This document shows positions 1 through 64,000 of a DNA stretch of 64,000 bases, in pieces (the first letter of the stretch is position 1; every line of letters starts with the position of its first letter). Source of the stretch: Desulfosporosinus sp. FKB (GTDB taxonomy: Bacteria > Bacillota > Desulfitobacteriia > Desulfitobacteriales > Desulfitobacteriaceae); assembly GCF_002196705.1 (NCBI RefSeq), contig NZ_NADJ01000035.1:62270-126269 (forward strand), in the 5' to 3' direction. A program made the translations under genes and the position numbers. The notes beneath the pieces were generated by a model, which had not been told where the DNA came from, searched no databases, and worked only from the letters and a program-made list of their open reading frames with translations.

Positions 1-40
1 CTTCTGGAATGAACGCATTAGCTCTACCTAAGGTTCTTTG

Positions 41-73
41 TCGACAGCAAATTATCATGTCATTTGCTGTCGA
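41..73. repeat. Perfect 12-bp inverted repeat downstream of xdh operon
   Basis: Arms TCGACAGCAAAT (41-52) and ATTTGCTGTCGA (62-73) enclose a 9-nt loop, 28 bases past the stop codon of the molybdenum hydroxylase large subunit. It can form a stable 3' hairpin for the minus-strand transcript. There is no clear U-tract, so it may be a transcript-stabilising hairpin and not an intrinsic terminator. Confidence 0.5.
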
Positions 74-101
74 AGCAAAGCAATTTCAGACATAATTACT
101 C

Positions 102-2399
102 TTACTGCTGTTTCAGCATTTCTAAAAAGACCTTCTCCGGAGTAACAGGCAAATGATGAACTTGAACTCCGACTGCATTATATACTGCATTGACGATCGC
201 TGGAGACGGTGTATTAGCCACAACCTCTCCAATAGACTTCGCTCCGAAGGGACCTGACGGTTCATAACTTTCTTCAAAAGCAATGCGAACGTTTCCGACG
301 TCTTGGCGGCAGGGAATCTTATATTGCATAAAGGTATTCGTCTCCATTTTGCCCAAGTTACTGTATCGAACTTCTTCGAAAAGAGCCATACCTATTCCTT
401 GGACAATTCCTCCCTCAGCTTGAATTCGAGCCAAGTTAGGATTAATCATCGTCCCGCAATCCACAACGGCAACATAGTCGATTAAATCAACTTTGCCTGT
501 TTCCACATCTACTTCCACTTCTGCAAATCCTGCCACATAAGGAGGCGGAGAAATTTGACTGCCATGGGTTGCCATTGCTGCCAACTGAAGATTTCCCATC
601 CCTAAAATCGTTTGTTCGGCAATTTTAGCGAGACTGATCTCTCCCTCTCCGCCAATCCTGCGCACAGAAAGTTCTTCAAAAATAACGTCCTCTTTAGAAA
701 CTCCCAAAAACTTAGCGCCTTGAGCTAAAATTTTACCTTTTAACTCTTCCGCAGCTTTAATAACCGCAGTGCCGGCTAAATAGGTTGTGCTTGAGGCATA
801 GGAACCGGGATCAAAAGGAGAAGTGTCCGTATCCCCCGCACTGACGTAAATCTTGTCCAGAGGGACTTCTAAAACTTCAGCTGCCATTTGACTCAAGATC
901 GTATCGCAGCCAGTTCCCATATCCGTTGCCCCAATAAGCAGGGCGAAGTTTCCATCATCAGTTAGGCGTATCTCAGCGGAAGCCGTGCCGATATTGGCTA
1001 TTCCTGAGCCCTGCATAGTGATAGCCATACCAACTCCCCTGATCTTTGCTCCGCTCATCGTTTGGCGCGGAAATTTTTCCTTCCAGCCGACCATCTCTCG
1101 ACCTTTTTTAATACAGCGGTCTAAGGCCGTGCTGCCAAGCTGAACCCCATGACCAGTCAGAAAGGTCTCGCCCTTTTGGCTGATATTCTTCAGGCGAATC
1201 TCCGTCGGATCTATGGCTAGACGTTCCGCGAGCTTATTAACCGCTGATTCTAAAGCGAAGGTTCCCTGTGTAGCACCATATCCCCGGAAAGCTCCGGCCG
1301 GCATTTTATTGGTGTAGACAGCGTTTCCCCGAATCCGAACAGCTTTCGTTTTATTGTACAGCGGCAGCGTATATTCCCCCACACAGCTTAAAACAGTAGA
1401 AGCATGCTCTCCATAAGCTCCAGTATCCGATAAAACTTCAAGATCAATTGCTCGAATAAATCCATCAGCATCAGCTCCCAGTCTTACTTTAATTCTCATG
1501 GCATGACGGCTGGTCGTACAACTAAAGGTTTCCTGGCGATCATAGATAATCATGGCCGGTTTGCCCGTTCTTAAAGTAACTAAAGCAGCAAAAACATCTC
1601 CGGCTCCCGTCTGCTTGCCCCCGAACCCGCCTCCGATTCTCGGCTTAATAACCCGAATCTTAGCTGCCGGAATCTGCAGGGCTCGTGCCAATTGTCTCTT
1701 TATATGAAAAGGTACCTGGGTGGAGCTGACCACCACTAACCTCCCCATATGATCCTGATAGGTAAAGGATCGATAGGTTTCCATCATGGCGTGGGCCTGG
1801 GCCTGAGGATAATAGACATCTTCTACAATGAACTCACAGTCTTTTAGGACTTTTTCGACATCTCCCACGGCTTGTTCATGGGAAGAAACGATATTCTGTT
1901 CTTTATGCAAACCGATATCAAAATTACAGGTTAAATCCTCTTCGAAGTGAACCACTGAAGGATGGCCTATGGCCTTCTCAAAATCCAAAACCGGCTCCAG
2001 CACCTCATACTCAACGTTGATCAGCTTCATTGCTTTCAGAGCTGTTTTTTCATCCACCGCAGCAATAATGGCAACTTCATCGCCGACATAACGAACAACA
2101 TTCTCCAGAATCAAGCGGTCATAGGGTGAAGGTTCAGGGTAAGACTGTCCGGCTAAAGTGAAGCGCTCCTTGGGTACATCTTTATAAGTAAGAATGCACT
2201 CTACGCCCTCAACCAACTCTGCTTTCGACGTATCAATACTTATAATCTTGGCAAAAGCATGGGGACTCCTGAGAATTTTCAGGACCAGGGCCTGGGGCAT
2301 GGCTAGATCCTCTGTATAAGCAGGTTTGCCCATAGCTATTGACAGACCATCAATTTTCGGAATACTGTGACCGACGTTCCTCAAACTTACCTCTTGCAC
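102..2399 (-). CDS. xdhA: Molybdenum hydroxylase large (molybdopterin) subunit, xanthine dehydrogenase type
   Basis: A 765-residue catalytic subunit of the xanthine dehydrogenase/aldehyde oxidase family, which hydroxylates a purine or other N-heterocycle at the molybdenum centre. Family marks visible include the GGGFGGKQ segment, the AFRGYGATQ cofactor-binding segment and the C-terminal GAKSIGE segment carrying the catalytic glutamate. The start is a GTG directly abutting the TAA of the Fe-S subunit, with GGGGGTGG just upstream, implying translational coupling. It is the last gene of a three-gene operon (FAD, 2Fe-2S, Mo subunits) as expected for a split cytoplasmic enzyme. A guanine-class riboswitch upstream supports a purine substrate. 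Sequence alone cannot separate xanthine dehydrogenase from related purine hydroxylases; subunit naming follows the E. coli XdhABC scheme. Confidence 0.85.
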   Translation of the reverse strand: MQEVSLRNVGHSIPKIDGLSIAMGKPAYTEDLAMPQALVLKILRSPHAFAKIISIDTSKAELVEGVECILTYKDVPKERFTLAGQSYPEPSPYDRLILENVVRYVGDEVAIIAAVDEKTALKAMKLINVEYEVLEPVLDFEKAIGHPSVVHFEEDLTCNFDIGLHKEQNIVSSHEQAVGDVEKVLKDCEFIVEDVYYPQAQAHAMMETYRSFTYQDHMGRLVVVSSTQVPFHIKRQLARALQIPAAKIRVIKPRIGGGFGGKQTGAGDVFAALVTLRTGKPAMIIYDRQETFSCTTSRHAMRIKVRLGADADGFIRAIDLEVLSDTGAYGEHASTVLSCVGEYTLPLYNKTKAVRIRGNAVYTNKMPAGAFRGYGATQGTFALESAVNKLAERLAIDPTEIRLKNISQKGETFLTGHGVQLGSTALDRCIKKGREMVGWKEKFPRQTMSGAKIRGVGMAITMQGSGIANIGTASAEIRLTDDGNFALLIGATDMGTGCDTILSQMAAEVLEVPLDKIYVSAGDTDTSPFDPGSYASSTTYLAGTAVIKAAEELKGKILAQGAKFLGVSKEDVIFEELSVRRIGGEGEISLAKIAEQTILGMGNLQLAAMATHGSQISPPPYVAGFAEVEVDVETGKVDLIDYVAVVDCGTMINPNLARIQAEGGIVQGIGMALFEEVRYSNLGKMETNTFMQYKIPCRQDVGNVRIAFEESYEPSGPFGAKSIGEVVANTPSPAIVNAVYNAVGVQVHHLPVTPEKVFLEMLKQQ

Positions 2400-2849
2400 T
2401 TACGCCACCCCCAGATAGGTTTTGACTGCTCGGAGCTGCCCCATATAGCCGGTACAGCGGCACAAGTTTCCGGTTAAATAGTGAATAATTTCATCTTCCG
2501 TAGGGTTGTCCAGCTCATTTTTCATAGCCAAAACATTCATAATAAACCCGGGACTGCAAAATCCGCATTGTTCTGCCCCTTCAGCGGTGAGTATATGGGC
2601 AAACTCCTCTGCAGCCTGAGCAACTCCTTCAATAGTTGTGATCTTTTTACCATGCGCCCGCATTGATAAAATAGAACAAGATAAAACCGGTTTGCCGTCC
2701 ATCCAGACCGTACATAATCCGCAGCAGCTTGTATCACAAGCTTTCTTGACACTAAGAAACCCGTGTGCACGAAGAGTATCCGCTAAAAACTCGTCTTTTT
2801 CAATATCCCAAGTTACCGATTTATCATTAACGATTAATTCGATTTGCAT
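2400..2849 (-). CDS. xdhC: Molybdenum hydroxylase 2Fe-2S subunit
   Basis: A 149-residue electron-transfer subunit with two [2Fe-2S] clusters. The plant-ferredoxin-like N-terminal part has CDTSCCGLC followed by a later C, and the C-terminal helical domain has CGFCSPG and CRCTGY, the standard eight-cysteine set of this family. It passes electrons from the molybdenum subunit to the FAD subunit. The ATG at 2849 overlaps the end of the FAD subunit gene by 16 bases and the TAA abuts the GTG of the large subunit, so all three are co-translated. Length is typical. Confidence 0.92.
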   Translation of the reverse strand: MQIELIVNDKSVTWDIEKDEFLADTLRAHGFLSVKKACDTSCCGLCTVWMDGKPVLSCSILSMRAHGKKITTIEGVAQAAEEFAHILTAEGAEQCGFCSPGFIMNVLAMKNELDNPTEDEIIHYLTGNLCRCTGYMGQLRAVKTYLGVA

Positions 2850-3637
2850 TGTAAAACCTCCATAATCCCTCGTTTAACCAACACTTGGCAAAGAGCTTTA
2901 CGATAACCGGCTGTTCCTCGGGTATTGGTTCCAAAGGATAACTCATCTGCAGCGATTTTTGCGGCCGCTTCTAATTCCTCAGCGCTTAAATGTCCTTGGC
3001 TTAAGGCTCTCGAAGCAGTTTCTGCAATCACTGCTCTTCCCGGTCTTGCCCCAACTGCAATGGTCCATTGATGATCAAGACTTGAAACGGCCACATTCAA
3101 AACTGCAAAATCACTGGCTGATTTTCTGAAACTGGAAAAAGCGGCTGATCTTTGGCTTTTCTCAATTCTGAGTTGAACTAAAATATCTTTTTCATAAGGC
3201 TTTTGTAAAAAATCTTGCAGGGGCATTCTGCCGCCATTATATAATTCGACCTCGGTGTCCAAGACTAACAAGGCTGTAAGGAGGTCGGAGAAACCGTATC
3301 TCGAATAGACCGAAGCCCCCACAGTAACACCATTTCTGAACTGTACGCCAATAATATTCCTTACCGATTGGGAAAGGATGCCGCCAAAGGCGTCTCTTGA
3401 AAGGGCATTTGTTTCCAGATCTCTGAGGGTCGCCATAGCTCCGATTGCAATAAACCCATTGTCTTCCCTTATATAATCAAGGTTCAGTCTTGAAAGATCG
3501 ATGCCGGTTCCAATCCGCTTTTTACTCATCTTTAAAAAGGCACAACCGCCAAGAATCGTATTATTTTTTCTCTTCGCAAGAATCTCAAAGGCTTCCTCTA
3601 ACTTATCTGGTTGTGCCATATCAAGTACTGTAAACAC
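2834..3637 (-). CDS. xdhB: Molybdenum hydroxylase FAD-binding subunit
   Basis: FAD-binding subunit (CoxM/XdhB family, about 267 residues) that takes electrons from the 2Fe-2S subunit and passes them to NAD or another acceptor. Visible marks are the ILGGCAFL segment and the GVTVGAS segment, matching the family's two FAD pyrophosphate-binding loops, and the C-terminal helical domain ending in FGTNTRGTAGYRK. An ATG at 3667 is possible, but the GTG at 3637 has GAGGGGGGA at a good distance while the ATG has no Shine-Dalgarno, so I use 3637. First gene of the operon; transcription comes through the riboswitch and terminator at 3680-3875. Confidence 0.87.
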   Translation of the reverse strand: MFTVLDMAQPDKLEEAFEILAKRKNNTILGGCAFLKMSKKRIGTGIDLSRLNLDYIREDNGFIAIGAMATLRDLETNALSRDAFGGILSQSVRNIIGVQFRNGVTVGASVYSRYGFSDLLTALLVLDTEVELYNGGRMPLQDFLQKPYEKDILVQLRIEKSQRSAAFSSFRKSASDFAVLNVAVSSLDHQWTIAVGARPGRAVIAETASRALSQGHLSAEELEAAAKIAADELSFGTNTRGTAGYRKALCQVLVKRGIMEVLQCKSN

Positions 3638-3679
3638 CTTGTCAGTCCCCCCTCGATCATTTACCATCTAACAATTTGC

Positions 3680-3742
3680 AAAACAAAACTCAGGTGAGCG
3701 ATTTCAACTCAAATTCACTGAGAGAAACCTCGCCCGCCTGAG
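3680..3742 (-). terminator. Riboswitch expression-platform terminator
   Basis: On the minus strand CTCAGG (3742-3737) pairs with CCTGAG (3694-3689), with further pairing of the arms between, followed by TTTTGTTTTG. It lies between the purine aptamer and the first structural gene, so it is the regulated terminator of the leader. Confidence 0.75.
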
Positions 3743-3810
3743 CTTAAAGCCAACGACTAATAACACTTGCCCTTCATCAAGACAATGCATCCGTTTGCCA
3801 GGTATTTCGC

Positions 3811-3875
3811 TCATAGTCGGACCATTTACGGCAGTCCGGTAGAAACTTGCAGACCCTATCTCTGCGACTATATGA
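3811..3875 (-). promoter_or_regulatory. Purine (guanine-class) riboswitch aptamer
   Basis: Read on the minus strand, the aptamer has a P1 stem CATATAGTCG/CGACTATG, P2 GCAGA/TCTGC, the J2/3 core GCAAGTTTCTACCGG identical to the Bacillus subtilis xpt aptamer, L3 CCGTAAA, and P3 GGACTG/TGGTCC. The specificity base is C in GACTATG (C74 in xpt numbering), the guanine/hypoxanthine form; adenine aptamers have U. Loop 2 reads GATAGGG instead of the usual GATATGG. With the downstream terminator it should switch the xdh operon off when guanine or hypoxanthine is high. Confidence 0.9.
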
Positions 3876-4033
3876 ACATATTTAATTATCACAAGGGCTA
3901 TTCTACTAAAATTTTCGCAGCAGGTCAATATGTATTTCGAACGATCCCACAAAATCAGCAAGAATCGTTCGATCTTTGTTGGCGCTCATTGTAACTAGGC
4001 CACCGTAATGTTTCACTGTCTCAACCAACTATT

Positions 4034-4696
4034 TTAGTTATGAATACCTAACCTATGATAGACTAAATAAGAGTATCCAATGGGTACTAAAGCAATAATA
4101 GCTAAAATAAGAATAAAACCACGCCCATTGAAGGTTATCCCGGCAAGAGCCAAAAGGATGTTCAGAATTCCGCCAAAAACCCACAGTGGTGCCGCCAATC
4201 TATGTGTTTTTCGCCATACTTCTTCGTTGGCGAGAGTCCAAGGAGTTCTGATACCTACAAAATAATTATGCTTAAATCTGCCCATAACATTCCCTAATAA
4301 GATGAAGAGCAGTGATACCATAACCTGAATCAAAACCGGTTGATTCATAACCCTACCTGAGGCGATTAATAAGGTAATTAATTGCATCCCCAGAAAAAAA
4401 ACAACAAGTAAATATTTGAGAAACTGATAGGTCGATTCAAAGGCACGATAATTTTTTCGTTTGGGGTCTATAAAAGGCAAGGCCACAAACATAATGTACA
4501 ACGCTAAAATAATTACAGGAATTCCAAAGGTCCCAAACAATTTGCTGCCATAACCATTAACCTGGCCTTGGGCATTCCAGTGGATTGGAACTCTGTTCGG
4601 AAGTGATGGATAGAAATAAATACCCATAGCAAAGCCCAAAACAATCAGGATCAGGATCGGCCAATCTTTTTTTAACAAACTGCTAACGTTCTTCAT
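4034..4696 (-). CDS. sdpI: SdpI/YhfL-family integral membrane protein (DUF1648)
   Basis: About 220 residues, with roughly six hydrophobic segments. The N-terminal DUF1648 motif (LPNRVPIHWNAQGQVNGYG) and the C-terminal SdpI part (GRFKHNYFVGIRTPWTLANEEVWRKTH cut here to its key GIRTPWTL) are both visible. In Bacillus subtilis SdpI gives immunity to the SdpC killing factor and sequesters SdpR at the membrane. The ATG at 4696 is chosen because GGAGGAAA sits 5 bases upstream; the frame is open further but overlaps the regulator. It overlaps the end of the sdpR-like gene by 14 bases. No sdpC-like toxin gene lies beside it, so it may be a stand-alone immunity or membrane-stress module. Confidence 0.85.
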   Translation of the reverse strand: MKNVSSLLKKDWPILILIVLGFAMGIYFYPSLPNRVPIHWNAQGQVNGYGSKLFGTFGIPVIILALYIMFVALPFIDPKRKNYRAFESTYQFLKYLLVVFFLGMQLITLLIASGRVMNQPVLIQVMVSLLFILLGNVMGRFKHNYFVGIRTPWTLANEEVWRKTHRLAAPLWVFGGILNILLALAGITFNGRGFILILAIIALVPIGYSYLVYHRLGIHN

Positions 4697-4973
4697 CGTT
4701 GTTTCCTCCTTCATTGACATGACCGGCATTAAAAAACCAATTAACAACTTCTTGAAAAACTGTCGTATTTAATGAATAGTAAATGTTTTGCCCCTTACGT
4801 TCATCCGTCACTAACTGGGCCTGTTTTAAAGTACTAAGATGATGTGAAATGCTGGGTTTCGTCATATTAAATTGGTCCGCGATTTCACCTGCAGTCATAT
4901 CATGTTCTTTGAGCAGCAAAATTATCTTCCGCCTTGTGGGATCTGCCAGTGCTTTAAATGGTAGGTTAAGCAT
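4683..4973 (-). CDS. sdpR: ArsR-family repressor, SdpR-like
   Basis: A 96-residue winged-helix repressor. It begins MLNLPFKALADPTRRKI and continues with the recognition region MTKPSISHHLSTLKQA and a wing followed by YYSLNTTVFQEVVNW, very close to the Bacillus SdpR autorepressor. No metal-binding ELCVC-type cysteines are present, so it is not a metal sensor. The ATG at 4973 has AAGGAG nine bases upstream; a longer TTG form starting at 4991 would place that ribosome-binding site inside the gene. It forms an overlapping operon with the SdpI-like gene and is preceded by a perfect 16-bp palindrome that is its likely operator. Confidence 0.88.
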   Translation of the reverse strand: MLNLPFKALADPTRRKIILLLKEHDMTAGEIADQFNMTKPSISHHLSTLKQAQLVTDERKGQNIYYSLNTTVFQEVVNWFFNAGHVNEGGNNDEER

Positions 4974-5007
4974 TCCATCGCGCTCCTTCAATAAACCCCT
5001 TAGATAT

Positions 5008-5023
5008 TTAGATAATTATCTAA
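5008..5023. promoter_or_regulatory. Probable SdpR/ArsR operator
   Basis: TTAGATAATTATCTAA is a perfect 16-bp palindrome 35 bases upstream of the sdpR-like start, the usual position and size for an ArsR-family dimer site. A partial extra half site TTAGATAT lies next to it at 5000-5007. It probably autoregulates the sdpR-sdpI pair. Confidence 0.7.
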
Positions 5024-5081
5024 CTGTTGAAATGTATTATACTCTTTTATAAAAAAATGAAAAGGCTTTTTTCCCAATTAC

Positions 5082-5132
5082 AAAAAAATAACGATATTGC
5101 TTGCATCACCCCGGATACAAGCAATATCGTTA
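5082..5132 (-). terminator. Intrinsic terminator for the gene at 5203-5472
   Basis: A 15-bp perfect stem (5089-5103 with 5118-5132) is followed on the minus strand by seven U residues at 5088-5082. It ends transcription of the small hypothetical gene before it reaches the sdpR promoter. Confidence 0.85.
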
Positions 5133-5202
5133 GTCACTTCCCTGCGCAACTTTGTCAGCTTAACCGCCTTTTCAAGGGATAAATCACTCTGCTGGGTGAG
5201 AG

Positions 5203-5472
5203 TTAGAGCAAGCAGCCGAGTAAAAGCCGCTGAATCTTTAAATATTTCGCCTCAGCCTCATCCTCATCGCTAAACCATTCAATCCCCTTTTCAGCCGACT
5301 TAATGTTGTAAGTATGTATTAAACCATCAGCAAGTACCTCTTTACCCCAGGCCACGAAAAACTGGGCCGGTGAATTTACCGGATTCACACCTGTGCCAAA
5401 ATATACAGACATCCCGTCTATTTCTGTGCTTTCCAAAATATTCGCCTTTGTTGTGCCACAAGGATTTCCCAT
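5203..5472 (-). CDS. Hypothetical protein, 89 residues
   Basis: A small soluble protein of unknown function, beginning MGNPCGTTKANILES and ending KIQRLLLGCLL. It is acidic in its C-terminal third (FSDEDEAEAK). The ATG at 5472 has GGGAGGGAGA six bases upstream; the frame is open a little further but without a ribosome binding site. It has its own terminator at 5082-5132 and is likely monocistronic. I do not recognise a family. Confidence 0.7.
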   Translation of the reverse strand: MGNPCGTTKANILESTEIDGMSVYFGTGVNPVNSPAQFFVAWGKEVLADGLIHTYNIKSAEKGIEWFSDEDEAEAKYLKIQRLLLGCLL

Positions 5473-5552
5473 AATTCTCCCTCCCCATATATTAGATTTG
5501 GACAAACGACTTAAATCTAAATACCCTTAAATACTGTTTAAAGAATGCTTAG

Positions 5553-5607
5553 CTGCCGCTTGAAGACACTGTCTTCTTACTTATCAGTATCTGGCGAAAA
5601 GCGGCAG
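5553..5607. repeat. Nested inverted repeat in the divergent intergenic region
   Basis: The outer arms CTGCCGCTT (5553-5561) and AAGCGGCAG (5599-5607) enclose a second hairpin, GAAGAC-act-GTCTTC (5562-5576), that stacks directly on the left arm. It lies between two divergent hypothetical genes. It could be a cruciform, a regulator site or a small structured RNA; there is no U-tract. Confidence 0.45.
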
Positions 5608-5758
5608 ATTAGTTGCACATAAGCATCTTTTTTATGATAGAATTTAGAGAAAAACTAGGCCTGTACTTGATTCTAAACGAGAGTGTTTATTCTCTAGCCT
5701 TAACCGCTTAATTAAGTAGGAATAATATGCTCTCGCATTTATTATAAGGGGGATTTAA

Positions 5759-6166
5759 ATGTTTACTCAGGCTTACACACCTGAACAATCTGCCTTTGGC
5801 AAACTCGAAAACGGCCGCGATGTCTTAATTCTCTACGTTAAAGAATTCAAGGAAACGATTAGAGCCATAAATAAAGCCGGTTTATCAAATTATACATATC
5901 ATTGGTTTGCGACAGAACACCAAGACTCTTACGTTCTTCAAATGGTATATACTGATGACTTACACATTGCCATACGTTTTAATACCCAACATTTTAAATT
6001 AGTTGCCCAGCTGATGGAACCTAAGGATGTAATTCTGACCGCCACCCCCCTATCCGAACTCATGGAAAATGCTCAAAAAAATTCCTATAACTTTCTGGAA
6101 TTCAAGGATGTTCTGACATTCAGCCGGTTATCCTTTACGGTCCCCACTCCCGAGCATCCCAATTAA
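5759..6166 (+). CDS. Hypothetical protein, 135 residues
   Basis: A soluble protein of unknown function with a good ribosome binding site (AAGGGGG, six bases before ATG). It starts MFTQAYTPEQSAFGKLENG and contains YTYHWFATEHQDSYVLQM. A beta-rich pattern and no signal peptide or membrane segment are suggested by the sequence. It stands alone between a structured intergenic region and a convergent MarR regulator whose stop lies 40 bases away. I do not recognise a family. Confidence 0.72.
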   Translation: MFTQAYTPEQSAFGKLENGRDVLILYVKEFKETIRAINKAGLSNYTYHWFATEHQDSYVLQMVYTDDLHIAIRFNTQHFKLVAQLMEPKDVILTATPLSELMENAQKNSYNFLEFKDVLTFSRLSFTVPTPEHPN

Positions 6167-6206
6167 GCTTTGACGCTGCTATTTACGAAGAAGCCATATT
6201 TCTTTT

Positions 6207-6671
6207 TTAGATTGACATATTGTACTCTTGTAAATTCGCCAATAACTCCTGATGGGTTTCCAGCAGACCTTGGATTTTTTCTGCAGATATATTTTCTAAA
6301 GCTGACTGCATCGCTTTATAAGATGAAGCATTCTGACAAGATTTCTGTGCTAAATTTAACCCTTCCGGCGTAAGGGTTAAATTAATCTCCCGACGATCAT
6401 TTTCACTTGTTTTTCTCGTAATAAGTTCAGCCTTAACAAGTTCTTCGACATTGACACTGACTGTGCTTTTAGACATTTGCAATTTTTCAGTGACCGCTTT
6501 AAGAGTGGCACTAGGCGTGGTATAGATCGTATTGATAATTCCCATTTGCTGGATCGTTAAACCCAAGCTCGAAGCATTTTGCTGAGTGAAGCTGACGAGT
6601 TTTTTACTGATTACCATAAACGATTGAACAACCTCGGCAGCGAGTTTAACCTTGCTACTAGAATTATCCAT
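6207..6671 (-). CDS. MarR-family transcriptional regulator
   Basis: About 154 residues with the MarR winged-helix layout: an N-terminal dimerisation helix, LGLTIQQMGIINTIY, then the helix-turn-helix with ATLKAVTEKLQMSKSTVSV and the wing LITRKTSENDRREINLTLT with the conserved DRR. The C-terminal helices end in LLANLQEYNMSI. ATG at 6671 is chosen for the GGAGGTG five bases upstream, nine codons inside the longest frame. It is monocistronic and convergent with the hypothetical gene at 5759. The ligand and target cannot be inferred from the neighbours. Confidence 0.85.
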   Translation of the reverse strand: MDNSSSKVKLAAEVVQSFMVISKKLVSFTQQNASSLGLTIQQMGIINTIYTTPSATLKAVTEKLQMSKSTVSVNVEELVKAELITRKTSENDRREINLTLTPEGLNLAQKSCQNASSYKAMQSALENISAEKIQGLLETHQELLANLQEYNMSI

Positions 6672-6846
6672 AAGGCACCTCCGTATAAAATAGTTCATCT
6701 GAAAATAGTCCTTTGCTGAACCATTTTATACAGAGGCTTTTTATTTGTCAATGATTCTTCCTCACCTCAATTAACTTTAACAAGTGTCTTATGCTAAAAC
6801 ATCAACTCACTAAATATTATTAATCTCAATAGTTAAAAGAAATGCT

Positions 6847-6874
6847 TTGCAAAATTTCTCATCTGTCATATAAT
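6847..6874 (+). promoter_or_regulatory. Sigma-A-like promoter upstream of the chemoreceptor-like gene
   Basis: TTGCAA (6847-6852), a 16-base spacer and a consensus TATAAT (6869-6874). The expected start near 6881-6884 is only about a dozen bases before the terminator-like hairpin at 6895. Confidence 0.55.
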
Positions 6875-6894
6875 AAATTTTAACGTGGCAACGA

Positions 6895-6931
6895 AGCCTA
6901 CCTGATTCTTTCCAGGTAGGCTATTTTTTTT
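6895..6931 (+). terminator. Terminator-like hairpin inside the 5' leader
   Basis: AGCCTACCTG (6895-6904) and CAGGTAGGCT (6913-6922) form a perfect 10-bp stem followed by ATTTTTTTT. The Shine-Dalgarno GTGAGGTG of the next gene begins right after the U-tract. The leader between promoter and hairpin is too short for a known riboswitch aptamer. Confidence 0.75.
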
Positions 6932-6946
6932 GTGAGGTGTTTCAGC

Positions 6947-7948
6947 ATGTCCAGCAACAATCTAAGTATCGATACTTCTGTTTTACTTAACGAACTGAAA
7001 GAAGCCAACCTGGAAATGAGCCAAGTTATTGATTCCATACGCCAAATCGCCCAACACACGAACCTTCTGTCTCTTAATTCGGCAATCGAAGCGGCACGAG
7101 CAGGCGAAGCCGGACGAGGGTTTAGCGTCGTTGCCGATGAAATTAAAAAACTTGCCACCCGAAGCTTAACATCTACGAAAGAAAGTACGACGATTATCCA
7201 AAACATTCAATCCAAAGCCAATGAAGTCATGGCTGTCCGAACGGCGGATGTAGCTTATGATACAATCGATAAAATTGATCGAAACCTTTTTGAACGCAAT
7301 TGTGATGCTCAGGCATGGGCCACATTTGACAAGGTAAAAAACTGCTTGAGTTCCACCGGGACCGACCAGACAACCGTAACTAATGATCTTTTAAAAAAAC
7401 TTGTTGATATCTATGAAGTCTATCTCGATTTATATGTGCTTAATACAGAAGGTAAAGTCGTTGCAGCCGGTGTTCATCATGAACTTATCGGAGAAGATAT
7501 GTCCGATAAAGACTGGTTTAAAGACGCTAGATCCGCAGACGCCATCTCAGTAAGTGATCTTTATTTTTCTCAAGTCAGCAAGCTGCATACTGTCGCTTAT
7601 ACCTGTCCTATTCGCAGTGAGGAAAATCAATTGTTAGGCTATTTCTCCACAAGATTTAATTGGAATTTCATCTACGACATTATCGATTCTGCCCGTATCG
7701 GTAAGAACGGGGATATTTTCATTATCAACAAAGATGGTTATGTCATCGCCTGCCGGAGCCGCAAAGGAATCCTTACCGATAATTTAAAACAACTTAAGGC
7801 GGCCCAGTTTGCCATAAAAGGAGAAACCTACGGCTACATTTTTGATCAGGATGCAAGAGGAACAAAAATTTATGGTTACGCTCATACTCGCGGTTATAAC
7901 GCCTATAAAGGCAAAAATTGGTCAGCCATCGTTAGTGAAACCTTATAG
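6947..7948 (+). CDS. Soluble chemoreceptor-like protein: MCP signalling tip followed by Cache-type sensor
   Basis: About 333 residues. Residues roughly 20-75 are the highly conserved methyl-accepting chemotaxis hairpin tip ([20 protein letters not shown], then [11 protein letters not shown]), but the long methylation helices are missing. The rest resembles an extracytoplasmic Cache/PAS-like sensor ([19 protein letters not shown], then MSDKDWFK and [13 protein letters not shown]). There is no transmembrane segment, so the protein should be cytoplasmic with sensor C-terminal to output, the reverse of the usual order. ATG at 6947 has GTGAGGTG seven bases upstream. Its 3' end overlaps the convergent DUF4445 gene by 6 bases. 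It may be a stand-alone sensor docking to receptor arrays; ligand unknown. Confidence 0.78.
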
Positions 7949-9538
7949 TACATCCATAGAGGAATTAAGTCGGCTTTCCAATTTCTTTCTAACGCTCGGA
8001 TAGCGGTCTAGCTCCGTATGGGGAAGAAATTTGCTGCTTACGAATTTTTCCATAAAGGACGAATTAGCATTTAGTTCAAAATAAGTCACCTTAGAGGCAA
8101 TAGCCTCAGCCTCATTACGCTTTGTGCGAGAGATCAGGACCTGCCGGGCAGCCTCACCTGAACTGTTGCCCAAACGGATAATGGAAGTTCGGGGGAGATC
8201 CGGATAAAGACCAATCGTAACAGCTGATTCTACCGGCAAGTATTGTCCGAAGGCTCCCGCGGCATAAAAATTGCCAATATCCTGCCAAGGACAGCCTACA
8301 TTTTCCAGCAAAAGATCTGTCGCCGCGTTGACAGCTCCTTTGGTTGCCACAAAGTTATTAATATCAATCTGATTAACAACAACGTCCTTACCCATAGCTG
8401 TCTCTCCGGCAGGAACAATGACAAACTCCTCTCTGCCCTCAGTAAAGCGAGCTGTCCGGTCAATTATCCCGTTTAAAAAAAGCTCTGCTAAAATATCCAC
8501 TAAACCTGAACCGCAAATTCCCCGCGCCGGTTTTCCACCAATGGTTGTATAGTGAACTCTTCCGCTCTCTCCATTGATTACCACATGATCGACTGCTCCA
8601 GGCTCGGCCCGCATACCAAACGTGGTCACCCCGCCCTCTAAGGCCGGTCCGGCTGCTCCTGCACAGGCCACAAGCCATTCCTCATTGCCCATAACTATTT
8701 CTCCATTAGTACCAATATCCACAAACAGGGAAACATCAGATTTCCTGTGCATGCCGCTGACTAAAACCCCGCCAATTACATCTCCGCCTAAGTAACTGCC
8801 AATACTAGGCAGACAATAAATCGGCGCTAAGGGATGGATCTCCAGGCCAAGCTCACCCGCAGGGATTAAACCTGGATTATTAACAATAGGCGTATAGGGA
8901 GCACGGCAAATCGAAGCGGGGTCGAGGCCAAGCAAAAGATGAATCATTGTAGTATTAGCTCCAATAGCTGCTGCAGTTATCTGACAGGGCTTTAGAGAGG
9001 AAGAACAGACAGATCTAATTAAGCGATTAAGAGTATCTAATACTAGGGCTTGCAAACGTTTTATACCACCAGGCTCAGCTGCCTGACGGATGCGGCTTAA
9101 AATATCCTCACCCAGGCTTATCTGACCGTTGTAATCTGCAGCATGCCCTAAAATATCTCCGTTACATAAGTTAATTAAGTAAACAACCACTGTCGTTGTT
9201 CCAATGTCTACGGCTAAACCAAATTGCTCCTGAGTCCTATTCCCTGGTTCTATATCGATAAGCTCCCAGCCTAAACCTTTTTCGGCCAAGGTAGCCGTTA
9301 TTTGCCATTCTGAACTACGGCAGAGATTTGGAATTTTACTCATTAAAGCCAAAGGGATACACACTGGGTTAAAATTGTTTTCTAATTGCTGACGTACTTG
9401 ATCCACATCAGCACGGTTATTCAAAGAACTTGGAGGAACAAGCGATAAAAATACCTTCCGGGAAAGTGGTTCAAGGTAAGTAAGAGTTGTCTGAACTTGA
9501 TCAGCCAGAATAACTGGGGTATCTTGTTGGTTTGACAT
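7943..9538 (-). CDS. DUF4445/ASKHA protein, corrinoid-activator type, without ferredoxin domain
   Basis: A 531-residue protein of the family that includes RACo/RamA-type ATP-dependent reductive activators of corrinoid proteins. The ASKHA actin-fold core is clear: [15 protein letters not shown] (phosphate 1), [26 protein letters not shown] (phosphate 2), GPALEGG and the C-terminal AAGAFGQYL. Only the linker typical of the family precedes it ([16 protein letters not shown]); the N-terminal plant-type [2Fe-2S] domain with its CxxxxCxxC motif is absent, as is any C-terminal ferredoxin. Electrons would have to come from a separate protein. The URO-D methyltransferase 3.8 kb upstream is a plausible partner pathway, though not in the same operon. 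Confidence 0.82.
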
Positions 9539-9716
9539 TAGATCAAAACCTTTCTTACTAACAATTTTGAATTTTCTCCAAAATACTCTTGTTTCTCTCC
9601 TACCAGTATACCATTTTTAAATAAGGATATGGAAAATATTCCTATTATTTATCGATCTGAATACTATATTTGTGGACTTGATGACAATTACTTCAAACTA
9701 CAATAATTCATAGTTG

Positions 9717-10493
9717 TTATGTGTCTAATTTGAACTGATAAATGACTTCACTCCAAGACTTACTATTTCCGTAAAAGCTTCTTTCTTGAAAAAACATGTT
9801 TTGTTTTCGGTCAAGAAGGAGCACAGTAGAAGATCTGGTTCCATAATCCTTTCCTGCAATAAAAATTGGCGAAAGCATCTTTTCACGATCATGACTTATC
9901 CCTGTATCGGGCAACTCTTCGTCTTGAGCCGGGTTGGTGTCGGCAAGGATTTCAAAAAGACGCTCCGAAGCAATCACTCCTTCACGGTTTAATTCCAAAT
10001 AATTAACCAAGGCATCTTTACTTTTGCGAACTTTCGGCCAGGGTGTATCCAAAAAATGATTGCTGAGGCCATAATATCCAGGTTTTAGGTCTTGAACTAC
10101 AGGGCCTTGGTTACTGAAATACATTAAACATGAAAGATCCCCTACAAGAAGATTAAAGGGATTATATAAAGACTGGGTATGGTTAACGTTTTCCAGATAT
10201 CTCTGAGGCGGCTCCTCAGACCTCAGGAAATCCCTGACAAGAAATCCCCTGGATCTTGGATTCCTGATTTGTGAGGCAGGGTCGCGAAAATTTGTCAAAG
10301 CAGCAAAACGTCCTGCTCTGGTAATCCCCATCCAAGTCCCCATCATTTCCAGATCCTGCCCGGCCAAAATCTTGGATTCGGGTTCCCAAAAATTCGCAGC
10401 CGCTGTCGGACGATAATAGAATTCATCCCTATTGGCCGCAAGAACAAGATGATAGTCGGGAAGAATGTCATAGGCAAAAATTATAAGGCACAC
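9717..10493 (-). CDS. NRDE-family protein (TANGO2-like, DUF833)
   Basis: A 258-residue member of the NRDE/TANGO2 family, related to Ntn-type hydrolases. It starts with the conserved MCLIIFAYDI (Cys2 being the expected N-terminal nucleophile after Met removal) and shows the family tag LAANRDEFYYRPT. Later LTNFRDP and STVLLLDRK are also typical. Biochemical function is not settled; links to haem handling and acyl-chain metabolism have been proposed for relatives. It is downstream of the GNAT gene by 40 bases and probably co-transcribed with it. Confidence 0.85.
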   Translation of the reverse strand: MCLIIFAYDILPDYHLVLAANRDEFYYRPTAAANFWEPESKILAGQDLEMMGTWMGITRAGRFAALTNFRDPASQIRNPRSRGFLVRDFLRSEEPPQRYLENVNHTQSLYNPFNLLVGDLSCLMYFSNQGPVVQDLKPGYYGLSNHFLDTPWPKVRKSKDALVNYLELNREGVIASERLFEILADTNPAQDEELPDTGISHDREKMLSPIFIAGKDYGTRSSTVLLLDRKQNMFFQERSFYGNSKSWSEVIYQFKLDT

Positions 10494-10533
10494 TGTTAGT
10501 TTACCTCCGTTCTATTCTTCCTTAAAACTCTGG

Positions 10534-11406
10534 TCAGCAAAACTCGGCAACTTGCTTGCGATAAAAGTCATAGGCAAGCTCTATTCGAAAACCCATCCTT
10601 TGGTAAAGCCTAAAAGCACGATCATTTTTGCTGTCTACCTCAAGAGTTACTTGCTGCTTACCCTGGTTCCACAAGTTTTCCAGAATGAGCTCCAGGAGTT
10701 CTTCGCCATAACCATTACCCCTATATTCCTGCAGAATCCCCAAACCAAAAATCGAGGCTTCTTCAACAGTCAAATGATTCACTGAAGCTATTCCCATAGG
10801 TTTATCATCAACAGTGACTAGATATTGCTCTCGGGTTTTCGAATTAAGGCGATTCTGGATTAGACTCTTCGTATCATCATAATTGTCTTCAAATATCTCT
10901 CTGCTGAGCTGAACAAGTATTTCTAAGTCCTGAAGAGTAGCTTTAGCAAGAGACAATCGCTGCTTTCCCGGATTTAATTGTCCGCCTATGGCCAAACTCA
11001 TATAGTATTCTGTATGTTCATATCTAGCTTTCAAATGATTAAGAACATCGTTACCTGAGTCTGAAGGTCTTTCACAGACAAAAAGAACTCCCGGGATGTT
11101 GTGGCTGCGTAATTCTTCAACAGCCTGTTCCAACAAAGCAGTAAAATAGCCATTCTGCCGGTACTCCGGTCTCGTCATTGCTGAAATTTCGACTTCCAAA
11201 TGACTTGGCATGAACATCGATAACATGCTAATTAATGTTTGGCGCTCATAAAGAAGAAAAATGCCGGGGATTGCTTGGTTAAAATTTAGAGAAGTATCTA
11301 AAAAAACACTTCCCTTCAGCTGGTCATAATCGTTGCAAATAGTTTCAAGTTCTAAAACCCGGCTCATAACTGGCTCGTTTAAACTGTGATATTTTTTGAT
11401 AATCAT
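10534..11406 (-). CDS. Tandem-GNAT acetyltransferase
   Basis: A 290-residue protein with two GNAT folds. The N-terminal half has ISAMTRPEYRQNGYFTALLE and the C-terminal half has FGLGILQEYRGNGYGEELLE, followed by DRAFRLYQRMGFRIE. The C-terminal copy has the intact Q/RxxGxG/A acetyl-CoA loop (QEYRGNGYG); the N-terminal copy (RQNGYF) is weaker. The layout resembles mycothiol synthase-like double GNATs, but the substrate cannot be called. First gene of a two-gene unit with the NRDE protein. Confidence 0.82.
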   Translation of the reverse strand: MIIKKYHSLNEPVMSRVLELETICNDYDQLKGSVFLDTSLNFNQAIPGIFLLYERQTLISMLSMFMPSHLEVEISAMTRPEYRQNGYFTALLEQAVEELRSHNIPGVLFVCERPSDSGNDVLNHLKARYEHTEYYMSLAIGGQLNPGKQRLSLAKATLQDLEILVQLSREIFEDNYDDTKSLIQNRLNSKTREQYLVTVDDKPMGIASVNHLTVEEASIFGLGILQEYRGNGYGEELLELILENLWNQGKQQVTLEVDSKNDRAFRLYQRMGFRIELAYDFYRKQVAEFC

Positions 11407-11515
11407 ACATTCTCCTTATAATCATTCTCTAGGTAAAGAATACAATCTTTTTCTCTAATCATTATAAGGTTTTTATAGATATATGAGCAAGAATAGATCT
11501 AGCTGCTAAATGGGA

Positions 11516-11563
11516 TCAAAACAAAGAAGCATACCAATGTATAACGAATTGATATGCTTCTTT
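11516..11563 (-). terminator. Terminator of paaK
   Basis: An 11-bp stem AAAGAAGCATA/TATGCTTCTTT (11523-11533 with 11553-11563), extended by CAAT/ATTG pairing, is followed on the minus strand by TTTGTTTTG. It closes the paaK transcript. Confidence 0.8.
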
Positions 11564-11633
11564 AGTAAAGTTATTTTTCTACGTATCTAACGTAAACCGA
11601 AACAATATGATCTTTAATTAACCAATATGGATA

Positions 11634-12929
11634 CTAATTCCGATAATCGAAGACCCTTTTGGCCTTTCCGGCACTTCGTTCAAGAGTTCCCGGCTGAACA
11701 ACTTTTAAACGTACATTAATGGAAAGCACACCGTGCAATTTCTGCCGAATGTAAGCCGAAAAATCTTCAAGTTTTGAATAAGGTTCAAGCAAATCTTCCC
11801 GAGTCAACTCAACAACGACTTCAAGTTCATCCAAAAAATTATGTTTATAAATATTAATGATATAGTGAGGACTGATGCCCTCTATAGTCATCAAGACACT
11901 TTCTATCTGAGACGGAAAAACGTTAACCCCGCGAATAATCAACATATCATCCGTTCGGCCCACAACTTTGCGCATCCGGGCAGTACTTCGGCCGCACTGA
12001 CAAGGCTCTTGGATGACACGCGAAATGTCTTTTGTTCGAAAACGTATTACAGGAAAGGCTTCCTTAGTTAAAGAGGTAAAAACCAATTCCCCTTCTTGAC
12101 CCGGCTCGAGAACTTCACCGGTTTTAGGGTTTATTGTCTCAACAATGAAGTGATCTTCTGCAATATGATGCCCGCATTTGAACTCACATTCTCCGGCTAC
12201 TCCCGGCCCCATGACCTCACTAAGTCCATAATTGTCAGAAGCCGATATGTGAAGTCTGGTTTCAATCTCCCTGCGCATTTCCTCTGTCCATGGTTCGCCT
12301 CCGAATAGGCCTATCCTCAGCTTTAAAGCAGAGATATCAATGCCCATCTTTTCTGCCACCTCGGCAATATACAGAGAGTAACTTGGCGTGGAAATTAGAA
12401 CAGTCGTGCCAAAATCCTGCATGAGCATAAGTTGACGTTCCGTATTCCCGCCCGAAACTGGAACTACAAGAGCGCCCGCCCTTTCCAAACCATAATGCAG
12501 CCCAAATCCGCCGGTGAATAGACCATAGTTAAAGGCGATCTGAGCTACATCGTCGGAGGTAACTCCCGCCATAGTGACCATTCGTGCGGTAAGGTCGGTC
12601 CAGGTCTTCAGATCATTGGCTGTATATCCTACAACAACAGGCCGTCCCGTGGTACCGGAAGAAGCATGCACACGAATGATATCCTTACGAGGAACAGCAA
12701 AAAGTCCAAAGGGATAGTTATCTCTTAAATCAACCTTAGTGGTAAAAGGTAAGTGCTTTAGGTCATCTAAGGCTTTAATAGCCTCAGGCTTAATTCCCAA
12801 TTCATCAAATTTCGCCCGATAATGCGGAACATTATTGTAAACCCTATTCACTGTCCACTTCAGACGTTCCAATTGCAGTTCTTTAAGCTGACGTCGGTTC
12901 ATGCATTCTTGCTCTTTGTTCCAGATCAC
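11634..12929 (-). CDS. paaK: Phenylacetate-CoA ligase
   Basis: A 431-residue ANL-family AMP-forming ligase (phenylacetate or another aryl acid plus CoA plus ATP). The AMP-binding P-loop VHASSGTTGRPVVVGYT is intact, as are DNYGLSEVMGPGVAGEC, FRTKDISRV and the C-terminal-domain segment GRTDDMLIIRGVNVFPSQIE typical of PaaK. Length is normal for this short subfamily. In anaerobes these enzymes often activate aryl-acetates made from aromatic amino acids by ketoacid ferredoxin oxidoreductases. The longest frame starts with GTG (12929); an ATG at 12902 is possible. A terminator in the leader (12971-13004) suggests attenuation. Confidence 0.9.
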   Translation of the reverse strand: MIWNKEQECMNRRQLKELQLERLKWTVNRVYNNVPHYRAKFDELGIKPEAIKALDDLKHLPFTTKVDLRDNYPFGLFAVPRKDIIRVHASSGTTGRPVVVGYTANDLKTWTDLTARMVTMAGVTSDDVAQIAFNYGLFTGGFGLHYGLERAGALVVPVSGGNTERQLMLMQDFGTTVLISTPSYSLYIAEVAEKMGIDISALKLRIGLFGGEPWTEEMRREIETRLHISASDNYGLSEVMGPGVAGECEFKCGHHIAEDHFIVETINPKTGEVLEPGQEGELVFTSLTKEAFPVIRFRTKDISRVIQEPCQCGRSTARMRKVVGRTDDMLIIRGVNVFPSQIESVLMTIEGISPHYIINIYKHNFLDELEVVVELTREDLLEPYSKLEDFSAYIRQKLHGVLSINVRLKVVQPGTLERSAGKAKRVFDYRN

Positions 12930-12949
12930 AAAATAACCAACCTTTCTGC

Positions 12950-13027
12950 TTATCTTAGAGAATTCCTGTTAAAAACAAAAAAAGCTACCTCAGAAGGATA
13001 GCTTACTAACAGCGCTGAATACCCCAT
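12950..13027 (-). CDS. Possible 25-residue leader ORF upstream of paaK
   Basis: An ATG at 13027, ten bases after GGAGG (13042-13038), opens a 25-codon frame that runs through the leader terminator and ends just before paaK. The part covering the U-tract reads AFFVF, so its phenylalanine codons are also the U-run. It could be a leader peptide whose translation affects termination, or chance. No homologue is recognised. Confidence 0.3.
   Translation of the reverse strand: MGYSALLVSYPSEVAFFVFNRNSLR
12971..13004 (-). terminator. Attenuator-like terminator in the paaK leader
   Basis: On the minus strand AAGCTA/TAGCTT plus CCT/AGG forms a hairpin (13004-12982) followed by a run of U residues (TTTTTTTGTTTTT). 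It is about 45 bases upstream of the paaK start. Confidence 0.7.
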
Positions 13028-13157
13028 GTTCAACCATCCTCCAATACTAATTATCCAACATTCTCCCCTGGTTCTCTTCATGACATTCTACCTTACTACA
13101 CCTGTGAAAGGATCACAGAACTTCTACATCACTATTCTACCCAACTTTGTACCTATT

Positions 13158-13273
13158 GTCCATCCTTCAGCGCGATAGCATTTGTTATGGGCTAGGCGCT
13201 TTCGGGGAAAGTGTCCACAAGACACTTTCGTCACCGAAATCCCGATGTTCAGCTTTAGCGTAAGCGAGTTCAC
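13158..13273 (-). repeat. Dispersed IS200/IS605-like mini-element, copy A (right end missing)
   Basis: In element orientation (minus strand) this reads GTGAACTCGC, a degenerate left-end palindrome, a central hairpin GAAAGTGTC-ttgtg-GACACTTTC, then the shared core CGCCTAGCCCATAACAAATG and GCGCTGAAGGATGGAC. It stops before the right-end hairpin found in copies B, F and G. Its left end lies 36 bases beyond the stop of the URO-D gene. Confidence 0.8.
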
Positions 13274-13308
13274 TTCTATCCTTTCGCCAGCATCGACACC
13301 AAGGGTAT

Positions 13309-14220
13309 CTAAGAGTTATGTAAGTTCATCACTCGAGTGCTTTGATAGGTATTTACAAATTGATAAACTTCAAGAACATTTTGGGGAGTTTGAGCGCTTC
13401 CAAGGATACCGGCACTGCTGCCGAAGATGTATCCCCCTCCTTTGGATGTCACCTCTAACAAATTATAGGCTCTCTCTATTCTCTTCTCCTCTTCAAACCA
13501 TCCTAGATCATAACCACCCATGAGGCAGACCCGATTTTCCGTTGCCTTTCTGACCTCAGATATCTCCTCTAATGATTGAAAGTCAAGAGAATGCAGCCCA
13601 TTTATTCCTAAATCTATAATATCGTGTAATACCTTTCTTAAGTCTCCATCCGCATGGAAGAAAACCGGAGCTTTTTCACGTTGTATCATTTTAACCTGTT
13701 CTCTGAGACCAGGAAAAAAATTCAGGCGCAGAGCAGCCGGTGACACAAATGTCCCTCCATTATAGGCAATATCATCCGCTATGATAATTCCATGAGCGCC
13801 GAGTGCTAAGGCATCTAATCCCAATTCGAGGTTTGTCGCTGTCACCTGTTGGACGAGTTCCGGAATTATCGGATCCCCTTGAGCAATGGCTAACAGATAA
13901 TTGGTAAAGGATGAAAAAAGTTTAGCCGTTCCCTGGAACGGGCCATCAATAAGGGCAAAAATAAAAAAATCCGTTTCGTCTCTCCAACGTTTTAATTCTG
14001 CCCAAACTCGGGCTTGGTTTCCTGATTCATTTTCCAAGCCAAAAGCCACAGCATCGAGTCCACAGCGTTCACAAGCCTCCACCCTGTCTTCAAAACTCAC
14101 ATCATTCCTAAGGCCCAGTAACTTAGCCACAAAATTGTCATCGAGATTAAACTCTCCATTGGGAACACGATCCACGTCTGCAAAGTTTATTGCCGCCAAA
14201 ATTCGTTCAACTTTTGTCAC
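13309..14220 (-). CDS. URO-D-domain corrinoid/cobalamin methyltransferase-like protein
   Basis: About 304 residues of the uroporphyrinogen decarboxylase superfamily, resembling the MtaA/CmuA-type methyltransferases and not HemE. Visible are VERILAAINFADVDRVPNG at the start, PVFFHADGDLRKVLHDII (HxDG, the zinc-binding type histidine), and GINGLHSLDFQSLEEISEV with VCLMGGYDLGW. HemE hallmarks such as the FSDIL/RxPVWMMRQAGR segment are absent. The GTG at 14220 with upstream GAGAGG is preferred; the frame is open to 14328. In anaerobes such proteins move methyl groups between a corrinoid protein and a second acceptor, which would fit the nearby DUF4445 activator. Confidence 0.75.
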   Translation of the reverse strand: MTKVERILAAINFADVDRVPNGEFNLDDNFVAKLLGLRNDVSFEDRVEACERCGLDAVAFGLENESGNQARVWAELKRWRDETDFFIFALIDGPFQGTAKLFSSFTNYLLAIAQGDPIIPELVQQVTATNLELGLDALALGAHGIIIADDIAYNGGTFVSPAALRLNFFPGLREQVKMIQREKAPVFFHADGDLRKVLHDIIDLGINGLHSLDFQSLEEISEVRKATENRVCLMGGYDLGWFEEEKRIERAYNLLEVTSKGGGYIFGSSAGILGSAQTPQNVLEVYQFVNTYQSTRVMNLHNS

Positions 14221-14346
14221 ATGGTTACATCCTCTCAAGCTAAACTTCAAGGCTGCAAAAAATTCTCTTGCAGCCTCGTTTTTTCGTTGCAGCCTTTTTT
14301 GATTGTCGCTCACATCTGAACATGACAATAGGCAAATTTATAGTAT

Positions 14347-14967
14347 TTATTCTTTGAGTTTCAAATCCAGGGAAAGCCCATCAGAGGTTAATTTTGTGCC
14401 AAAAACAAGTTTCTCCAAATCCTCGTAACTTTGAACCCCAAAAGCAGTCCCGCCTTCAGCAACAAAATACGGAACCCCAGGGATTCTCAAGTCTTGAGCT
14501 TCCTCTAAATCTTGCAAAACCGCCGGTTCATAATCCTTCGAGAGCAATGCTTTCCGAAATTGTTCCGGATCAAGTCCGGCTTCTCCGGCCAAATCTGCTA
14601 ATACCTCGAGATCATTAATGTCTTTCTGTTGTTGAAATTGGGCCGCAAACACAATGTTATGATACTGATCTCCCTTCCCATGCTCTTCCGCATACTTTGC
14701 ACCTTGCAAAGCCAACCGGGAATGCTTGCTTTTATCATTAAATACCATCTTTATGCCATATTTGCGTCCCATAGCTTCAATGCCCGCCTTCGCCCGTTCC
14801 AGATACTCAGGCGGTTTAGGCGGAATTTCCACTCCCTCCGGCCTTAATTCGAAGGACTTCCATTCTACTTCCAAATTTTTATCCTTGGCCAACTGGTCAA
14901 GGGGGACTTTCCCAATCATACAAAAGGGTCACAAGAAATCCGAAAAAACAGTAATTTTGTTGGCCAT
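14347..14967 (-). CDS. DsbA/FrnE-family oxidoreductase, selenoprotein (UxxC active site)
   Basis: The true gene starts at ATG 14967 (GGAGAT nine bases upstream) and reads MANKITVFSDFL, then an in-frame TGA at codon 13 (14931-14929), then PFCMIGKVPLDQ. In ordinary FrnE-like proteins the aligned motif is SDFxCPxC, so the TGA replaces the nucleophilic first cysteine and gives U-P-F-C. The remaining 190 residues are full-length and intact (HSRLALQGAKYAEEHG, then the cis-Pro loop PGVPYFVAEGG), arguing against decay. A SECIS-like hairpin follows at 14902-14883. A plain translation starts after the TGA at 14919 and loses the active site. Predicted role: cytosolic thiol-disulfide exchange; substrate unknown. 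Confidence 0.85.
14883..14902 (-). promoter_or_regulatory. Candidate bacterial SECIS hairpin of the FrnE-like gene
   Basis: On the mRNA, CCUUGACC-AGUU-GGCCAAGG forms eight stacked positions with one A-C mismatch. The four-base loop has G in second position followed by U, and begins 34 bases after the UGA, inside the spacing generally accepted for bacterial SECIS elements. A weaker GGG-AAAGU-CCC hairpin at 14913-14903 is an alternative. Confidence 0.6.
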
Positions 14968-15029
14968 TATTTAATCTCCTTTTAGTTCAAGAATATTGGC
15001 AAACCATATTATCCTTTATTACTGACACT

Positions 15030-15659
15030 TTATAGTTCAGTATAAAAAGGCATCTGCTCTCCGGTCAATGCCGCAATTTTCCAGAGATAATCATTGCCCA
15101 TATTCTCCCGCTTATCTTCTTGAAATCCTTTGCCTTTGAAGAGGGCTAAAGTACTGCGATTAGCGGCATAACCAGATAAATACCTGGCGCCTTGTTCTTT
15201 GGCAAAAACTCTTAAATTATTAAGTACTTGATCAATCAATTCATCGCTGAGAATATCAAAATCTTCATTTTTGACGAGAACAATATCATTGATAAAGACT
15301 TCTTGCTTATTGAGTTTGGAAATATGCAGAGTGATCAACTTATCTTCATAACCTAAACTATCTTCCCAAAGAATTTGTGGTAATTCTACGCCAATTAAAT
15401 CACCAAGTTCAGGCTTCCCTTTATTAGACTCATAATATTCATGCAGCAGTTCAACTAATCCCAAGCTATAAGCCCTTGCTTGCACAGAGATATTATATTG
15501 AGCAGGATACTTCGTCTTGATCTCCTCATCACGAAACACCTTAAGCCCAGGATTCCTGCCAATTTCTAAGGTTATCTTATCCAGCGGAAAGATACTGTTA
15601 ATCTGCTCCTGCGAAGGACTCCACTCTTCAGAATAAATATGCCTTGGTTTTAGTGACAT
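15030..15659 (-). CDS. Hypothetical protein with GNAT-like C-terminal half
   Basis: A 209-residue soluble protein. The C-terminal region FAKEQGARYLSGYAANRSTLALF followed by KGKGFQED resembles the last beta-alpha unit of a GNAT acetyltransferase (residues moving with the ligand and the GF turn), but no clear Q/RxxGxG/A acetyl-CoA loop is seen. The N-terminal half (ITLEIGRNPGLKVFRDEE) is not recognised. It follows GAAAGGCG and is probably monocistronic, upstream of the selenoprotein gene by about 60 bases, so read-through between them is possible. Function unknown. Confidence 0.65.
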   Translation of the reverse strand: MSLKPRHIYSEEWSPSQEQINSIFPLDKITLEIGRNPGLKVFRDEEIKTKYPAQYNISVQARAYSLGLVELLHEYYESNKGKPELGDLIGVELPQILWEDSLGYEDKLITLHISKLNKQEVFINDIVLVKNEDFDILSDELIDQVLNNLRVFAKEQGARYLSGYAANRSTLALFKGKGFQEDKRENMGNDYLWKIAALTGEQMPFYTEL

Positions 15660-15815
15660 TTAAATTTCACGCCTTTCAATTATGATAACTTACGGGATAG
15701 TTAAAACGGAGTTAGTTAAGGTCCTTAAAATTTGGCTTATTCTCAACTATTTTTGCTAAAGTAATTCGGTATTGCCCTAATAATTCCTTCCTTTTTTGCA
15801 AAAGAAGTTTAATCG

Positions 15816-15860
15816 CAGAAACAAACGAACTGGAGGTAGTATGTCCAGTTCGTTATCGTT
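15816..15860 (-). terminator. Terminator of the membrane protein gene at 15862
   Basis: An 11-bp stem AACGAACTGGA/TCCAGTTCGTT (15824-15834 with 15844-15854), extended by GTTTC/GAAAC pairing, lies directly after the stop and is followed by TTTGTTTCTG on the minus strand. Confidence 0.7.
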
Positions 15861-15861
15861 T

Positions 15862-16392
15862 CTAAATATGCGCTAAAATTAGCAGACCAAAGATACAAGA
15901 GATTACTCTATGGCTCATTCTACAAGTTTTCATACTAATGATCTTATGCCTGTACATTATGCCCGTGAGCAATACGAGAATCATCCCTGCCAGAGCAACA
16001 ATACCGCTGAAAACATTATTCATTCTTGACGGCAGATTAACCAGATAAAAAGCACTGTGCCCAAGGCCAAAGGTAAAAGCTAACCATCCCAGAGTGACAT
16101 GTGCTTCTCTCAAGCCCTTTATTGTTGAGCCGTTCACCCAAACTAAACTTCCAGGTTCTCTTTGTTTCCCACGAATTATCCTCTTTTTCAAGAACCAGAG
16201 CAAAACAGAACCCATCGTGAAAAACAAGGAGAAAAATCCCATGAGATTCCAAAACCCTCTTTGCGTCCTAAATGACCAATCGGCTATCCCATGATAGGAA
16301 ACCCAAAATGATATCGCCGTTAGAAATCCACATATTAATACGTAAATGATCGTAGGCGGGAATTTTGTTCGGCCATATGTAAATCCGTCCAT
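15862..16392 (-). CDS. Four-to-five-helix membrane protein, possible b-type cytochrome
   Basis: A 176-residue integral membrane protein with hydrophobic segments at about 14-34, 48-67, 98-116, 124-144 and 160-175. Histidines occur in or beside the later helices (REAHVTLGW, GLGHSAFY, MYRHKI, MSHRVI, LAHI), a spacing seen in small cytochrome b561/ferric-reductase-like proteins, so haem binding is possible but unproven. ATG at 16392 has GGAGGTG six bases upstream. Monocistronic with its own terminator. Confidence 0.7.
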   Translation of the reverse strand: MDGFTYGRTKFPPTIIYVLICGFLTAISFWVSYHGIADWSFRTQRGFWNLMGFFSLFFTMGSVLLWFLKKRIIRGKQREPGSLVWVNGSTIKGLREAHVTLGWLAFTFGLGHSAFYLVNLPSRMNNVFSGIVALAGMILVLLTGIMYRHKIISMKTCRMSHRVISCIFGLLILAHI

Positions 16393-16473
16393 TTTTTTGC
16401 ACCTCCGGAAACCATTATACTCATGGTTTCTTAAAAGAAGTTTAAGAAGATAAGACTAACTTGTTAAGATTTT

Positions 16474-16627
16474 TTAATTTACTGGCTCAGAGCAACTTAA
16501 TTTCATTTCAGTTCGTCCATCTTCGACAGCCACAATAATAGCATTACCCTTGTTGAGTATTTTTCATCATCAGCTGATAGTGCTGCGTAACGGCATGTGG
16601 GTCTTCCCTGGGAAATAAATTTCCCAT
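16474..16627 (-). pseudogene. Possible frameshifted remnant of a small gene
   Basis: On the minus strand a frame starting at ATG 16627 reads MGNLFPREDPHAVTQHYQL and meets a TAA; dropping one base there restores a second stretch, NAIIVAVEDGRTEMKLSC, to a stop at 16474. Together they would make a plausible 50-residue protein. The region also holds short hairpins (GGGAAAT/ATTTCCC and TGCCGC/GCGGCA). No family is recognised; the rest of the 430-base gap up to aspD shows nothing I can name. Confidence 0.3.
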
Positions 16628-16822
16628 TCATCGGTGGTGCCGCTATGCGGCATAAAAGTCTGAGAGTACAAAAAGGTGTATAAATGCCTTAGTTAGCGCG
16701 CAGAGTACCTTTAGAATCAAATAATGACCCTAATCTTTATCTGCTAAATCCACTTGGAGAATATCTATATCTAATAAACAAAAGTAAAACTTAAAGCAAA
16801 ATCAAAACTAATTCTATGACAA

Positions 16823-18478
16823 ATGGAAGGAATGATAACTATTAATAACGATCAGACCCGTCGAGAACTGGAAATCGAGTACGAAAACCTCAGTCCCTTC
16901 GAACTCAAAAACAAATTAATCGCTCTCGCCGATAAACATCACGACACAAGTTTATGGGCGATGCTTAACGCGGGAAGGGGAAACCCGAATTGGATTGCCG
17001 CTACTCCCCGGGAAGCGTTCTTTAGCTTAGGGCATTTTGCCATCGAAGAAACCCGCAATACCTGGAAAGACAAGGACCTCGCCGGTATGCCTCATAAAGA
17101 GGGAATTGCTCTGCGCTTCAAAAACTATCTTAAGAAACATCCTGAGGCACCTGGAGTTAAACTGCTGGAAAATGTCCTCACTTATGGAACTCAAACGATG
17201 GGCTTTGAGCCCGACCCTTGGATCCACGAACTGGTCGATGGTATTGTCGGAGATAATTATCCCGTACCGGATCGTATGCTCAGACACCTTGAACAGGTGG
17301 TTCACAATTACCTTATCCAGGAAATGTGTGACGGGACTCCCCCCGCCGGTCGCTATGATTTATTTGCCGTTGAGGGCGGTACGGCCGCCATGTGTTATAT
17401 CTTTGACTCCTTAATAGCCAACAAACTACTGTCAAAGGGAGACAAAATTGCCCTCATGGTCCCAACATTTACCCCCTACTTAGAGATACCGCATTTATCA
17501 CGTTATCAATTTGAAGTAATAAAAATAAACGCCACGGAGATGGATGAAGAAGGCAACCATCTGTGGCAGTATCCAAATTCCGAACTTGATCAGTTGAAAG
17601 ATCCTCATGTTAAAGCTCTTTTTACAGTAAACCCAAGCAACCCGCCGTCAGTGGCTCTCAAGACCGAATCCAAAGACTATCTGACAGAAATTGTCCGACT
17701 GCATAATCCTAATTTGATGATTATTACCGATGATGTCTACGGCACCTTTGTTAATGGTTTTCGTTCACTGATGGCAGACTTACCCTTTAATACTCTGGGA
17801 GTTTACTCGTTTTCCAAGTATTTCGGGGCAACAGGCTGGCGTTTAGGGGTTATCGCCTTGCACCAGGACAATGTCTACGATCACCTACTGCACGAACTTC
17901 CTCACACTAAAATCGAGGAACTCGCCGAACGTTATGAGAGCGTATCATTATATCCAAGTAAAATTCGCTTTATTGATCGTATGGTCGCCGATAGCCGGCA
18001 AGTAGCACTTAACCATACAGCAGGCTTATCCACCCCGCAACAAGTTCAAATGGGCCTTTTCGCGCTGTTCTGCTTACTTGACCATGAAAATCGTTATAAA
18101 AAATTGACCCAGGAAATTTGCCGCCGTCGCCAAAAATTGTTGTTTGAGGGCTTTGATCGTTCCTTGCCCGATGATCCATACAACGCTGCCTATTACAGTC
18201 AAATTGACTTAGCAATTTGGGCTAAACAAAACTATGGCGACGAATTCGTGAAGTACCTGCAAACCATCTATGAACCCACAGACATTCTCTTCCGGCTGGC
18301 TGAAGAATCTTCAATTGTCCTCTTAAACGGCGGCGGGTTTGGCGGTCCCGAATGGTCAATCCGAACCTCTTTAGCAAATTTAAATGATGAGGCCTACTGC
18401 GAAATCGGAACAACGGTTAAAAAGACCTTTGAAAAGTACGCCAGCGCCTGGAGAGGGCAAAAAGATAAAAAGTCCTAG
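16823..18478 (+). CDS. aspD: Aspartate 4-decarboxylase / aspartate aminotransferase
   Basis: A 551-residue PLP fold-type I enzyme that converts L-aspartate to L-alanine and CO2. The sequence matches the AspD family: GRGNPNWIAATPREAFF near the start, a long insertion typical of AspD, ALFTVNPSNPPSVAL, ITDDVYGTFVNGF, and the Schiff-base lysine at about K332 in YSFSKYFGATGWRLG. Length is about 150 residues more than ordinary aminotransferases, as expected for this dodecameric family. Two starts are possible (16823 or an ATG nine bases later); neither has an ideal Shine-Dalgarno. No aspT antiporter gene lies beside it, so the proton-motive aspartate-alanine cycle cannot be inferred here. Confidence 0.92.
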   Translation: MEGMITINNDQTRRELEIEYENLSPFELKNKLIALADKHHDTSLWAMLNAGRGNPNWIAATPREAFFSLGHFAIEETRNTWKDKDLAGMPHKEGIALRFKNYLKKHPEAPGVKLLENVLTYGTQTMGFEPDPWIHELVDGIVGDNYPVPDRMLRHLEQVVHNYLIQEMCDGTPPAGRYDLFAVEGGTAAMCYIFDSLIANKLLSKGDKIALMVPTFTPYLEIPHLSRYQFEVIKINATEMDEEGNHLWQYPNSELDQLKDPHVKALFTVNPSNPPSVALKTESKDYLTEIVRLHNPNLMIITDDVYGTFVNGFRSLMADLPFNTLGVYSFSKYFGATGWRLGVIALHQDNVYDHLLHELPHTKIEELAERYESVSLYPSKIRFIDRMVADSRQVALNHTAGLSTPQQVQMGLFALFCLLDHENRYKKLTQEICRRRQKLLFEGFDRSLPDDPYNAAYYSQIDLAIWAKQNYGDEFVKYLQTIYEPTDILFRLAEESSIVLLNGGGFGGPEWSIRTSLANLNDEAYCEIGTTVKKTFEKYASAWRGQKDKKS

Positions 18479-18546
18479 TACCTAGTTTTAGGTAATCCAC
18501 AGTGACGTCTTCTTTCCTCTTGCCGGCTGCAGCAGCACGCTTTACT

Positions 18547-18577
18547 AAGGCTTAGTTCAGAAACTAAACTAAGCCTT
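18547..18577. terminator. Hairpin between convergent aspD and DAHP synthase genes
   Basis: AAGGCTTAGTT (18547-18557) pairs with AACTAAGCCTT (18567-18577), an 11-bp perfect stem 70-80 bases past the aspD stop and 50 bases past the aroF stop. The flanking U-tract is weak, but position suggests a shared terminator. Confidence 0.6.
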
Positions 18578-18626
18578 CTCTCTTACGCTGATATAAAAAT
18601 TTATCACTTTCTCAACCTAGACTACA

Positions 18627-19766
18627 CTATTTACTCCCCAGATTATAGAAGGATGAGTCAATTTTTTCATCCTGCAATTTGCTTTTTATCTGAGTTTGAA
18701 CGCCATACTCGAAAATTAAGGGGTAAATCTTCTTAATTAAGTCTGAAGGCAGATTTAGCTCTTCAGCCAAAGTCATTAAACGCTGGATTATCTCTTTTTC
18801 TCTGCTAACATCCTTCACTCGATCCAGCCGTTTCTGATCGCTTAATTTCCTGACGATTTGCATACGTTCCGCTAAACCTTCAATTATATCGCGATCAATC
18901 TTATCGATCTGGGAACGCAGCGCTTCAAGCGAATCACCTGTTCCCATGTCAAAAGCTCTCCTGACCGATCGGGCAACCCCGCCCAATTCTCGAGCCAAAC
19001 CCAAAAATTGTTCCGGCGTAAGTGACTGAGGTCCATCACTTACAGCTTCATCAGGGTTAGGATGCATTTCTATCAGCAACCCATCTGCTCCCGCAGCAAT
19101 AGCAGCTTTTGCTAAGGAAGAAATTAAGTCCCTTCTCCCTGCAGCATGACTCGGGTCAACAATGACCGGAAGGTGAGAGAGTTCTTTAGCCACTCCTACG
19201 GCACTTACATCTAAGGTATTCCTCGTACTGGGTTCAAAGGTCCGAATACCACGTTCACAGAGAATCACACGGGGATTACCCGCTGATAAAATATATTCCG
19301 CTGCCAGCAGCCATTCCTCAATCGTTGCCGATAAGCCCCGTTTAAGAATAATTGGTTTATCAACCTTGCCGGCTAATTTAAGAAGTTCGAAATTCTGCAT
19401 ATTGCGAGCGCCTATTTGCAGCAAATCAACCTTATCAACCACTAAATCCAAACTTCGTGTGTCAACGACTTCAGTGACACAGAGTAAACCATACTCTTTA
19501 GCGGCCTGGACCATGTAGTTGACGCCTTCCAAGCCTAATCCTTGGAAACTATATGGTGAGGTACGAGGTTTAAATACTCCGCCACGCAGAATTTTCCCTC
19601 CTGCTTTTTTTACAGATGCAGCAGATTCCTGCATCTGAATACTTGATTCAACGGCACACGGTCCGCCCATCAAGATAATTTCCTCTCCGCCTATTTTTAC
19701 TCCGTCCACCTCAATGATGCTTCGTTCCGAGTCAAGTCCTGCTAATTTCAAGTCTTTCATCATCAT
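18627..19766 (-). CDS. aroF: Bifunctional DAHP synthase - chorismate mutase
   Basis: A 379-residue fusion. Residues about 1-270 are a type I-beta DAHP synthase ([51 protein letters not shown]), condensing PEP and erythrose 4-phosphate. Residues about 285-365 are an AroQ-class chorismate mutase ([27 protein letters not shown]). The mutase is C-terminal, opposite to the order in Bacillus subtilis AroA; in such fusions the mutase usually provides feedback inhibition by prephenate or chorismate. Three ATG codons in a row follow GGGAGG; the second or third (19763, 19760) is best spaced. Transcription is controlled by the upstream T-box. Confidence 0.93.
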
Positions 19767-19850
19767 TTTCCTCCCTCAAATTTAAAATTTGCGGGTAATT
19801 TCTCTGCACGTCTCAGACAGCGTATAATCTCTGAGACCGAGAGTGGACTC

Positions 19851-20117
19851 AAAAATAATACGCCTGCCCTAATAATAAGGACAGACGTTAATCTGCGGTA
19901 CCACCTTAATTGATGCACAAATTCATGCATCCTCTTATGCAGAGTGCCATCACACCCTTCGCCTTATAACGCTGGCTTAGCGTCGGAAACTACTACGGCT
20001 AATGCCGATTCGCTTCGCCCTCAGGGGCCCATTTACTCGCTCCAATACCTGTCAAGTTTCCACCGTACTCGACTCTCTGAGAGGTTGGTGTGCGCTTTTA
20101 CTTCCCCATCAACGGTT
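19851..20117 (-). promoter_or_regulatory. T-box leader of the DAHP synthase-chorismate mutase gene
   Basis: The minus-strand leader contains the T-box core AGGTGGTACCGC (19907-19896), a following terminator (ACGTCTGTCC/GGGCAGGCGT, 19888-19860, then ATTATTTTT), and a stem I with the AGAGAG and GGTGGAAAC elements of the distal loop near 20070. The base of stem I is GGGG/CCCC (minus strand, about 20107 and 20030). In the 3' strand of the specifier bulge the sequence AGTAAATGGG would allow a UGG (tryptophan) specifier, which fits the gene, but I cannot fix the codon without a structural model. Confidence 0.88.
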
Positions 20118-20123
20118 TATACA

Positions 20124-20152
20124 ATCATAGCACTCCAATCATTAAATTTCAA
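20124..20152 (-). promoter_or_regulatory. Promoter of the T-box leader
   Basis: On the minus strand TTGAAA (20152-20147), a 17-base spacer and TATGAT (20129-20124) stand just ahead of the T-box stem I. Confidence 0.65.
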
Positions 20153-20250
20153 ATTAATTTTTTGTAAATTTCTAGATAAATTTCCCGGCTTCTTTGATGA
20201 TCTTACTTTAGTTATACCACCAAAGCAAGGAAATATAAGGATACCCCAGA

Positions 20251-20799
20251 TTAAATTATTTTCCACTTCTTCCACGTTTGGGAAGCAATTTCTCCCATAA
20301 ACATATATCCCTTTTTACTTGGATGGACTTCATCAACAAAAAGTTCAGCAGCTTGACCCCTATTGATTCTAAGACGAAAAGGAGAATAAAAATCAATCAC
20401 GAAGATTGATTTTTCGGCTGCATACTCAACCAACCATTTTCGATAGTCCACTAAAAAGCGTTCTTCTTCAGGTAACAATGAGGGGGTTGGCAAACCTAAT
20501 ATAGGGATAATGTTCTTCCTTTGACTCGATTCAATCATGCGCCTAAAATTCTCGCTTACTTGATCCAGACTTACTTCCTCATAGGCATCGTTTGCCCCCC
20601 CAAGGACAATGACATGAGTGGGCATGAACGCTAGTACATCTTGTTCAAAACGTTCGAGCATCCCTTTGGTGAAATCCCCATTAATACCCTGATTTATTAC
20701 CTCGCATTTTAATTCCCCAGCCAGATATTCAACCCAGGATTCCTGACGGCTGAAAGGATAACCTTCAGTAATCGAATCGCCAATAGCAACAAGTTTCAT
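20251..20799 (-). CDS. SGNH/GDSL-family esterase
   Basis: About 182 residues of the SGNH hydrolase superfamily. Block I is VAIGDSITEGYP (nucleophile Ser), block III GGANDAY, and block V VDEVHPSKKGY with the catalytic Asp and His. No signal peptide is seen once the start is corrected, so it is likely cytoplasmic. The frame is open to 20979, but its first 60 codons run through a dispersed-repeat end (20819-20859) and look non-coding; ATG at 20799 with AAGG upstream starts directly at the first conserved beta strand. Substrate (acyl ester, lysophospholipid or acetyl-sugar) unknown. Confidence 0.85.
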   Translation of the reverse strand: MKLVAIGDSITEGYPFSRQESWVEYLAGELKCEVINQGINGDFTKGMLERFEQDVLAFMPTHVIVLGGANDAYEEVSLDQVSENFRRMIESSQRKNIIPILGLPTPSLLPEEERFLVDYRKWLVEYAAEKSIFVIDFYSPFRLRINRGQAAELFVDEVHPSKKGYMFMGEIASQTWKKWKII

Positions 20800-20818
20800 G
20801 TCCTTATACCTCATTTCT

Positions 20819-20859
20819 GAACCAATCCCGCTTGTAAAAGCGGGAGTCTTACGATTGGA
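20819..20859 (+). repeat. Dispersed mini-element, copy H (right end only)
   Basis: GAACCAATCCCGCTTGTAAA followed by AGCGGGAGTCTTACGATTGGA matches the right-end hairpin and terminal bases of copy F almost exactly. Only this end is present; it lies 20 bases upstream of the SGNH gene start. Confidence 0.75.
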
Positions 20860-21197
20860 TAAATGCAACCGCCATATCCCCCTATAATCCTTAAGAATAA
20901 TTGTACTATCCAAATATGTAACTATCAATATTTTACAGAGTTCCTTTAAACCCTGCCTTAAATTCCGCGAGTTGATCAAGGATATTGAAGTGAAGCAAGA
21001 AATTCCCGTTGTCGGCTTTCTGTAAGAGATAATACTTGCTCGATTATTAATTTACTATGGAAGATATCTATGAATTAATAGTAATAGATTAATAAAGGAA
21101 AATAGTGTAAAGTAAAAGTGATACATAAGTGCTGTAAAAAGGTTTCTGAAGAAATTTCCTGATACATTGGCGACATACTAAGGGGAGTTATGATATT

Positions 21198-21920
21198 ATG
21201 TCAAGTTCGAGAGAAAAAGGATTGTTCAATATGAAAAAAGTCAAATTACTAAGAGTCCGTCTGGCTAAATTTGTCAGCCTCTTTCTTGTCATTCTAGTGC
21301 TTTTAGGGAGCACGGCTCTGGCTGTAAACAAGTATGTCGAGAAGGTCGGCTCGAACTACATCCTTAACCTAAAAGATATTCCTTCTGTAGATGCCATTCT
21401 TGTTTTAGGCGCATATGTTGCTCCAGACGGAACTCCGTCACCTATGCTTGGTGACCGTCTAACAGAAGGATATGAACTTTACGAACAAGGCAAAGCGCCT
21501 AAGCTATTAGTCAGCGGTGACCATGGGCGGAAAAATTATGATGAAGTCAATGCTATGAAGAGCTATCTGATGAATAAAGGCGTATCAAGCCGGGACATTT
21601 TTATGGATCATGCAGGTTTTAGTACCTACGAAAGCATTTATCGCGCCCGGGATATTTTTGAAGTTCACAAGGTAATCATCGTAACCCAGGAATATCATCT
21701 CATGCGCGCAGTTTTTCTCGCTCGGGAAATGGGACTTGAAGCCTATGGAGTGGCTTCCGACAAGCACGATTACGGACAAGTTATGACCGCTTACAACCTC
21801 AGAGAAATTGCTGCTCGGAACAAAGATTTTCTTTGGGTCAAAGTATTTAAACCTAAACCAACGTTTTTAGGCGACACAATACCCGTTTTTGGCAACGGCG
21901 ATGCAACGGATGATAAATAA
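21198..21920 (+). CDS. SanA/YdcF-like DUF218 protein, membrane anchored
   Basis: About 240 residues: an N-terminal transmembrane anchor (FVSLFLVILVLLGSTALAV) and an extracytoplasmic DUF218 domain with DAILVLGAYVAPDGTPSPM, LLVSGDHG, STYESIYRARD and VTQEYHLMRA, the set seen in SanA (E. coli vancomycin-permeability protein). Function in Gram-positives is poorly known; a role at the cell envelope is likely. Two starts are possible, 21198 (with AAGGGGAG upstream) and the ATG at 21231. The HAD phosphatase follows after 16 bases, so the two are probably co-transcribed. Confidence 0.85.
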   Translation: MSSSREKGLFNMKKVKLLRVRLAKFVSLFLVILVLLGSTALAVNKYVEKVGSNYILNLKDIPSVDAILVLGAYVAPDGTPSPMLGDRLTEGYELYEQGKAPKLLVSGDHGRKNYDEVNAMKSYLMNKGVSSRDIFMDHAGFSTYESIYRARDIFEVHKVIIVTQEYHLMRAVFLAREMGLEAYGVASDKHDYGQVMTAYNLREIAARNKDFLWVKVFKPKPTFLGDTIPVFGNGDATDDK

Positions 21921-21936
21921 CGAAAGGAGTCTGGCG

Positions 21937-22578
21937 ATGCAACTTAAAGGATTCATTTTTGATTTAGACGGGACCTTGCTCAATACGCTGCCCGTTTGCT
22001 ATACAGGTTTCCGCAAGGTCCTTTTAAAATATTTAGGCCGCGAATATTCCGATCAGGAAATCGCCGCCCTGTTTGGGCCTTCAGAAGAAGGGGTTTTTAA
22101 AAAAGTTCTTCCTGATAGATGGAAGGAAGGCCTCCAGAATTATCTGGAAGAATACGATCAAGCCCACACTGAATTTGCCAAGCCTTTCCCCGGGATAGAG
22201 GATACCCTGGAATTGCTTTTGCAGCGGGGAATTAAGCTGGCTATCGTTTCCGGCAAAGGTCCCGGAAGTATGTCTATCTCCTTAAAACATTCAGGTCTGG
22301 GCCGATATTTCGAGTTAGTAATTACCGGATCAGAGCAGGGTGCGGATAAACCTAAACACATTCAGGAGATTCTCCAAGCCTGGGACTTTTCGCCTTTTGA
22401 AGTTGCTTATATTGGTGATACGGCTTATGATATCATCGCTGCTAAAAATGTCGGTACATTCTCGGTCGGAGCAGTCTGGGCTAATACAGCTCAGATCCAG
22501 CGAGTGATGGAGTTAAAGCCATCTATCTGTTTCACAAATGTAGACTCTTTTAGACAATGGATCGAGCAATTAACGTAG
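21937..22578 (+). CDS. HAD-superfamily phosphatase, phosphoglycolate phosphatase-like
   Basis: About 213 residues. HAD motif I is FIFDLDGTLLNT, motif II the serine of AIVSGKG, motif III the lysine of GADKPKHIQ and motif IV YIGDTAYDIIAAKN; the alpha-helical cap (type C1) lies between. This is the Gph/PpaX-like group acting on small phosphomonoesters. ATG at 21937 is chosen for AAAGGAG eight bases upstream. Its TAG is immediately followed by the left end of mini-element B, so the 3' untranslated region is element sequence. Confidence 0.88.
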   Translation: MQLKGFIFDLDGTLLNTLPVCYTGFRKVLLKYLGREYSDQEIAALFGPSEEGVFKKVLPDRWKEGLQNYLEEYDQAHTEFAKPFPGIEDTLELLLQRGIKLAIVSGKGPGSMSISLKHSGLGRYFELVITGSEQGADKPKHIQEILQAWDFSPFEVAYIGDTAYDIIAAKNVGTFSVGAVWANTAQIQRVMELKPSICFTNVDSFRQWIEQLT

Positions 22579-22731
22579 TGAACTCGTTCAGCTAAAGCTG
22601 AACATCGGGGCTTCGGTGACGAAAGCGCCTAGTCCATAACAAATGCTATCGCGCTGAAGGATGGGCTCTACCCCCACCGAAGCAAGGCATGTGAACCGCT
22701 CCCACTCGTAGAAGTGGGAGTCTGACGGCCG
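22578..22731 (+). repeat. Dispersed IS200/IS605-like mini-element, copy B (near full-length)
   Basis: The left end GTGAACTC is followed by the palindrome GTTCAGC-TAAA-GCTGAAC, then ATCGGGGCTTCGGTGACGAAAG, the core CGCCTAGTCCATAACAAATG, GCTGAAGGATGG, CTACCCCCACCGAAGC and the right-end hairpin CTCCCACT-cgtaga-AGTGGGAG. Compared with copy F it has lost about 24 bases between two CGAAAG repeats. The G of the HAD gene's TAG stop codon is the first base of the element. Confidence 0.85.
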
Positions 22732-22732
22732 G

Positions 22733-22785
22733 ATCAAACAGGAACATGCTGGAAAATCTTTTATCCAGTCATGTTCCTGTTTGAT
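22733..22785. terminator. Bidirectional terminator between HAD phosphatase and glycogen operon
   Basis: ATCAAACAGGAACATG pairs with CATGTTCCTGTTTGAT, with an inner CTGGA/TCCAG stem, and U-rich sequence follows on the plus strand (TTTTATTAT). It separates the plus-strand HAD gene from the convergent glycogen cluster. Confidence 0.85.
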
Positions 22786-22799
22786 TTTATTATCGAGGC

Positions 22800-25700
22800 T
22801 TACCTTTGGGCATTTCTGGCTAAAGACCGAAGCCAGGTCTTCACCTCTATTGTCAGCAAATTTTTATTTAATGCCCAGTTCCAATTCCCCTCAATAGTCC
22901 CAGGGACATTCATTCTGGCTTTCGAATCAAGTCCCAAAACATCTTGCATTGGGGTGATAACCCAAGCCGCCTGACTCATATATAACTTTTCAATAAGCTT
23001 ACGGCACTCTCTTTTTAGCTCTTCCTCCCGGAATTTCTCATTTTCCAATTCCTGATTGCAGACAGATTCCTCACCGTTGCTAATCATCGTTGACTTGTAC
23101 CATCCCAACAAAGTATCGTTGTCGTGAGTACCAGAGTAGTAAACAATATTCATGTCACCCTCGGAGTCAATGTCCTCAAGGGAAGTGAATTGGAGCACCT
23201 TCATGCCTGGAAACCCAAAAATCCTTTTTAATATGTTGACTTCCGTTGTTATAATCCCTAAGTCCTCTGCTATCAAAGGCAGCTCTCCGAATCTCTCCGC
23301 CAGACTCTCGAAAAACCGCTTGCCAGGTCCCTTCATCCATTGGCCATGAATTGCTGTTTCTTCCTTAACGTCAATCTCCCAAGAGGATTCAAAGCCGCGG
23401 AAGTGATCAAGACGCACATAATCAAAAAGCCGAAGGGCGAGTTCTATTCTTTTTTTCCACCAAACATAATCCTGAGCTGCCAAAGCATCCCAATCATAGA
23501 CGGGATTTCCCCATAATTGACCGGTCTCACTAAAATAATCGGGAGGAACGCCCGCCACTTTTGTAGGAAACCCACGCTCATCTAACTTGAAGAGTTTGCG
23601 GTTTACCCAGACATCGCAGCTATCGCCGGCAACAAATAGGGGAATATCCCCAATTAATCTTATATGCTTAGCTGCCGCATATTCCTTCAGAGACCGCCAC
23701 TGGAAATAAAACGTATACTGGACAAAACGCTGAAATTCTATGTCTTCTTCGAGCAGCTGAAAATACTCCGCAAGTTTCACTGGATTGCGGCAAGCTATTT
23801 CTGGTTCCCATTCATACCATGCCGTACCTGGAAAATATGCCTTTAATGCACGGTAGAGAGCGTAATCATCCAGCCATTCCCGGTTATCCCTTAGAAACCT
23901 GACATAGTTCTGATGAGAAAGATACTTAGAGTCCAGCCCATAGTATTCCGGGGCAGTTTTTTGAACCTGAACTCTAAAGGCCTTAAAGGCTTCACGGAGA
24001 CAAGATTCTTTAAACCTTCCCGGAGATTGCAGGCCTTGAGAAAAAGTTTTAAACGCTGACTCCTGCAGGAGCCCCTCCCGGATCAAAAATTCCAGACTGA
24101 TCAACCTAGAGTTTCCGGCGAAAGCAGAATCACTTTGATAGGGAGAATCCCCTAAGCCTACCGGATTTAACGGCAGGACCTGCCATAACGATTGCCCTGT
24201 ATCCACTAAAAAATCAATAAAGCCATAAGCCTCTGCTCCAAAATCTCCGCTTCCGCTGCCAAAATCAGAGGGCAAAGAACTTATAGACATTAAAACCCCG
24301 CAAGCACGACAAAAATCATGCTGGGGAAAAGACAACCGGTTCTGTTTCTTTAACAGAACTAACGCGGATAAAGGAGCCAGTTTTATGATCTGAGGATTTT
24401 TAGCCGCTTCTCCGTCGAGAGTCTCACCGCTGAGTAAATTGATGCAAGAAAGGTTCAATTTATAATCAGCTGAAGAATTAAGATCTAAGGCTATCTCCCT
24501 TGACTGTATAAGGCTGCGATTAACCATAACTGTAATTTCCTCGTCTCTCCAGAACCGTCGAAATCCATAAATATCCGGTTCCAGAAAGAAGGAATGAAAA
24601 TCACCGGCTTGAAAAACCTCATATTCGCGGCGCAAGCCGATAACCTTTTTATACCAAGTCAAGATTTCTTTGTCTTCTTGGCCCCAAGGAAATGTCCCGC
24701 GATTGTAAGGATCGCTATATCCTTCCATTCCGGCTTCGTCTCCGTAGTAAATACAAGGAACACCCGGGAAGGTCATTTGAATTAGGGCGAGAAGTTTCAA
24801 TCTCTGTACCGCCAGCCGCCGAGCTCCTGCCGCAAGCTTATAGGTGCGTTTTTGGGTTTCTGTTAATGTCTCTTCGGGAGGAGCCTCTCCTAAAAGAGTC
24901 AGGATACGTTCGCGGTCATGGCTTCCGAGAAGGTTCATCGCACCACTAAAATTCTCCCAGGGGTAGTTTTCCAACAAACTCATCACACGCTGATGCACCA
25001 TGCCAGAACTGAGTTTGCCGATAATATAGTTGAGAACAATATCCCGAAAAGGATAATTCATCGTTGCATCCAACTCATAACCCCAAAAATACTGGCGCCA
25101 TTGACCATAGCTCTGTTTATTTGAGGCATCTTCCCATACTTCTCCGATGAGGACTGCCTCGGGATTAATATTTCTCATCAATTGCTTAAATTCCCGGATA
25201 AATTCATCCGGCAGCTCATCCGCAACATCGAGCCTCCAACCGGCAATCCCTTTTTTCATCCACTTCTGAAGGACCCCGCTGTCGGCGTCAAAGATAAAGT
25301 TTTGATAAGAAGGTTCCAATTCATTCACTTCCGGCAGCGCGTCAACATTCCACCAGCCCTTATAGTCCTTGCTGTTGTCCTTAAATCGATACCACTTATA
25401 ATAAGGGGAATCTTCAGATTGATAAGCACCCAAATTTGGGTAATTGCCATAGCGATTGAAGTAGATACTGTCACTCCCTGTATGGCTGAACACGCCATCT
25501 AAGATGAGTGAAATACCATATTTCTTTGCTTCGAGGACTAGCTGCTCAAAGAGTTCTTCATCTCCGTACATAGGATCAATCCTATGATAATCGGCTGTAT
25601 CGTATTTATGATTACTCGGTGCATCAAATAGCGGATTAAAGTAAATAACGCTGATACCCAATTCCTGAAGATAAGGCAACTTTTTTATAACGCCTAACAA

Positions 25701-26324
25701 GCTGCCGCCAAAAAAGTCCCAATAAGTTACTCTGCCCTCTTCGTCTTTGACATAGATAGGAGGCTCATACCAATTGGCATGTATTAGGGCATTTTTTCTG
25801 GGATAGGGAGGAAAGCCTTCGTCATGGGCCTGGTAAAAACGGTCGACGTAAATCTGATACATGATGCCTTTTTGGTACCACTCAGGAACTTTCAGGGGAT
25901 GATAAACCGTCACTTGATAAGAAGGGGGCTCGTGATCTTCAAGCTGACCCTCGCCTCCCAATCTTCGGGAATTGCCATAAAAGTAACAATGGCCTCCGAC
26001 GAAAAACTTAAAATAATACCAAATAAGTCCAGGTACACCGGGAACCTCATATTCTGTTTCAAATACTACCCTTTGTTCAGAACTCTCTAAAGCACCGGCA
26101 GCAGGAAATAACCTTTCGCCGCCCTGTTCCAAAATCTCAACAGATTTTACATCCATCAGGATTAAGCGTTCCTGTTCCTTCTCCCAAACTCTAAAGAAAC
26201 AGTCCTCAACAGGCATAACCGAACATATTTCCAGGCGTAAAAGAATTGTCTGCCCACAGGTTACAGCTCCAAAAGGGGCGCGAAAGTATAACTTATGGGA
26301 GTTGTGATAGGCGAAAAGTTCCAT
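22800..26324 (-). CDS. GH13 alpha-amylase / GH77 4-alpha-glucanotransferase fusion
   Basis: An 1174-residue two-enzyme protein. After an N-terminal beta-sandwich, residues about 155-660 are a GH13 glycosidase with the triad D366 (GWRLDVAD), E395 (LIGEVWED) and D470 (LLGSHDRER), similar to neopullulanase/cyclomaltodextrinase types. Residues about 675-1174 are a full GH77 MalQ/DPE1-type domain: CGVLMSISSLPSDFGSG, D973 (VRLDHFRGF), E1020 (IAEDLG) and D1068 (GTHDNDT). Last gene of the glycogen operon; together the halves would trim branched or cyclic limit dextrins and disproportionate the maltooligosaccharides for glycogen phosphorylase. No signal peptide, so cytoplasmic. Confidence 0.92.
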   Translation of the reverse strand: MELFAYHNSHKLYFRAPFGAVTCGQTILLRLEICSVMPVEDCFFRVWEKEQERLILMDVKSVEILEQGGERLFPAAGALESSEQRVVFETEYEVPGVPGLIWYYFKFFVGGHCYFYGNSRRLGGEGQLEDHEPPSYQVTVYHPLKVPEWYQKGIMYQIYVDRFYQAHDEGFPPYPRKNALIHANWYEPPIYVKDEEGRVTYWDFFGGSLLGVIKKLPYLQELGISVIYFNPLFDAPSNHKYDTADYHRIDPMYGDEELFEQLVLEAKKYGISLILDGVFSHTGSDSIYFNRYGNYPNLGAYQSEDSPYYKWYRFKDNSKDYKGWWNVDALPEVNELEPSYQNFIFDADSGVLQKWMKKGIAGWRLDVADELPDEFIREFKQLMRNINPEAVLIGEVWEDASNKQSYGQWRQYFWGYELDATMNYPFRDIVLNYIIGKLSSGMVHQRVMSLLENYPWENFSGAMNLLGSHDRERILTLLGEAPPEETLTETQKRTYKLAAGARRLAVQRLKLLALIQMTFPGVPCIYYGDEAGMEGYSDPYNRGTFPWGQEDKEILTWYKKVIGLRREYEVFQAGDFHSFFLEPDIYGFRRFWRDEEITVMVNRSLIQSREIALDLNSSADYKLNLSCINLLSGETLDGEAAKNPQIIKLAPLSALVLLKKQNRLSFPQHDFCRACGVLMSISSLPSDFGSGSGDFGAEAYGFIDFLVDTGQSLWQVLPLNPVGLGDSPYQSDSAFAGNSRLISLEFLIREGLLQESAFKTFSQGLQSPGRFKESCLREAFKAFRVQVQKTAPEYYGLDSKYLSHQNYVRFLRDNREWLDDYALYRALKAYFPGTAWYEWEPEIACRNPVKLAEYFQLLEEDIEFQRFVQYTFYFQWRSLKEYAAAKHIRLIGDIPLFVAGDSCDVWVNRKLFKLDERGFPTKVAGVPPDYFSETGQLWGNPVYDWDALAAQDYVWWKKRIELALRLFDYVRLDHFRGFESSWEIDVKEETAIHGQWMKGPGKRFFESLAERFGELPLIAEDLGIITTEVNILKRIFGFPGMKVLQFTSLEDIDSEGDMNIVYYSGTHDNDTLLGWYKSTMISNGEESVCNQELENEKFREEELKRECRKLIEKLYMSQAAWVITPMQDVLGLDSKARMNVPGTIEGNWNWALNKNLLTIEVKTWLRSLARNAQR

Positions 26325-26379
26325 TTCGACTCTCCTAGGAAGATTTTTAGAATTCTTTCACCTAAGGCCTTAAATAAGT

Positions 26380-27822
26380 TTAGGCTTTTAACCTAATAAG
26401 AGACTCGTATAGATTAAGATAGGCAGAGGCTGAAGATTTCCAACTGAAATCACACGTCATGGCGCTTTTTTGCAATCGGGCCCAAGCAGTTCTATCGGAG
26501 TCATAGATTTTTACTGCCCGCTGGACGGCAAACAGTAATTCATGAGCATTATAATTGGCAAAACTAAAGCCGTTGCCTTCACCCGTATATTCATTAAAGG
26601 GAATCACTGTATCCTTTAATCCTCCTGTTTCACGAACGATGGGAATTGTTCCATAATGCATGGCAATCATTTGTGATATACCACAAGGTTCAAAAAGTGA
26701 CGGCATTAATAAAATGTCGATTCCAGCATAGATTTTGTGAGCAAATTGATCATTGAATTCTCTTCTGAAGACAAACTTATCAGGATATTTCTCGGCAAAT
26801 GTTTGCAATTTCTCTTCATAAAGTTTATCCCCCGTCCCAAGGATAACCAGTTGCACGTCAAGCATCAGGATTTCCTCCATAATAAAGCAGAGAAGATCCA
26901 GCCCTTTCTGGTCAACTAGACGGCTTACCATCCCCAGAAGCGGTAAATTTCCCCTTTCGGGGAGTCCTAAGCAATGCTGCAAATCCTTTTTATTCAGGTC
27001 CTTAGCTTTAGGAGAAGAACCATAAGGGAAGGAAATCAGAGAATCTGTGTAAGGATCATAAACCTGATAATCAATACCGTTGAGAATACCAAGCAATGAA
27101 TCTTTGCGTTTTTGAATAATCCCTTCCAATCTCTCTCCATAAAAAGAATATTGAATTTCCCGTGCATAGGTCGGACTTACTGTTGTAATCCGGTCGGCAT
27201 AAAGCAGTCCTGCTTTCATGAAATTAACCTTACCATTAAACTCTAACTTTTCCTCTGTAAAATACTTTTCATTAAGACCAATAATATCTGTTAAAACTTC
27301 TTTAGGGAAAACGCCTTGATATTTAAGATTGTGAATCGTAAATACCGTCTTAAGTGAATAATATAGGGGTTCTTTAACATAAAATTCCTTTTGCAGCAAG
27401 GGAATAAGAGCCGTATGCCAGTCATGACAATGAATGATATCAGGCTTAAATTCCGGCAGATGAGTCAGACTTTCCAACACAGCACGTGAAAAGAAAGCAT
27501 ATTGTTCTGCCTCATCGTATTCTCCATAAATGTTACTGCGCTTAAAATAATACTCATTGTCAATAAAGTAGAAACGGACTCCCTTATAGATTAATTCTTC
27601 AAGGCCGCAATATTGTCTGCGCCATGCTAAAGGAACGTAAAAATGATTAATATGCTGGAACTGTTTGCGAAAATCTTCGGGGATATTACTATACTTTGGC
27701 ATAATGACACGTACGTCGGCGCCTTTTCTTTGCAAGGCACTGGGCAGCGAACCTCCTACTTCACCCAAGCCACCGGATTTGACAAAGGGATCTGCCTCAG
27801 CAATAGCAAAAACGATTTTCAT
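26380..27822 (-). CDS. glgA: Glycogen synthase (ADP-glucose)
   Basis: A 480-residue GT5 glycogen synthase. The N-terminal KSGGLGEVGGSLPSAL carries the ADP-glucose lysine of the KxGGL motif; HCHDWHTALIP, LNGIDYQVY and the C-terminal EPCGISQMIAMHYGTIPIVR with the catalytic glutamate are all present. Length is normal. It sits 21 bases downstream of glgD and 55 bases upstream of the GH13-GH77 gene in the minus-strand operon. Confidence 0.96.
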   Translation of the reverse strand: MKIVFAIAEADPFVKSGGLGEVGGSLPSALQRKGADVRVIMPKYSNIPEDFRKQFQHINHFYVPLAWRRQYCGLEELIYKGVRFYFIDNEYYFKRSNIYGEYDEAEQYAFFSRAVLESLTHLPEFKPDIIHCHDWHTALIPLLQKEFYVKEPLYYSLKTVFTIHNLKYQGVFPKEVLTDIIGLNEKYFTEEKLEFNGKVNFMKAGLLYADRITTVSPTYAREIQYSFYGERLEGIIQKRKDSLLGILNGIDYQVYDPYTDSLISFPYGSSPKAKDLNKKDLQHCLGLPERGNLPLLGMVSRLVDQKGLDLLCFIMEEILMLDVQLVILGTGDKLYEEKLQTFAEKYPDKFVFRREFNDQFAHKIYAGIDILLMPSLFEPCGISQMIAMHYGTIPIVRETGGLKDTVIPFNEYTGEGNGFSFANYNAHELLFAVQRAVKIYDSDRTAWARLQKSAMTCDFSWKSSASAYLNLYESLIRLKA

Positions 27823-27843
27823 AGTACCCCTCTTTTCTCAAGC

Positions 27844-28980
27844 CTAGACCAAAGACCCTTTAAGGACGACCAAGGGAGAATTTTTATTTCCTTTTAATAT
27901 ATTTCCTGGATAAACTTGAACAAATTTATCCAGGATGACATGATCTAATCTTGAACCACTGGAAACTTTACATTTCTGCATGATAATACTGTTGCTTATG
28001 CTTGCTCCGGCTTCAACAATTACTTCGCGTGATAAGATTGAATTACGGACCTCTCCTTCAATAATACATCCACTGGAAATTATTGAATTTGCTGTGATTG
28101 CTTGATTGCCATGCTTCGTAGGAGGATTGTCCACAATTTTAGTGTGAATTCGATCATGTCCCATTAGTACTTCCCGGCAAATTATCGGATCAAGTAATTC
28201 CATGCTCCGATCAAAGTAATCTTTAACCGAATTTATGACTCCGAAATAGCCGGTAAAAGGAACTCCAATAATTTTTAAGGTGCGAATATTTTCTCGTATT
28301 GCTTCGATTAGATTTATAGCTTCAATTGAGCGATATCCATCGACAATTTCCAGAAGCAGCGTTCGCCGAATAATCAACATATCTAAGAAATAGTTCTGCT
28401 TTCGCGGACAAGCTATTGTTGAGTTCGTGTCGCTCACATCCAGGATGTCAAGAACATCTTGATTATCAGAGATAACAAGACGTTCTTTTCCCTTCATAGC
28501 GGAAAGATCTGTACTCTCTTTATATATCAACGTTACATCGGCTTTCTCATTCCTATGGCTTTCCAAAGCTTCATTATAATTTATATTAAAAATATGATTA
28601 CATCCGCTGATAATTATATTTTCGGACAAGTCCTTCTGCAGATATTCAATATTCAGCTGTAAGTCTTTAAGCCGAAATTTTCCGTTTTCCCCGGATAGTC
28701 CGTGAATGGCTCCAGGTAAAATAAACAATCCTCCTGACTTACGATCCAAAAACCAATCTTTTCCTGCCCCCAAATGATCCAGAATCGACCTATAATGGCG
28801 GGGGGTAATTAACCCGATTGTCCATAATCCGGAATTAACCATACTTGATAGAGCAAAATCCAAAATTCTATAACGTCCTCCGAAGGGGACCGCCGCGATC
28901 GACCTCTCGGAGGTTAACCCTCTGAGACTAAGGCTATCAGAACCATTATTTCCAAATAGGATTCCAATGGCATTTTGCAT
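27844..28980 (-). CDS. glgD: ADP-glucose pyrophosphorylase regulatory-type subunit
   Basis: A 378-residue GlgD, the GlgC paralogue found in Firmicutes. It has the nucleotidyltransferase fold (VPFGGRYRILDFALSSMVNS) and a C-terminal left-handed beta helix, but the N-terminal GGxGxRL nucleotide loop of GlgC is replaced (MQNAIGILFGNNGSDSL), as usual for this non-catalytic or modulatory subunit. It pairs with GlgC to raise activity in relatives. Located 24 bases after glgC. Confidence 0.94.
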   Translation of the reverse strand: MQNAIGILFGNNGSDSLSLRGLTSERSIAAVPFGGRYRILDFALSSMVNSGLWTIGLITPRHYRSILDHLGAGKDWFLDRKSGGLFILPGAIHGLSGENGKFRLKDLQLNIEYLQKDLSENIIISGCNHIFNINYNEALESHRNEKADVTLIYKESTDLSAMKGKERLVISDNQDVLDILDVSDTNSTIACPRKQNYFLDMLIIRRTLLLEIVDGYRSIEAINLIEAIRENIRTLKIIGVPFTGYFGVINSVKDYFDRSMELLDPIICREVLMGHDRIHTKIVDNPPTKHGNQAITANSIISSGCIIEGEVRNSILSREVIVEAGASISNSIIMQKCKVSSGSRLDHVILDKFVQVYPGNILKGNKNSPLVVLKGSLV

Positions 28981-29004
28981 CTGCTACCCTCCCCTCGGCA
29001 AATT

Positions 29005-30198
29005 TTAGCGGGTTGAATACAGATTACTGCCCGCATATATGACAGAGCCTTTTCCAAGTACGTAATGATCCTCTATGACTGTAATTCCTGCCTGGCGCAC
29101 AACAGAATCCTCTTCGATTCCTATTGAACAATAACTCATTATTTTGGCATTTTCACCAACAATTGTTTTATTAATTTTTGCATGACCACTGACCCTGGCA
29201 TTTGGCAATAAAATAGAATTTTTTATACTGGCCCCTTCCCCGACATAGGCTCCGGGAGCTAAAACTGAATAGCTGACATCTCCTAACACCACACAACCAT
29301 TACTGATAAGACTGTTATTAATTCTTGCTTTCGGGCCAATATACTGCGGCGGCAAAATATCTTCATTGGAGAAAACCCTTTGAGCAGGGTCAAAGAGATT
29401 AATGGCCTCATCTCCCTTCAGAAATTCCATATTGGCATTGTAGTAACTTTCGATGGTGCCCACATCTCTCCAATAGCCTTGAAACTTATAGGCATACAAT
29501 TTTCTTCCTAATTCAATTTGTTTAGGGATAATATTTTTTCCGAAATCATTTTCGGATACTTGATCCTGTTCATCCTCAAGCAAGGCTTGCTTGAGAATTG
29601 GCCAGTTGAAAATATAGATTCCCATAGATGCCAGATTGCTATCAGGATTCGCAATTTTTTCAGTAAACTTTATGATCCTGCCTTCTTCATTAAGAGACAC
29701 GATACCAAAACGCGAAACTTCCTCCCAGGGAACTTCAATCGTGGAAATTGTAATTTCCGATCCTTTTTCCTTATGATAATTGAGCATAGAGAGATAATTC
29801 ATTTTATAAATATGATCTCCTGAGATAATAAGCACATAGTCCGGATCAAAAAAGTCAATAAATTTTAAATTTTGGAAAATTGCATTGGCAGTTCCTTTAT
29901 ACCAACTTAATTCATGCTCCCCCACGAAGGGAGGCAAGATATGGACACCACCGAAAGGGTTGTCAAGATTCCAGGCAGAACCCAGGCCGATATACGAATT
30001 AAGCAGGAAGGGCTTATATTGAGTGAGAACCCCTACAGTATTGATGTTGGAATTTGCGCAATTACTTAAACTAAAATCAATAATTCGGTACTTGCCACAA
30101 AAAGAGACTGCGGGTTTAGCAATATTACGCGTCAAACTCCCTAATCTACTCCCCTGCCCTCCAGCCAAAAGCATTGCAATACACTCTTGCTTATGCAT
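29005..30198 (-). CDS. glgC: Glucose-1-phosphate adenylyltransferase
   Basis: About 397 residues, making ADP-glucose from glucose 1-phosphate and ATP. The nucleotide loop [16 protein letters not shown], the substrate segment [23 protein letters not shown] and [13 protein letters not shown] are all intact, followed by the C-terminal beta helix. The frame runs open to 30435, but the ATG at 30198 has AAAGGTGA six bases upstream and starts exactly at the family N-terminus. It is the committed, usually allosterically regulated, step of glycogen synthesis. Confidence 0.95.
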
Positions 30199-30241
30199 AT
30201 TTTCACCTTTCTCTCTGCTTCCTGCATTTACGAATTGTCTG

Positions 30242-32689
30242 TTAATGCTTATTTTTAAAATGGGAGTTGATAGGGCGAAAACTAGTTTTCCAGATCTGAT
30301 CGGCGTACTCTCTGATGGTACGATCACTTGAGAAAACACCCGACTTGGCAATATTAACCAGCGACATTTCTGTCCAACGTTTGCGATCAGAGTAGGCAGA
30401 TTGAAGCTGCTTATATACTTCAAGGTAATCCGCAAAATCCCTTAAAACAAAATAGTCATCATTATAAAGCAAAAGAGAATCAAAGATAACCCTAAATTCT
30501 TCGCCGGCTGTTTCAAAAAAACCGTTGACCAGTTGATCAACACAACATCTTAGATCCTGATTAGCATAATAGAGATCTAAAGACTTATAGCCGCCTTCAC
30601 TGGAATAGTGTAAAACTTCGTCTGCCGATAAGCCGAAAATAAAAAGATTGTTTTCGCCTACCGCTTCCTTAATCTCTACATTTGCACCATCTAATGTGCC
30701 GATCGTAATTGCGCCATTCATCATAAATTTCATATTCCCTGTTCCTGAAGCCTCTTTGCTCGCCGTAGAAATTTGTTCACTGACATCGGCAGCAGGGTAT
30801 ATTAGTTCACCTAAAGAAACATTGAAATTTTCTATAAAAATGACCTTAAGTTTGTCACGAACCCTTGGCTCCTTGCGAATTTTTTCGGCCAGGGTATTTA
30901 TGAGTTTAATTATAGTTTTAGCATAATGATAGCCCGGGGCCGCTTTACCTCCGAAAATAAAAGTATGGGAACCGAGCACAGAATTTGGATCTTCCTGAAC
31001 CTGATTAAATAAATGCATTATTTTCAAAATGTTAAGAAGCTGCCGTTTATAGGCATGGATCCGTTTAACATGGACGTCAAACATCGAGAAGCAATCAAGT
31101 TCAATTCCTTGGGTTTTTTTAATGTATTGAAGCAACTGCATTTTATTATGATATTTTGCCTTGGCAACCTTCTCCAAGAAACCTGCATCCTTCTGATAAA
31201 TCAGAAGGTTTTCCAATTCCTCAGCGTTCTTCTTCCAGGTCGGGCCAATAGCCTCAGTAATTAGATCTGACAATACCGGATTCGCTGTTAAGAGAAATCT
31301 CCGATGATTGACACCATTTGTCTTGTTATTAAACTTATAGCTGAAAATCCGATAATAGTCTTTAAATACCTGTTGTTTGAGAATTTTGGTGTGTAACGAA
31401 GCAACTCCGTTAACAGAAGAACTGCCAATAACCGCCAGGTTAGCCATCTGAATATTATCGTCCTTGATTATCTGGGTATTCTGGATAATCCTTCGATCAT
31501 CGAAGAATCTTTTAGCGCTGCGTTCCTTAAATCGTCGATCAATTTCTTCGATAATCATAAAAATTCTTGGCAAAATATGTTTAAATAATGTTACCGGCCA
31601 CTTTTCTAAGGCTTCCGGCATAATGGTATGGTTGGTGAAGGAGATGGAATTTACGGTAATGTTCCAAGCCTGATCCCATCCCAAACCCTCCTCATCGATC
31701 AAAATCCGCATTAATTCCGGGATACACAACACCGGATGAGTGTCATTGATGTGAATTGACACCCAGCGAGAAAATTCAGCCAAGGATAGATTTCGTTTTT
31801 TAAAGCTTCTCATAATCGACCCTAATCCCGCTGCCACAAAAAAGTATTCCTGTTTCAGTCTTAATTCTTTTCCTGAACGGCTGCTGTCATCGGGATAAAG
31901 AATATAGGAAATCGCCTCAACGCTGGATCTTAAACTAACGGCCTGATCGAAATCCCCCCGGTTAAACGAAGCAAGATCCAACTCATTGCTTAAAGGTTCA
32001 GCGCTCCATAGTCTGAGATTATTGATATTCAAAGGATTATCGTAGCTTATGACAGGAATATCATAGGGAACCGCCAAAACAGGTTCATAGTGTTCGTGGT
32101 AAAACACTAATTTCTCCTTAACAACTTCTGTACGAACATGACCTTTAAATTTAACGACAATACTCTTTTCAGCTCTGCGAATCTCCCAGGGATAATCATT
32201 TTTCAACCAATTATCCGCCACTTCTGTTTGAAAACCGTTTCTGATCTTTTGTTCAAACAACCCGTATTTATAGCGAATACCGTTGCCATGGCCTGCTATT
32301 CCCCCAAAAGCCATAGAATCTAAAAAACACGCTGCCAATCTTCCCAGACCACCGTTTCCAAGTCCGGGGTCTGCTTCCTGCTCAAGCAAATCGTCAAGAT
32401 CAATGTGCAATTCGGCTAAACCTTCTCTAACCAATTCTTCGACGCCCATATTGACCAAATAATAACGGAGAAGTTTGCCGATTAGAAACTCCATGGAAAA
32501 ATAATAAACTTGTTTGGTGTACAGTGTGGAATTCTTAGTTAACGCTCTATTAAAGCTTATTGTTTCTTTTAACATCAAAACCAACGTTTTGTATTTGTCC
32601 CATAAGGAACTTTCATCTAGAGTTATACCTTCTGTTTCACTGATCTTGGTAAGGTATGCCAGTTTGAAATTATCTTTGTTGGTAAACAT
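30242..32689 (-). CDS. glgP: Glycogen/starch/alpha-glucan phosphorylase
   Basis: An 815-residue GT35 phosphorylase releasing glucose 1-phosphate. Diagnostic segments include [12 protein letters not shown] near the N-terminus, [31 protein letters not shown], the PLP-binding lysine at about K654 in [11 protein letters not shown], and the following [11 protein letters not shown]. Its start overlaps the end of glgB by 67 bases; a G-rich Shine-Dalgarno (GGGGGGG) lies inside glgB six bases before the ATG. The overlap suggests coupled synthesis of branching and degrading enzymes. Confidence 0.95.
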
Positions 32690-34593
32690 GCAACGCCCCC
32701 CCGCCTTAATTTGTATTTATACTGAGGTTTTAATATGATAGTTGCTAACGGAGGAACTTTAATTCTTAAAGAGAAAATCCTGCCATGCCATTGAATCCTC
32801 TCAGTAACCTTTGGGGCAGTATTCAAACAGTTTGAACCGCCAAAAATTTCCTGATCTGAATTAAACAATTCTTGATAGATCCCTCTGCGGGGAACCCCTA
32901 GGCGAAAATTCCCATAGGCAACAGGCTGAAAATTGATAACTATAATAAGAAAGTCCTTGGGATCTTTCCCCCGGCGACAGAAAATCAAGATACTTTGGTT
33001 CCTGTTATCCGCATCGATCCATTCAAAGCCTGACCATTCCTGGTCATTTTCCCAGAAAGCCTTTTCACGCTGATAAAGTTTATTGAAGTGTTTAATATAC
33101 TCCTGAAACTTTTTGTGCATCTCATAATCTAAAAGCAGCCAATCCAGTTCTGCATCATAGCGCCACTCTATGAACTGAGCCAACTCACCTCCCATAAACA
33201 TTAACTTCTTTCCTGGATGTCCCATTTGGTAACTTATTAAATTTCTTAAACCAGCAAATTTCTGCCAATAATCACCGGACATTTTATCAAGAAGGGACTG
33301 TTTCCCATGAACTACTTCGTCATGAGAAAGAGGCAAAATAAAATTCTCGGAAAAAGCATAGGTTAAGGAAAAGTTTAACAAGTTATGGTGATCTTTACGG
33401 CAGGCGAATTCATACTGCATATAACGCAAGGTGTCGTTCATCCAACCCATATTCCATTTGAAGTTATAGCCTAAGCCATTGACATAGGTCGGATAGGACA
33501 CTAAGGGCCAATCGGTCGACTCTTCGGCAGCCATGAGGACCCCGGGAAAGTTATGAAACACAACCTCATTTAACCTCTGCATAAAAGCGATTGCTTCCAG
33601 ATTTTCTCGTCCCCCCTGACTGTTGCGTTCCCAGCCTTTATCCGGTTTTTCAAAATCGAGATAAAGCATACTGCTAACCCCGTCGATTCGAAGTCCATCA
33701 ATATGAAACTTATCAAACCAAAAAACTGCATTCGAAATAAGAAAACTCCAGACTTCAGGTTTCGAAAAATCAAAGGTATAAGTCCCCCATTTTCCATGTT
33801 CATCTTTTTCATAAACCGAGGACCCATTAAATTTACCCAAACCATGACCGTCCTTGCAAAAATGTCCGGGCACCCAGTCCAAAATCACTCCAATCCCTGC
33901 TTGATGACAGCAATCAACAAAACGCATAAAGTCATAAGGTGTTCCAAAGCGACTTGTGCAGGAATAATATCCAGTGATTTGATAACCCCAGGAACCGTCA
34001 TAGGGATGCTCCATCAATGGCATAAATTCAATGTGGGTATAGCCCATCTTCAAAATGTAACGTATCAGTTCATCAGTAAAGTCCAGCCAATGATAAAAAC
34101 CACCATCCCTTTTTCGGTGCCAGGAACCGGCATGAACTTCATAGATCAGCAGAGGTTTATCCTGTGGATGACTCTTTACCCGGCGCGATATCCAATGTTG
34201 ATCCCGCCAATGATATCCCTCCAGAGAGTATATTTTCGAGGCAGTTAACGGCCTGAGTTCAGAACAAAAGGCAAAAGGGTCTGATTTCAGGAACATTTCG
34301 TCATTCTTAGTCAGAATTGCGAATTTATATAACCCTGTCAGTTTCTTGGGAATAAAAAGTGTCCATACACCGGTGTCTCCGGTTTCAATCATTCTATTCT
34401 GCTTTGTCTGCCAATCGTTAAAATCCCCAACAACAGAAACTGCCTTAGCGTCCGGTACCCAAACTGCAAAGTAGGTCCCAAGCATCCCATTATCCTCAAT
34501 AATATGGGCTCCGAACTTTGAATAAGCCTTATAAAACTCTCCCCGATTAAATAAATAGATTTCCTCTGAATTTAGTAAAGCTAAGTGTTTCAT
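32623..34593 (-). CDS. glgB: 1,4-alpha-glucan branching enzyme
   Basis: A 656-residue GH13_9 branching enzyme: N-terminal CBM48 (YFAVWVPDAKAVSVVGDFNDW), then the barrel with D304 (GLRIDGVSSM), E357 (LMAAEES) and D425 (LSHDEVVHG). The C-terminal domain is slightly extended by about 25 residues that overlap the start of glgP. First gene of the six-gene glycogen operon; its promoter must lie in the 455-base gap before htrA. Confidence 0.96.
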   Translation of the reverse strand: MKHLALLNSEEIYLFNRGEFYKAYSKFGAHIIEDNGMLGTYFAVWVPDAKAVSVVGDFNDWQTKQNRMIETGDTGVWTLFIPKKLTGLYKFAILTKNDEMFLKSDPFAFCSELRPLTASKIYSLEGYHWRDQHWISRRVKSHPQDKPLLIYEVHAGSWHRKRDGGFYHWLDFTDELIRYILKMGYTHIEFMPLMEHPYDGSWGYQITGYYSCTSRFGTPYDFMRFVDCCHQAGIGVILDWVPGHFCKDGHGLGKFNGSSVYEKDEHGKWGTYTFDFSKPEVWSFLISNAVFWFDKFHIDGLRIDGVSSMLYLDFEKPDKGWERNSQGGRENLEAIAFMQRLNEVVFHNFPGVLMAAEESTDWPLVSYPTYVNGLGYNFKWNMGWMNDTLRYMQYEFACRKDHHNLLNFSLTYAFSENFILPLSHDEVVHGKQSLLDKMSGDYWQKFAGLRNLISYQMGHPGKKLMFMGGELAQFIEWRYDAELDWLLLDYEMHKKFQEYIKHFNKLYQREKAFWENDQEWSGFEWIDADNRNQSILIFCRRGKDPKDFLIIVINFQPVAYGNFRLGVPRRGIYQELFNSDQEIFGGSNCLNTAPKVTERIQWHGRIFSLRIKVPPLATIILKPQYKYKLRRGGVACLPTKIISNWHTLPRSVKQKV

Positions 34594-34724
34594 AGATCAC
34601 AACCTATCAGTCTCATTGTCTATTATCTACATAAGATGTATTCCGTAAGTTGAAAAATAGTAGTGACTTTCTAATGTGGAAATAATCTCAAAAATCTAAA
34701 TATTGCTCTTACCTTAAGCCTAAT

Positions 34725-34845
34725 ATTGTTAAAAATGGATGTCTATAGAAAGACTAAATTTTAACAATTCATTCTTTAAATCATTAGCACAACATTAAAA
34801 AGCAGGCTGAAAACCATCTCGTTTTTAGCCTGCTTTTGCTTTTTA
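34725..34845 (+). other. Structured stretch between glgB and htrA: inverted repeat plus terminator
   Basis: ATTGTTAAAA near 34727 is repeated in inverted form as TTTTAACAAT near 34761, and a 15-bp hairpin (34800-34814 with 34821-34835, one G-U pair) followed by TTGCTTTTT comes after it. A plus-strand terminator in a gap between divergent genes has no gene to terminate, so a small RNA of roughly 100 bases is possible. Nothing else is apparent in the rest of the 34594-35049 gap. Confidence 0.4.
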
Positions 34846-35049
34846 CCTCATTGTTAATACGCCTCTTCACACATTCTCAACTTAAACTCCAAAAAAACTT
34901 CACATTTTGTACCATTTTGCTTCACAACTTTGAGTTATCCTTGAGAAGTACTCAGAAGAAACTTTGTATCATCGAACCAAAATAGAGGACTATCACTTTA
35001 GGGCGATCTCAGACGATATAATTTCAATTCTAATAGGAGGCATTCAACC

Positions 35050-36327
35050 ATGGATGAAGAAATTCGCTTAACAACGACAGATGAGACAGAACAGGCACAA
35101 CCTGAGAAACAGCCTGGCGAAAGCTCAATTCTTAATCAAGATTTTAACTCGTACCAGAATTTTAATTCACAATTTACTCCACCTCCACCCAAGAAAAAAT
35201 CGACCAAAAAATTTGTTGCTACGGCTGGTCTTTGTGTTATGAGTGCCATCATTGGAGCTCTCTCAGCCGTAGCCGTCGTTCCGGCAATTTACCCCACAAA
35301 CGCCCTATCAACTACTGCTGCCGCCAAGACAACAAGCTCTATAGCCCAAGTTTCTACTTCTTCCGCCTCTGCTTCCAGTCAAACGAATTTTCCCGTTGCT
35401 GAAATCGCCAAAGAGGTTGGTCCAGCTGTGGTCGGAGTTTCAAATTTTCAATCCACTCAAAATGTCTTCGGCGGCAGTTCGAACCTCCAGGAAGCCGGCA
35501 GCGGTTCAGGCTTCATTATCGATGCCCAAAAGGGATATATCGTTACCAATAATCACGTCATTGACGGCGCTCAGAAAATCACAGTCAGCTTAAGCGATGG
35601 CCGCAATCTTGACGCCAAGGTTGTAGGCGCTGATCCGCGCACAGACCTGGCTGTTTTACAGATATCAGATACTAAGAACTTAACGGCAGTCAAGCTTGGA
35701 GATTCCAGCAAGCTTCAAGTCGGAGAACCCGTAGTTGCCATCGGGAATCCCGGGGGCGCTGAATTTGCCCGTTCTGTAACAACAGGTGTTGTTTCGGCGA
35801 CCGACCGCACCCTTGACATCCAAGGAGAATCCAGCTTCAATCTTATTCAAACAGATGCGGCGATCAACCCCGGAAACAGCGGCGGACCGCTTGTCGATTA
35901 CCAAGGGAACGTTATAGGCATTAATTCTGCTAAATATGCTGAATCCGGCTTTGAAGGAATGGGCTTCTCAATCCCTATTTCAGATGCTCTGCCGACAATA
36001 CAACAATTGATTAAAACTGGTGTAGCAACACATCCCGCTCTTTTAGTAACAACAAACGACCAATATCTCTCTTACGCCCAAGACAACAACCTCCCTCTTG
36101 GAGCCTATATTTCCGCTGTAACTCCCAATGGCCCTGCCGATAAAGCTGGAATCGTCAAAGGAGATGTCATTACAAAGATCAATAATGCTCAAGTTCAAAG
36201 CTCTTCTGACCTTGTTCACGATCTCTATCAATATTCTGTCGGAAGCAAAATATCAATAACTTTCGTTCGCGATGGAAAAACAAAAACTGTTCAGGCAACT
36301 CTTGGTGAAATTTCCTCAAATCAATAG
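35050..36327 (+). CDS. htrA: HtrA/DegP-like serine protease with PDZ domain
   Basis: A 425-residue membrane-anchored protease. A short cytoplasmic N-terminus is followed by a transmembrane helix (FVATAGLCVMSAIIGALSAV), a serine/threonine-rich linker, and a trypsin-like domain with the triad H169 (TNNHVIDG), D199 (RTDLAVL) and S277 (GNSGGPL). The C-terminal PDZ domain holds AYISAVTPNGPADKAGI and GDVITKINN. It degrades or refolds damaged exported proteins. ATG at 35050 follows AGGAGG. Its TAG is directly followed by a mini-element left end (copy C). Confidence 0.95.
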   Translation: MDEEIRLTTTDETEQAQPEKQPGESSILNQDFNSYQNFNSQFTPPPPKKKSTKKFVATAGLCVMSAIIGALSAVAVVPAIYPTNALSTTAAAKTTSSIAQVSTSSASASSQTNFPVAEIAKEVGPAVVGVSNFQSTQNVFGGSSNLQEAGSGSGFIIDAQKGYIVTNNHVIDGAQKITVSLSDGRNLDAKVVGADPRTDLAVLQISDTKNLTAVKLGDSSKLQVGEPVVAIGNPGGAEFARSVTTGVVSATDRTLDIQGESSFNLIQTDAAINPGNSGGPLVDYQGNVIGINSAKYAESGFEGMGFSIPISDALPTIQQLIKTGVATHPALLVTTNDQYLSYAQDNNLPLGAYISAVTPNGPADKAGIVKGDVITKINNAQVQSSSDLVHDLYQYSVGSKISITFVRDGKTKTVQATLGEISSNQ

Positions 36328-36360
36328 TGAAATCATTCAGCTAAAGCTGAACATCGGGAT
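36327..36360 (+). repeat. Dispersed mini-element, copy C (left end only)
   Basis: GTGAAATC then ATTCAGC-TAAA-GCTGAAC and ATCGGGAT match the first 34 bases of copy B. The copy starts on the last base of the htrA TAG and has no core or right end. Confidence 0.7.
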
Positions 36361-36393
36361 AAATCAATGAGTTTACTCCGCGATAAGGCCTGG

Positions 36394-36450
36394 CAAGGAG
36401 CCGTGTTTCACGAACTTTTTATTCAAGAAACATCGGCTCCTTGACTTTTT
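36394..36450. terminator. Bidirectional terminator between htrA and L,D-transpeptidase
   Basis: CAAGGAGCCG-TGTTTC pairs with GAAACA-TCGGCTCCTTG (36394-36409 with 36427-36443), and ACTTTTT follows on the plus strand. The transpeptidase gene ends nearby on the other strand. Confidence 0.8.
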
Positions 36451-36454
36451 GCCC

Positions 36455-37990
36455 TTACCCACCCCAGTGATAAAATGTTGGACTCTCTTCTTTGGAATAG
36501 TCTGACTGTCCATTAGGGCCCAAACAAAGAGCTGGAGGATTGTTCGGAGTCTTGGGCAGATTTGGGTTCTTGAAAATATTGACATTAGTATACAATGGAG
36601 TTAAGGTATAAAGGTCTTCCATTTGAGGATCATTTAAGCGAATACAACCTAAGGACACATCCTGACCAATACTTTCGGGAGAGTTTGTGCCATGAATGGC
36701 AAAGCTTGGATTTGACAATTCCATAGCCCTTGTTCCATAAACATTGTCGGCCTTAGGAACCCCTTTGTCCGGGTTGGCGATTCTTTTGGAAATCCATAAA
36801 TTCCCTTCTGGTGTTAGGTTGTTTTTGCCTAGAGCTACAGTGTAGCTTCGCATTGTCTTATCTCCTGACATAACCATGAGCTCATGATTTTGCTTATTAA
36901 TGTTAATCTGTATCGGCGCAAAGGGAAAATCGATACCCTTAGGAATAGCTGGCTTTAGTGCTTGGCTTACTGCGGAAATTAAATCCGTTTCAGATGAGAC
37001 CCCTGAAGGTAAAAAAAGCCACCCCGCATCTCCTGACGGAGAGGTTGTGACGTCATTCTCCAAGTTATAAGGATTTAAGGGAAGTTCTGATAAATAATTT
37101 TGGGGAAAGGCCTTAGTCAACATCGTTAAATCCTTGGGCATATATCCATTGTGCTTAACAAATTGATACAAGGCACTTCTTACTACCGTAGTTGCCTGCC
37201 ACAATTGATAGTTTTCCTCATCCCCTGCAGAGGAAATACTATCTATAGGATATATGTAAACTTCGATTTCTTTATCTTCACTCCCCCAATAAGCCATTCC
37301 CACATCCCGCTGATCTTCATCTTTAGCGACCACTAATTTGCCGGCAGTGGGATTTTTTTCGTAATCTTGTTTTAAAGTTTCCATCAGTTGATTTACGAGG
37401 AGCTGTTTTGTGATTGTTCCTTTAACCTGTATGGTTATTGGTATTAAGTCTGTTTGGGGAGTGGCCGCCGGTTTTTCCTCGAAAACTTCATAGGGTAACA
37501 TATAAGTATAGCGATGGTTCTCCAAATACGTTGTCGAAGACCGATAACAAATTAAAAAAGCTATCAAAATTAAGAGGGCGATAATCACTGTCAAGAAAAC
37601 ATAAATTAGGGTTCTATTCTTTGGTATTAGTTTTTTCTTCACTGAACTTAGTCTTTTATCCGTCGAATGGATTTCTTCCTGTATTCTCAAAATCTCTGTC
37701 CGAGCCTTAAAATATCCCTTTCCCAAAGATCTCTGCATTAAATCTGAGGCCTCTTTTATCCCCTTTCGGTAGACTGCAAAGCAGCCTTCATTTCTAGTTC
37801 TTAGAAATTTTTCGAGACTTTTTTTAGCATTTCCCTCAATTTCCAGAGCTACATGATACATAGCCTCTGCATCTTCCGGTTTCCTCTTTAAGAGCTTTTG
37901 CCAAAATAATGGATCACTCTTAGCCAAAAAGTAACCATGAGAAATTGGTATCAGGTTGTCCTTTATTTTAAACTGAGAGATACTTTCCAA
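36455..37990 (-). CDS. L,D-transpeptidase (YkuD domain), single-pass membrane protein
   Basis: A 511-residue protein. Residues about 1-125 are cytoplasmic and helical, a transmembrane helix follows (LIYVFLTVIIALLILIAFLI), and the outside part ends with a YkuD catalytic domain: FAIHGTN and the nucleophile C449 in SLGCIRLND. Between them is a GerMN-like or unclassified region. It makes 3-3 peptidoglycan cross-links or attaches proteins to the wall. The start is a TTG at 37990 with GGGGGGAG just upstream; there is no better codon nearby. Monocistronic. Confidence 0.87.
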   Translation of the reverse strand: MESISQFKIKDNLIPISHGYFLAKSDPLFWQKLLKRKPEDAEAMYHVALEIEGNAKKSLEKFLRTRNEGCFAVYRKGIKEASDLMQRSLGKGYFKARTEILRIQEEIHSTDKRLSSVKKKLIPKNRTLIYVFLTVIIALLILIAFLICYRSSTTYLENHRYTYMLPYEVFEEKPAATPQTDLIPITIQVKGTITKQLLVNQLMETLKQDYEKNPTAGKLVVAKDEDQRDVGMAYWGSEDKEIEVYIYPIDSISSAGDEENYQLWQATTVVRSALYQFVKHNGYMPKDLTMLTKAFPQNYLSELPLNPYNLENDVTTSPSGDAGWLFLPSGVSSETDLISAVSQALKPAIPKGIDFPFAPIQININKQNHELMVMSGDKTMRSYTVALGKNNLTPEGNLWISKRIANPDKGVPKADNVYGTRAMELSNPSFAIHGTNSPESIGQDVSLGCIRLNDPQMEDLYTLTPLYTNVNIFKNPNLPKTPNNPPALCLGPNGQSDYSKEESPTFYHWGG

Positions 37991-38143
37991 AAAATGCTCC
38001 CCCCTTATTCCTAAGTTATTTAAACTTATTCAGGGGCTTGTACAATAAGAACATAGTTTATTTTGAAAATAATTAGGTTACCCCTACAATATAATGTCGG
38101 ATTATGTTATTGTTGAATCTAGATGAACTAAGGAGGAATAGCA

Positions 38144-38896
38144 ATGCTTGAAATCCAGAACGTTTCTCTGGGCCTCAATGAGGACAAAGGGGTCGAGATC
38201 CTCAAAGAGATTAATTTGAAGTTTTTAGAAAAAAAGATATATGTCATAACAGGACCCAATGGTGGGGGCAAATCATCTTTAGCTAAACTAATCATGGGAG
38301 TTTATAATCCCACGGCAGGAAAAATTCTACTTGATGGACAAGATATAACGAACTTAAGTATTACGGACAGAGCCCGTTTGGGAATAGGATATGCCTTTCA
38401 AAATCCGCCTCGCTTTAAAGGAATAAAAGTAAAAGAACTTCTCAAAATGGCCGCATCCCATAACCCTGACCCGGTTAATATCTGCGATCTGCTCTATGAC
38501 GTGGGGCTATGTGCACAGGATTATCTCAATCGGGATGTGGACAGCAGTCTTTCCGGCGGTGAAATGAAGCGAATCGAAATAGCTACAGTACTTGCTCGTA
38601 ATCTCAAGCTGGCAGTGTTTGATGAACCGGAAGCAGGCATTGATTTGTGGAGTTTTCAAAAACTGGCAGAAACTTTCAAAAACATCCATTTAAAATACGA
38701 TACTACTATTGTGATTATTTCTCATCAAGAACGCATCATGGAGTTGGCTGATGAAATTATTTTGATGTCTAATGGAATGATTAGTGACCAATCAGAACGA
38801 GACACAATTTTGGCCAGAATTCTTAATAATGATGCTTGTCTTTGCGGTTCAAACTGCGCGAAAGGAGTTAATCAAAATGCTCAATGCGCTGGATAA
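38144..38896 (+). CDS. sufC: SufC-like ABC ATPase of a minimal Fe-S assembly system
   Basis: A 250-residue SufC-type ATPase: Walker A GPNGGGKSSLAK, the SufC-typical YAFQNPPRFKGI, signature SLSGGEMKRIEIA and Walker B LAVFDEPEAGIDLWS. The C-terminus is unusual in holding four cysteines (DACLCGSNC and QCAG). It pairs with the following SufB/D homologue; its end overlaps that gene by 20 bases. No sufS, sufU, or second sufB/D paralogue is adjacent, the minimal two-gene form (SmsCB) seen in archaea and many anaerobes. Confidence 0.9.
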   Translation: MLEIQNVSLGLNEDKGVEILKEINLKFLEKKIYVITGPNGGGKSSLAKLIMGVYNPTAGKILLDGQDITNLSITDRARLGIGYAFQNPPRFKGIKVKELLKMAASHNPDPVNICDLLYDVGLCAQDYLNRDVDSSLSGGEMKRIEIATVLARNLKLAVFDEPEAGIDLWSFQKLAETFKNIHLKYDTTIVIISHQERIMELADEIILMSNGMISDQSERDTILARILNNDACLCGSNCAKGVNQNAQCAG

Positions 38897-39797
38897 GATA
38901 ATGCTGGAAAAAGTAGCAGACCTTCATGAAATACCACAAGGAGCTTTTAATATTCGCAAGAATGGAGCCGGGGTTCAGCGAAATACGACCGCCAATATTG
39001 ATATTGTTACGAAGGCTGATAAATCAGGCATTGATGTGATTGTCAAACCTTATACTAAAGGAGAAAGTGTTCACATTCCCGTAATCGTAACGGAGGAAGC
39101 CATCAATGACGTTGTCTATAATACCTTTGAAATCGGGGAATATTCCGATGTTTTAGTCGTTGCCGGCTGTGGAATTCATAATTCCGGAAGTCACAAATCG
39201 CAGCACGACGGGATCCATAACTTTTATGTTCGCCGGGGCGCAAAACTTAAATATGTTGAAAAGCACTATGGCCAAGGGGAAGGAACAGGTGAACGGGTTC
39301 TTAATCCCAAAACCATTATTGAGGCCGAAGAAGGTGCCGTCGTCGAACTTGAAATGATTCAGATCAAAGGAATTGACCATACCAAAAGAGACACTGAGAT
39401 TAGACTTATGGATAATGCCAAGCTTGTGATTACTGAACGTCTTCTAACATACAAAGATCAGGATGCGGAATCAAACATAACCGTTGAATTAATTGGAGCA
39501 GATTCTTCAGCCCAAATCATTTCCCGTTCTGTTGCCCAGGACAACTCGAAACAAGAGTTCTTTTTTGACCTGGTTGGACGGAATAAAGGCCGAGGGCACA
39601 TTCAATGCGACGCCATTATTATGCATAATGCTCAAGTTCATTCCACGCCCAAAATATCTGCCCGTCACAGTGAAGCACAGCTGATTCACGAAGCAGCTAT
39701 TGGGCGTATCGAATCAGAACAATTAATCAAGTTAATGTCCTTGGGATTCTCCGAATCCGAGGCTGAAGATACTATCCTCAATGGATTTTTGAAATAG
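38877..39797 (+). CDS. sufB: SufB/SufD-family scaffold protein
   Basis: About 306 residues, much shorter than E. coli SufB. It keeps the beta-helical core of the SufBD family (VLVVAGCGIHNSGSHKSQHD, LKYVEKHYGQG, RSVAQDNSKQEFFFDLVG, HSEAQLIHEAAIGRIESEQL) and ends with the conserved helical tail (LMSLGFSESEAEDTILNGF). Start at ATG 38877 with AAAGGAG ten bases upstream, inside the end of sufC. It should form a SufB2C2-like complex for Fe-S cluster assembly. Confidence 0.9.
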   Translation: MLNALDKIMLEKVADLHEIPQGAFNIRKNGAGVQRNTTANIDIVTKADKSGIDVIVKPYTKGESVHIPVIVTEEAINDVVYNTFEIGEYSDVLVVAGCGIHNSGSHKSQHDGIHNFYVRRGAKLKYVEKHYGQGEGTGERVLNPKTIIEAEEGAVVELEMIQIKGIDHTKRDTEIRLMDNAKLVITERLLTYKDQDAESNITVELIGADSSAQIISRSVAQDNSKQEFFFDLVGRNKGRGHIQCDAIIMHNAQVHSTPKISARHSEAQLIHEAAIGRIESEQLIKLMSLGFSESEAEDTILNGFLK

Positions 39798-39904
39798 TAA
39801 AGCTTTAACAAATCATCCAGCAGTTTCAGTTGTTCAAAGGTTAATACTTTGAAGAGGATTTTGGTCTACGGACTCTTCGGGGTCTGCAGTTATATTTTGA
39901 AACA

Positions 39905-39963
39905 TAAAAAAAAGGGGGGTGCACTGCGAACTACTTAAGTTCGCAGCGCACCCCCCTTTTTTT
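39905..39963 (+). terminator. Strong terminator of the sufCB operon
   Basis: A long GC-rich stem (AAGGGGGGTGC, CTGCGAACT with AGTTCGCAG, GCACCCCCCTT) flanked by A-runs and a U-run of seven. It is about 110 bases after the sufB stop and works in either direction. The stretch between (39798-39904) shows nothing else. Confidence 0.92.
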
Positions 39964-40033
39964 ATCCTTATATGTACGAATGAACTTAGCATATGGTTTG
40001 ACGAAAATTGTATTACTACACATTAAAAAAGTA

Positions 40034-40062
40034 TTGTCTGTTCCAAACTCAGCTGTTATAAT
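40034..40062 (+). promoter_or_regulatory. Promoter of the liv operon
   Basis: TTGTCT (40034-40039), a 17-base spacer and consensus TATAAT (40057-40062). A short hairpin CTTCGGAT-tga-ATCCGAAG follows in the leader at 40107-40125, about 100 bases before livK. Confidence 0.75.
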
Positions 40063-40229
40063 CTTAACATGCTCTATACAATCTAAACATAATAACTTAA
40101 TAATTCTTCGGATTGAATCCGAAGGACTTATAAACAGAAAGGAAGCATGGTAGAACGGCAAAAGCACTTTTTTGATTCCTGTTTGTTTCTGAAAAACAGC
40201 AACGTAAGAATGAGGATGGAGGAAATAGT

Positions 40230-41474
40230 ATGGTTAGAATGGTAGGCAGAATCAAATCCAGCAGTTTAATGCGCATAGGATCTTTGCTTCTGACAACAGC
40301 ATTATTGGTGACCGGATGTGGAAACAGTCCAACGACAACATCCGGCAAAAAAGCTATTAAAGTAGGTATCGTGGATACATATACCGGCGGTGCCGCAGTT
40401 TATGCCCAGGATTCTTTAGATGGCTTCAAATTAGCAGCCAAAGAAATTGCCGCTAAAGGCGGTCCGGAGATCGACATCGTAACCCGCGACGATGAGTTTA
40501 AACCTGACAAAGCGACAAGCTGGGCTAAAGAACTGGTCATGCGTGATCAAGTTGATTTCTTGGCCGGAACCACAAATAGCGCAGGATCTTTGGCTGTTTC
40601 TCAATACGCTAAAGAAAACAAAGTACCGTTTATTGATTGGGGCGGGATGAGTGACAAAGTCACTGGGGCAGCCGGTCACCGCTACGTCTTTAGCACCATA
40701 CCCAATACCGCAATTATTGGCAAAGCCGGAGCCGTCCAGATCTCCAAAACACCTTATAAAAAGATTTGGCTCGCCGGCAGCGATTACGAATATGGTCACT
40801 CAGTTATTGATAACCTCTGGTCAAATTTGAAAAAAATTGAACCTGATGTCCAAAAAACCGGAGAAACTTGGTGGCAAGTTGGGGAAACAGATTTCACTCC
40901 CTACATCAACGCCATTCGCAGTAAGAAACCTGATCTTCTCGTAGTCGGCACCGGAGGGGCAGACATGGTAGCCTTTATGAAAGCCGTAAAGGCAACCGGT
41001 TTAGCACAGGAAATACCGGTCTGGGTTCACACCAGTATCGACCCAGCTACTTTGAGACCATTAGGAGATCAGGCTCCCACGGGAGTATTAGGAACAAATC
41101 CTTATCTCTCCAGTTATCCGGACACCGCAGCCAACAAAGCCTTTGTGAGTGCTTTCAAAAAGGAATATAATCGTGAACCTGCTGCTTTCGCATTATACGG
41201 TTATATGGCAGGTCAATTCCTGGGACAAGCCATTGAAAAAGCCGGAAGTACGGATAAAGAAAAGATCATCGACGCCTTGGAAGGTTTATCGATTGACACC
41301 CCCGTTGGTAAAGCCACGCTGCGTAAAGAAGATCACCAGGTTGCCATTCCTATGATCTATGGAGCCGTTGGCAAAACGGACGGGAAAATCGCTCCCACAG
41401 ACCTCCACACGCTCAGCCCGGATGAAATAATGCCTTCTATAGATGATATTCAAAAGGCAAGAGCGAAAAAATAA
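40230..41474 (+). CDS. livK: Branched-chain amino acid ABC transporter, substrate-binding lipoprotein
   Basis: A 414-residue type I periplasmic-fold lipoprotein. The signal peptide has a lipobox LVTGC with the acylated cysteine at position 30. The mature part matches LivJ/LivK binding proteins (KVGIVDTYTGGAAVYAQDS, EIDIVTRDDEFKPDKAT, FLAGTTNSAGSLAVSQYA). The exact ligand (branched-chain amino acids, amides or aromatic acids) is not fixed by sequence. First gene of the five-gene liv operon; ribosome binding site GGAGGAAA. Confidence 0.92.
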   Translation: MVRMVGRIKSSSLMRIGSLLLTTALLVTGCGNSPTTTSGKKAIKVGIVDTYTGGAAVYAQDSLDGFKLAAKEIAAKGGPEIDIVTRDDEFKPDKATSWAKELVMRDQVDFLAGTTNSAGSLAVSQYAKENKVPFIDWGGMSDKVTGAAGHRYVFSTIPNTAIIGKAGAVQISKTPYKKIWLAGSDYEYGHSVIDNLWSNLKKIEPDVQKTGETWWQVGETDFTPYINAIRSKKPDLLVVGTGGADMVAFMKAVKATGLAQEIPVWVHTSIDPATLRPLGDQAPTGVLGTNPYLSSYPDTAANKAFVSAFKKEYNREPAAFALYGYMAGQFLGQAIEKAGSTDKEKIIDALEGLSIDTPVGKATLRKEDHQVAIPMIYGAVGKTDGKIAPTDLHTLSPDEIMPSIDDIQKARAKK

Positions 41475-41486
41475 ACAACCAATTTC

Positions 41487-41514
41487 ATGGGTGGTACCGC
41501 AAGGTACCGCCCAT
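41487..41514 (+). promoter_or_regulatory. livK-livH intergenic stem-loop
   Basis: ATGGGTGGTACC-GCAA-GGTACCGCCCAT is a 12-bp stem with a GNRA tetraloop and no U-tract, 12 bases after the livK stop. Such hairpins in binding-protein operons usually protect the upstream message and raise binding-protein yield over the membrane subunits. Confidence 0.7.
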
Positions 41515-41544
41515 TTCTCAACCTAAAAGACAGGAGATAAACAG

Positions 41545-42423
41545 ATGGATATAGCAACACTCTCAAGTCAATTGTTAATAGGCCTCAGCAGAGGGATGAT
41601 TTTCTTTATCGTCGCTGCGGGACTAACTCTTATCTTTGGAGTCCTGAGGATTACAAATTTCGCCCACGGATCGCTTTATATGCTGGGAGCTTTTGCAGCT
41701 TACTCAGTTTCAACATCTTTAGGTCATGGCCATTATGGCTTCTGGTTGGCTTTGCTGGTCGCTCCCATTGCCGTAATGATTTTAAGTCTTATTATCGAAC
41801 GCGGTTTGCTGCGTTTCATCTATAACCGAGATCACTTAACGCAAATGCTCTTAACCTACTCCCTCGTACTCATTACCGGAGATGCGGTTAAAATCATTTG
41901 GGGATCAGAATATAAATCCATAAATATCCCCGAAGGGCTCAGAGGTTCCATTTCGATCTGGGGAGCTTCTCTGCCTTTATACAATGCCTTCCTGCTCCTC
42001 ATCGGACCCCTTGTAGCACTCGGATTATGGCTCTTTTTATCCAAAACTCATCTGGGCAAAATATGCCGTGCAACAGCAACTGACCGTGAAATGGTAGACA
42101 TTCTAGGCATCAACAGCACTCGAGTCTTTGCTTTAGTTTTTGCCCTGGGAGGTTGGCTTGCCGGATTAGGAGGAACTTTAATCGCTCCCACAACAACAGT
42201 TTCTATGGGGATGGACGCGAATATTCTCATCTACGCCTTTTTGATTGTGGTTATCGGCGGATTGGGCAACATTTGGGGAGCCCTGATCAGTTCAATCATC
42301 ATCGGAATGGGAGAAGCCATCGGTGTACTTCTCATTCCCAGCGTCTCAATTATACTGCCCTATATGATTGCAGGTATTTTGCTTATTTTTAGACCCTCAG
42401 GTTTATTAAAATCTGTCTGGTAA
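41545..42423 (+). CDS. livH: Branched-chain amino acid ABC permease, LivH type
   Basis: A 292-residue integral membrane subunit with about eight helices. LivH marks include GLSRGMIFFIVAAGLTLIFG, NFAHGSLYMLGAF and GGLGNIWGALISSIIIGMGE (the EAA-type cytoplasmic loop region). It pairs with LivM to form the transport channel. ATG at 41545 follows AGGAGAT. Confidence 0.93.
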   Translation: MDIATLSSQLLIGLSRGMIFFIVAAGLTLIFGVLRITNFAHGSLYMLGAFAAYSVSTSLGHGHYGFWLALLVAPIAVMILSLIIERGLLRFIYNRDHLTQMLLTYSLVLITGDAVKIIWGSEYKSINIPEGLRGSISIWGASLPLYNAFLLLIGPLVALGLWLFLSKTHLGKICRATATDREMVDILGINSTRVFALVFALGGWLAGLGGTLIAPTTTVSMGMDANILIYAFLIVVIGGLGNIWGALISSIIIGMGEAIGVLLIPSVSIILPYMIAGILLIFRPSGLLKSVW

Positions 42424-42438
42424 GAAAGGAAACCAAGT

Positions 42439-43437
42439 ATGTCAGTAAATACTGAATCTTCATTAAAAACTACAAACAGAAAAATTCATAACTTATTGGG
42501 CTTGGGATTGGCTCTGATCGGAATCCTTATTCTCCTGATTGTTCCAACCCTCATCCCGCCCTATTATAGTTACCTCTTAGCCACTATCTTCACAACGGCC
42601 TTGCTGGCAACAAGCTTAAATCTGGTTTTAGGCTACGGGGGACTGCTTCATTTACATCATGGGGTATTTTACGGGATCGGTGCTTATACCGTTGCCATTA
42701 TACTGACCAAAACCTCTTGGCCTTTTGCCTTGGCAGTCATTCTCGGGCCTATACTTTCAGCTGCTCTTGCTTTTGTGATCGGCTGGTTTTGTGTCCGTCT
42801 GCGGGGGCTGTATTTTGGCATGCTCACGTTAGCTTTAGGACAATTAGTTTGGGCTATAGTTTACCGGTGGAATGCCCTGACGAATGGTGATAATGGCATT
42901 CATGCCATTCCTGTCCCAGACTTCCTGACGTCTATCAGCTCTGTTTATTATACAACTCTTTTAGTTCTTCTCGTCTCTCTGCTCATTCTCTCCAAAATCA
43001 CGAAATCTCCATTTGGCCTTACTTTACTGGCAGCTCGCGACAATCCGGTACGCTCTGAAAGTTTAGGAATCAACGTTAAACAACACCGTCTGATCGCCTT
43101 TGTTATTGCAGGCTTTTTTGCCGGTGTTGCTGGGGTACTATTTGTTCTCCTGGAACGTTCCGTAGCTCCGTCCCTCTTATTCTGGAATAAATCCGCCGAA
43201 ATCTTAATTATGTGCCTAATGGGCGGCCTGACGGTCTTCTTAGGACCAACCTTAGGAGCGGCCATCTTAGTTCTTCTCTCGATGATCGTAGGACTTTACA
43301 CTGAATATTGGCTTCTTGTCCTTGGCCTCCTTTTATTAATTCTCGTACTTTTCTTACCTCAGGGGATTCTAGGTTACATTTGCGAAAAGATAAAAGGGCG
43401 ACGTCAGAGAGGAGGAAGTTTAGATGCTTCAAATTGA
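42439..43437 (+). CDS. livM: Branched-chain amino acid ABC permease, LivM type
   Basis: A 332-residue membrane subunit with eight to ten helices. LivM features: LATSLNLVLGYGGLLHLHHG, GRLRGLYFGMLTLALGQLV in modified form (VRLRGLYFGMLTLALGQLV), and the NPVRSESLGINVKQHRL loop that contacts the ATPases. It ends in a basic cytoplasmic tail and overlaps livG by 14 bases. Confidence 0.93.
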   Translation: MSVNTESSLKTTNRKIHNLLGLGLALIGILILLIVPTLIPPYYSYLLATIFTTALLATSLNLVLGYGGLLHLHHGVFYGIGAYTVAIILTKTSWPFALAVILGPILSAALAFVIGWFCVRLRGLYFGMLTLALGQLVWAIVYRWNALTNGDNGIHAIPVPDFLTSISSVYYTTLLVLLVSLLILSKITKSPFGLTLLAARDNPVRSESLGINVKQHRLIAFVIAGFFAGVAGVLFVLLERSVAPSLLFWNKSAEILIMCLMGGLTVFLGPTLGAAILVLLSMIVGLYTEYWLLVLGLLLLILVLFLPQGILGYICEKIKGRRQRGGSLDASN

Positions 43438-44167
43438 GCAGCTTAAAAAATCCTTCGAGGGATATCAGGCAATAGCGAATGCCAATCTTTCCGTTCCCCA
43501 AGGAGAAGTTGTAGCAGTCATTGGTCCCAATGGCGCGGGAAAATCCACCTTATTTAATCTTATCACCGGTCATTTAACAGCAGATTCCGGGTCAATTCGT
43601 TTTCAAAAAACTGATATTACTCAATGTACCCCCCATCAAATCTGTCACCATGGAATCGGTCGATCATTCCAGCTTATTAATATTTTTACCAGTTTAACGG
43701 TATTCGAAAATATCCAAACCGCTGTTCTTGCTAAGCACCGCCTTGAGCGGAAGTTATTTAAACCAGCCAAAAAGCTTCTCAGGGAAGAAACTTTAGAAGT
43801 CCTCAATAGTTTTGGACTTGTACGATATAAGGATCATTTATGCAGCTCCCTTTCTTACGGAGATCAAAAAGTCCTGGAAATTGCTATTGCCCTCGGAAGC
43901 AAACCAAAACTTCTCCTCTTGGATGAACCGACGGCAGGAATGTCTCCTGATGAAACGAGTCGTATCGTCCAACTTATTAAACGATTGTCACAAGATGAAG
44001 GCCTGACAATATTGCTCACGGAACATGATACTGATCTCGTCTTTGATGTAGCGCAAAAAATTATGGTTCTGCATCAAGGAGAGACAATTGCTCAAGGCCT
44101 GCCTGAAGACATTCGCAGCGACAAATCTGTGCAAAAAGCCTATTTGGGGGAAACTGAAGTATGCTAG
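43424..44167 (+). CDS. livG: Branched-chain amino acid ABC ATPase, LivG type
   Basis: A 247-residue ABC ATPase: Walker A GPNGAGKSTLFN, the LivG-typical GIGRSFQLINIF, signature LSYGDQKVLEIA and Walker B LLLLDEPTAGMSP. It couples ATP hydrolysis to LivHM. Starts inside livM after GGAGGAA and overlaps livF by 7 bases. Confidence 0.94.
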   Translation: MLQIEQLKKSFEGYQAIANANLSVPQGEVVAVIGPNGAGKSTLFNLITGHLTADSGSIRFQKTDITQCTPHQICHHGIGRSFQLINIFTSLTVFENIQTAVLAKHRLERKLFKPAKKLLREETLEVLNSFGLVRYKDHLCSSLSYGDQKVLEIAIALGSKPKLLLLDEPTAGMSPDETSRIVQLIKRLSQDEGLTILLTEHDTDLVFDVAQKIMVLHQGETIAQGLPEDIRSDKSVQKAYLGETEVC

Positions 44168-44853
44168 AAATCAAGGATATTCACACCTATTACGGCATGA
44201 GCCATATCTTATTCGGTTTGTCCTTAACTGTCGCACAAGGAGAAGTAGTATCACTCCTCGGTCGAAACGGAGTAGGTAAAACTACAACCTTGAAAAGTGT
44301 TATGGGTATCGTTCCTCCCAAAAGCGGCGAAATTACGTTTCGCGGACAAACTATTACTAAAATCCCGACCAATCGTATGGTTAAATTAGGAATCAGTTAT
44401 GTCCCTGACAGCCGCAGGATTTTTGCCGACCTCACAGTACGTGAAAATCTTGAAATTGCTGCCGGTATTCGCCCCGGTGACTGGACAATCGCTAAAGTTC
44501 ACGCCTTGTTCCCCGTATTGAAGAAATACGAAAATCGCCGCGGAGGCAACCTCAGCGGCGGTGAACAACAAATGCTCAGCATTGGCAGGGCTTTGCTGGG
44601 TAATCCGGATCTTTTAATATTGGACGAACCAACAGAAGGGCTTGCCCCTTTGATTGTTCGTGAACTTGAAGAACAGATCTTAGAACTTTGTTCCACCGGA
44701 ATCTCAATCCTCTTAGCCGAACAGAATCTCAAATCCGCCTTAAAATTAGCGAATCGCTGTTATGTCCTTGAACGCGGACAAGTCCGTTTTGAAGGAACCG
44801 TCGAATCCTTAGCCGAAAATGAAGAGGTCAGAACAAAATACTTGCTGGCTTAG
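44161..44853 (+). CDS. livF: Branched-chain amino acid ABC ATPase, LivF type
   Basis: A 230-residue ABC ATPase: Walker A GRNGVGKTTTLKS, VPDSRRIFADLTVRENL (LivF type), signature LSGGEQQMLSIGRAL and Walker B LLILDEPTEGLAP. Last gene of the liv operon. The last base of its TAG is the first base of a mini-element left end (copy D). Confidence 0.94.
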   Translation: MLEIKDIHTYYGMSHILFGLSLTVAQGEVVSLLGRNGVGKTTTLKSVMGIVPPKSGEITFRGQTITKIPTNRMVKLGISYVPDSRRIFADLTVRENLEIAAGIRPGDWTIAKVHALFPVLKKYENRRGGNLSGGEQQMLSIGRALLGNPDLLILDEPTEGLAPLIVRELEEQILELCSTGISILLAEQNLKSALKLANRCYVLERGQVRFEGTVESLAENEEVRTKYLLA

Positions 44854-44871
44854 TGAACTCGTTCAGCTAAA
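44853..44871 (+). repeat. Dispersed mini-element, copy D (left-end fragment)
   Basis: GTGAACTCGTTCAGCTAAA is identical to the first 19 bases of copy B and sits at the same place relative to a TAG stop codon. The rest of the element is absent. Confidence 0.6.
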
Positions 44872-44904
44872 CTGGCAAAGATTTCAACAAATCGAGTACT
44901 AAAA

Positions 44905-44950
44905 AGAGCCGTCACCCACTTCCCTTAAATAAAGAAGTGGTGACGGCTCT
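44905..44950. terminator. Bidirectional terminator between liv operon and glcF
   Basis: AGAGCCGTCACC-ACTTC pairs with GAAGT-GGTGACGGCTCT (44905-44921 with 44934-44950), with A-rich sequence on the left and CCCTTTG on the right. It lies between convergent operons. Confidence 0.8.
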
Positions 44951-44995
44951 CCCTTTGTCTGCAGGCAGCGTTTATACTCTGACGGGTTTAACCTA

Positions 44996-46291
44996 TTAAA
45001 TCTTTATTCCCGTCTTAATTCCTTCTTTAGCTTCATAGGCCATCTCTAAGAGCTGAGCGGTGTGCATTACTCCCATTCCAGCCTCTTGACGGTGAAGTCC
45101 GTCCAAAATATGCATACGACAGGCAGAACATCCTGTAACAACTACCTCGGCCCCAGTTTGCAGGATATCCTCAACCTTATGATTATTGATCTTCGTGGAA
45201 AGCTCATAATGAGTCAAACTAAAGGAACCTCCGCTGCCGCAGCAGGTATCTGGCTTCTTCATTTCCAAAAATGCCACTCCGGGAATTTGCTTAATAATTT
45301 CTCTGGGTTGCTCTTTTACGTTTAGACCCCGTACAAGATGACAGGGATCATGATAGGTAACTTTAAGAGGTAATTCACCAATGTTCTCCTTAAAGTCACC
45401 CAGAGAAACGACCAGTTCTGTGAAATCTTTAACCATCTTCCCCAAGTGTTTAGCCCTTTCAGCATATCTCGGTTCATCCTGCAGCAACTCAGCATATTCC
45501 TCTTTCAAAGCTAAGCCGCAGGTCCCGCAAGCAACCACTACACTATCCACCTTTTCTTGCAAAAGAACGTCAATATTAGCCCGGGCCATTTCCCGAGCCG
45601 TTCCATAATCACCGTTCATCCGTACCGGAGTTCCGCAGCAATTTTGGAGTTTCGGAATGACAACGTCTATTCCCAAGCGGTTTAGAACATTAACGACTGC
45701 TCTTCCTGTATCCGTGTAAATATAATTGATCATACAACCAGTAAAAAACACCACTCGCAAACGAGGATTTGTGACTTTAACAACTTGCGGATACATTGCC
45801 TTTAAAGGTTTGGAAGCCAGAGGAGAAAGCAATCGTCTTTGATCAATCCCCAACGGCATTCTGGGCAGCATTCCTTGTCCTCCCGGACCAGGACGGAAAA
45901 CAAGTTTCTGCAGGATTCGACCTGTACTCATTCCTGTGTCAAAGACCCAACGATTTTTTAATATGAAACGAAAGATTAGCTTTTTCAGCGAAGAGAGCCC
46001 TTTCTGATCCACAATTTCCTTGCGGGCAGCTTCCACAAGCTTGTCAACCTTGACACCGCTTGGACAGTTGGTTACGCATGCTTTACACATTAAACACAAG
46101 GACATCTTGGAAATAAACCCTTCGGTTAAGGATAGATCCTTAGTGATAACGCCTCGTATAAGCTTTACTCGACCCCTGGCAACGGTTGATTCAGCCTGAA
46201 GTTCTCGAAAAACAGGACAAACATTTTGACAGGAACCGCATCGAATACAGCGGATAACTTCTTTTTCCCAAGACTCAAATGAACGTTCCAT
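44996..46291 (-). CDS. glcF: Glycolate/lactate oxidase iron-sulfur subunit (GlcF/CCG type)
   Basis: About 431 residues. Two N-terminal [4Fe-4S] motifs (CIRCGSCQNVCP, CLMCKACVTNCP) are followed by two CCG domains (LQNCCGTPVRMNG and PDTCCGSGGSF), as in GlcF, LutA and heterodisulfide-reductase-like proteins. It accepts electrons from the flavoprotein encoded just upstream and passes them to the membrane or a ferredoxin-like partner. ATG at 46291 (GGAG nine bases upstream) is preferred to a TTG at 46306 that would overlap glcD. Confidence 0.9.
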   Translation of the reverse strand: MERSFESWEKEVIRCIRCGSCQNVCPVFRELQAESTVARGRVKLIRGVITKDLSLTEGFISKMSLCLMCKACVTNCPSGVKVDKLVEAARKEIVDQKGLSSLKKLIFRFILKNRWVFDTGMSTGRILQKLVFRPGPGGQGMLPRMPLGIDQRRLLSPLASKPLKAMYPQVVKVTNPRLRVVFFTGCMINYIYTDTGRAVVNVLNRLGIDVVIPKLQNCCGTPVRMNGDYGTAREMARANIDVLLQEKVDSVVVACGTCGLALKEEYAELLQDEPRYAERAKHLGKMVKDFTELVVSLGDFKENIGELPLKVTYHDPCHLVRGLNVKEQPREIIKQIPGVAFLEMKKPDTCCGSGGSFSLTHYELSTKINNHKVEDILQTGAEVVVTGCSACRMHILDGLHRQEAGMGVMHTAQLLEMAYEAKEGIKTGIKI

Positions 46292-46295
46292 TTCC

Positions 46296-47684
46296 TCACA
46301 CTCCAAACATAACGCCGGGATTTAAAATGTTATTGGGGTCCAGAGCATGTTTAATCTTCCGCTGGATTTCCAGACCTATTTCCCCTGTCTGCAAAGTAAT
46401 AAACTTAGACTTGGCTCGTCCAATGCCATGTTCTCCGCTTAAAGAGCCACCGAGTTCCACTGTTAAAACAAAAATCTCATCGATAGCCTTTTCTACTCTT
46501 GCCGCTTCCTCTCGGTCCATTTCATCGGTAAGAATGGTGGCATGCAGATTACCGTCTCCTGCATGACCAAGTATAGCGATAATAATATTATACTTCGCAG
46601 CAATTTCTTGGATTCGCCGTACTGCGACGGGAATTTGGCTGCGGGGAACCGTTGCATCTTCACCGATAATAGTCGGTTTCACCCGTGAAACCGAAGCAAA
46701 AGCTGATCGCCGGGCAAGCCATAAATCTTCCGCTTCTTCCTTTGTCGTTGCAACCCGAATTTGAACGGCACCAAGACGACGACAAATCTCTTCGACCTTG
46801 CCGATTTGTTTGGACAGTATCTCGGAATCTCCATCTACTTCGATTAGAAGTACAGCCCCAGCCTCCACGGGAAGCCCCACCTTGGCATACTCTTCAATAT
46901 TTTTGATATAAATATTGTCCAGTAATTCCAGGGAACAAGGAACCAATCCGCCGGCTATGATTTCGGACACCGTCTCAGAAGCTTGTTCCATCTCAGAGAA
47001 AACGGCCATCATAGTACTCTTAGCTTCCGGCAGAGGAATGAGTTTAACAATGATTTTAGTAATCACACAAAGGGTACCTTCGGAACCGGTAAAAAGTTTT
47101 GTCATATCGTAGCCTGTGACATTTTTTATCGTTCTTCCGCCGGTCGTCATGATCTCACCCGTTGGCAGAACGACTTCCAGGCCTAAAATATAATCTCTTG
47201 TTACTCCGTATTTGACACCGCGGGGACCGCCGGCACACTCCGCCACGTTCCCTCCCATGGTTGACACAGCCAAACTTGCCGGATCAGGGGGATAAAAAAG
47301 GCCAAGTTTTTCCACTTTTCTTTGTAATTGTCCGGTAATCACTCCCGGTTCTACCACAGCAATGAGATTCTTCTTGTCAATCTCCAGGATTTTATTCATT
47401 CTCTTCAGGACAAGGACAATACAGTCTCCTATAGAAACGCTCCCTCCACTGACATTGGTTCCAGCTCCTCGAGGAACAACAGGAATTTTTTCGCGATTAG
47501 CCAGCATAAGGATCATGGAAATTTCTTCAACAGTGCCCGGATACACTGCGACACCCGCTAAATCTTTAATATCTGCCTTAAGAAATGATGCGTCATACGT
47601 ATAGCAATATAAGTCTTCTAACGTTGTGTAGAGATTTTCCTCTCCAACTATTTTAGTCAGTTCTTGAATGATTTCTGGTTTCAA
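46296..47684 (-). CDS. glcD: FAD-linked 2-hydroxyacid dehydrogenase (GlcD/LldD-like flavoprotein)
   Basis: A 462-residue flavoprotein of the vanillyl-alcohol oxidase fold. The FAD-binding N-terminal domain has VVPRGAGTNVSGGSV and MGGNVAECAGGPRGVKYG; the C-terminal cap has GHAGDGNLHATIL and SGEHGIGRAKS, typical of D-lactate/glycolate dehydrogenases. With GlcF it oxidises a 2-hydroxyacid (glycolate or lactate) to the ketoacid. The substrate is not decided by sequence. It is the first gene of a two-gene unit; the 240-base gap upstream holds the divergent promoters. Confidence 0.92.
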   Translation of the reverse strand: MKPEIIQELTKIVGEENLYTTLEDLYCYTYDASFLKADIKDLAGVAVYPGTVEEISMILMLANREKIPVVPRGAGTNVSGGSVSIGDCIVLVLKRMNKILEIDKKNLIAVVEPGVITGQLQRKVEKLGLFYPPDPASLAVSTMGGNVAECAGGPRGVKYGVTRDYILGLEVVLPTGEIMTTGGRTIKNVTGYDMTKLFTGSEGTLCVITKIIVKLIPLPEAKSTMMAVFSEMEQASETVSEIIAGGLVPCSLELLDNIYIKNIEEYAKVGLPVEAGAVLLIEVDGDSEILSKQIGKVEEICRRLGAVQIRVATTKEEAEDLWLARRSAFASVSRVKPTIIGEDATVPRSQIPVAVRRIQEIAAKYNIIIAILGHAGDGNLHATILTDEMDREEAARVEKAIDEIFVLTVELGGSLSGEHGIGRAKSKFITLQTGEIGLEIQRKIKHALDPNNILNPGVMFGV

Positions 47685-47923
47685 TATCTTGCCTCCTCTG
47701 TTAGGCTCCGGCTCTGCGGCGATTATTCGGTTAATTTTGCCGCATCCTTACATATTTCGCCACACAGAGAAAATATCCTTTAAAACACCTTATTATTTAA
47801 TAATCTGTTATATAGTATTTCCTTGGGTATTGCACGCCAGATTATCCTCCTTCATAATGTGTTTGATAGGAAGTTTTGTGTAAATAAGCCGTCACTATTT
47901 ATGACGTTTGAGGAGGATAATTT

Positions 47924-48958
47924 GTGAAGTTCCTTAATTTATTTCTTTTAGCTATCCCAGTCAGCATCTTTTTTCATCTTGCAAATAGTTCACCCATCCT
48001 GACATTTCTGACAGCTTGTTTGAGCATTATTCCTCTTTCCGGCTATATGGGGAAGGCCACGGAAGAGATCGCCATTTATGTAGGTCCGAATATCGGAGGC
48101 TTATTGAATGCCACGTTTGGAAACGCCGCCGAACTCATTATCACACTCTTTGCCTTAAAGTCCGGCCTTGTCGAAGTGGTTAAGGCCTCCATAACTGGAT
48201 CGATCATCGGTAATCTGCTCCTTGTTCTGGGTCTCAGCATGCTGCTCGGGGGGTTTAAATTTAAAACTCAAAAATTTAACAGAGCTGCTGCTGGCATGCA
48301 CACCTCCATGCTGCTTTTAGCCGTTACCGGGCTGATTATTCCCGCGGTCTTTCTCAACAACCATTCAAATCCTGCCGCAGAACCTTTAAGTCTAGGTGTA
48401 GCCGCGGTTCTAATCCTGATCTATTTATTGAGTTTGCTCTTTTCTCTTCATACCCATAAAGATGTTTTTCGTCCCAGCCAAGAGCATTCAAGTACTCCTC
48501 AGTGGACAAGGCTTAAATCATTACTTATTCTCCTCGCCGCTACAATCTTTGTCGTCATCGAAAGTGAGTTTCTGGTGTCAGGAATTGAACCTGTCGTTAA
48601 CACCCTGGGAATTAGCGAGCTTTTTATAGGAGTTATTATTATTCCCATCATCGGCAATGCTGCAGAGCACACCACAAGTGTTATGATGGCTTTAAAAAAC
48701 AAAATGGAAATCAGCCTGGAAATTGCTATTGGTTCCAGCACGCAAATAGCTCTTTTTGTCGCTCCTTTGCTTGTCTTTATCGGCTATTTAAGCGGGCACC
48801 CAATTGATCTTCTCTTTACAAGTTATGAGCTTGTTGTCATTATTTTGGGTACAGTAATTACAGCCATTATTAGCATGGATGGCCGCTCAAACTGGCTGGA
48901 AGGCGCACAACTGTTAGCCTCTTACGTTATTATGGCTATAGCTTTTCTTTTTGTATGA
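47924..48958 (+). CDS. cax: Calcium/proton antiporter (CaxA family)
   Basis: A 344-residue membrane protein with about eleven helices. The two CaCA alpha-repeat signatures are present: GNAAELIITLFALKSG and GNAAEHTTSVMMALKNK, both with the ion-binding glutamate. It exports Ca2+ in exchange for protons. The start is GTG at 47924 with GAGGAGG eight bases upstream. A small hairpin CGTCA-ctattta-TGACG lies at 47891-47907 in the leader. It is followed by a DUF202 gene with which it is probably co-transcribed. Confidence 0.92.
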   Translation: MKFLNLFLLAIPVSIFFHLANSSPILTFLTACLSIIPLSGYMGKATEEIAIYVGPNIGGLLNATFGNAAELIITLFALKSGLVEVVKASITGSIIGNLLLVLGLSMLLGGFKFKTQKFNRAAAGMHTSMLLLAVTGLIIPAVFLNNHSNPAAEPLSLGVAAVLILIYLLSLLFSLHTHKDVFRPSQEHSSTPQWTRLKSLLILLAATIFVVIESEFLVSGIEPVVNTLGISELFIGVIIIPIIGNAAEHTTSVMMALKNKMEISLEIAIGSSTQIALFVAPLLVFIGYLSGHPIDLLFTSYELVVIILGTVITAIISMDGRSNWLEGAQLLASYVIMAIAFLFV

Positions 48959-48986
48959 TTCACATTCACAGAGGAGGAAGATCACT

Positions 48987-49394
48987 ATGTTAACAAAAGA
49001 AAATTCCTCTCAGAAACCCAATACTAATCGCCGTCTGCATCTCGCCAATGAACGAACGTTCTTAGCCTGGATCAGAACGAGTATCGCAATGATGGGCTTT
49101 GGTTTTGTTGTCGAGCGCTTTGCCTTGTTTCTTAAACAAATGTCCTATGTCCTTGGCAAATCAAATCTTGATGTTACCTTACCACCTTCTCATGGATACT
49201 CGACAATGATCGGCATCTTTCTGGTTGCTCTTGGCTCTCTTATGAGTATTTTAGCCTATCTGAAATATCGAAACGTTGATTTACAAATCGCTACCGATAC
49301 TTATCAGCCTTCATCCTACCTTAATATCTTACTCAGTATCTCTGTTTTAGCCGTTGGCATGTTTCTGATATTCTATTTGCTCCAAAGCATTTAA
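48987..49394 (+). CDS. DUF202 (YidH-family) membrane protein
   Basis: About 135 residues, with three predicted helices and the family signature HLANERTFLAWIRTSIAM at the start of the domain, where the conserved NERTFLAW precedes helix 1. Function unknown. ATG at 48987 has GAGGAGG nine bases upstream; an upstream ATG at 48951 would overlap the antiporter end without a good site. Adjacent to the Ca2+ antiporter, suggesting a shared envelope or ion-stress role, which is only a guess. Confidence 0.88.
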   Translation: MLTKENSSQKPNTNRRLHLANERTFLAWIRTSIAMMGFGFVVERFALFLKQMSYVLGKSNLDVTLPPSHGYSTMIGIFLVALGSLMSILAYLKYRNVDLQIATDTYQPSSYLNILLSISVLAVGMFLIFYLLQSI

Positions 49395-49408
49395 AGACAT
49401 TATCCAAA

Positions 49409-49487
49409 CTTGTTACATAACTGCGAAATTGTAACAAGCTGCAAACAAAGGTGCTGAAATAAACAACAATGGGTTTATTTCAGCACC
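49409..49487 (+). terminator. Two tandem hairpins after the cax-DUF202 unit
   Basis: CTTGTTACA/TGTAACAAG (49409-49417 with 49430-49438) is followed by a perfect 15-bp stem GGTGCTGAAATAAAC/GTTTATTTCAGCACC (49450-49464 with 49473-49487). Neither is followed by a strong U-tract; together they probably end the transcript. Confidence 0.6.
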
Positions 49488-49489
49488 CG

Positions 49490-50034
49490 ATAATTTATAA
49501 TAAAGCTGTTAATTTAAGGGAATTAATAATATAAGAGCACGCAATGGTCTTATCTAGCACCAACATAGATAGTTTATCACCTAACAATAATCTTGCGACT
49601 AAGGCTAAGCAAGTTCCCACCTAAATTGATGGTTCGTTCGACTAAACAAGGTATCTACTGAGCCAGACATAACCTTACGGCTATATCTGACCTGCGCGTT
49701 CCTATACAGGCATATATCATTTAATATATGGTTGTATAAGTTCAACACCTTGCAAAATCTTAGCTCGACATTTCCTGATAAGTTGGAACCCTAAAGCAAT
49801 CCTTAAACTGCTCTAAAGCTTTTCCCTACCAAAAAAAATCTTCCCGCCGACTATAAAACAAACACCTCTCAGCACCTGCATATAATCTTTGGCCAACTTA
49901 TATACACCCGTTAAAGCATATATAAATCGTAGCTCGACCATTACGTACCCTTATGATTGTAGTATCACCTGATTACGTTTATTTATTCTGGAAATATATT
50001 CCTCGATCAAGCTGCATCCTTCTAAATAATACCT
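49490..50034. other. 545-base stretch without a recognisable gene
   Basis: No open frame longer than about 40 codons with a ribosome binding site was found on either strand. Two short near-identical pieces, AAATCTTAGCTCGAC (49755) and AAATCGTAGCTCGAC (49924), are about 170 bases apart. The composition is A+T-rich. It could be a decayed gene or duplicated non-coding RNA; I cannot support either. Confidence 0.4.
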
Positions 50035-50262
50035 TCACTGAAGCAAGGACAAAATCTTATTCTTATTAAAGCCAACCACCGTATCATTACCGACAATGAA
50101 TGCAGGAACTCCACTGATATTTTTGCTTTGCAGCTCGTTCAACGCCTCCTCATCGGTACTGATATTTCGTTCTTGAAATGAAATATTATGCTGCGAAAGA
50201 AACTCCTTCGCCATAGAGCAATAAGGTCAGGTATCGCTGGTATACATCGTTACATTTTTCAT
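50035..50262 (-). CDS. Glutaredoxin-like selenoprotein (UxxC active site)
   Basis: A 75-residue thioredoxin-fold protein starting at ATG 50262 (AAGGAGGG seven bases upstream). It reads MKNVTMYTSDT, then an in-frame TGA at codon 12 (50229-50227), then PYCSMAKEFLSQHNISFQER, and later the cis-Pro segment SGVPAFIV and the C-terminal VVGFNKNKILSLL. Clostridial glutaredoxin-like proteins have TxxTCPxC at this point, so the TGA stands for the nucleophilic cysteine. The rest of the gene is intact and a well-formed SECIS-like hairpin follows. A selenocysteine glutaredoxin has been characterised in another clostridium (Alkaliphilus oremlandii). Standard gene callers would miss it entirely, because each half is too short. 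Confidence 0.87.
50193..50211 (-). promoter_or_regulatory. Candidate bacterial SECIS hairpin of the glutaredoxin-like gene
   Basis: On the mRNA GCGAAGG-AGUUU-CUUUCGC forms a seven-pair stem (one G-U) with a five-base loop carrying G then U at positions two and three. The loop starts 22 bases after the UGA, as in characterised bacterial SECIS elements. The loop resembles that of the hairpin in the FrnE-like gene. Confidence 0.72.
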
Positions 50263-50398
50263 CCGAGTCCCTCCTTATTTTACTTAGATTAACTATAAGT
50301 ATTGCATTAAGGATACATTTTTATCCATCGTTCTTCCTGTCTCTAATAATGTTTTAAACTCTTTATGATTCATCAGATCAGACCGCCACATCTCAGAA

Positions 50399-50445
50399 TG
50401 AACTTGTTCAGCTAAAGCTAAACATCAGAGCTATGGTGGGGGTCT
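50399..50445 (+). repeat. Dispersed mini-element, copy E (diverged left-end fragment)
   Basis: ATGAACTTGTTCAGCTAAAG followed by CTAAACATCAGAGCTATGGTGG matches the first 40 bases of copy B with several changes; the palindrome has one mismatch. No core or right end is present. Confidence 0.55.
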
Positions 50446-50466
50446 TAAATGAGGATAAAGGATAAA

Positions 50467-51132
50467 TCACTTAACTAAACCGCCGCGTAAAGCCTTAACA
50501 ACAAGTTGCGTTCGATCCTCTGCTCCAAACTTTTGCAACAGACGATGAATATGGGTTTTCACAGTTCCTTCTGTTATGAAGAGAGTTTCGGCAATTTGAT
50601 CATTTTTTAAGCCAAAGGCCATCTGCTGTAAGACCTCTTTTTCCCGTTCAGTAAGGGGTTCCAGAAGCACAATTTGATTCTGACTCGCCTTAACTTCTGG
50701 AGATAAAGCCCTGACAAGAGCACCTGCGGCCAAACCTGTGCGGTATACAGCTTCTCCTCGGTAAGCAGCCCTAATGGTTTCCAGCATCACGTCCGTATCT
50801 GCGTCTTTAAGAAGATAACCAACTGCACCTGACCTAATTCCCTCATAAACATAATCCTGAACTTCAAATGTAGTAAGGATAACCACTTTAACCTCCGGCA
50901 TATCTTTAAGAATCTCCCTTGTTGCTTTAATGCCGGAAAGTCCGGGCATTTGCACGTCCATCAAAACTACATCCGGCTTAGTTTCTAACGTTCGGCGCAC
51001 CGCATCATCACCATTAGCAGCTTCACCCACAAGCTGCATATCCTTCTGCATTTTAATGATATAGCCTAAACCCTGTCTAATCATGGTCTGGTCATCAGCT
51101 AAGAGCACTCTAATCACACATTGAGCTGTCAT
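50467..51132 (-). CDS. NarL/LuxR-family response regulator
   Basis: A 221-residue response regulator. The receiver domain has the acidic pair LLADDQ, the phospho-acceptor Asp in DVVLMDVQMPGLSG, the Thr/Ser of VVILTTFE and the lysine of YLLKDAD. The C-terminal LuxR-type helix-turn-helix has LTEREKEVLQQMAFGLKN and EGTVKTHIHRLLQKF. It is 24 bases downstream of its cognate DesK-type kinase gene. Targets unknown; the paired CTATC-N4-GATAG sites upstream of the neighbouring plus-strand gene are candidates. Confidence 0.92.
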   Translation of the reverse strand: MTAQCVIRVLLADDQTMIRQGLGYIIKMQKDMQLVGEAANGDDAVRRTLETKPDVVLMDVQMPGLSGIKATREILKDMPEVKVVILTTFEVQDYVYEGIRSGAVGYLLKDADTDVMLETIRAAYRGEAVYRTGLAAGALVRALSPEVKASQNQIVLLEPLTEREKEVLQQMAFGLKNDQIAETLFITEGTVKTHIHRLLQKFGAEDRTQLVVKALRGGLVK

Positions 51133-51156
51133 TCTTGCGCACTACTCTCCTTCTTA

Positions 51157-52317
51157 CTATAAATCCTGGGGAGGAATGGGTATATGAGTGATTATATTTA
51201 ATCCCGACGGTTGAACTAGGTTAAACATAATACTCCCGCCAACTTCCTGTACTCGTTCCCGCATGCTTTTAATGCCATAGCCTTCCCAAGCACACCGATT
51301 CGCGCTGAAATTGCCATTATCCTTAATGGTCATGCTGCAATCCCTTCCTGTAACGGAAACATATACTTCCACTCTGGTCGCTTGAGAATGGCGAAGAATA
51401 TTCGTCATGGCCTCTTGAAGAACTTTGAACAGCACGGCTCCTGACTCAGCGGGCAAATCCTCGGCCTGAGAGTTTGCGCTAAAAGTACATTCCAGCTTCG
51501 AGGTAGCGTTCGTTTTAGATACAAGGGCTTGCAGCGGAGCAATGCCTAACGCTGACCTATCAGCTGCTAAAGCATGTACAGAAACTCGTATATCTTGCAG
51601 ACCTTGACGGGCCACAGTCAGCATTTCTTCCACCGATTGTTTAGCCTGAACCGGATCGTCCTCAATCATGAACCGCAGGGCTTGCAGCTGAACGATCAAT
51701 GACGTCAAGCTGTGTCCGATGGCATCATGAATTTCTCGAGCAATCCTTGTCCGTTCGTCTAAGACAGCATGCTGCATGGTTGTAACCGCTGCCTGCTGAA
51801 GTTCTTTGTGAGCTTTTTCAAGTTCCTTAAGATGAAGCTGACTAAGTTTGTTGGCTTCCTGTCTGGTTACTCTGGCTCGAATTGAAACGGCAATACCAAT
51901 AAAGAAAATCAGAATTGACAGCGATTGAGAATAATTATGGTGCCCAAATAACGTTAATAAAGAAAATATTTCCAACAGAATAATAAATAAGTAATAGAAA
52001 TATGCTCTGTCCTTTAAACAGTACGATGCAGGAAATGTCAAGATAATCATCATATAAATACTAATCAAATTGTTTTGTAGTAACAAAGACATTACAACTA
52101 AGATGCTAACAGCAATAGTAGCCATTAAGATCCTTTTAAGGTTCCACCATTCGTGAGGCGGCAGCCAAAAACTGGTGTAAACTAAAAAAGTCAAACACCG
52201 AATTGCCACCAACAAGTAACTGCCATGAAACAATCCTGCATTAAGCATAAAAAAAAGCAGGATGAAGGTAATGGGCAGAGAGCGCCGCCAATCAAACCTA
52301 ATCTTCTCATAAAACAT
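51157..52317 (-). CDS. DesK-type sensor histidine kinase (HisKA_3)
   Basis: A 386-residue membrane kinase. Five or six helices fill residues about 15-145, followed by a coiled coil and the HisKA_3 box ERTRIAREIHDAIGHSLTSL with the phospho-accepting histidine. The HATPase_c domain shows LQEAMTNILRHSQA (N box), IKDNGNF (G1) and GYGIKSMRERVQEVGG (G2). There is no extracellular sensor domain, so it probably senses a membrane or intramembrane cue. First gene of the kinase-regulator pair; mini-element F lies directly upstream. Confidence 0.92.
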   Translation of the reverse strand: MFYEKIRFDWRRSLPITFILLFFMLNAGLFHGSYLLVAIRCLTFLVYTSFWLPPHEWWNLKRILMATIAVSILVVMSLLLQNNLISIYMMIILTFPASYCLKDRAYFYYLFIILLEIFSLLTLFGHHNYSQSLSILIFFIGIAVSIRARVTRQEANKLSQLHLKELEKAHKELQQAAVTTMQHAVLDERTRIAREIHDAIGHSLTSLIVQLQALRFMIEDDPVQAKQSVEEMLTVARQGLQDIRVSVHALAADRSALGIAPLQALVSKTNATSKLECTFSANSQAEDLPAESGAVLFKVLQEAMTNILRHSQATRVEVYVSVTGRDCSMTIKDNGNFSANRCAWEGYGIKSMRERVQEVGGSIMFNLVQPSGLNIITHIPIPPQDL

Positions 52318-52331
52318 CGTACTTCACCTTT

Positions 52332-52513
52332 ATCCAATCGTAAGACTCCCACTTCTACAAGCGGGAGTGGTTCCCATACCCTGTTTCGGTGGGGGTAGAG
52401 TCCATCCTTCAGCGCGATAGTATTTGTTATGGGCTAGGCGCTTTCGGCAAAAGTGTACAGGACACTTTCGCCACCGAAGCCCCGATGTTCAGCTTTTGCT
52501 GAATGAATTCACT
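52332..52513 (-). repeat. Dispersed IS200/IS605-like mini-element, copy F (full length)
   Basis: The most complete copy, 182 bases. In element orientation (minus strand): GTGAATTC, palindrome TTCAGC-aaaa-GCTGAA, GGGGCTTCGGTGGCGAAAG, an internal hairpin region, the core CGCCTAGCCCATAACAAAT, GCGCTGAAGGATGGACTC, CTACCCCCACCGAAAC, and the right-end hairpin CTCCCGCTTGTAGAAGTGGGAG before TCTTACGATTGGA. It lies 14 bases upstream of the histidine kinase start, so that gene's leader includes its right end. Confidence 0.88.
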
Positions 52514-52558
52514 TTATCTTAGCAAACTAATACTATCATAAACTAACATTGAAGGCTT

Positions 52559-52621
52559 CTATCGAAAGATAGATATGCTTTTTAAAATGGTCTTCTGACA
52601 GCCTCTATCTACAGATAGAGG
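52559..52621. promoter_or_regulatory. Two CTATC-N4-GATAG palindromes
   Basis: CTATCGAAAGATAG (52559-52572) and CCTCTATCTACAGATAGAGG (52602-52621, extended arms) share CTATC-N4-GATAG with centres 46 bases apart. They lie in the gap between the histidine kinase and the plus-strand membrane protein gene and may be operator sites, perhaps for the adjacent response regulator. Confidence 0.45.
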
Positions 52622-52739
52622 TTCTATTCTATCGATTTCATTCTTCAGATGGATTTATAAGTTGCGCAAATATCTTAAAATCAATAGAGTTTCAAGCGCA
52701 AAGATTTTAAACTAAAATCCATTTAGGAGGCAGGAAATA

Positions 52740-53243
52740 ATGAATACTATTGTTCCCTTTATCGTTGCCGGAGTCATAGTAATAAGGATCATTTGGTCTT
52801 TAGCAAGACGCACTCAAAAACCTATTGGGAATAACGGATTAGCAATCTTTTATCCTCTAATTCTCTACCTTGCTCTCATAATGTTTGCAGCAAGCAAACT
52901 ATTTGTCAATCGAATTGGTGTTTTGGTTTTACCCCAAGTATCACTAATTTCGGTATCTAGTACGATTATTCTCGGAGGAATATTAGCTATTCCAGTCTTA
53001 TGGACTACTGATTATGAATTCAGACAAAATCAAATCTATATTAAGAAAAACAAGTTCTTCCTGTTTGTTTTCTTGGGTGTTATCATTTTACGTCTTGCCT
53101 TAAAAAATATTTTATATAATTTGATGCCTGCCATGAGTTTATTGTTTCTAACCTTAGTATTGGCTACCGTTTATATGATGATCTGGCGAGTAGGATGTTA
53201 TGTGAAGTTTCGAAGGTTGGTAAAAAATGCAGGAATGAACTAG
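52740..53243 (+). CDS. CcdC-like/DUF1453 membrane protein
   Basis: A 167-residue integral membrane protein with about five helices. The segment FRQNQIYIKKNKFFLFVFL followed by a helix starting VIILRLALKN resembles the DUF1453 (CcdC-like) family, named after a Bacillus cytochrome c biogenesis protein of unknown biochemical role. ATG at 52740 follows GGAGGCAGG. It stands alone, downstream of the paired palindromes, and is divergent from the two-component system, which makes it a possible target of it. Confidence 0.72.
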   Translation: MNTIVPFIVAGVIVIRIIWSLARRTQKPIGNNGLAIFYPLILYLALIMFAASKLFVNRIGVLVLPQVSLISVSSTIILGGILAIPVLWTTDYEFRQNQIYIKKNKFFLFVFLGVIILRLALKNILYNLMPAMSLLFLTLVLATVYMMIWRVGCYVKFRRLVKNAGMN

Positions 53244-53255
53244 AAAATCGAAACA

Positions 53256-53425
53256 AAAAGGGACTGTGCCAAAACTTGTTTGTCCTCGCATTGCGTTCCC
53301 ACTTTTGCTTCCCTAATCACTAAAGAAAGGCGTTGTCACTCCGCTATAGTAGCGAAATGATAACGCCTTTGGCTATTTGGCCCCACTTTGGGTTTTCTGA
53401 GTTAAGTTTTTACACAGCCCCTTTT
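53256..53425. mobile_element. MITE-like element with 22-bp terminal inverted repeats
   Basis: The ends AAAAGGGACTGTGCCAAAAC and (other strand) AAAAGGGGCTGTGTAAAAAC match at 17 of 20 positions, about 170 bases apart; GGGCTGTG-type ends resemble those of IS1182-like insertion sequences. An internal inverted repeat AAAGGCGTTGTCA/TGATAACGCCTTT (53326-53338 with 53358-53370) occupies the middle. No coding frame is present. It begins 12 bases after the stop of the membrane protein gene and may act as its terminator. The 53426-53789 stretch after it shows nothing recognisable. Confidence 0.65.
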
Positions 53426-53789
53426 CTGACTTTGTACTGAATTGCTTTTTTAAGAAAAATAACTCACTTTAATTTTAGCTCCGATTACTCTAACATGGAT
53501 GAGCGATTACTGAATAAAGACTTAAAGTGCAAAGTAAATAAAATTTCAGCCTAGTTGCTACTTGACTGTAAACAGTTTGCAGAGCATGCTTTAATAAGGT
53601 AGTTCCGCATCTTAATCCTTTTTGACTCTGCCGCGCCTATTTTAGGGCCAGTAACTTCCCCCTTCTCCGACAAGAGTGAACTCATTGCATGGAGAAACGC
53701 TAAAACTCATTAATTACAAATCACTATTCAAATTCGATGATTGTTTGTAAGTTCTAAGGTACAAGGAACATAAACTTCGAACTCAAGCA

Positions 53790-53852
53790 AATAATACCTT
53801 ATATTAGAAATCATAGTTAAAAACTATTAGTCTTAAAGTATAAGGTATTATT
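53790..53852. repeat. 14-bp inverted repeat with nested hairpin before the 2-hydroxyacid dehydrogenase
   Basis: AATAATACCTTATA (53790-53803) and TATAAGGTATTATT (53839-53852) are perfect inverted arms; inside them ATAGTT-aaa-AACTAT (53813-53827) forms a second hairpin. The structure ends 20 bases before the GGAGGT ribosome binding site of the next gene. It may be a leader RNA structure, an operator, or the end of a mobile element. Confidence 0.55.
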
Positions 53853-53882
53853 CCATAAAACTTACTTAATCGGAGGTCAGAT

Positions 53883-54878
53883 ATGCCTAAATGGAATGTT
53901 TATGTTACAAACGAAATACCCCAACCGGCTCTGGACATGCTGGCGGAACATTGCGATCTTGAAGTAAATCGCGAAGGAAAACCTCTCCCCAAGTCAACAC
54001 TTTTGCAAAAAATTCAAGGACGGGATGCTGTTTTATGTTTACTGACTGATCAAATCGACGCAGAAGTGCTCAGGGCAGCAAACCAGGCTAAAATCTTCGC
54101 CAATTATGCCGTTGGTTATAACAACATCGATATTTCTGCCGCAACAGCACAGGGAATTATGATCTCCAACACTCCCGGAGTGCTGACTGATACTACAGCC
54201 GAGATGGCTTGGACGCTATTATTTTCCGTTGCTCGGAGAGTTGTCGAATCAGATAACTATACTCGAATGGGAAAATATGAAGGTTGGGGGCCGATGCTGT
54301 TTTTAGGACAAGATATCTTTAACAAAACAGTAGGCATTATAGGGCCCGGAAGAATTGGTCTATCATTTGCGAAACGAGCTAAAGCCTTTGATATGAAAGT
54401 CCTTTATACAGGGAAAAAGGCAAACCCACAGTTTGAACATGAAACCGGCGGGCAGTATGTAAGCTTGGAAAAGCTTCTCCAGGATTCAGATTATATATCC
54501 ATCCATACTCCCCTTCTTCCTGAAACATTTCATCTTATCGGTGAGAAGGAATTCAAGCAAATGAAAAAAACAGCCATCTTAATTAACACGTCTCGTGGTC
54601 CGGTGGTTGATGAATTAGCCCTCGTCAAAGCTTTAGAGACCGGGGAGATCTGGGGGGCAGGTCTCGATGTATATGAATGGGAACCAAAATTGGCGGAAGG
54701 GTTAAGCAAACTCGACAATGTTACTCTCTGCCCTCATATCGCAAGCGCTACGATTGAAACCCGCACTAAAATGGGCACCATTGCAGCAGCCAACATTATA
54801 GCAGCAATGAAAGGAGAACTGCCGCCAAATTGTCTGAACCCTGAAGTGTACAAGTCCTCTACCATGCAAAAAACTTGA
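53883..54878 (+). CDS. D-2-hydroxyacid dehydrogenase (glyoxylate/hydroxypyruvate reductase type)
   Basis: A 331-residue NAD(P)-dependent enzyme. The Rossmann loop reads VGIIGPGRIGLSFAKR, slightly unusual in having Pro for the second variable position, and the catalytic set Arg (INTSRGPVVDE), Glu (YEWEP) and His (LCPHIASAT) is intact. The N-terminal KIFANYAVGYNNID is typical of GyaR/GhrB glyoxylate and hydroxypyruvate reductases. ATG at 53883 follows GGAGGT. Monocistronic with a strong terminator. It could work with the GlcDF oxidase in glycolate-glyoxylate exchange. Confidence 0.9.
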   Translation: MPKWNVYVTNEIPQPALDMLAEHCDLEVNREGKPLPKSTLLQKIQGRDAVLCLLTDQIDAEVLRAANQAKIFANYAVGYNNIDISAATAQGIMISNTPGVLTDTTAEMAWTLLFSVARRVVESDNYTRMGKYEGWGPMLFLGQDIFNKTVGIIGPGRIGLSFAKRAKAFDMKVLYTGKKANPQFEHETGGQYVSLEKLLQDSDYISIHTPLLPETFHLIGEKEFKQMKKTAILINTSRGPVVDELALVKALETGEIWGAGLDVYEWEPKLAEGLSKLDNVTLCPHIASATIETRTKMGTIAAANIIAAMKGELPPNCLNPEVYKSSTMQKT

Positions 54879-54890
54879 GCCCAAAAACAA

Positions 54891-54949
54891 AAACTGATGC
54901 CCTGAGGAAGTGATTTTTCATTAGATCACAGTCCTCAGGGCATCAGTTT
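54891..54949 (+). terminator. Terminator of the 2-hydroxyacid dehydrogenase gene
   Basis: AAACTGATGCCCTGAGGA pairs with TCCTCAGGGCATCAGTTT, an 18-bp perfect stem, with an inner TGAT/ATCA pairing. It begins 13 bases after the stop codon and abuts mini-element G. Confidence 0.85.
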
Positions 54950-54950
54950 A

Positions 54951-55078
54951 TCCAATCATAAGACTCCCACTTCTACAAGTGGGAGTGGTTCCCATACCTT
55001 GCTCAGTGGGGCTAGAGTCCATCCTTCAGCCCGATAGCATTTGGTTATGAGCTAGGCGCTTTAGCTGAACGAGTTCAC
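54951..55078 (-). repeat. Dispersed IS200/IS605-like mini-element, copy G (internal deletion)
   Basis: In element orientation (minus strand) the left end GTGAACTCGTTCAGCTAAAG runs straight into the core CGCCTAGCTCATAACC, having lost about 50 bases between two AAAGC pieces. The core and right end (GGGAACCACTCCCACTTGTA, then GAAGTGGGAGTCTTATGATTGGA) are otherwise complete. The left end is 23 bases after the stop of the niaP-like gene. Confidence 0.82.
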
Positions 55079-55101
55079 TGGCTGCAGCTATGTCTTCGCT
55101 T

Positions 55102-56454
55102 CTATTGCTCGGAGGCCAGCTTTTCCAAAGACTGTCCTTTTGTCTCTTCGCCTAAAATAACGACATCCAAAACGACGACGATCAAGACAATGGCAAAAAG
55201 GCCAAACACTGATCCCGTTCCGAGATGAAATTTCCCGATCATATCCCCAACGACGAGTGGTGCTAAAATGCCTCCAATCCGGCCAAAGCCTGCTGCCCAG
55301 CCTGATCCGGTAGCTCTGGCATGGGTTGGATAAAGTTCGGGAGTATAAGTGTAGATAATTCCCCAAGCTCCCAGATTAAAGAAGGACATCAGCGATCCCG
55401 AAATTAAAATTGCCGCGGCAGTGACTCCTTGTCCAAAAAAGTAAGCGGTAATTGCCGTTCCCGCAACATAGAGGGCGAGAGTCGTTTTACGTCCGATTTT
55501 GTCCACAAAATAAGCTGCGCTAAAATATCCAGGAATCTGGGCAAGAGTCATAATCATTACATAGCTAAAACTCTTAGTCAGGGAAAAGCCTTTAAGGGCT
55601 AACAGAGAGGGAAGCCAAGTAAAAATCCCGTAGTAAGAAAAGACGATCCCAAACCATAAAAGCCAAAGAAAAATTGTCCGTCGTAAGAATGCCGGGGAGA
55701 ACAATTCTTTAAATTTCGCTTGATTAGACTGAGTTACTGATTCCGACAGCTGCTTTGTTTCCGTTTCAGATAAGCGCTTCTTACTTGATGAAACATTACA
55801 TTCCTCTTCAATTTTAACTACGATGGCTTCAGCTTCCTGCATTCGCCCTTTGCTTAAAAGATAGCGCGGCGACTCAGGAATTGATCGCCAGAGGAATAGG
55901 ACATATAAAGCCGGGAGAAAACCGATAAAGAAGGCGATTGGCCAGCCAAACTTTGGAATGATAAGGTAAGAAATTATGGAAGCCAACAGCCAGCCAAAGG
56001 CCCAGAAGCTTTCCAGTAAAACCAGAAATTTACCTCGATGTTTAACCGGTGAAAATTCGCTGACTAAGGTAACCGCAACGGGCAGCTGTCCGCCAAGTCC
56101 AAATCCAACAATAAACCGGAAAACCAGCAGAGACGTCAGATTCCAAGAAAGTCCACATAATCCTGTCGCTATGCTGTAAGCCACTAAGGTAAAGGCAAAG
56201 ACTTTCTTGCGCCCGATCCTGTCTGCAATAGTCCCTGAAATTACTGCTCCTAACGCCATGCCAAGGAGTCCGATACTCCCAATGTTGCCGATTTGTTCCG
56301 GACTCAAATGCCACTCTTTCATCAAAACCGGAAGAATGAAAGACACAATTCCAGTGTCCATCGAATCGAACATCCAGCCTAAACCCGCTGTAATAAGTAA
56401 AACATAATGAAATCTCGAAACCGGCAACTGCTCTAAACGTTCACTGATCTTCAT
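55102..56454 (-). CDS. niaP: MFS transporter, probable niacin transporter NiaP
   Basis: A 450-residue major facilitator protein with twelve helices. Family marks: FDSMDTGIVSFILPVLMKEW in helix 1, SGTIADRIGRKKVF between helices 2 and 3, and PESPRYLLSKGRMQEA after helix 6, the pattern of the sugar/aromatic-acid porter group that holds NiaP. Its divergent neighbour is NiaR and a NiaR-type operator overlaps its likely -35 box, which strongly supports nicotinate or nicotinamide as the substrate. Without that context it would be called an aromatic-acid symporter. Confidence 0.82.
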   Translation of the reverse strand: MKISERLEQLPVSRFHYVLLITAGLGWMFDSMDTGIVSFILPVLMKEWHLSPEQIGNIGSIGLLGMALGAVISGTIADRIGRKKVFAFTLVAYSIATGLCGLSWNLTSLLVFRFIVGFGLGGQLPVAVTLVSEFSPVKHRGKFLVLLESFWAFGWLLASIISYLIIPKFGWPIAFFIGFLPALYVLFLWRSIPESPRYLLSKGRMQEAEAIVVKIEEECNVSSSKKRLSETETKQLSESVTQSNQAKFKELFSPAFLRRTIFLWLLWFGIVFSYYGIFTWLPSLLALKGFSLTKSFSYVMIMTLAQIPGYFSAAYFVDKIGRKTTLALYVAGTAITAYFFGQGVTAAAILISGSLMSFFNLGAWGIIYTYTPELYPTHARATGSGWAAGFGRIGGILAPLVVGDMIGKFHLGTGSVFGLFAIVLIVVVLDVVILGEETKGQSLEKLASEQ

Positions 56455-56565
56455 ATTACTTCCTCTTTCTTCCTAAAACTATGGAACTTCTAATGTAGTG
56501 AATGAACCCTCCTTTAGCAAGAACTTGATTCATTGCTTACTTTGTTTTATCACAATATCTTTGCA

Positions 56566-56579
56566 GGTGTCAAGACACC
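56566..56579. promoter_or_regulatory. NiaR-type operator in the niaP-niaR divergent region
   Basis: GGTGTC-AA-GACACC has 6-bp perfect arms. On the minus strand it contains TTGACA, the -35 box of the niaP promoter (17 bases before ATAAAA), and on the plus strand it ends two bases before the niaR -35 TTGACA at 56582. One bound repressor could therefore block both promoters. Confidence 0.72.
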
Positions 56580-56581
56580 AT

Positions 56582-56610
56582 TTGACAATTTCTCAACTCC
56601 CGTATTAAAA
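56582..56610 (+). promoter_or_regulatory. Promoter of niaR
   Basis: Consensus TTGACA (56582-56587), a 17-base spacer and TTAAAA (56605-56610), about 25 bases before the niaR start and directly beside the palindromic operator. Confidence 0.6.
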
Positions 56611-56633
56611 TCAACTATAAAGTAGGTGATGGA

Positions 56634-57176
56634 ATGAGCCAAAAAGAAGGTTTATCGGGGCGAGAACGCCGGGATCACTTGTTAAAACTTTTAAAAAACA
56701 CCCATGAACCTATCAAAGCTGCCTCTTTAGCCAAACTCACAGGGGTCAGCCGCCAGGTTATTGTTCAAGATATAGCCCTTCTCCGAGCTTCAGAGGAACC
56801 GGTGATTGCTACACCACAGGGGTATATCTATTCCTCGGATCTTCGCACAAAAGGCCTGCAAAAAATTATCTATAGTCGTCATTCGCCTTTAGATACGGAG
56901 AAGGAATTGAATATCTTAGTCGACCATGGCGTTAGTGTACTCGATGTCGGAGTGGAGCATTCTGTATATGGGAATATTTTTCGTCCACTCCAATTAAAGA
57001 GCCGCCTGGACGTGAAGAAATTTATGGCCCAAATGTCAGAAAACCATGCGCACTTACTGTCGTCTTTAACCGGCGGCCTGCATCTTCATACCATTGAAGC
57101 ACCCACAGAGGAAGTTTTGCAGCAGGTTTGCGAGGTCCTGACACAAGAAGGGTTTTTGGTCGATATGAAAGATTAA
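56634..57176 (+). CDS. niaR: Niacin-responsive repressor NiaR (HTH_11 and 3H domains)
   Basis: A 180-residue regulator. The N-terminal HTH_11 domain (ERRDHLLKLLKNTHEPIKAA, LAKLTGVSRQVIVQDIALL) is followed by the 3H domain, with its histidines in IYSRHSPLDTE, VEHSVYGN and GGLHLHTIE, which bind metal and nicotinic acid in characterised relatives (YrxA/NiaR). It represses NAD synthesis or niacin uptake genes when nicotinate is high. It is divergent from the probable niaP gene and autoregulation is likely through the shared operator. Confidence 0.93.
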   Translation: MSQKEGLSGRERRDHLLKLLKNTHEPIKAASLAKLTGVSRQVIVQDIALLRASEEPVIATPQGYIYSSDLRTKGLQKIIYSRHSPLDTEKELNILVDHGVSVLDVGVEHSVYGNIFRPLQLKSRLDVKKFMAQMSENHAHLLSSLTGGLHLHTIEAPTEEVLQQVCEVLTQEGFLVDMKD

Positions 57177-57250
57177 ATCAGACTCAGCGCAGCCACCTGC
57201 CTATGACTTATGCCTGGAAAGTATGCACGAAATATACGTTGTAATTGCAC

Positions 57251-57294
57251 AAAAAGACTGTTATGGCCACCAGCTGGCTCATAACAGTCTTTTT
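57251..57294. terminator. Bidirectional terminator between niaR and hprK
   Basis: AAAAAGACTGTTATG (57251-57265) pairs with CATAACAGTCTTTTT (57280-57294), with an inner GCCA/TGGC. It serves convergent niaR and the PTS operon. Confidence 0.92.
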
Positions 57295-57377
57295 AAATTA
57301 ACCTATTTTGTTGCTGAGTACTCTCAAAATTCCTACGATATCACATCCATAAAAGCTCGAATTTAACGCGAAATTCC

Positions 57378-58244
57378 TTACATCCGTTTGCTTCGCAGGC
57401 GATTTTGCATGACAGCGACCTCAATAATGGACGCAAGCTGACGGCCGGGCCGAACCGGGATTGTCACTTTGGGGACGGGAATACCAAGTATGGTCGAAGT
57501 TTGAGGAGGATCAAGACCTAAGCGGTCATAATACTTCCCTTCTTTCCATTCTTCCAGCTCGACAAGAAGATGAATTTCTTTTTCTTCGCGGACAGCCCCT
57601 GCACCAAACAACTTTGTGACATCTAAAATTCCGAGACCTCTTACCTCAAGAAGATGCCGAATGGTTTGAGGTGCCCTGCCATGCAAATTCTCCTCATCAA
57701 CCCGCTGCACCTCAACAGCATCATCTGCCACCAATAAGTGTCCGCTGCGAATCAATTCCAAAGCAGTTTCACTTTTCCCGATCCCGCTATCCCCCGTAAT
57801 GAGTACTCCAATCCCAAAGACGTCGACCAAGACACCGTGAACCAGGGTGGATGGCGCCAACCGATTGGCAAGGAAACGAATGAGCAAATAGTAAAGCTGT
57901 GTCGTAGAGCGGTCAGATGTCAATAGGGGTATGCCCCTATCTTCAGCTAAGCGAACAAATTCTTGAGGAATCGCCAATCCCCTAGTGATGATAAGGCAGG
58001 GAACTTCCTGAACCATAACCTTCGCCAAATTCTCTTGACGCTCCTCAGGCGGAAGCTGCTCAAACAGGCCTAATTCCGTGCGCCCATAGATTTGAATTCT
58101 CTGGGGAGTCAAATAGGTCAGATAACCGACCAATTCGGCGCTGGGGCGCTTAAGACTGTAATCAGTTATTTTCTTATTCATACCCCTCTGCCCGGCTATA
58201 ACTCTGAAGCCAAATTCCTCTACTAATTGATCAACAGTTACCAG
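57378..58244 (-). CDS. hprK: HPr kinase/phosphorylase, probable non-ATG start
   Basis: About 288 residues. The bifunctional enzyme phosphorylates HPr at Ser46 and removes it again. The Walker A GDSGIGKSETALEL and the HprK signature VRGLGILDVTKLFG followed by GAG are intact. The first ATG in frame (58181) would cut off the conserved N-terminus; homology continues upstream in frame (VTVDQLVEEFGFRVIAG). There is no ATG, GTG or TTG between this and the next upstream stop, and AGGAGGAG lies nine bases before a CTG at 58244, so initiation at CTG is the best reading. Last gene of the PTS operon, directly after ptsI. Confidence 0.88.
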   Translation of the reverse strand: MVTVDQLVEEFGFRVIAGQRGMNKKITDYSLKRPSAELVGYLTYLTPQRIQIYGRTELGLFEQLPPEERQENLAKVMVQEVPCLIITRGLAIPQEFVRLAEDRGIPLLTSDRSTTQLYYLLIRFLANRLAPSTLVHGVLVDVFGIGVLITGDSGIGKSETALELIRSGHLLVADDAVEVQRVDEENLHGRAPQTIRHLLEVRGLGILDVTKLFGAGAVREEKEIHLLVELEEWKEGKYYDRLGLDPPQTSTILGIPVPKVTIPVRPGRQLASIIEVAVMQNRLRSKRM

Positions 58245-58290
58245 TCTAAGTCTCCTCCTGAGTTCAAAATAACCTTTATGCCCTCAACTA

Positions 58291-59988
58291 TCAGCTCGTC
58301 TTAGATGATTGAAGCACTTTAATTACCTCTGAGGTCCTGGCACAAGCAAGCACAGATTTAACCAATGTTTCTTGTTCTTCCAGCGACATCTCCATTTTTC
58401 CCAAAGCAGTTCGAACTTTAGCTAAAGAACCCGGTGCCATACTTAATTCTTTGATACCAACTGCTTTGAAAAAGGGAGCCAAAAGTGGATCTCCTCCGGC
58501 TTCGCCGCAAATTCCTGTCCAGATCCCCTTCTTGAGCGAAGCTTGACTGACTCGGGCGATCATCCCTAAAACCGCTGGGTGATAAGGCTGATTAAGCTCA
58601 GCCAATTCAGGATTTTCCCGGTCAGCAGCCAACATATATTGAGTTAAGTCGTTGGTACCGATTGAGAAAAAGTCAACCAGGGAAGCGAGCTTGTCTGCCA
58701 GCCAGGCTGCAGAGGGAATTTCAATCATCATCCCGACCTGAAGACCTCCAATCTCGTAACCGGCCTGCAATACTTCCTCACGAGCGGCCCAAAGGTTTTC
58801 CTTAGCCTCTTCAAGTTCCTCCGGAGTGGCAATCATGGGAAACATAACAGCCGTCGGCCCTGCAGCAGATGCCCGCCAAATAGCCCGCAGCTGCTGACGA
58901 AAAAGTTCAGGACGCCGCAGCGTGAACCTCAGGGCACGGACACCGAGAAAAGGATTTTTTTCTTGCGGAAGATTTAAGGCGGGGGCTTTTTTATCCCCCC
59001 CGATGTCTAAGGTCCTGATGACGGTCAAGTGGGGTGAACAGTCATCAATGACTTGACGATACGCTTCCAGCTGATCTTCTTCACTGGGGAGCTCTTCCCC
59101 CATAAATAAAAACTCCGTTCGATACAATCCAATCCCTTGAGCCTTAAATTTCCGGACAAGAGACAAATCACCCGGGCTGCCGATGTTCGCCGCTAAAATC
59201 ATCCCTTGAAGTAAGGAATTCTCGCCGGAAATCACCTCATCTCCCGCATCAGTATTAGCAAAGATAACTTGATTTTCCGCTGATGACTGAACCCAGCCTT
59301 CCTCACCGTCCAATTCAAGCCATTTCTGAGCCGTTAAATCTCCCCACCCATCGGTTACCCCGACGAGAGCCGGAATGCCATAGGTTCGCGCTAAAATAGC
59401 AGCATGAGAAGTTTTCCCTCCCTGGCGAACGATAAAGCCAAGAACTCTATCCTTCGGTAAGGCAATGGTTTGAGCAGGTGTCAACTCATCAGCCAGAACG
59501 ATATAATTTCCGCTTTGCGGAAAGAGATCAGAAACATCATCTTGAACATTTTGAAGGTTCTTCAGTAATTGTCCCAATACATCCTGGACATCCACAGCAC
59601 GCTCTTGAAAATAGGGATCCTCTAAACTCTGCAGCATTTGCACAGCTTCTCCTGCTACCTCCCGAAGAACCTGTTCAGCGTTTAGTTGTCCCTTTTCTAA
59701 GCGCTGATAAGCTTCTCCAATAAATGAAGGATCACTGAGTAAAAGCTTGTGGGCAACAAATATTTGAGCTACTTCCTCACCTTGTTCAGCTCTTACCTTC
59801 TCTTCCAGGCCAGTTAAATTCTGCTCAGTACGAAGGACAGCTTGTTGCAAACGTACCCTTTCCTCCTCAATAGAACTTACTTGAGAAGTTTCTCCTGCCG
59901 TCTCTGCTTGGAATCCTTTCAAGTACCAAGTTGGTCCGGCGGCATGTCCCGCCGAAACCCCAAGTCCATGCCAAATCTTGTTTTCCAT
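58291..59988 (-). CDS. ptsI: PTS Enzyme I (phosphoenolpyruvate-protein phosphotransferase)
   Basis: A 565-residue Enzyme I. It starts the phosphorelay from PEP to HPr. The active-site histidine is at about H195 in GGKTSHAAILAR; the PEP-binding C-terminal barrel has LYRTEFLFM, IRTLDIGGDK, FSIGTNDLTQYMLAADR and CGEAGGDP. Length is normal. It lies 9 bases after ptsH and is followed by hprK. Confidence 0.96.
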   Translation of the reverse strand: MENKIWHGLGVSAGHAAGPTWYLKGFQAETAGETSQVSSIEEERVRLQQAVLRTEQNLTGLEEKVRAEQGEEVAQIFVAHKLLLSDPSFIGEAYQRLEKGQLNAEQVLREVAGEAVQMLQSLEDPYFQERAVDVQDVLGQLLKNLQNVQDDVSDLFPQSGNYIVLADELTPAQTIALPKDRVLGFIVRQGGKTSHAAILARTYGIPALVGVTDGWGDLTAQKWLELDGEEGWVQSSAENQVIFANTDAGDEVISGENSLLQGMILAANIGSPGDLSLVRKFKAQGIGLYRTEFLFMGEELPSEEDQLEAYRQVIDDCSPHLTVIRTLDIGGDKKAPALNLPQEKNPFLGVRALRFTLRRPELFRQQLRAIWRASAAGPTAVMFPMIATPEELEEAKENLWAAREEVLQAGYEIGGLQVGMMIEIPSAAWLADKLASLVDFFSIGTNDLTQYMLAADRENPELAELNQPYHPAVLGMIARVSQASLKKGIWTGICGEAGGDPLLAPFFKAVGIKELSMAPGSLAKVRTALGKMEMSLEEQETLVKSVLACARTSEVIKVLQSSKTS

Positions 59989-59997
59989 AAGATTTAC

Positions 59998-60267
59998 CTA
60001 CCTATCTTGGGTTTCAAGATCAATCATTAATTTTTCCAAAGCAACAATAGCTTCTGTTTCATCCTCGCCCTCGACTAAGAGTTCAAAAACGCTCCCTGTT
60101 GACAGGCCTAAAGAAAGGATGCCTAAAATGCTCTTGCCATCGACAACTGAATTGCCGTGTTTAATTTTAACGTTACTACGAAATCGGCTGGCTGTTTGCA
60201 CCCACAGGGATGCCGGACGCGCATGCAGACCAGATTTGTTGTTGATCGTTAATTCACGAGTTAGCAT
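59998..60267 (-). CDS. ptsH: PTS phosphocarrier protein HPr
   Basis: About 89 residues. With the ATG at 60267 as residue 1, the phospho-acceptor is H15 (SGLHARPAS) and the regulatory serine is S46 (GKSILGIL), the exact positions in Bacillus HPr. S46 fits the presence of HPr kinase. GGAGGG seven bases upstream supports this ATG; another ATG directly before it (60270) overlaps the TAA of the dehydrogenase gene. It is both the sugar-transport phosphocarrier and the signal for catabolite control in relatives. Confidence 0.95.
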   Translation of the reverse strand: MLTRELTINNKSGLHARPASLWVQTASRFRSNVKIKHGNSVVDGKSILGILSLGLSTGSVFELLVEGEDETEAIVALEKLMIDLETQDR

Positions 60268-60269
60268 CA

Positions 60270-61529
60270 TTAAGCCCTCCATTTCTCAAGAAGATAGCGT
60301 TCTGCTTCAGCACACCAAAGCCCTTTATTGTTGGCAACGATATCTGCCAAACAGGCAAAATGCGTATTATTAGCACCCAGCTTGGCAAAATCCTCAATTG
60401 CCGTTAATTCCATATTAATGTGCGTATAAATCAGCTTTTTCCCTCCGGCGATGTGGGGTAAGTTTAAAACGGTTTCGGCCACGGCGTCCAAACCGCCAAT
60501 ATGAGTAACCATGACGGCAGGATTAATTTTCTTCTCTTCCGTCAGTTTCAGCGATTCCAGAAGATCCTCCGTATTCCCTCCGGTAGTACCCATAATATGA
60601 GTCGAACCATAGTGAACATTATACAAGTTCAAATGCGCTCCGAACTTCGGATCAGTCGGGCCGGCAAAAAAGTTAAGACAACCGTCACGTCCCAAAATCT
60701 GATCGCCCTGTTCAACGACGGGTTTTATAGGCGTAAAGACAAAAACATCATCAAAACCTGTGTCACCTGTCAAAGCTCGCAGCTTAGCGGGAACATCCTC
60801 AACATCCTTTGTATTGACAAATACCAACTCCACACCGCATTTTTTAGCTTCCTGTTCCGTAAAAATTGTGCGGGCCCGAGAAAGCTTCTCTTCATCAACA
60901 TCCGTAACTACTAACAAGGAAGGACGGCGATCGACATGGAGAGCATAGTCGATGGCCCCTAGCCCCATCGGTCCGGCGGCAGCCAGTAAAGCCATTTTTC
61001 CGCCCTCAACAATCCCCATGCGATGTTCGTAACTTCCCATACTCGTATGATAGCTGGCATGGAAAGCTCCGATAATGCAGGACATGGGTTCTGCTAAAGA
61101 AGCTTCGTAGTAGGATTCTCCTTGATAGTTAAGAAAACAGCCAATTTCCATGACTTCCCGCGGAATTACATTATACGTGGCGTCTCCGCCAAAATAGCGA
61201 TAAGAATAGCCGGGAGACCACATGGTGCCTTTATAGTTTAAAGCCGGCTGCAAGGCAAACTTATTTCCTTCCTTAAACTGGCCCTTTAATTTGTCTCCGA
61301 CTTTGACGATATTGCCTGCGAACTCATGGCCTACGATAATCGGGTGAACATCGACATCTTGAGGCACCCGTTTGTGGTTCTTACCCAAAATAGCTGCTTT
61401 ATAGGTTGACATGCAAACACTGTCGGAAATAACCTCCACTAAGATTTCTTCATCGGTTATCTCCGGTAGTTCAAACTCTTCTAAACGGAGATCATTTTCA
61501 TTATATAAGCGTACTGCTCTGGTTTTCAT
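60270..61529 (-). CDS. Zinc-type MDR dehydrogenase, L-sorbose-1-phosphate reductase-like
   Basis: A 419-residue medium-chain dehydrogenase. It keeps the zinc-site entry VIVGHEFAGNIVKVGD and a Rossmann-type GPMGLGAIDYAL, with long insertions (YKGTMWSPGYSYRYFGGD) that mark the SorE-like subgroup acting on ketose or polyol phosphates. The first cysteine region reads DSVCMSTYKA. Its TAA overlaps ptsH. Placed between 1-phosphofructokinase and HPr, it probably interconverts a sugar phosphate (such as sorbose 1-phosphate to sorbitol 6-phosphate); the exact substrate is not fixed. Confidence 0.78.
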   Translation of the reverse strand: MKTRAVRLYNENDLRLEEFELPEITDEEILVEVISDSVCMSTYKAAILGKNHKRVPQDVDVHPIIVGHEFAGNIVKVGDKLKGQFKEGNKFALQPALNYKGTMWSPGYSYRYFGGDATYNVIPREVMEIGCFLNYQGESYYEASLAEPMSCIIGAFHASYHTSMGSYEHRMGIVEGGKMALLAAAGPMGLGAIDYALHVDRRPSLLVVTDVDEEKLSRARTIFTEQEAKKCGVELVFVNTKDVEDVPAKLRALTGDTGFDDVFVFTPIKPVVEQGDQILGRDGCLNFFAGPTDPKFGAHLNLYNVHYGSTHIMGTTGGNTEDLLESLKLTEEKKINPAVMVTHIGGLDAVAETVLNLPHIAGGKKLIYTHINMELTAIEDFAKLGANNTHFACLADIVANNKGLWCAEAERYLLEKWRA

Positions 61530-61620
61530 TAATTACCCCTCCTGATGTCAAAATAGCAAATCTCAAAACTATCCGTCTGATGCGAAGCTATAACGATACC
61601 TGCTCTTAGCAATAGCTAAT

Positions 61621-62553
61621 TCAAGCAAGTCTCTGATACCGAACCTGATCAAGATAAGTGAGTACCTTAGCTAACTCTGGCGGTTGAGTACCGGGAGTTA
61701 TGACTTGCGCAGCGCTCGCGGCTATTGCCCAGCGAACCGCTCGAAGCAGATAATCCTCACCCGGCGGAACAAGGGTCAGGGCAGCGACCATAGCATCACC
61801 TGCTCCTACGGTGCTTTTGACTTCAACGGGCAATGCCTGAGCATGAATGACCTGCTCTTGATAGGCGAAAAGTGCACCTTCCGAACCCAACGATACGGCG
61901 ATCACTTCCACCCCTTGACTCAGTAAATCACGGGCCGCCTTGGCAATGTCCTCCAAACCAGAGAGTTTTTGACCCAGAAAATGTTCAAGCTCATAATGAT
62001 TAGGCTTTACCAGATATGGCTTTGCTTTAAGCCCTTCACGAAGCAGTTCGCCATCAGCATCTAAAAACGTTTTTCCGCCCAGGGCTTTTGCCCGTTCAAG
62101 CCAGCGCCGATAAATGGAAGAAGGCACAGAACTGGGAATACTGCCGGAAAGGACTAAGCTCGTTTCTGAATCAAAGTCTTTGAAGATCCTATCTTCAATC
62201 TCTTGAATAGCTGCCTCAGAAATCATGATTCCTGGCTCATTGATATCTGTGAAGGTTGAATTCAGCGGATCAACAATTTTTAAATTTGTACGGGTCTCCC
62301 CCTGAACAAAAAGAAAATCATGAGAGATACCTCTGTGTTCGATCTCAGCTTGGATAAACTCGCCATTGCGACCGGCTAAGACACCCAAGGCCATACTCTC
62401 GCCGTTTAAGGCTCGAATAACCTTAGAAACATTAATGCCTTTACCGCCGGCATCCATCTGAAGTTTCGTGATGCGGTTGACAGACCCCAAGCGAAAATCT
62501 TGAACTTCCACCGTCTTGTCCACCGCCGCATTCAAGGTGACAGTTTTAATCAT
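61621..62553 (-). CDS. fruK: 1-phosphofructokinase (PfkB family)
   Basis: A 310-residue PfkB-type sugar-phosphate kinase. It begins with the FruK pattern MIKTVTLNAAVDKTVEVQDF, has the ribokinase motif 1 DAGGKGINVSKVIRALNG, and the C-terminal ATP/anion hole VKSTVGAGDAMVAAL with the catalytic Asp. It phosphorylates fructose 1-phosphate (or tagatose 6-phosphate in the LacC branch). Its start abuts the EIIA gene stop (62554), so the two are coupled. Confidence 0.85.
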   Translation of the reverse strand: MIKTVTLNAAVDKTVEVQDFRLGSVNRITKLQMDAGGKGINVSKVIRALNGESMALGVLAGRNGEFIQAEIEHRGISHDFLFVQGETRTNLKIVDPLNSTFTDINEPGIMISEAAIQEIEDRIFKDFDSETSLVLSGSIPSSVPSSIYRRWLERAKALGGKTFLDADGELLREGLKAKPYLVKPNHYELEHFLGQKLSGLEDIAKAARDLLSQGVEVIAVSLGSEGALFAYQEQVIHAQALPVEVKSTVGAGDAMVAALTLVPPGEDYLLRAVRWAIAASAAQVITPGTQPPELAKVLTYLDQVRYQRLA

Positions 62554-62994
62554 CTATACATCACCACCAGAAAGGATTTCCAGGACCTTTTGCTTGCTTG
62601 CGGCTTGTTTAAGCTTTGTCACATTCTCTTCTTCCTGGCAAACCAAGGCGATGGTCGATAACAGTTCAAGATGTTCATCATCTTTACCGGCAATTCCAAT
62701 TAAGACATAGGCGATATTGCCTTCTCCAAAATCAACACCTTCAGGGTATTGCAGCATGACAAGTCCGGACTTTTGAATATATTGAATATATTCCGGAAGC
62801 CCATGGGGAATGGCAATGCCATTTCCCACATAAGTCGTCAGACTCTCCTCTCGCTTTATCATCCCTTCCAGATATTCACTTCGAACATATCCGTTCTTCC
62901 TAAGAAGTTCTCCGGCTCTTAAAATGGCATCCCTCTTTGATTCAGATACCAGGCCAAGTTGTATATTGTCTTCGTTGAAGATCTCTTGATTCAC
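62554..62994 (-). CDS. PTS EIIA component, fructose/mannitol type
   Basis: A 146-residue EIIA of the PTS_EIIA_2 family. The phospho-acceptor histidine is at about H64 in GNGIAIPHGLPE. The length and the spacing of YVGNGIAIPHG match MtlF-type stand-alone EIIA. No EIIB or EIIC is fused or adjacent inside the window. It starts inside the end of the PRD regulator gene (4-base overlap). It may serve a permease outside the window or act only in regulation. Confidence 0.88.
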   Translation of the reverse strand: MNQEIFNEDNIQLGLVSESKRDAILRAGELLRKNGYVRSEYLEGMIKREESLTTYVGNGIAIPHGLPEYIQYIQKSGLVMLQYPEGVDFGEGNIAYVLIGIAGKDDEHLELLSTIALVCQEEENVTKLKQAASKQKVLEILSGGDV

Positions 62995-64000
62995 GACTCT
63001 TCCTCCTTATTTAGGATTTCAACTAATTCACTGCGTATATCTTTCAAATCACCGAAACGTAAAACCTCAGCAAAATAATCATTCTCAACCAGAGCAACGC
63101 TGATTTTGCCAAGCAACTCAAGAATGTAATTGCTTTCGTCTTTGCGAGCCAGCATGACAAAAAACGTATCAACATTTTCGGAAGAGTATCCGATTCCTTT
63201 AATTTCAATAAAATGTTTAAGCCGAAAGGCACTGACAAAGGGTTCTGGAATTTCCTCCGCACGAAAGTGAATGAGAGCGATATGACGGCCGGGGATAATT
63301 ACATTTCCTTTTTCTTCTCGTTTAGCTATCAAATTATAAATTCGAGCTTTGTCTGCGATAATATGAGCCGCGTGTATGCCTTGGACAATACCCTGAATCG
63401 TGTCTTGATAAGTTTCCGCTTGCAGAGAGTTCAAGTGAAACTTCTGCAGCATGACATTGACCGTTTCCAAATCTTTTTCCAGCTCGTCAGGTTCGCTGAC
63501 GGGTAACGAGATATTCTTTTTTAGAGCACTCTCTTGGCCAGCCTTTGTTAAGGCTGCTTTCACTTTTTCAATATCCTCTTGCGGCAGAAACGGAGAAACG
63601 ACCGTTAGCTCAGGCACAATTTCAGGCTCGATATTAACCGTCGAAACCACCATGGTATAGCCGTCTTTTATCTTAGCGTGCATATCCCGCAAAGAACAGA
63701 TGTCAATGGTTTCTAATTCAGGGAATTCGTTGCGAATTTTATGATACAACATTTTAGCCGTGCTCATACCGTTGGGACAAATAATGAGCATCCTGTTCTT
63801 TTTTTCCAGCCTATTTTGTCTCTCAATAGCTGCACCAATATGCATGGTAATATACCCAACTTCATTACTGGGAATCGTTAAGTTATATTTCGAGAAAACA
63901 TGCCGGCATGCATAAGAAACCGCATTATACAGCTGTGCGTAATAATGCCTGATCTCGTTAATGATTGGATTTCTTACTTCGAGTCCCATTGTCAAACGAT
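62991..64000 (-). CDS. PRD-containing transcriptional regulator (MtlR/BglG type), N-terminus outside window
   Basis: The C-terminal part of a PTS-controlled regulator, cut by the window end; the frame is open to base 64000. Visible domains are a PRD ending with EVGYITMHIGAAIERQNR, an EIIB-like domain (MLIICPNGMSTAKMLYHKI, with the phospho-cysteine), and a C-terminal EIIA-like domain (IPGRHIALIHFRAEE). This order is that of MtlR/LicR activators. The TTG near 63995 is unlikely to be the true start. It overlaps the EIIA gene by four bases and should control this operon in response to HPr and EII phosphorylation. Confidence 0.85.
   Translation of the reverse strand, partial: RLTMGLEVRNPIINEIRHYYAQLYNAVSYACRHVFSKYNLTIPSNEVGYITMHIGAAIERQNRLEKKNRMLIICPNGMSTAKMLYHKIRNEFPELETIDICSLRDMHAKIKDGYTMVVSTVNIEPEIVPELTVVSPFLPQEDIEKVKAALTKAGQESALKKNISLPVSEPDELEKDLETVNVMLQKFHLNSLQAETYQDTIQGIVQGIHAAHIIADKARIYNLIAKREEKGNVIIPGRHIALIHFRAEEIPEPFVSAFRLKHFIEIKGIGYSSENVDTFFVMLARKDESNYILELLGKISVALVENDYFAEVLRFGDLKDIRSELVEILNKEEES

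Follow-up and report, generated by a model that had tools for sequence, protein, structure and literature searches.

DsbA-like proteins with a UxxC redox centre have been catalogued since 2005, when they were described under COG2761 in a Sargasso Sea study (PMC1088965), and in 2006 a second report gave them for genomes including that of Desulfotomaculum reducens (PMC1794560). In a 2016 survey covering more than 5,200 organisms, the DsbA-like selenoprotein is assigned to 41 of them, with 45 in the second column of the table, a figure taken here as genes (PMC5029168). Finally, a "DsbA-like protein form 1" with PF01323 and UxxC was listed in 2026 (PMC13188914). The gene analyzed here agrees with this catalogued selenoprotein (COG2761; PF01323) in its Pfam domain, in the UxxC motif and in the predicted placing of Sec at the first active-site position. 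As DsbA-like UxxC selenoproteins have been on record since 2005, it is not of a new kind but of one already known, Clostridia included; the first-pass annotation of the locus had noted UxxC thioredoxin-fold selenoproteins in anaerobic Clostridia. What is newly documented is that a DsbA/FrnE-like selenoprotein, and the recoding signal that goes with it, extends through an entire genus: Desulfosporosinus is not mentioned in the main texts of PMC1088965, PMC1794560 and PMC5029168 where searched, we found no description of a two-hairpin AGUU signal at +34 in the main texts, and literature searches turned up no bacterial selenoprotein under the name FrnE.

The closest solved protein is FrnE of Deinococcus radiodurans (DR_0659; PDB 5CNW/5CP1/5XWH), the best PDB match both by sequence (E 8e-19) and by fold. 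DrFrnE is a cytoplasmic disulfide reductase/isomerase, in which a C-terminal CX4C motif helps regeneration (PMC8945050). It differs from the Desulfosporosinus protein in possessing Cys where the latter would have Sec, and in the CX4C motif itself, which is missing from the selenoprotein, whose translation contains Cys16 as its sole cysteine. The U13-P-F-C16 motif aligns to C22-P-W-C25 of DrFrnE, so that the in-frame TGA indeed falls on the first active-site cysteine of the FrnE/DsbA family, as initially proposed. The PF01323 (DSBA) model matches residues 5–187, spanning the TGA, with 123.5 bits against a cut-off of 25.6 (E 1.2e-35). No NCBIfam model exceeded its cut-off; the only match, NF041057 (35.5 bits vs. 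a cut-off of 190), is listed as DsbG-like (PMC13188914). An AlphaFold2 model built from 25 sequences (mean pLDDT 83) adopts the thioredoxin fold, into which a helical segment is inserted, and places residue 13 just ahead of the first helix. Its nearest solved folds are those of DrFrnE (E 1.4e-12) and Streptomyces SCO1869; HCCA isomerases and kappa GSTs rank lower. V165-P166 lies at what we take to be the Val-cis-Pro position expected beside the active site in thioredoxin-fold enzymes. No signal peptide was evident in the 206-residue product.

The gene is located in a 64-kb stretch of Desulfosporosinus sp. FKB DNA (the window; 64,000 nucleotides). The host assembly comprises 5.12 Mb in 40 contigs, and its nearest relative is D. 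acididurans; the gene of D. acididurans M1 is 93% identical, and this was the sole organism matched in a genome-contig scan. Viral contigs, scanned for a pattern combining the TGA with its SECIS stretch, gave no match. The coordinates of all features are collected in Table 1.

Table 1. Features of the Desulfosporosinus sp. FKB locus (positions within the window).
Feature	Position	Strand	Basis or remark
CDS, predicted FrnE/DsbA-like selenoprotein, 206 residues, Sec13, TAA stop	14347..14967	minus	translation with TGA=U; PF01323; 27 genus orthologues
Shine-Dalgarno AGGAG, 8 nt 5' of ATG	14976..14980	minus	sequence
In-frame TGA, codon 13, U of U-P-F-C	14929..14931	minus	TGA in 27/27 orthologues; aligned to C22 of D. 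radiodurans FrnE
Cys16 (TGT), second active-site residue	14920..14922	minus	alignment: invariant
Putative SECIS hairpin I, GGGA-AAG-UCCC, starting 15 nt after TGA	14903..14913	minus	invariant at all four pairs; third position in the loop free
Putative SECIS hairpin II, CCUUG-A-CC-[AGUU]-GG-C-CAAGG	14883..14902	minus	fold -8.6 kcal/mol; synonymous freeze
V165-P166, Val-cis-Pro position	14470..14475	minus	P166 invariant; cis state assumed
Upstream partner gene	15030..15659	minus	adjoins selenoprotein gene in 26/27 genus loci

The good start and ribosome binding site initially noted hold up, with the ATG at 14967 and AGGAG ahead of it, and the coding sequence is intact on both sides of the TGA: P-F-C follows directly, with 193 open codons up to the TAA at 14349–14347. 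Such an arrangement is rare in the window. Among its 2357 TGA triplets on both strands, two combine an upstream start preceded by a Shine-Dalgarno sequence in an open frame with at least 100 open codons downstream. One is the TGA of the selenoprotein, with 193 codons and the Pfam DSBA match; the other (33887, minus strand, 104 codons) looks like chance, judged from its translation alone.

As anticipated, table-11 ORF calling of the locus recovers 14347..14919 only, with a start 3' of the active site. The TGA could accordingly be a stop or a decayed codon in front of an ordinary truncated gene, beginning at Met17 (14919) and encoding 190 residues without the first active-site residue, a reading for which this mechanical ORF speaks. 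Yet, no good Shine-Dalgarno sequence precedes 14919, and conservation within the genus points the other way. An orthologue is present in 27 of the 30 Desulfosporosinus genomes examined (of the other three, two have a completeness of 79% and 85%, and the last has a listed completeness of 98% but 9% contamination), and codon 13 is TGA in all 27 and Cys in none. The frame is otherwise open in every case, at identities down to about 61%, and is free of decay. Across the genus, the gene start and the stretch of 12 codons leading up to the TGA are kept, and the flanking residues S-D-F-L (5') and P-x-C (3') are invariant. Together with the synonymous freeze downstream of the TGA described below, this renders a truncated gene very improbable. 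Standard gene calling leaves the catalytic residue outside the gene, so that annotation of the enzyme easily goes wrong throughout this genus of sulfate reducers.

The region 3' of the TGA retains an unusual degree of constraint. The mean pairwise synonymous difference is 0.092 in codons 19–28 (18–47 bases after the TGA), vs. 0.498 in codons 36–200. No other 10-codon window of the gene has so low a value, and none of 20000 permutations of codon columns reached it. Codons 19–28 contain ten third positions. Eight of them are paired or form the loop G of AGUU, and these are all frozen wherever the amino acid is retained. The other two (columns 24 and 30) vary; they fall in the loop of hairpin I and at the joint between the hairpins, and are the only two that are unpaired outside the apical loop. 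RNAalifold predicted both hairpins in the frozen stretch, GGGA-AAG-UCCC and CUUG-A-CC-AGUU-GG-C-CAAG, the second being the AGUU-loop hairpin already noticed 34 bases after the TGA (loop at 14894–14891). In effect, the genus-wide freeze is a natural map, and a clear one, of a bacterial SECIS.

The published bSECIS model requires a loop of 3–9 nt with a G at loop position 1 or 2, a distance of 16–37 nt from the UGA, a stem of 4–16 bp and an MFE of -7.5 or lower (PMC13188914). Hairpin II of the window sequence agrees with it throughout: the loop is of 4 nt with G second, followed by U, the distance is +34 nt, the stem has 7 bp with one A.C mismatch, and the fold reaches -8.6 kcal/mol. The outer pair (14902/14883) is found in about half of the sequences, and in about half of the relatives hairpin II alone folds at about -5.4 kcal/mol, weaker than the -7.5 of the model. 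The MFE of the full 66-nt stretch was no better than that of shuffled sequences. L030, L041 and L087, the last from another family, have a standard A-U pair in place of the A.C mismatch. No covariation on both sides of the stems was detected within the genus, because the hairpins barely vary there; this measure being uninformative, the synonymous-site test was applied.

A comparable signal occurs in another gene of the same genus. Sec-SelD, used as a positive control in 20 genomes (L011, L117–L135), shows a similar synonymous freeze after its TGA, and its UGA is followed by two tandem hairpins; the second of them has an AGUU-type loop, a CAAGUUUUG core at about +32 and one compensated change (A/G vs. 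U/C). Like the selenoprotein gene, Sec-SelD and the formate dehydrogenases of the host genome have an in-frame TGA and a downstream hairpin with a G in the loop, and the AGUU-type loop is common to SelD and one FDH-like gene (L084). These proteins represent families different from the FrnE/DsbA-like selenoprotein, and the FDH hairpins are positioned closer to the UGA than its AGUU hairpin.

The genes on which the first-pass annotation had made its reading depend, selA, selB, selC and selD, are all encoded in the host genome. Of the two selD genes, one adjoins selA and itself has an in-frame TGA, the other has none, and tRNA-Sec (selC) with a UCA anticodon is located near selB. Three formate-dehydrogenase-like genes also contain an in-frame TGA, with hairpins 3' of the UGA. 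UGA is the leakiest stop codon, and this general property lends some credit to readthrough by another route (a near-cognate tRNA, or insertion of Trp or Cys), the RNA structure then serving something else. Against it stand the complete Sec machinery and the other Sec genes, the occurrence of Cys at the active-site column in non-Sec homologues, and a structure situated at SECIS distance that resembles the SelD signal of the genus, so that we consider this route even less probable than truncation. A sequencing error for TGC or TGT, which a single base could account for in one genome, is refuted as practically inconceivable by the same codon in 27 genus genomes and by TGA in further Firmicutes families.

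Given the conserved TGA, the available machinery, the synonymous freeze and the fit of hairpin II to the bSECIS model, the UGA at codon 13 is almost certainly read as selenocysteine, as first proposed; the homologues concur, since, among the more distant ones within the phylum, several families carry TGA at this column and other families carry Cys. Taken as a whole, the sequence evidence makes it highly probable that the gene encodes a SelB-dependent FrnE/DsbA-like selenoprotein, in which Sec is inserted through a coding-region bSECIS, with a predicted role as a cytoplasmic thiol-disulfide enzyme. tRNA-Sec and SelB would decode the UGA under the direction of the element 15–46 nt downstream, i.e., the short hairpin followed by the AGUU-loop hairpin, to yield a 206-residue thioredoxin-fold protein with a U-P-F-C redox centre.

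The selenoprotein is most likely a cytoplasmic enzyme, a thiol-disulfide reductase or isomerase, with location, direction of the reaction and substrate all predicted. Sec generally raises the reactivity of selenoenzymes, and this enzyme may have the raised thiol-exchange reactivity initially proposed for it. The selenolate of Sec13 would attack a substrate disulfide (or a peroxide), and Cys16 would then resolve the resulting mixed selenyl-sulfide to leave U13 bonded to C16. Since Cys16 is the only cysteine, this bond would have to be reduced by another protein, presumably a thioredoxin-type reductase.

The recoding signal is not fixed in position within the family, which uses at least three: the SECIS loop lies 34 nt from the TGA in Desulfosporosinus and L087, 28 nt in L109, and 20–21 nt in other Clostridia-type sequences and in a second Sec paralogue of two Desulfosporosinus genomes (G015, G025). 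Such a signal at three distances in one family makes both the Cys-to-Sec change and the origin of the signal directly testable. The FrnE tree, which includes 14 Cys rows, needs four Sec/Cys changes, three of them forced by well-supported branches, and suggests more than one Cys-to-Sec conversion. We tentatively entertain, as a serious but slightly disfavoured possibility, that Desulfosporosinus gained the Sec of its FrnE separately from other Firmicutes, together with a two-hairpin SECIS of its own (+34 vs. +20 to +28 elsewhere). If true, the family would record repeated Cys-to-Sec conversion with an independently invented recoding signal. As a separate observation, some Desulfosporosinus genomes possess a second, distant FrnE paralogue with an in-frame TGA (L112 in G015, L113 in G025 and L114 in G026); L112 and L113 have their SECIS hairpin at +21, not +34, and L114 is positioned at a contig end. 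TGA-containing FrnE homologues were also noted within or beside otherwise Cys-bearing branches (L109 in G440 and L108 in G416), and are candidates for separate Cys-to-Sec conversions.

As for the gene context, the upstream partner gene and the selenoprotein gene probably share an operon in much of the genus, since they are adjacent in nearly all loci (Table 1) and commonly 2–6 nt apart. The partner had no match in Pfam, NCBIfam or PDB; by eye only, its C-terminal part is acetyltransferase-like. The downstream genes vary within the genus. In this genome a URO-D-like gene is found there, and in many relatives (e.g., L043) its place is taken by a gene for a small protein of the sulfite/nitrite-reductase type, named by eye.
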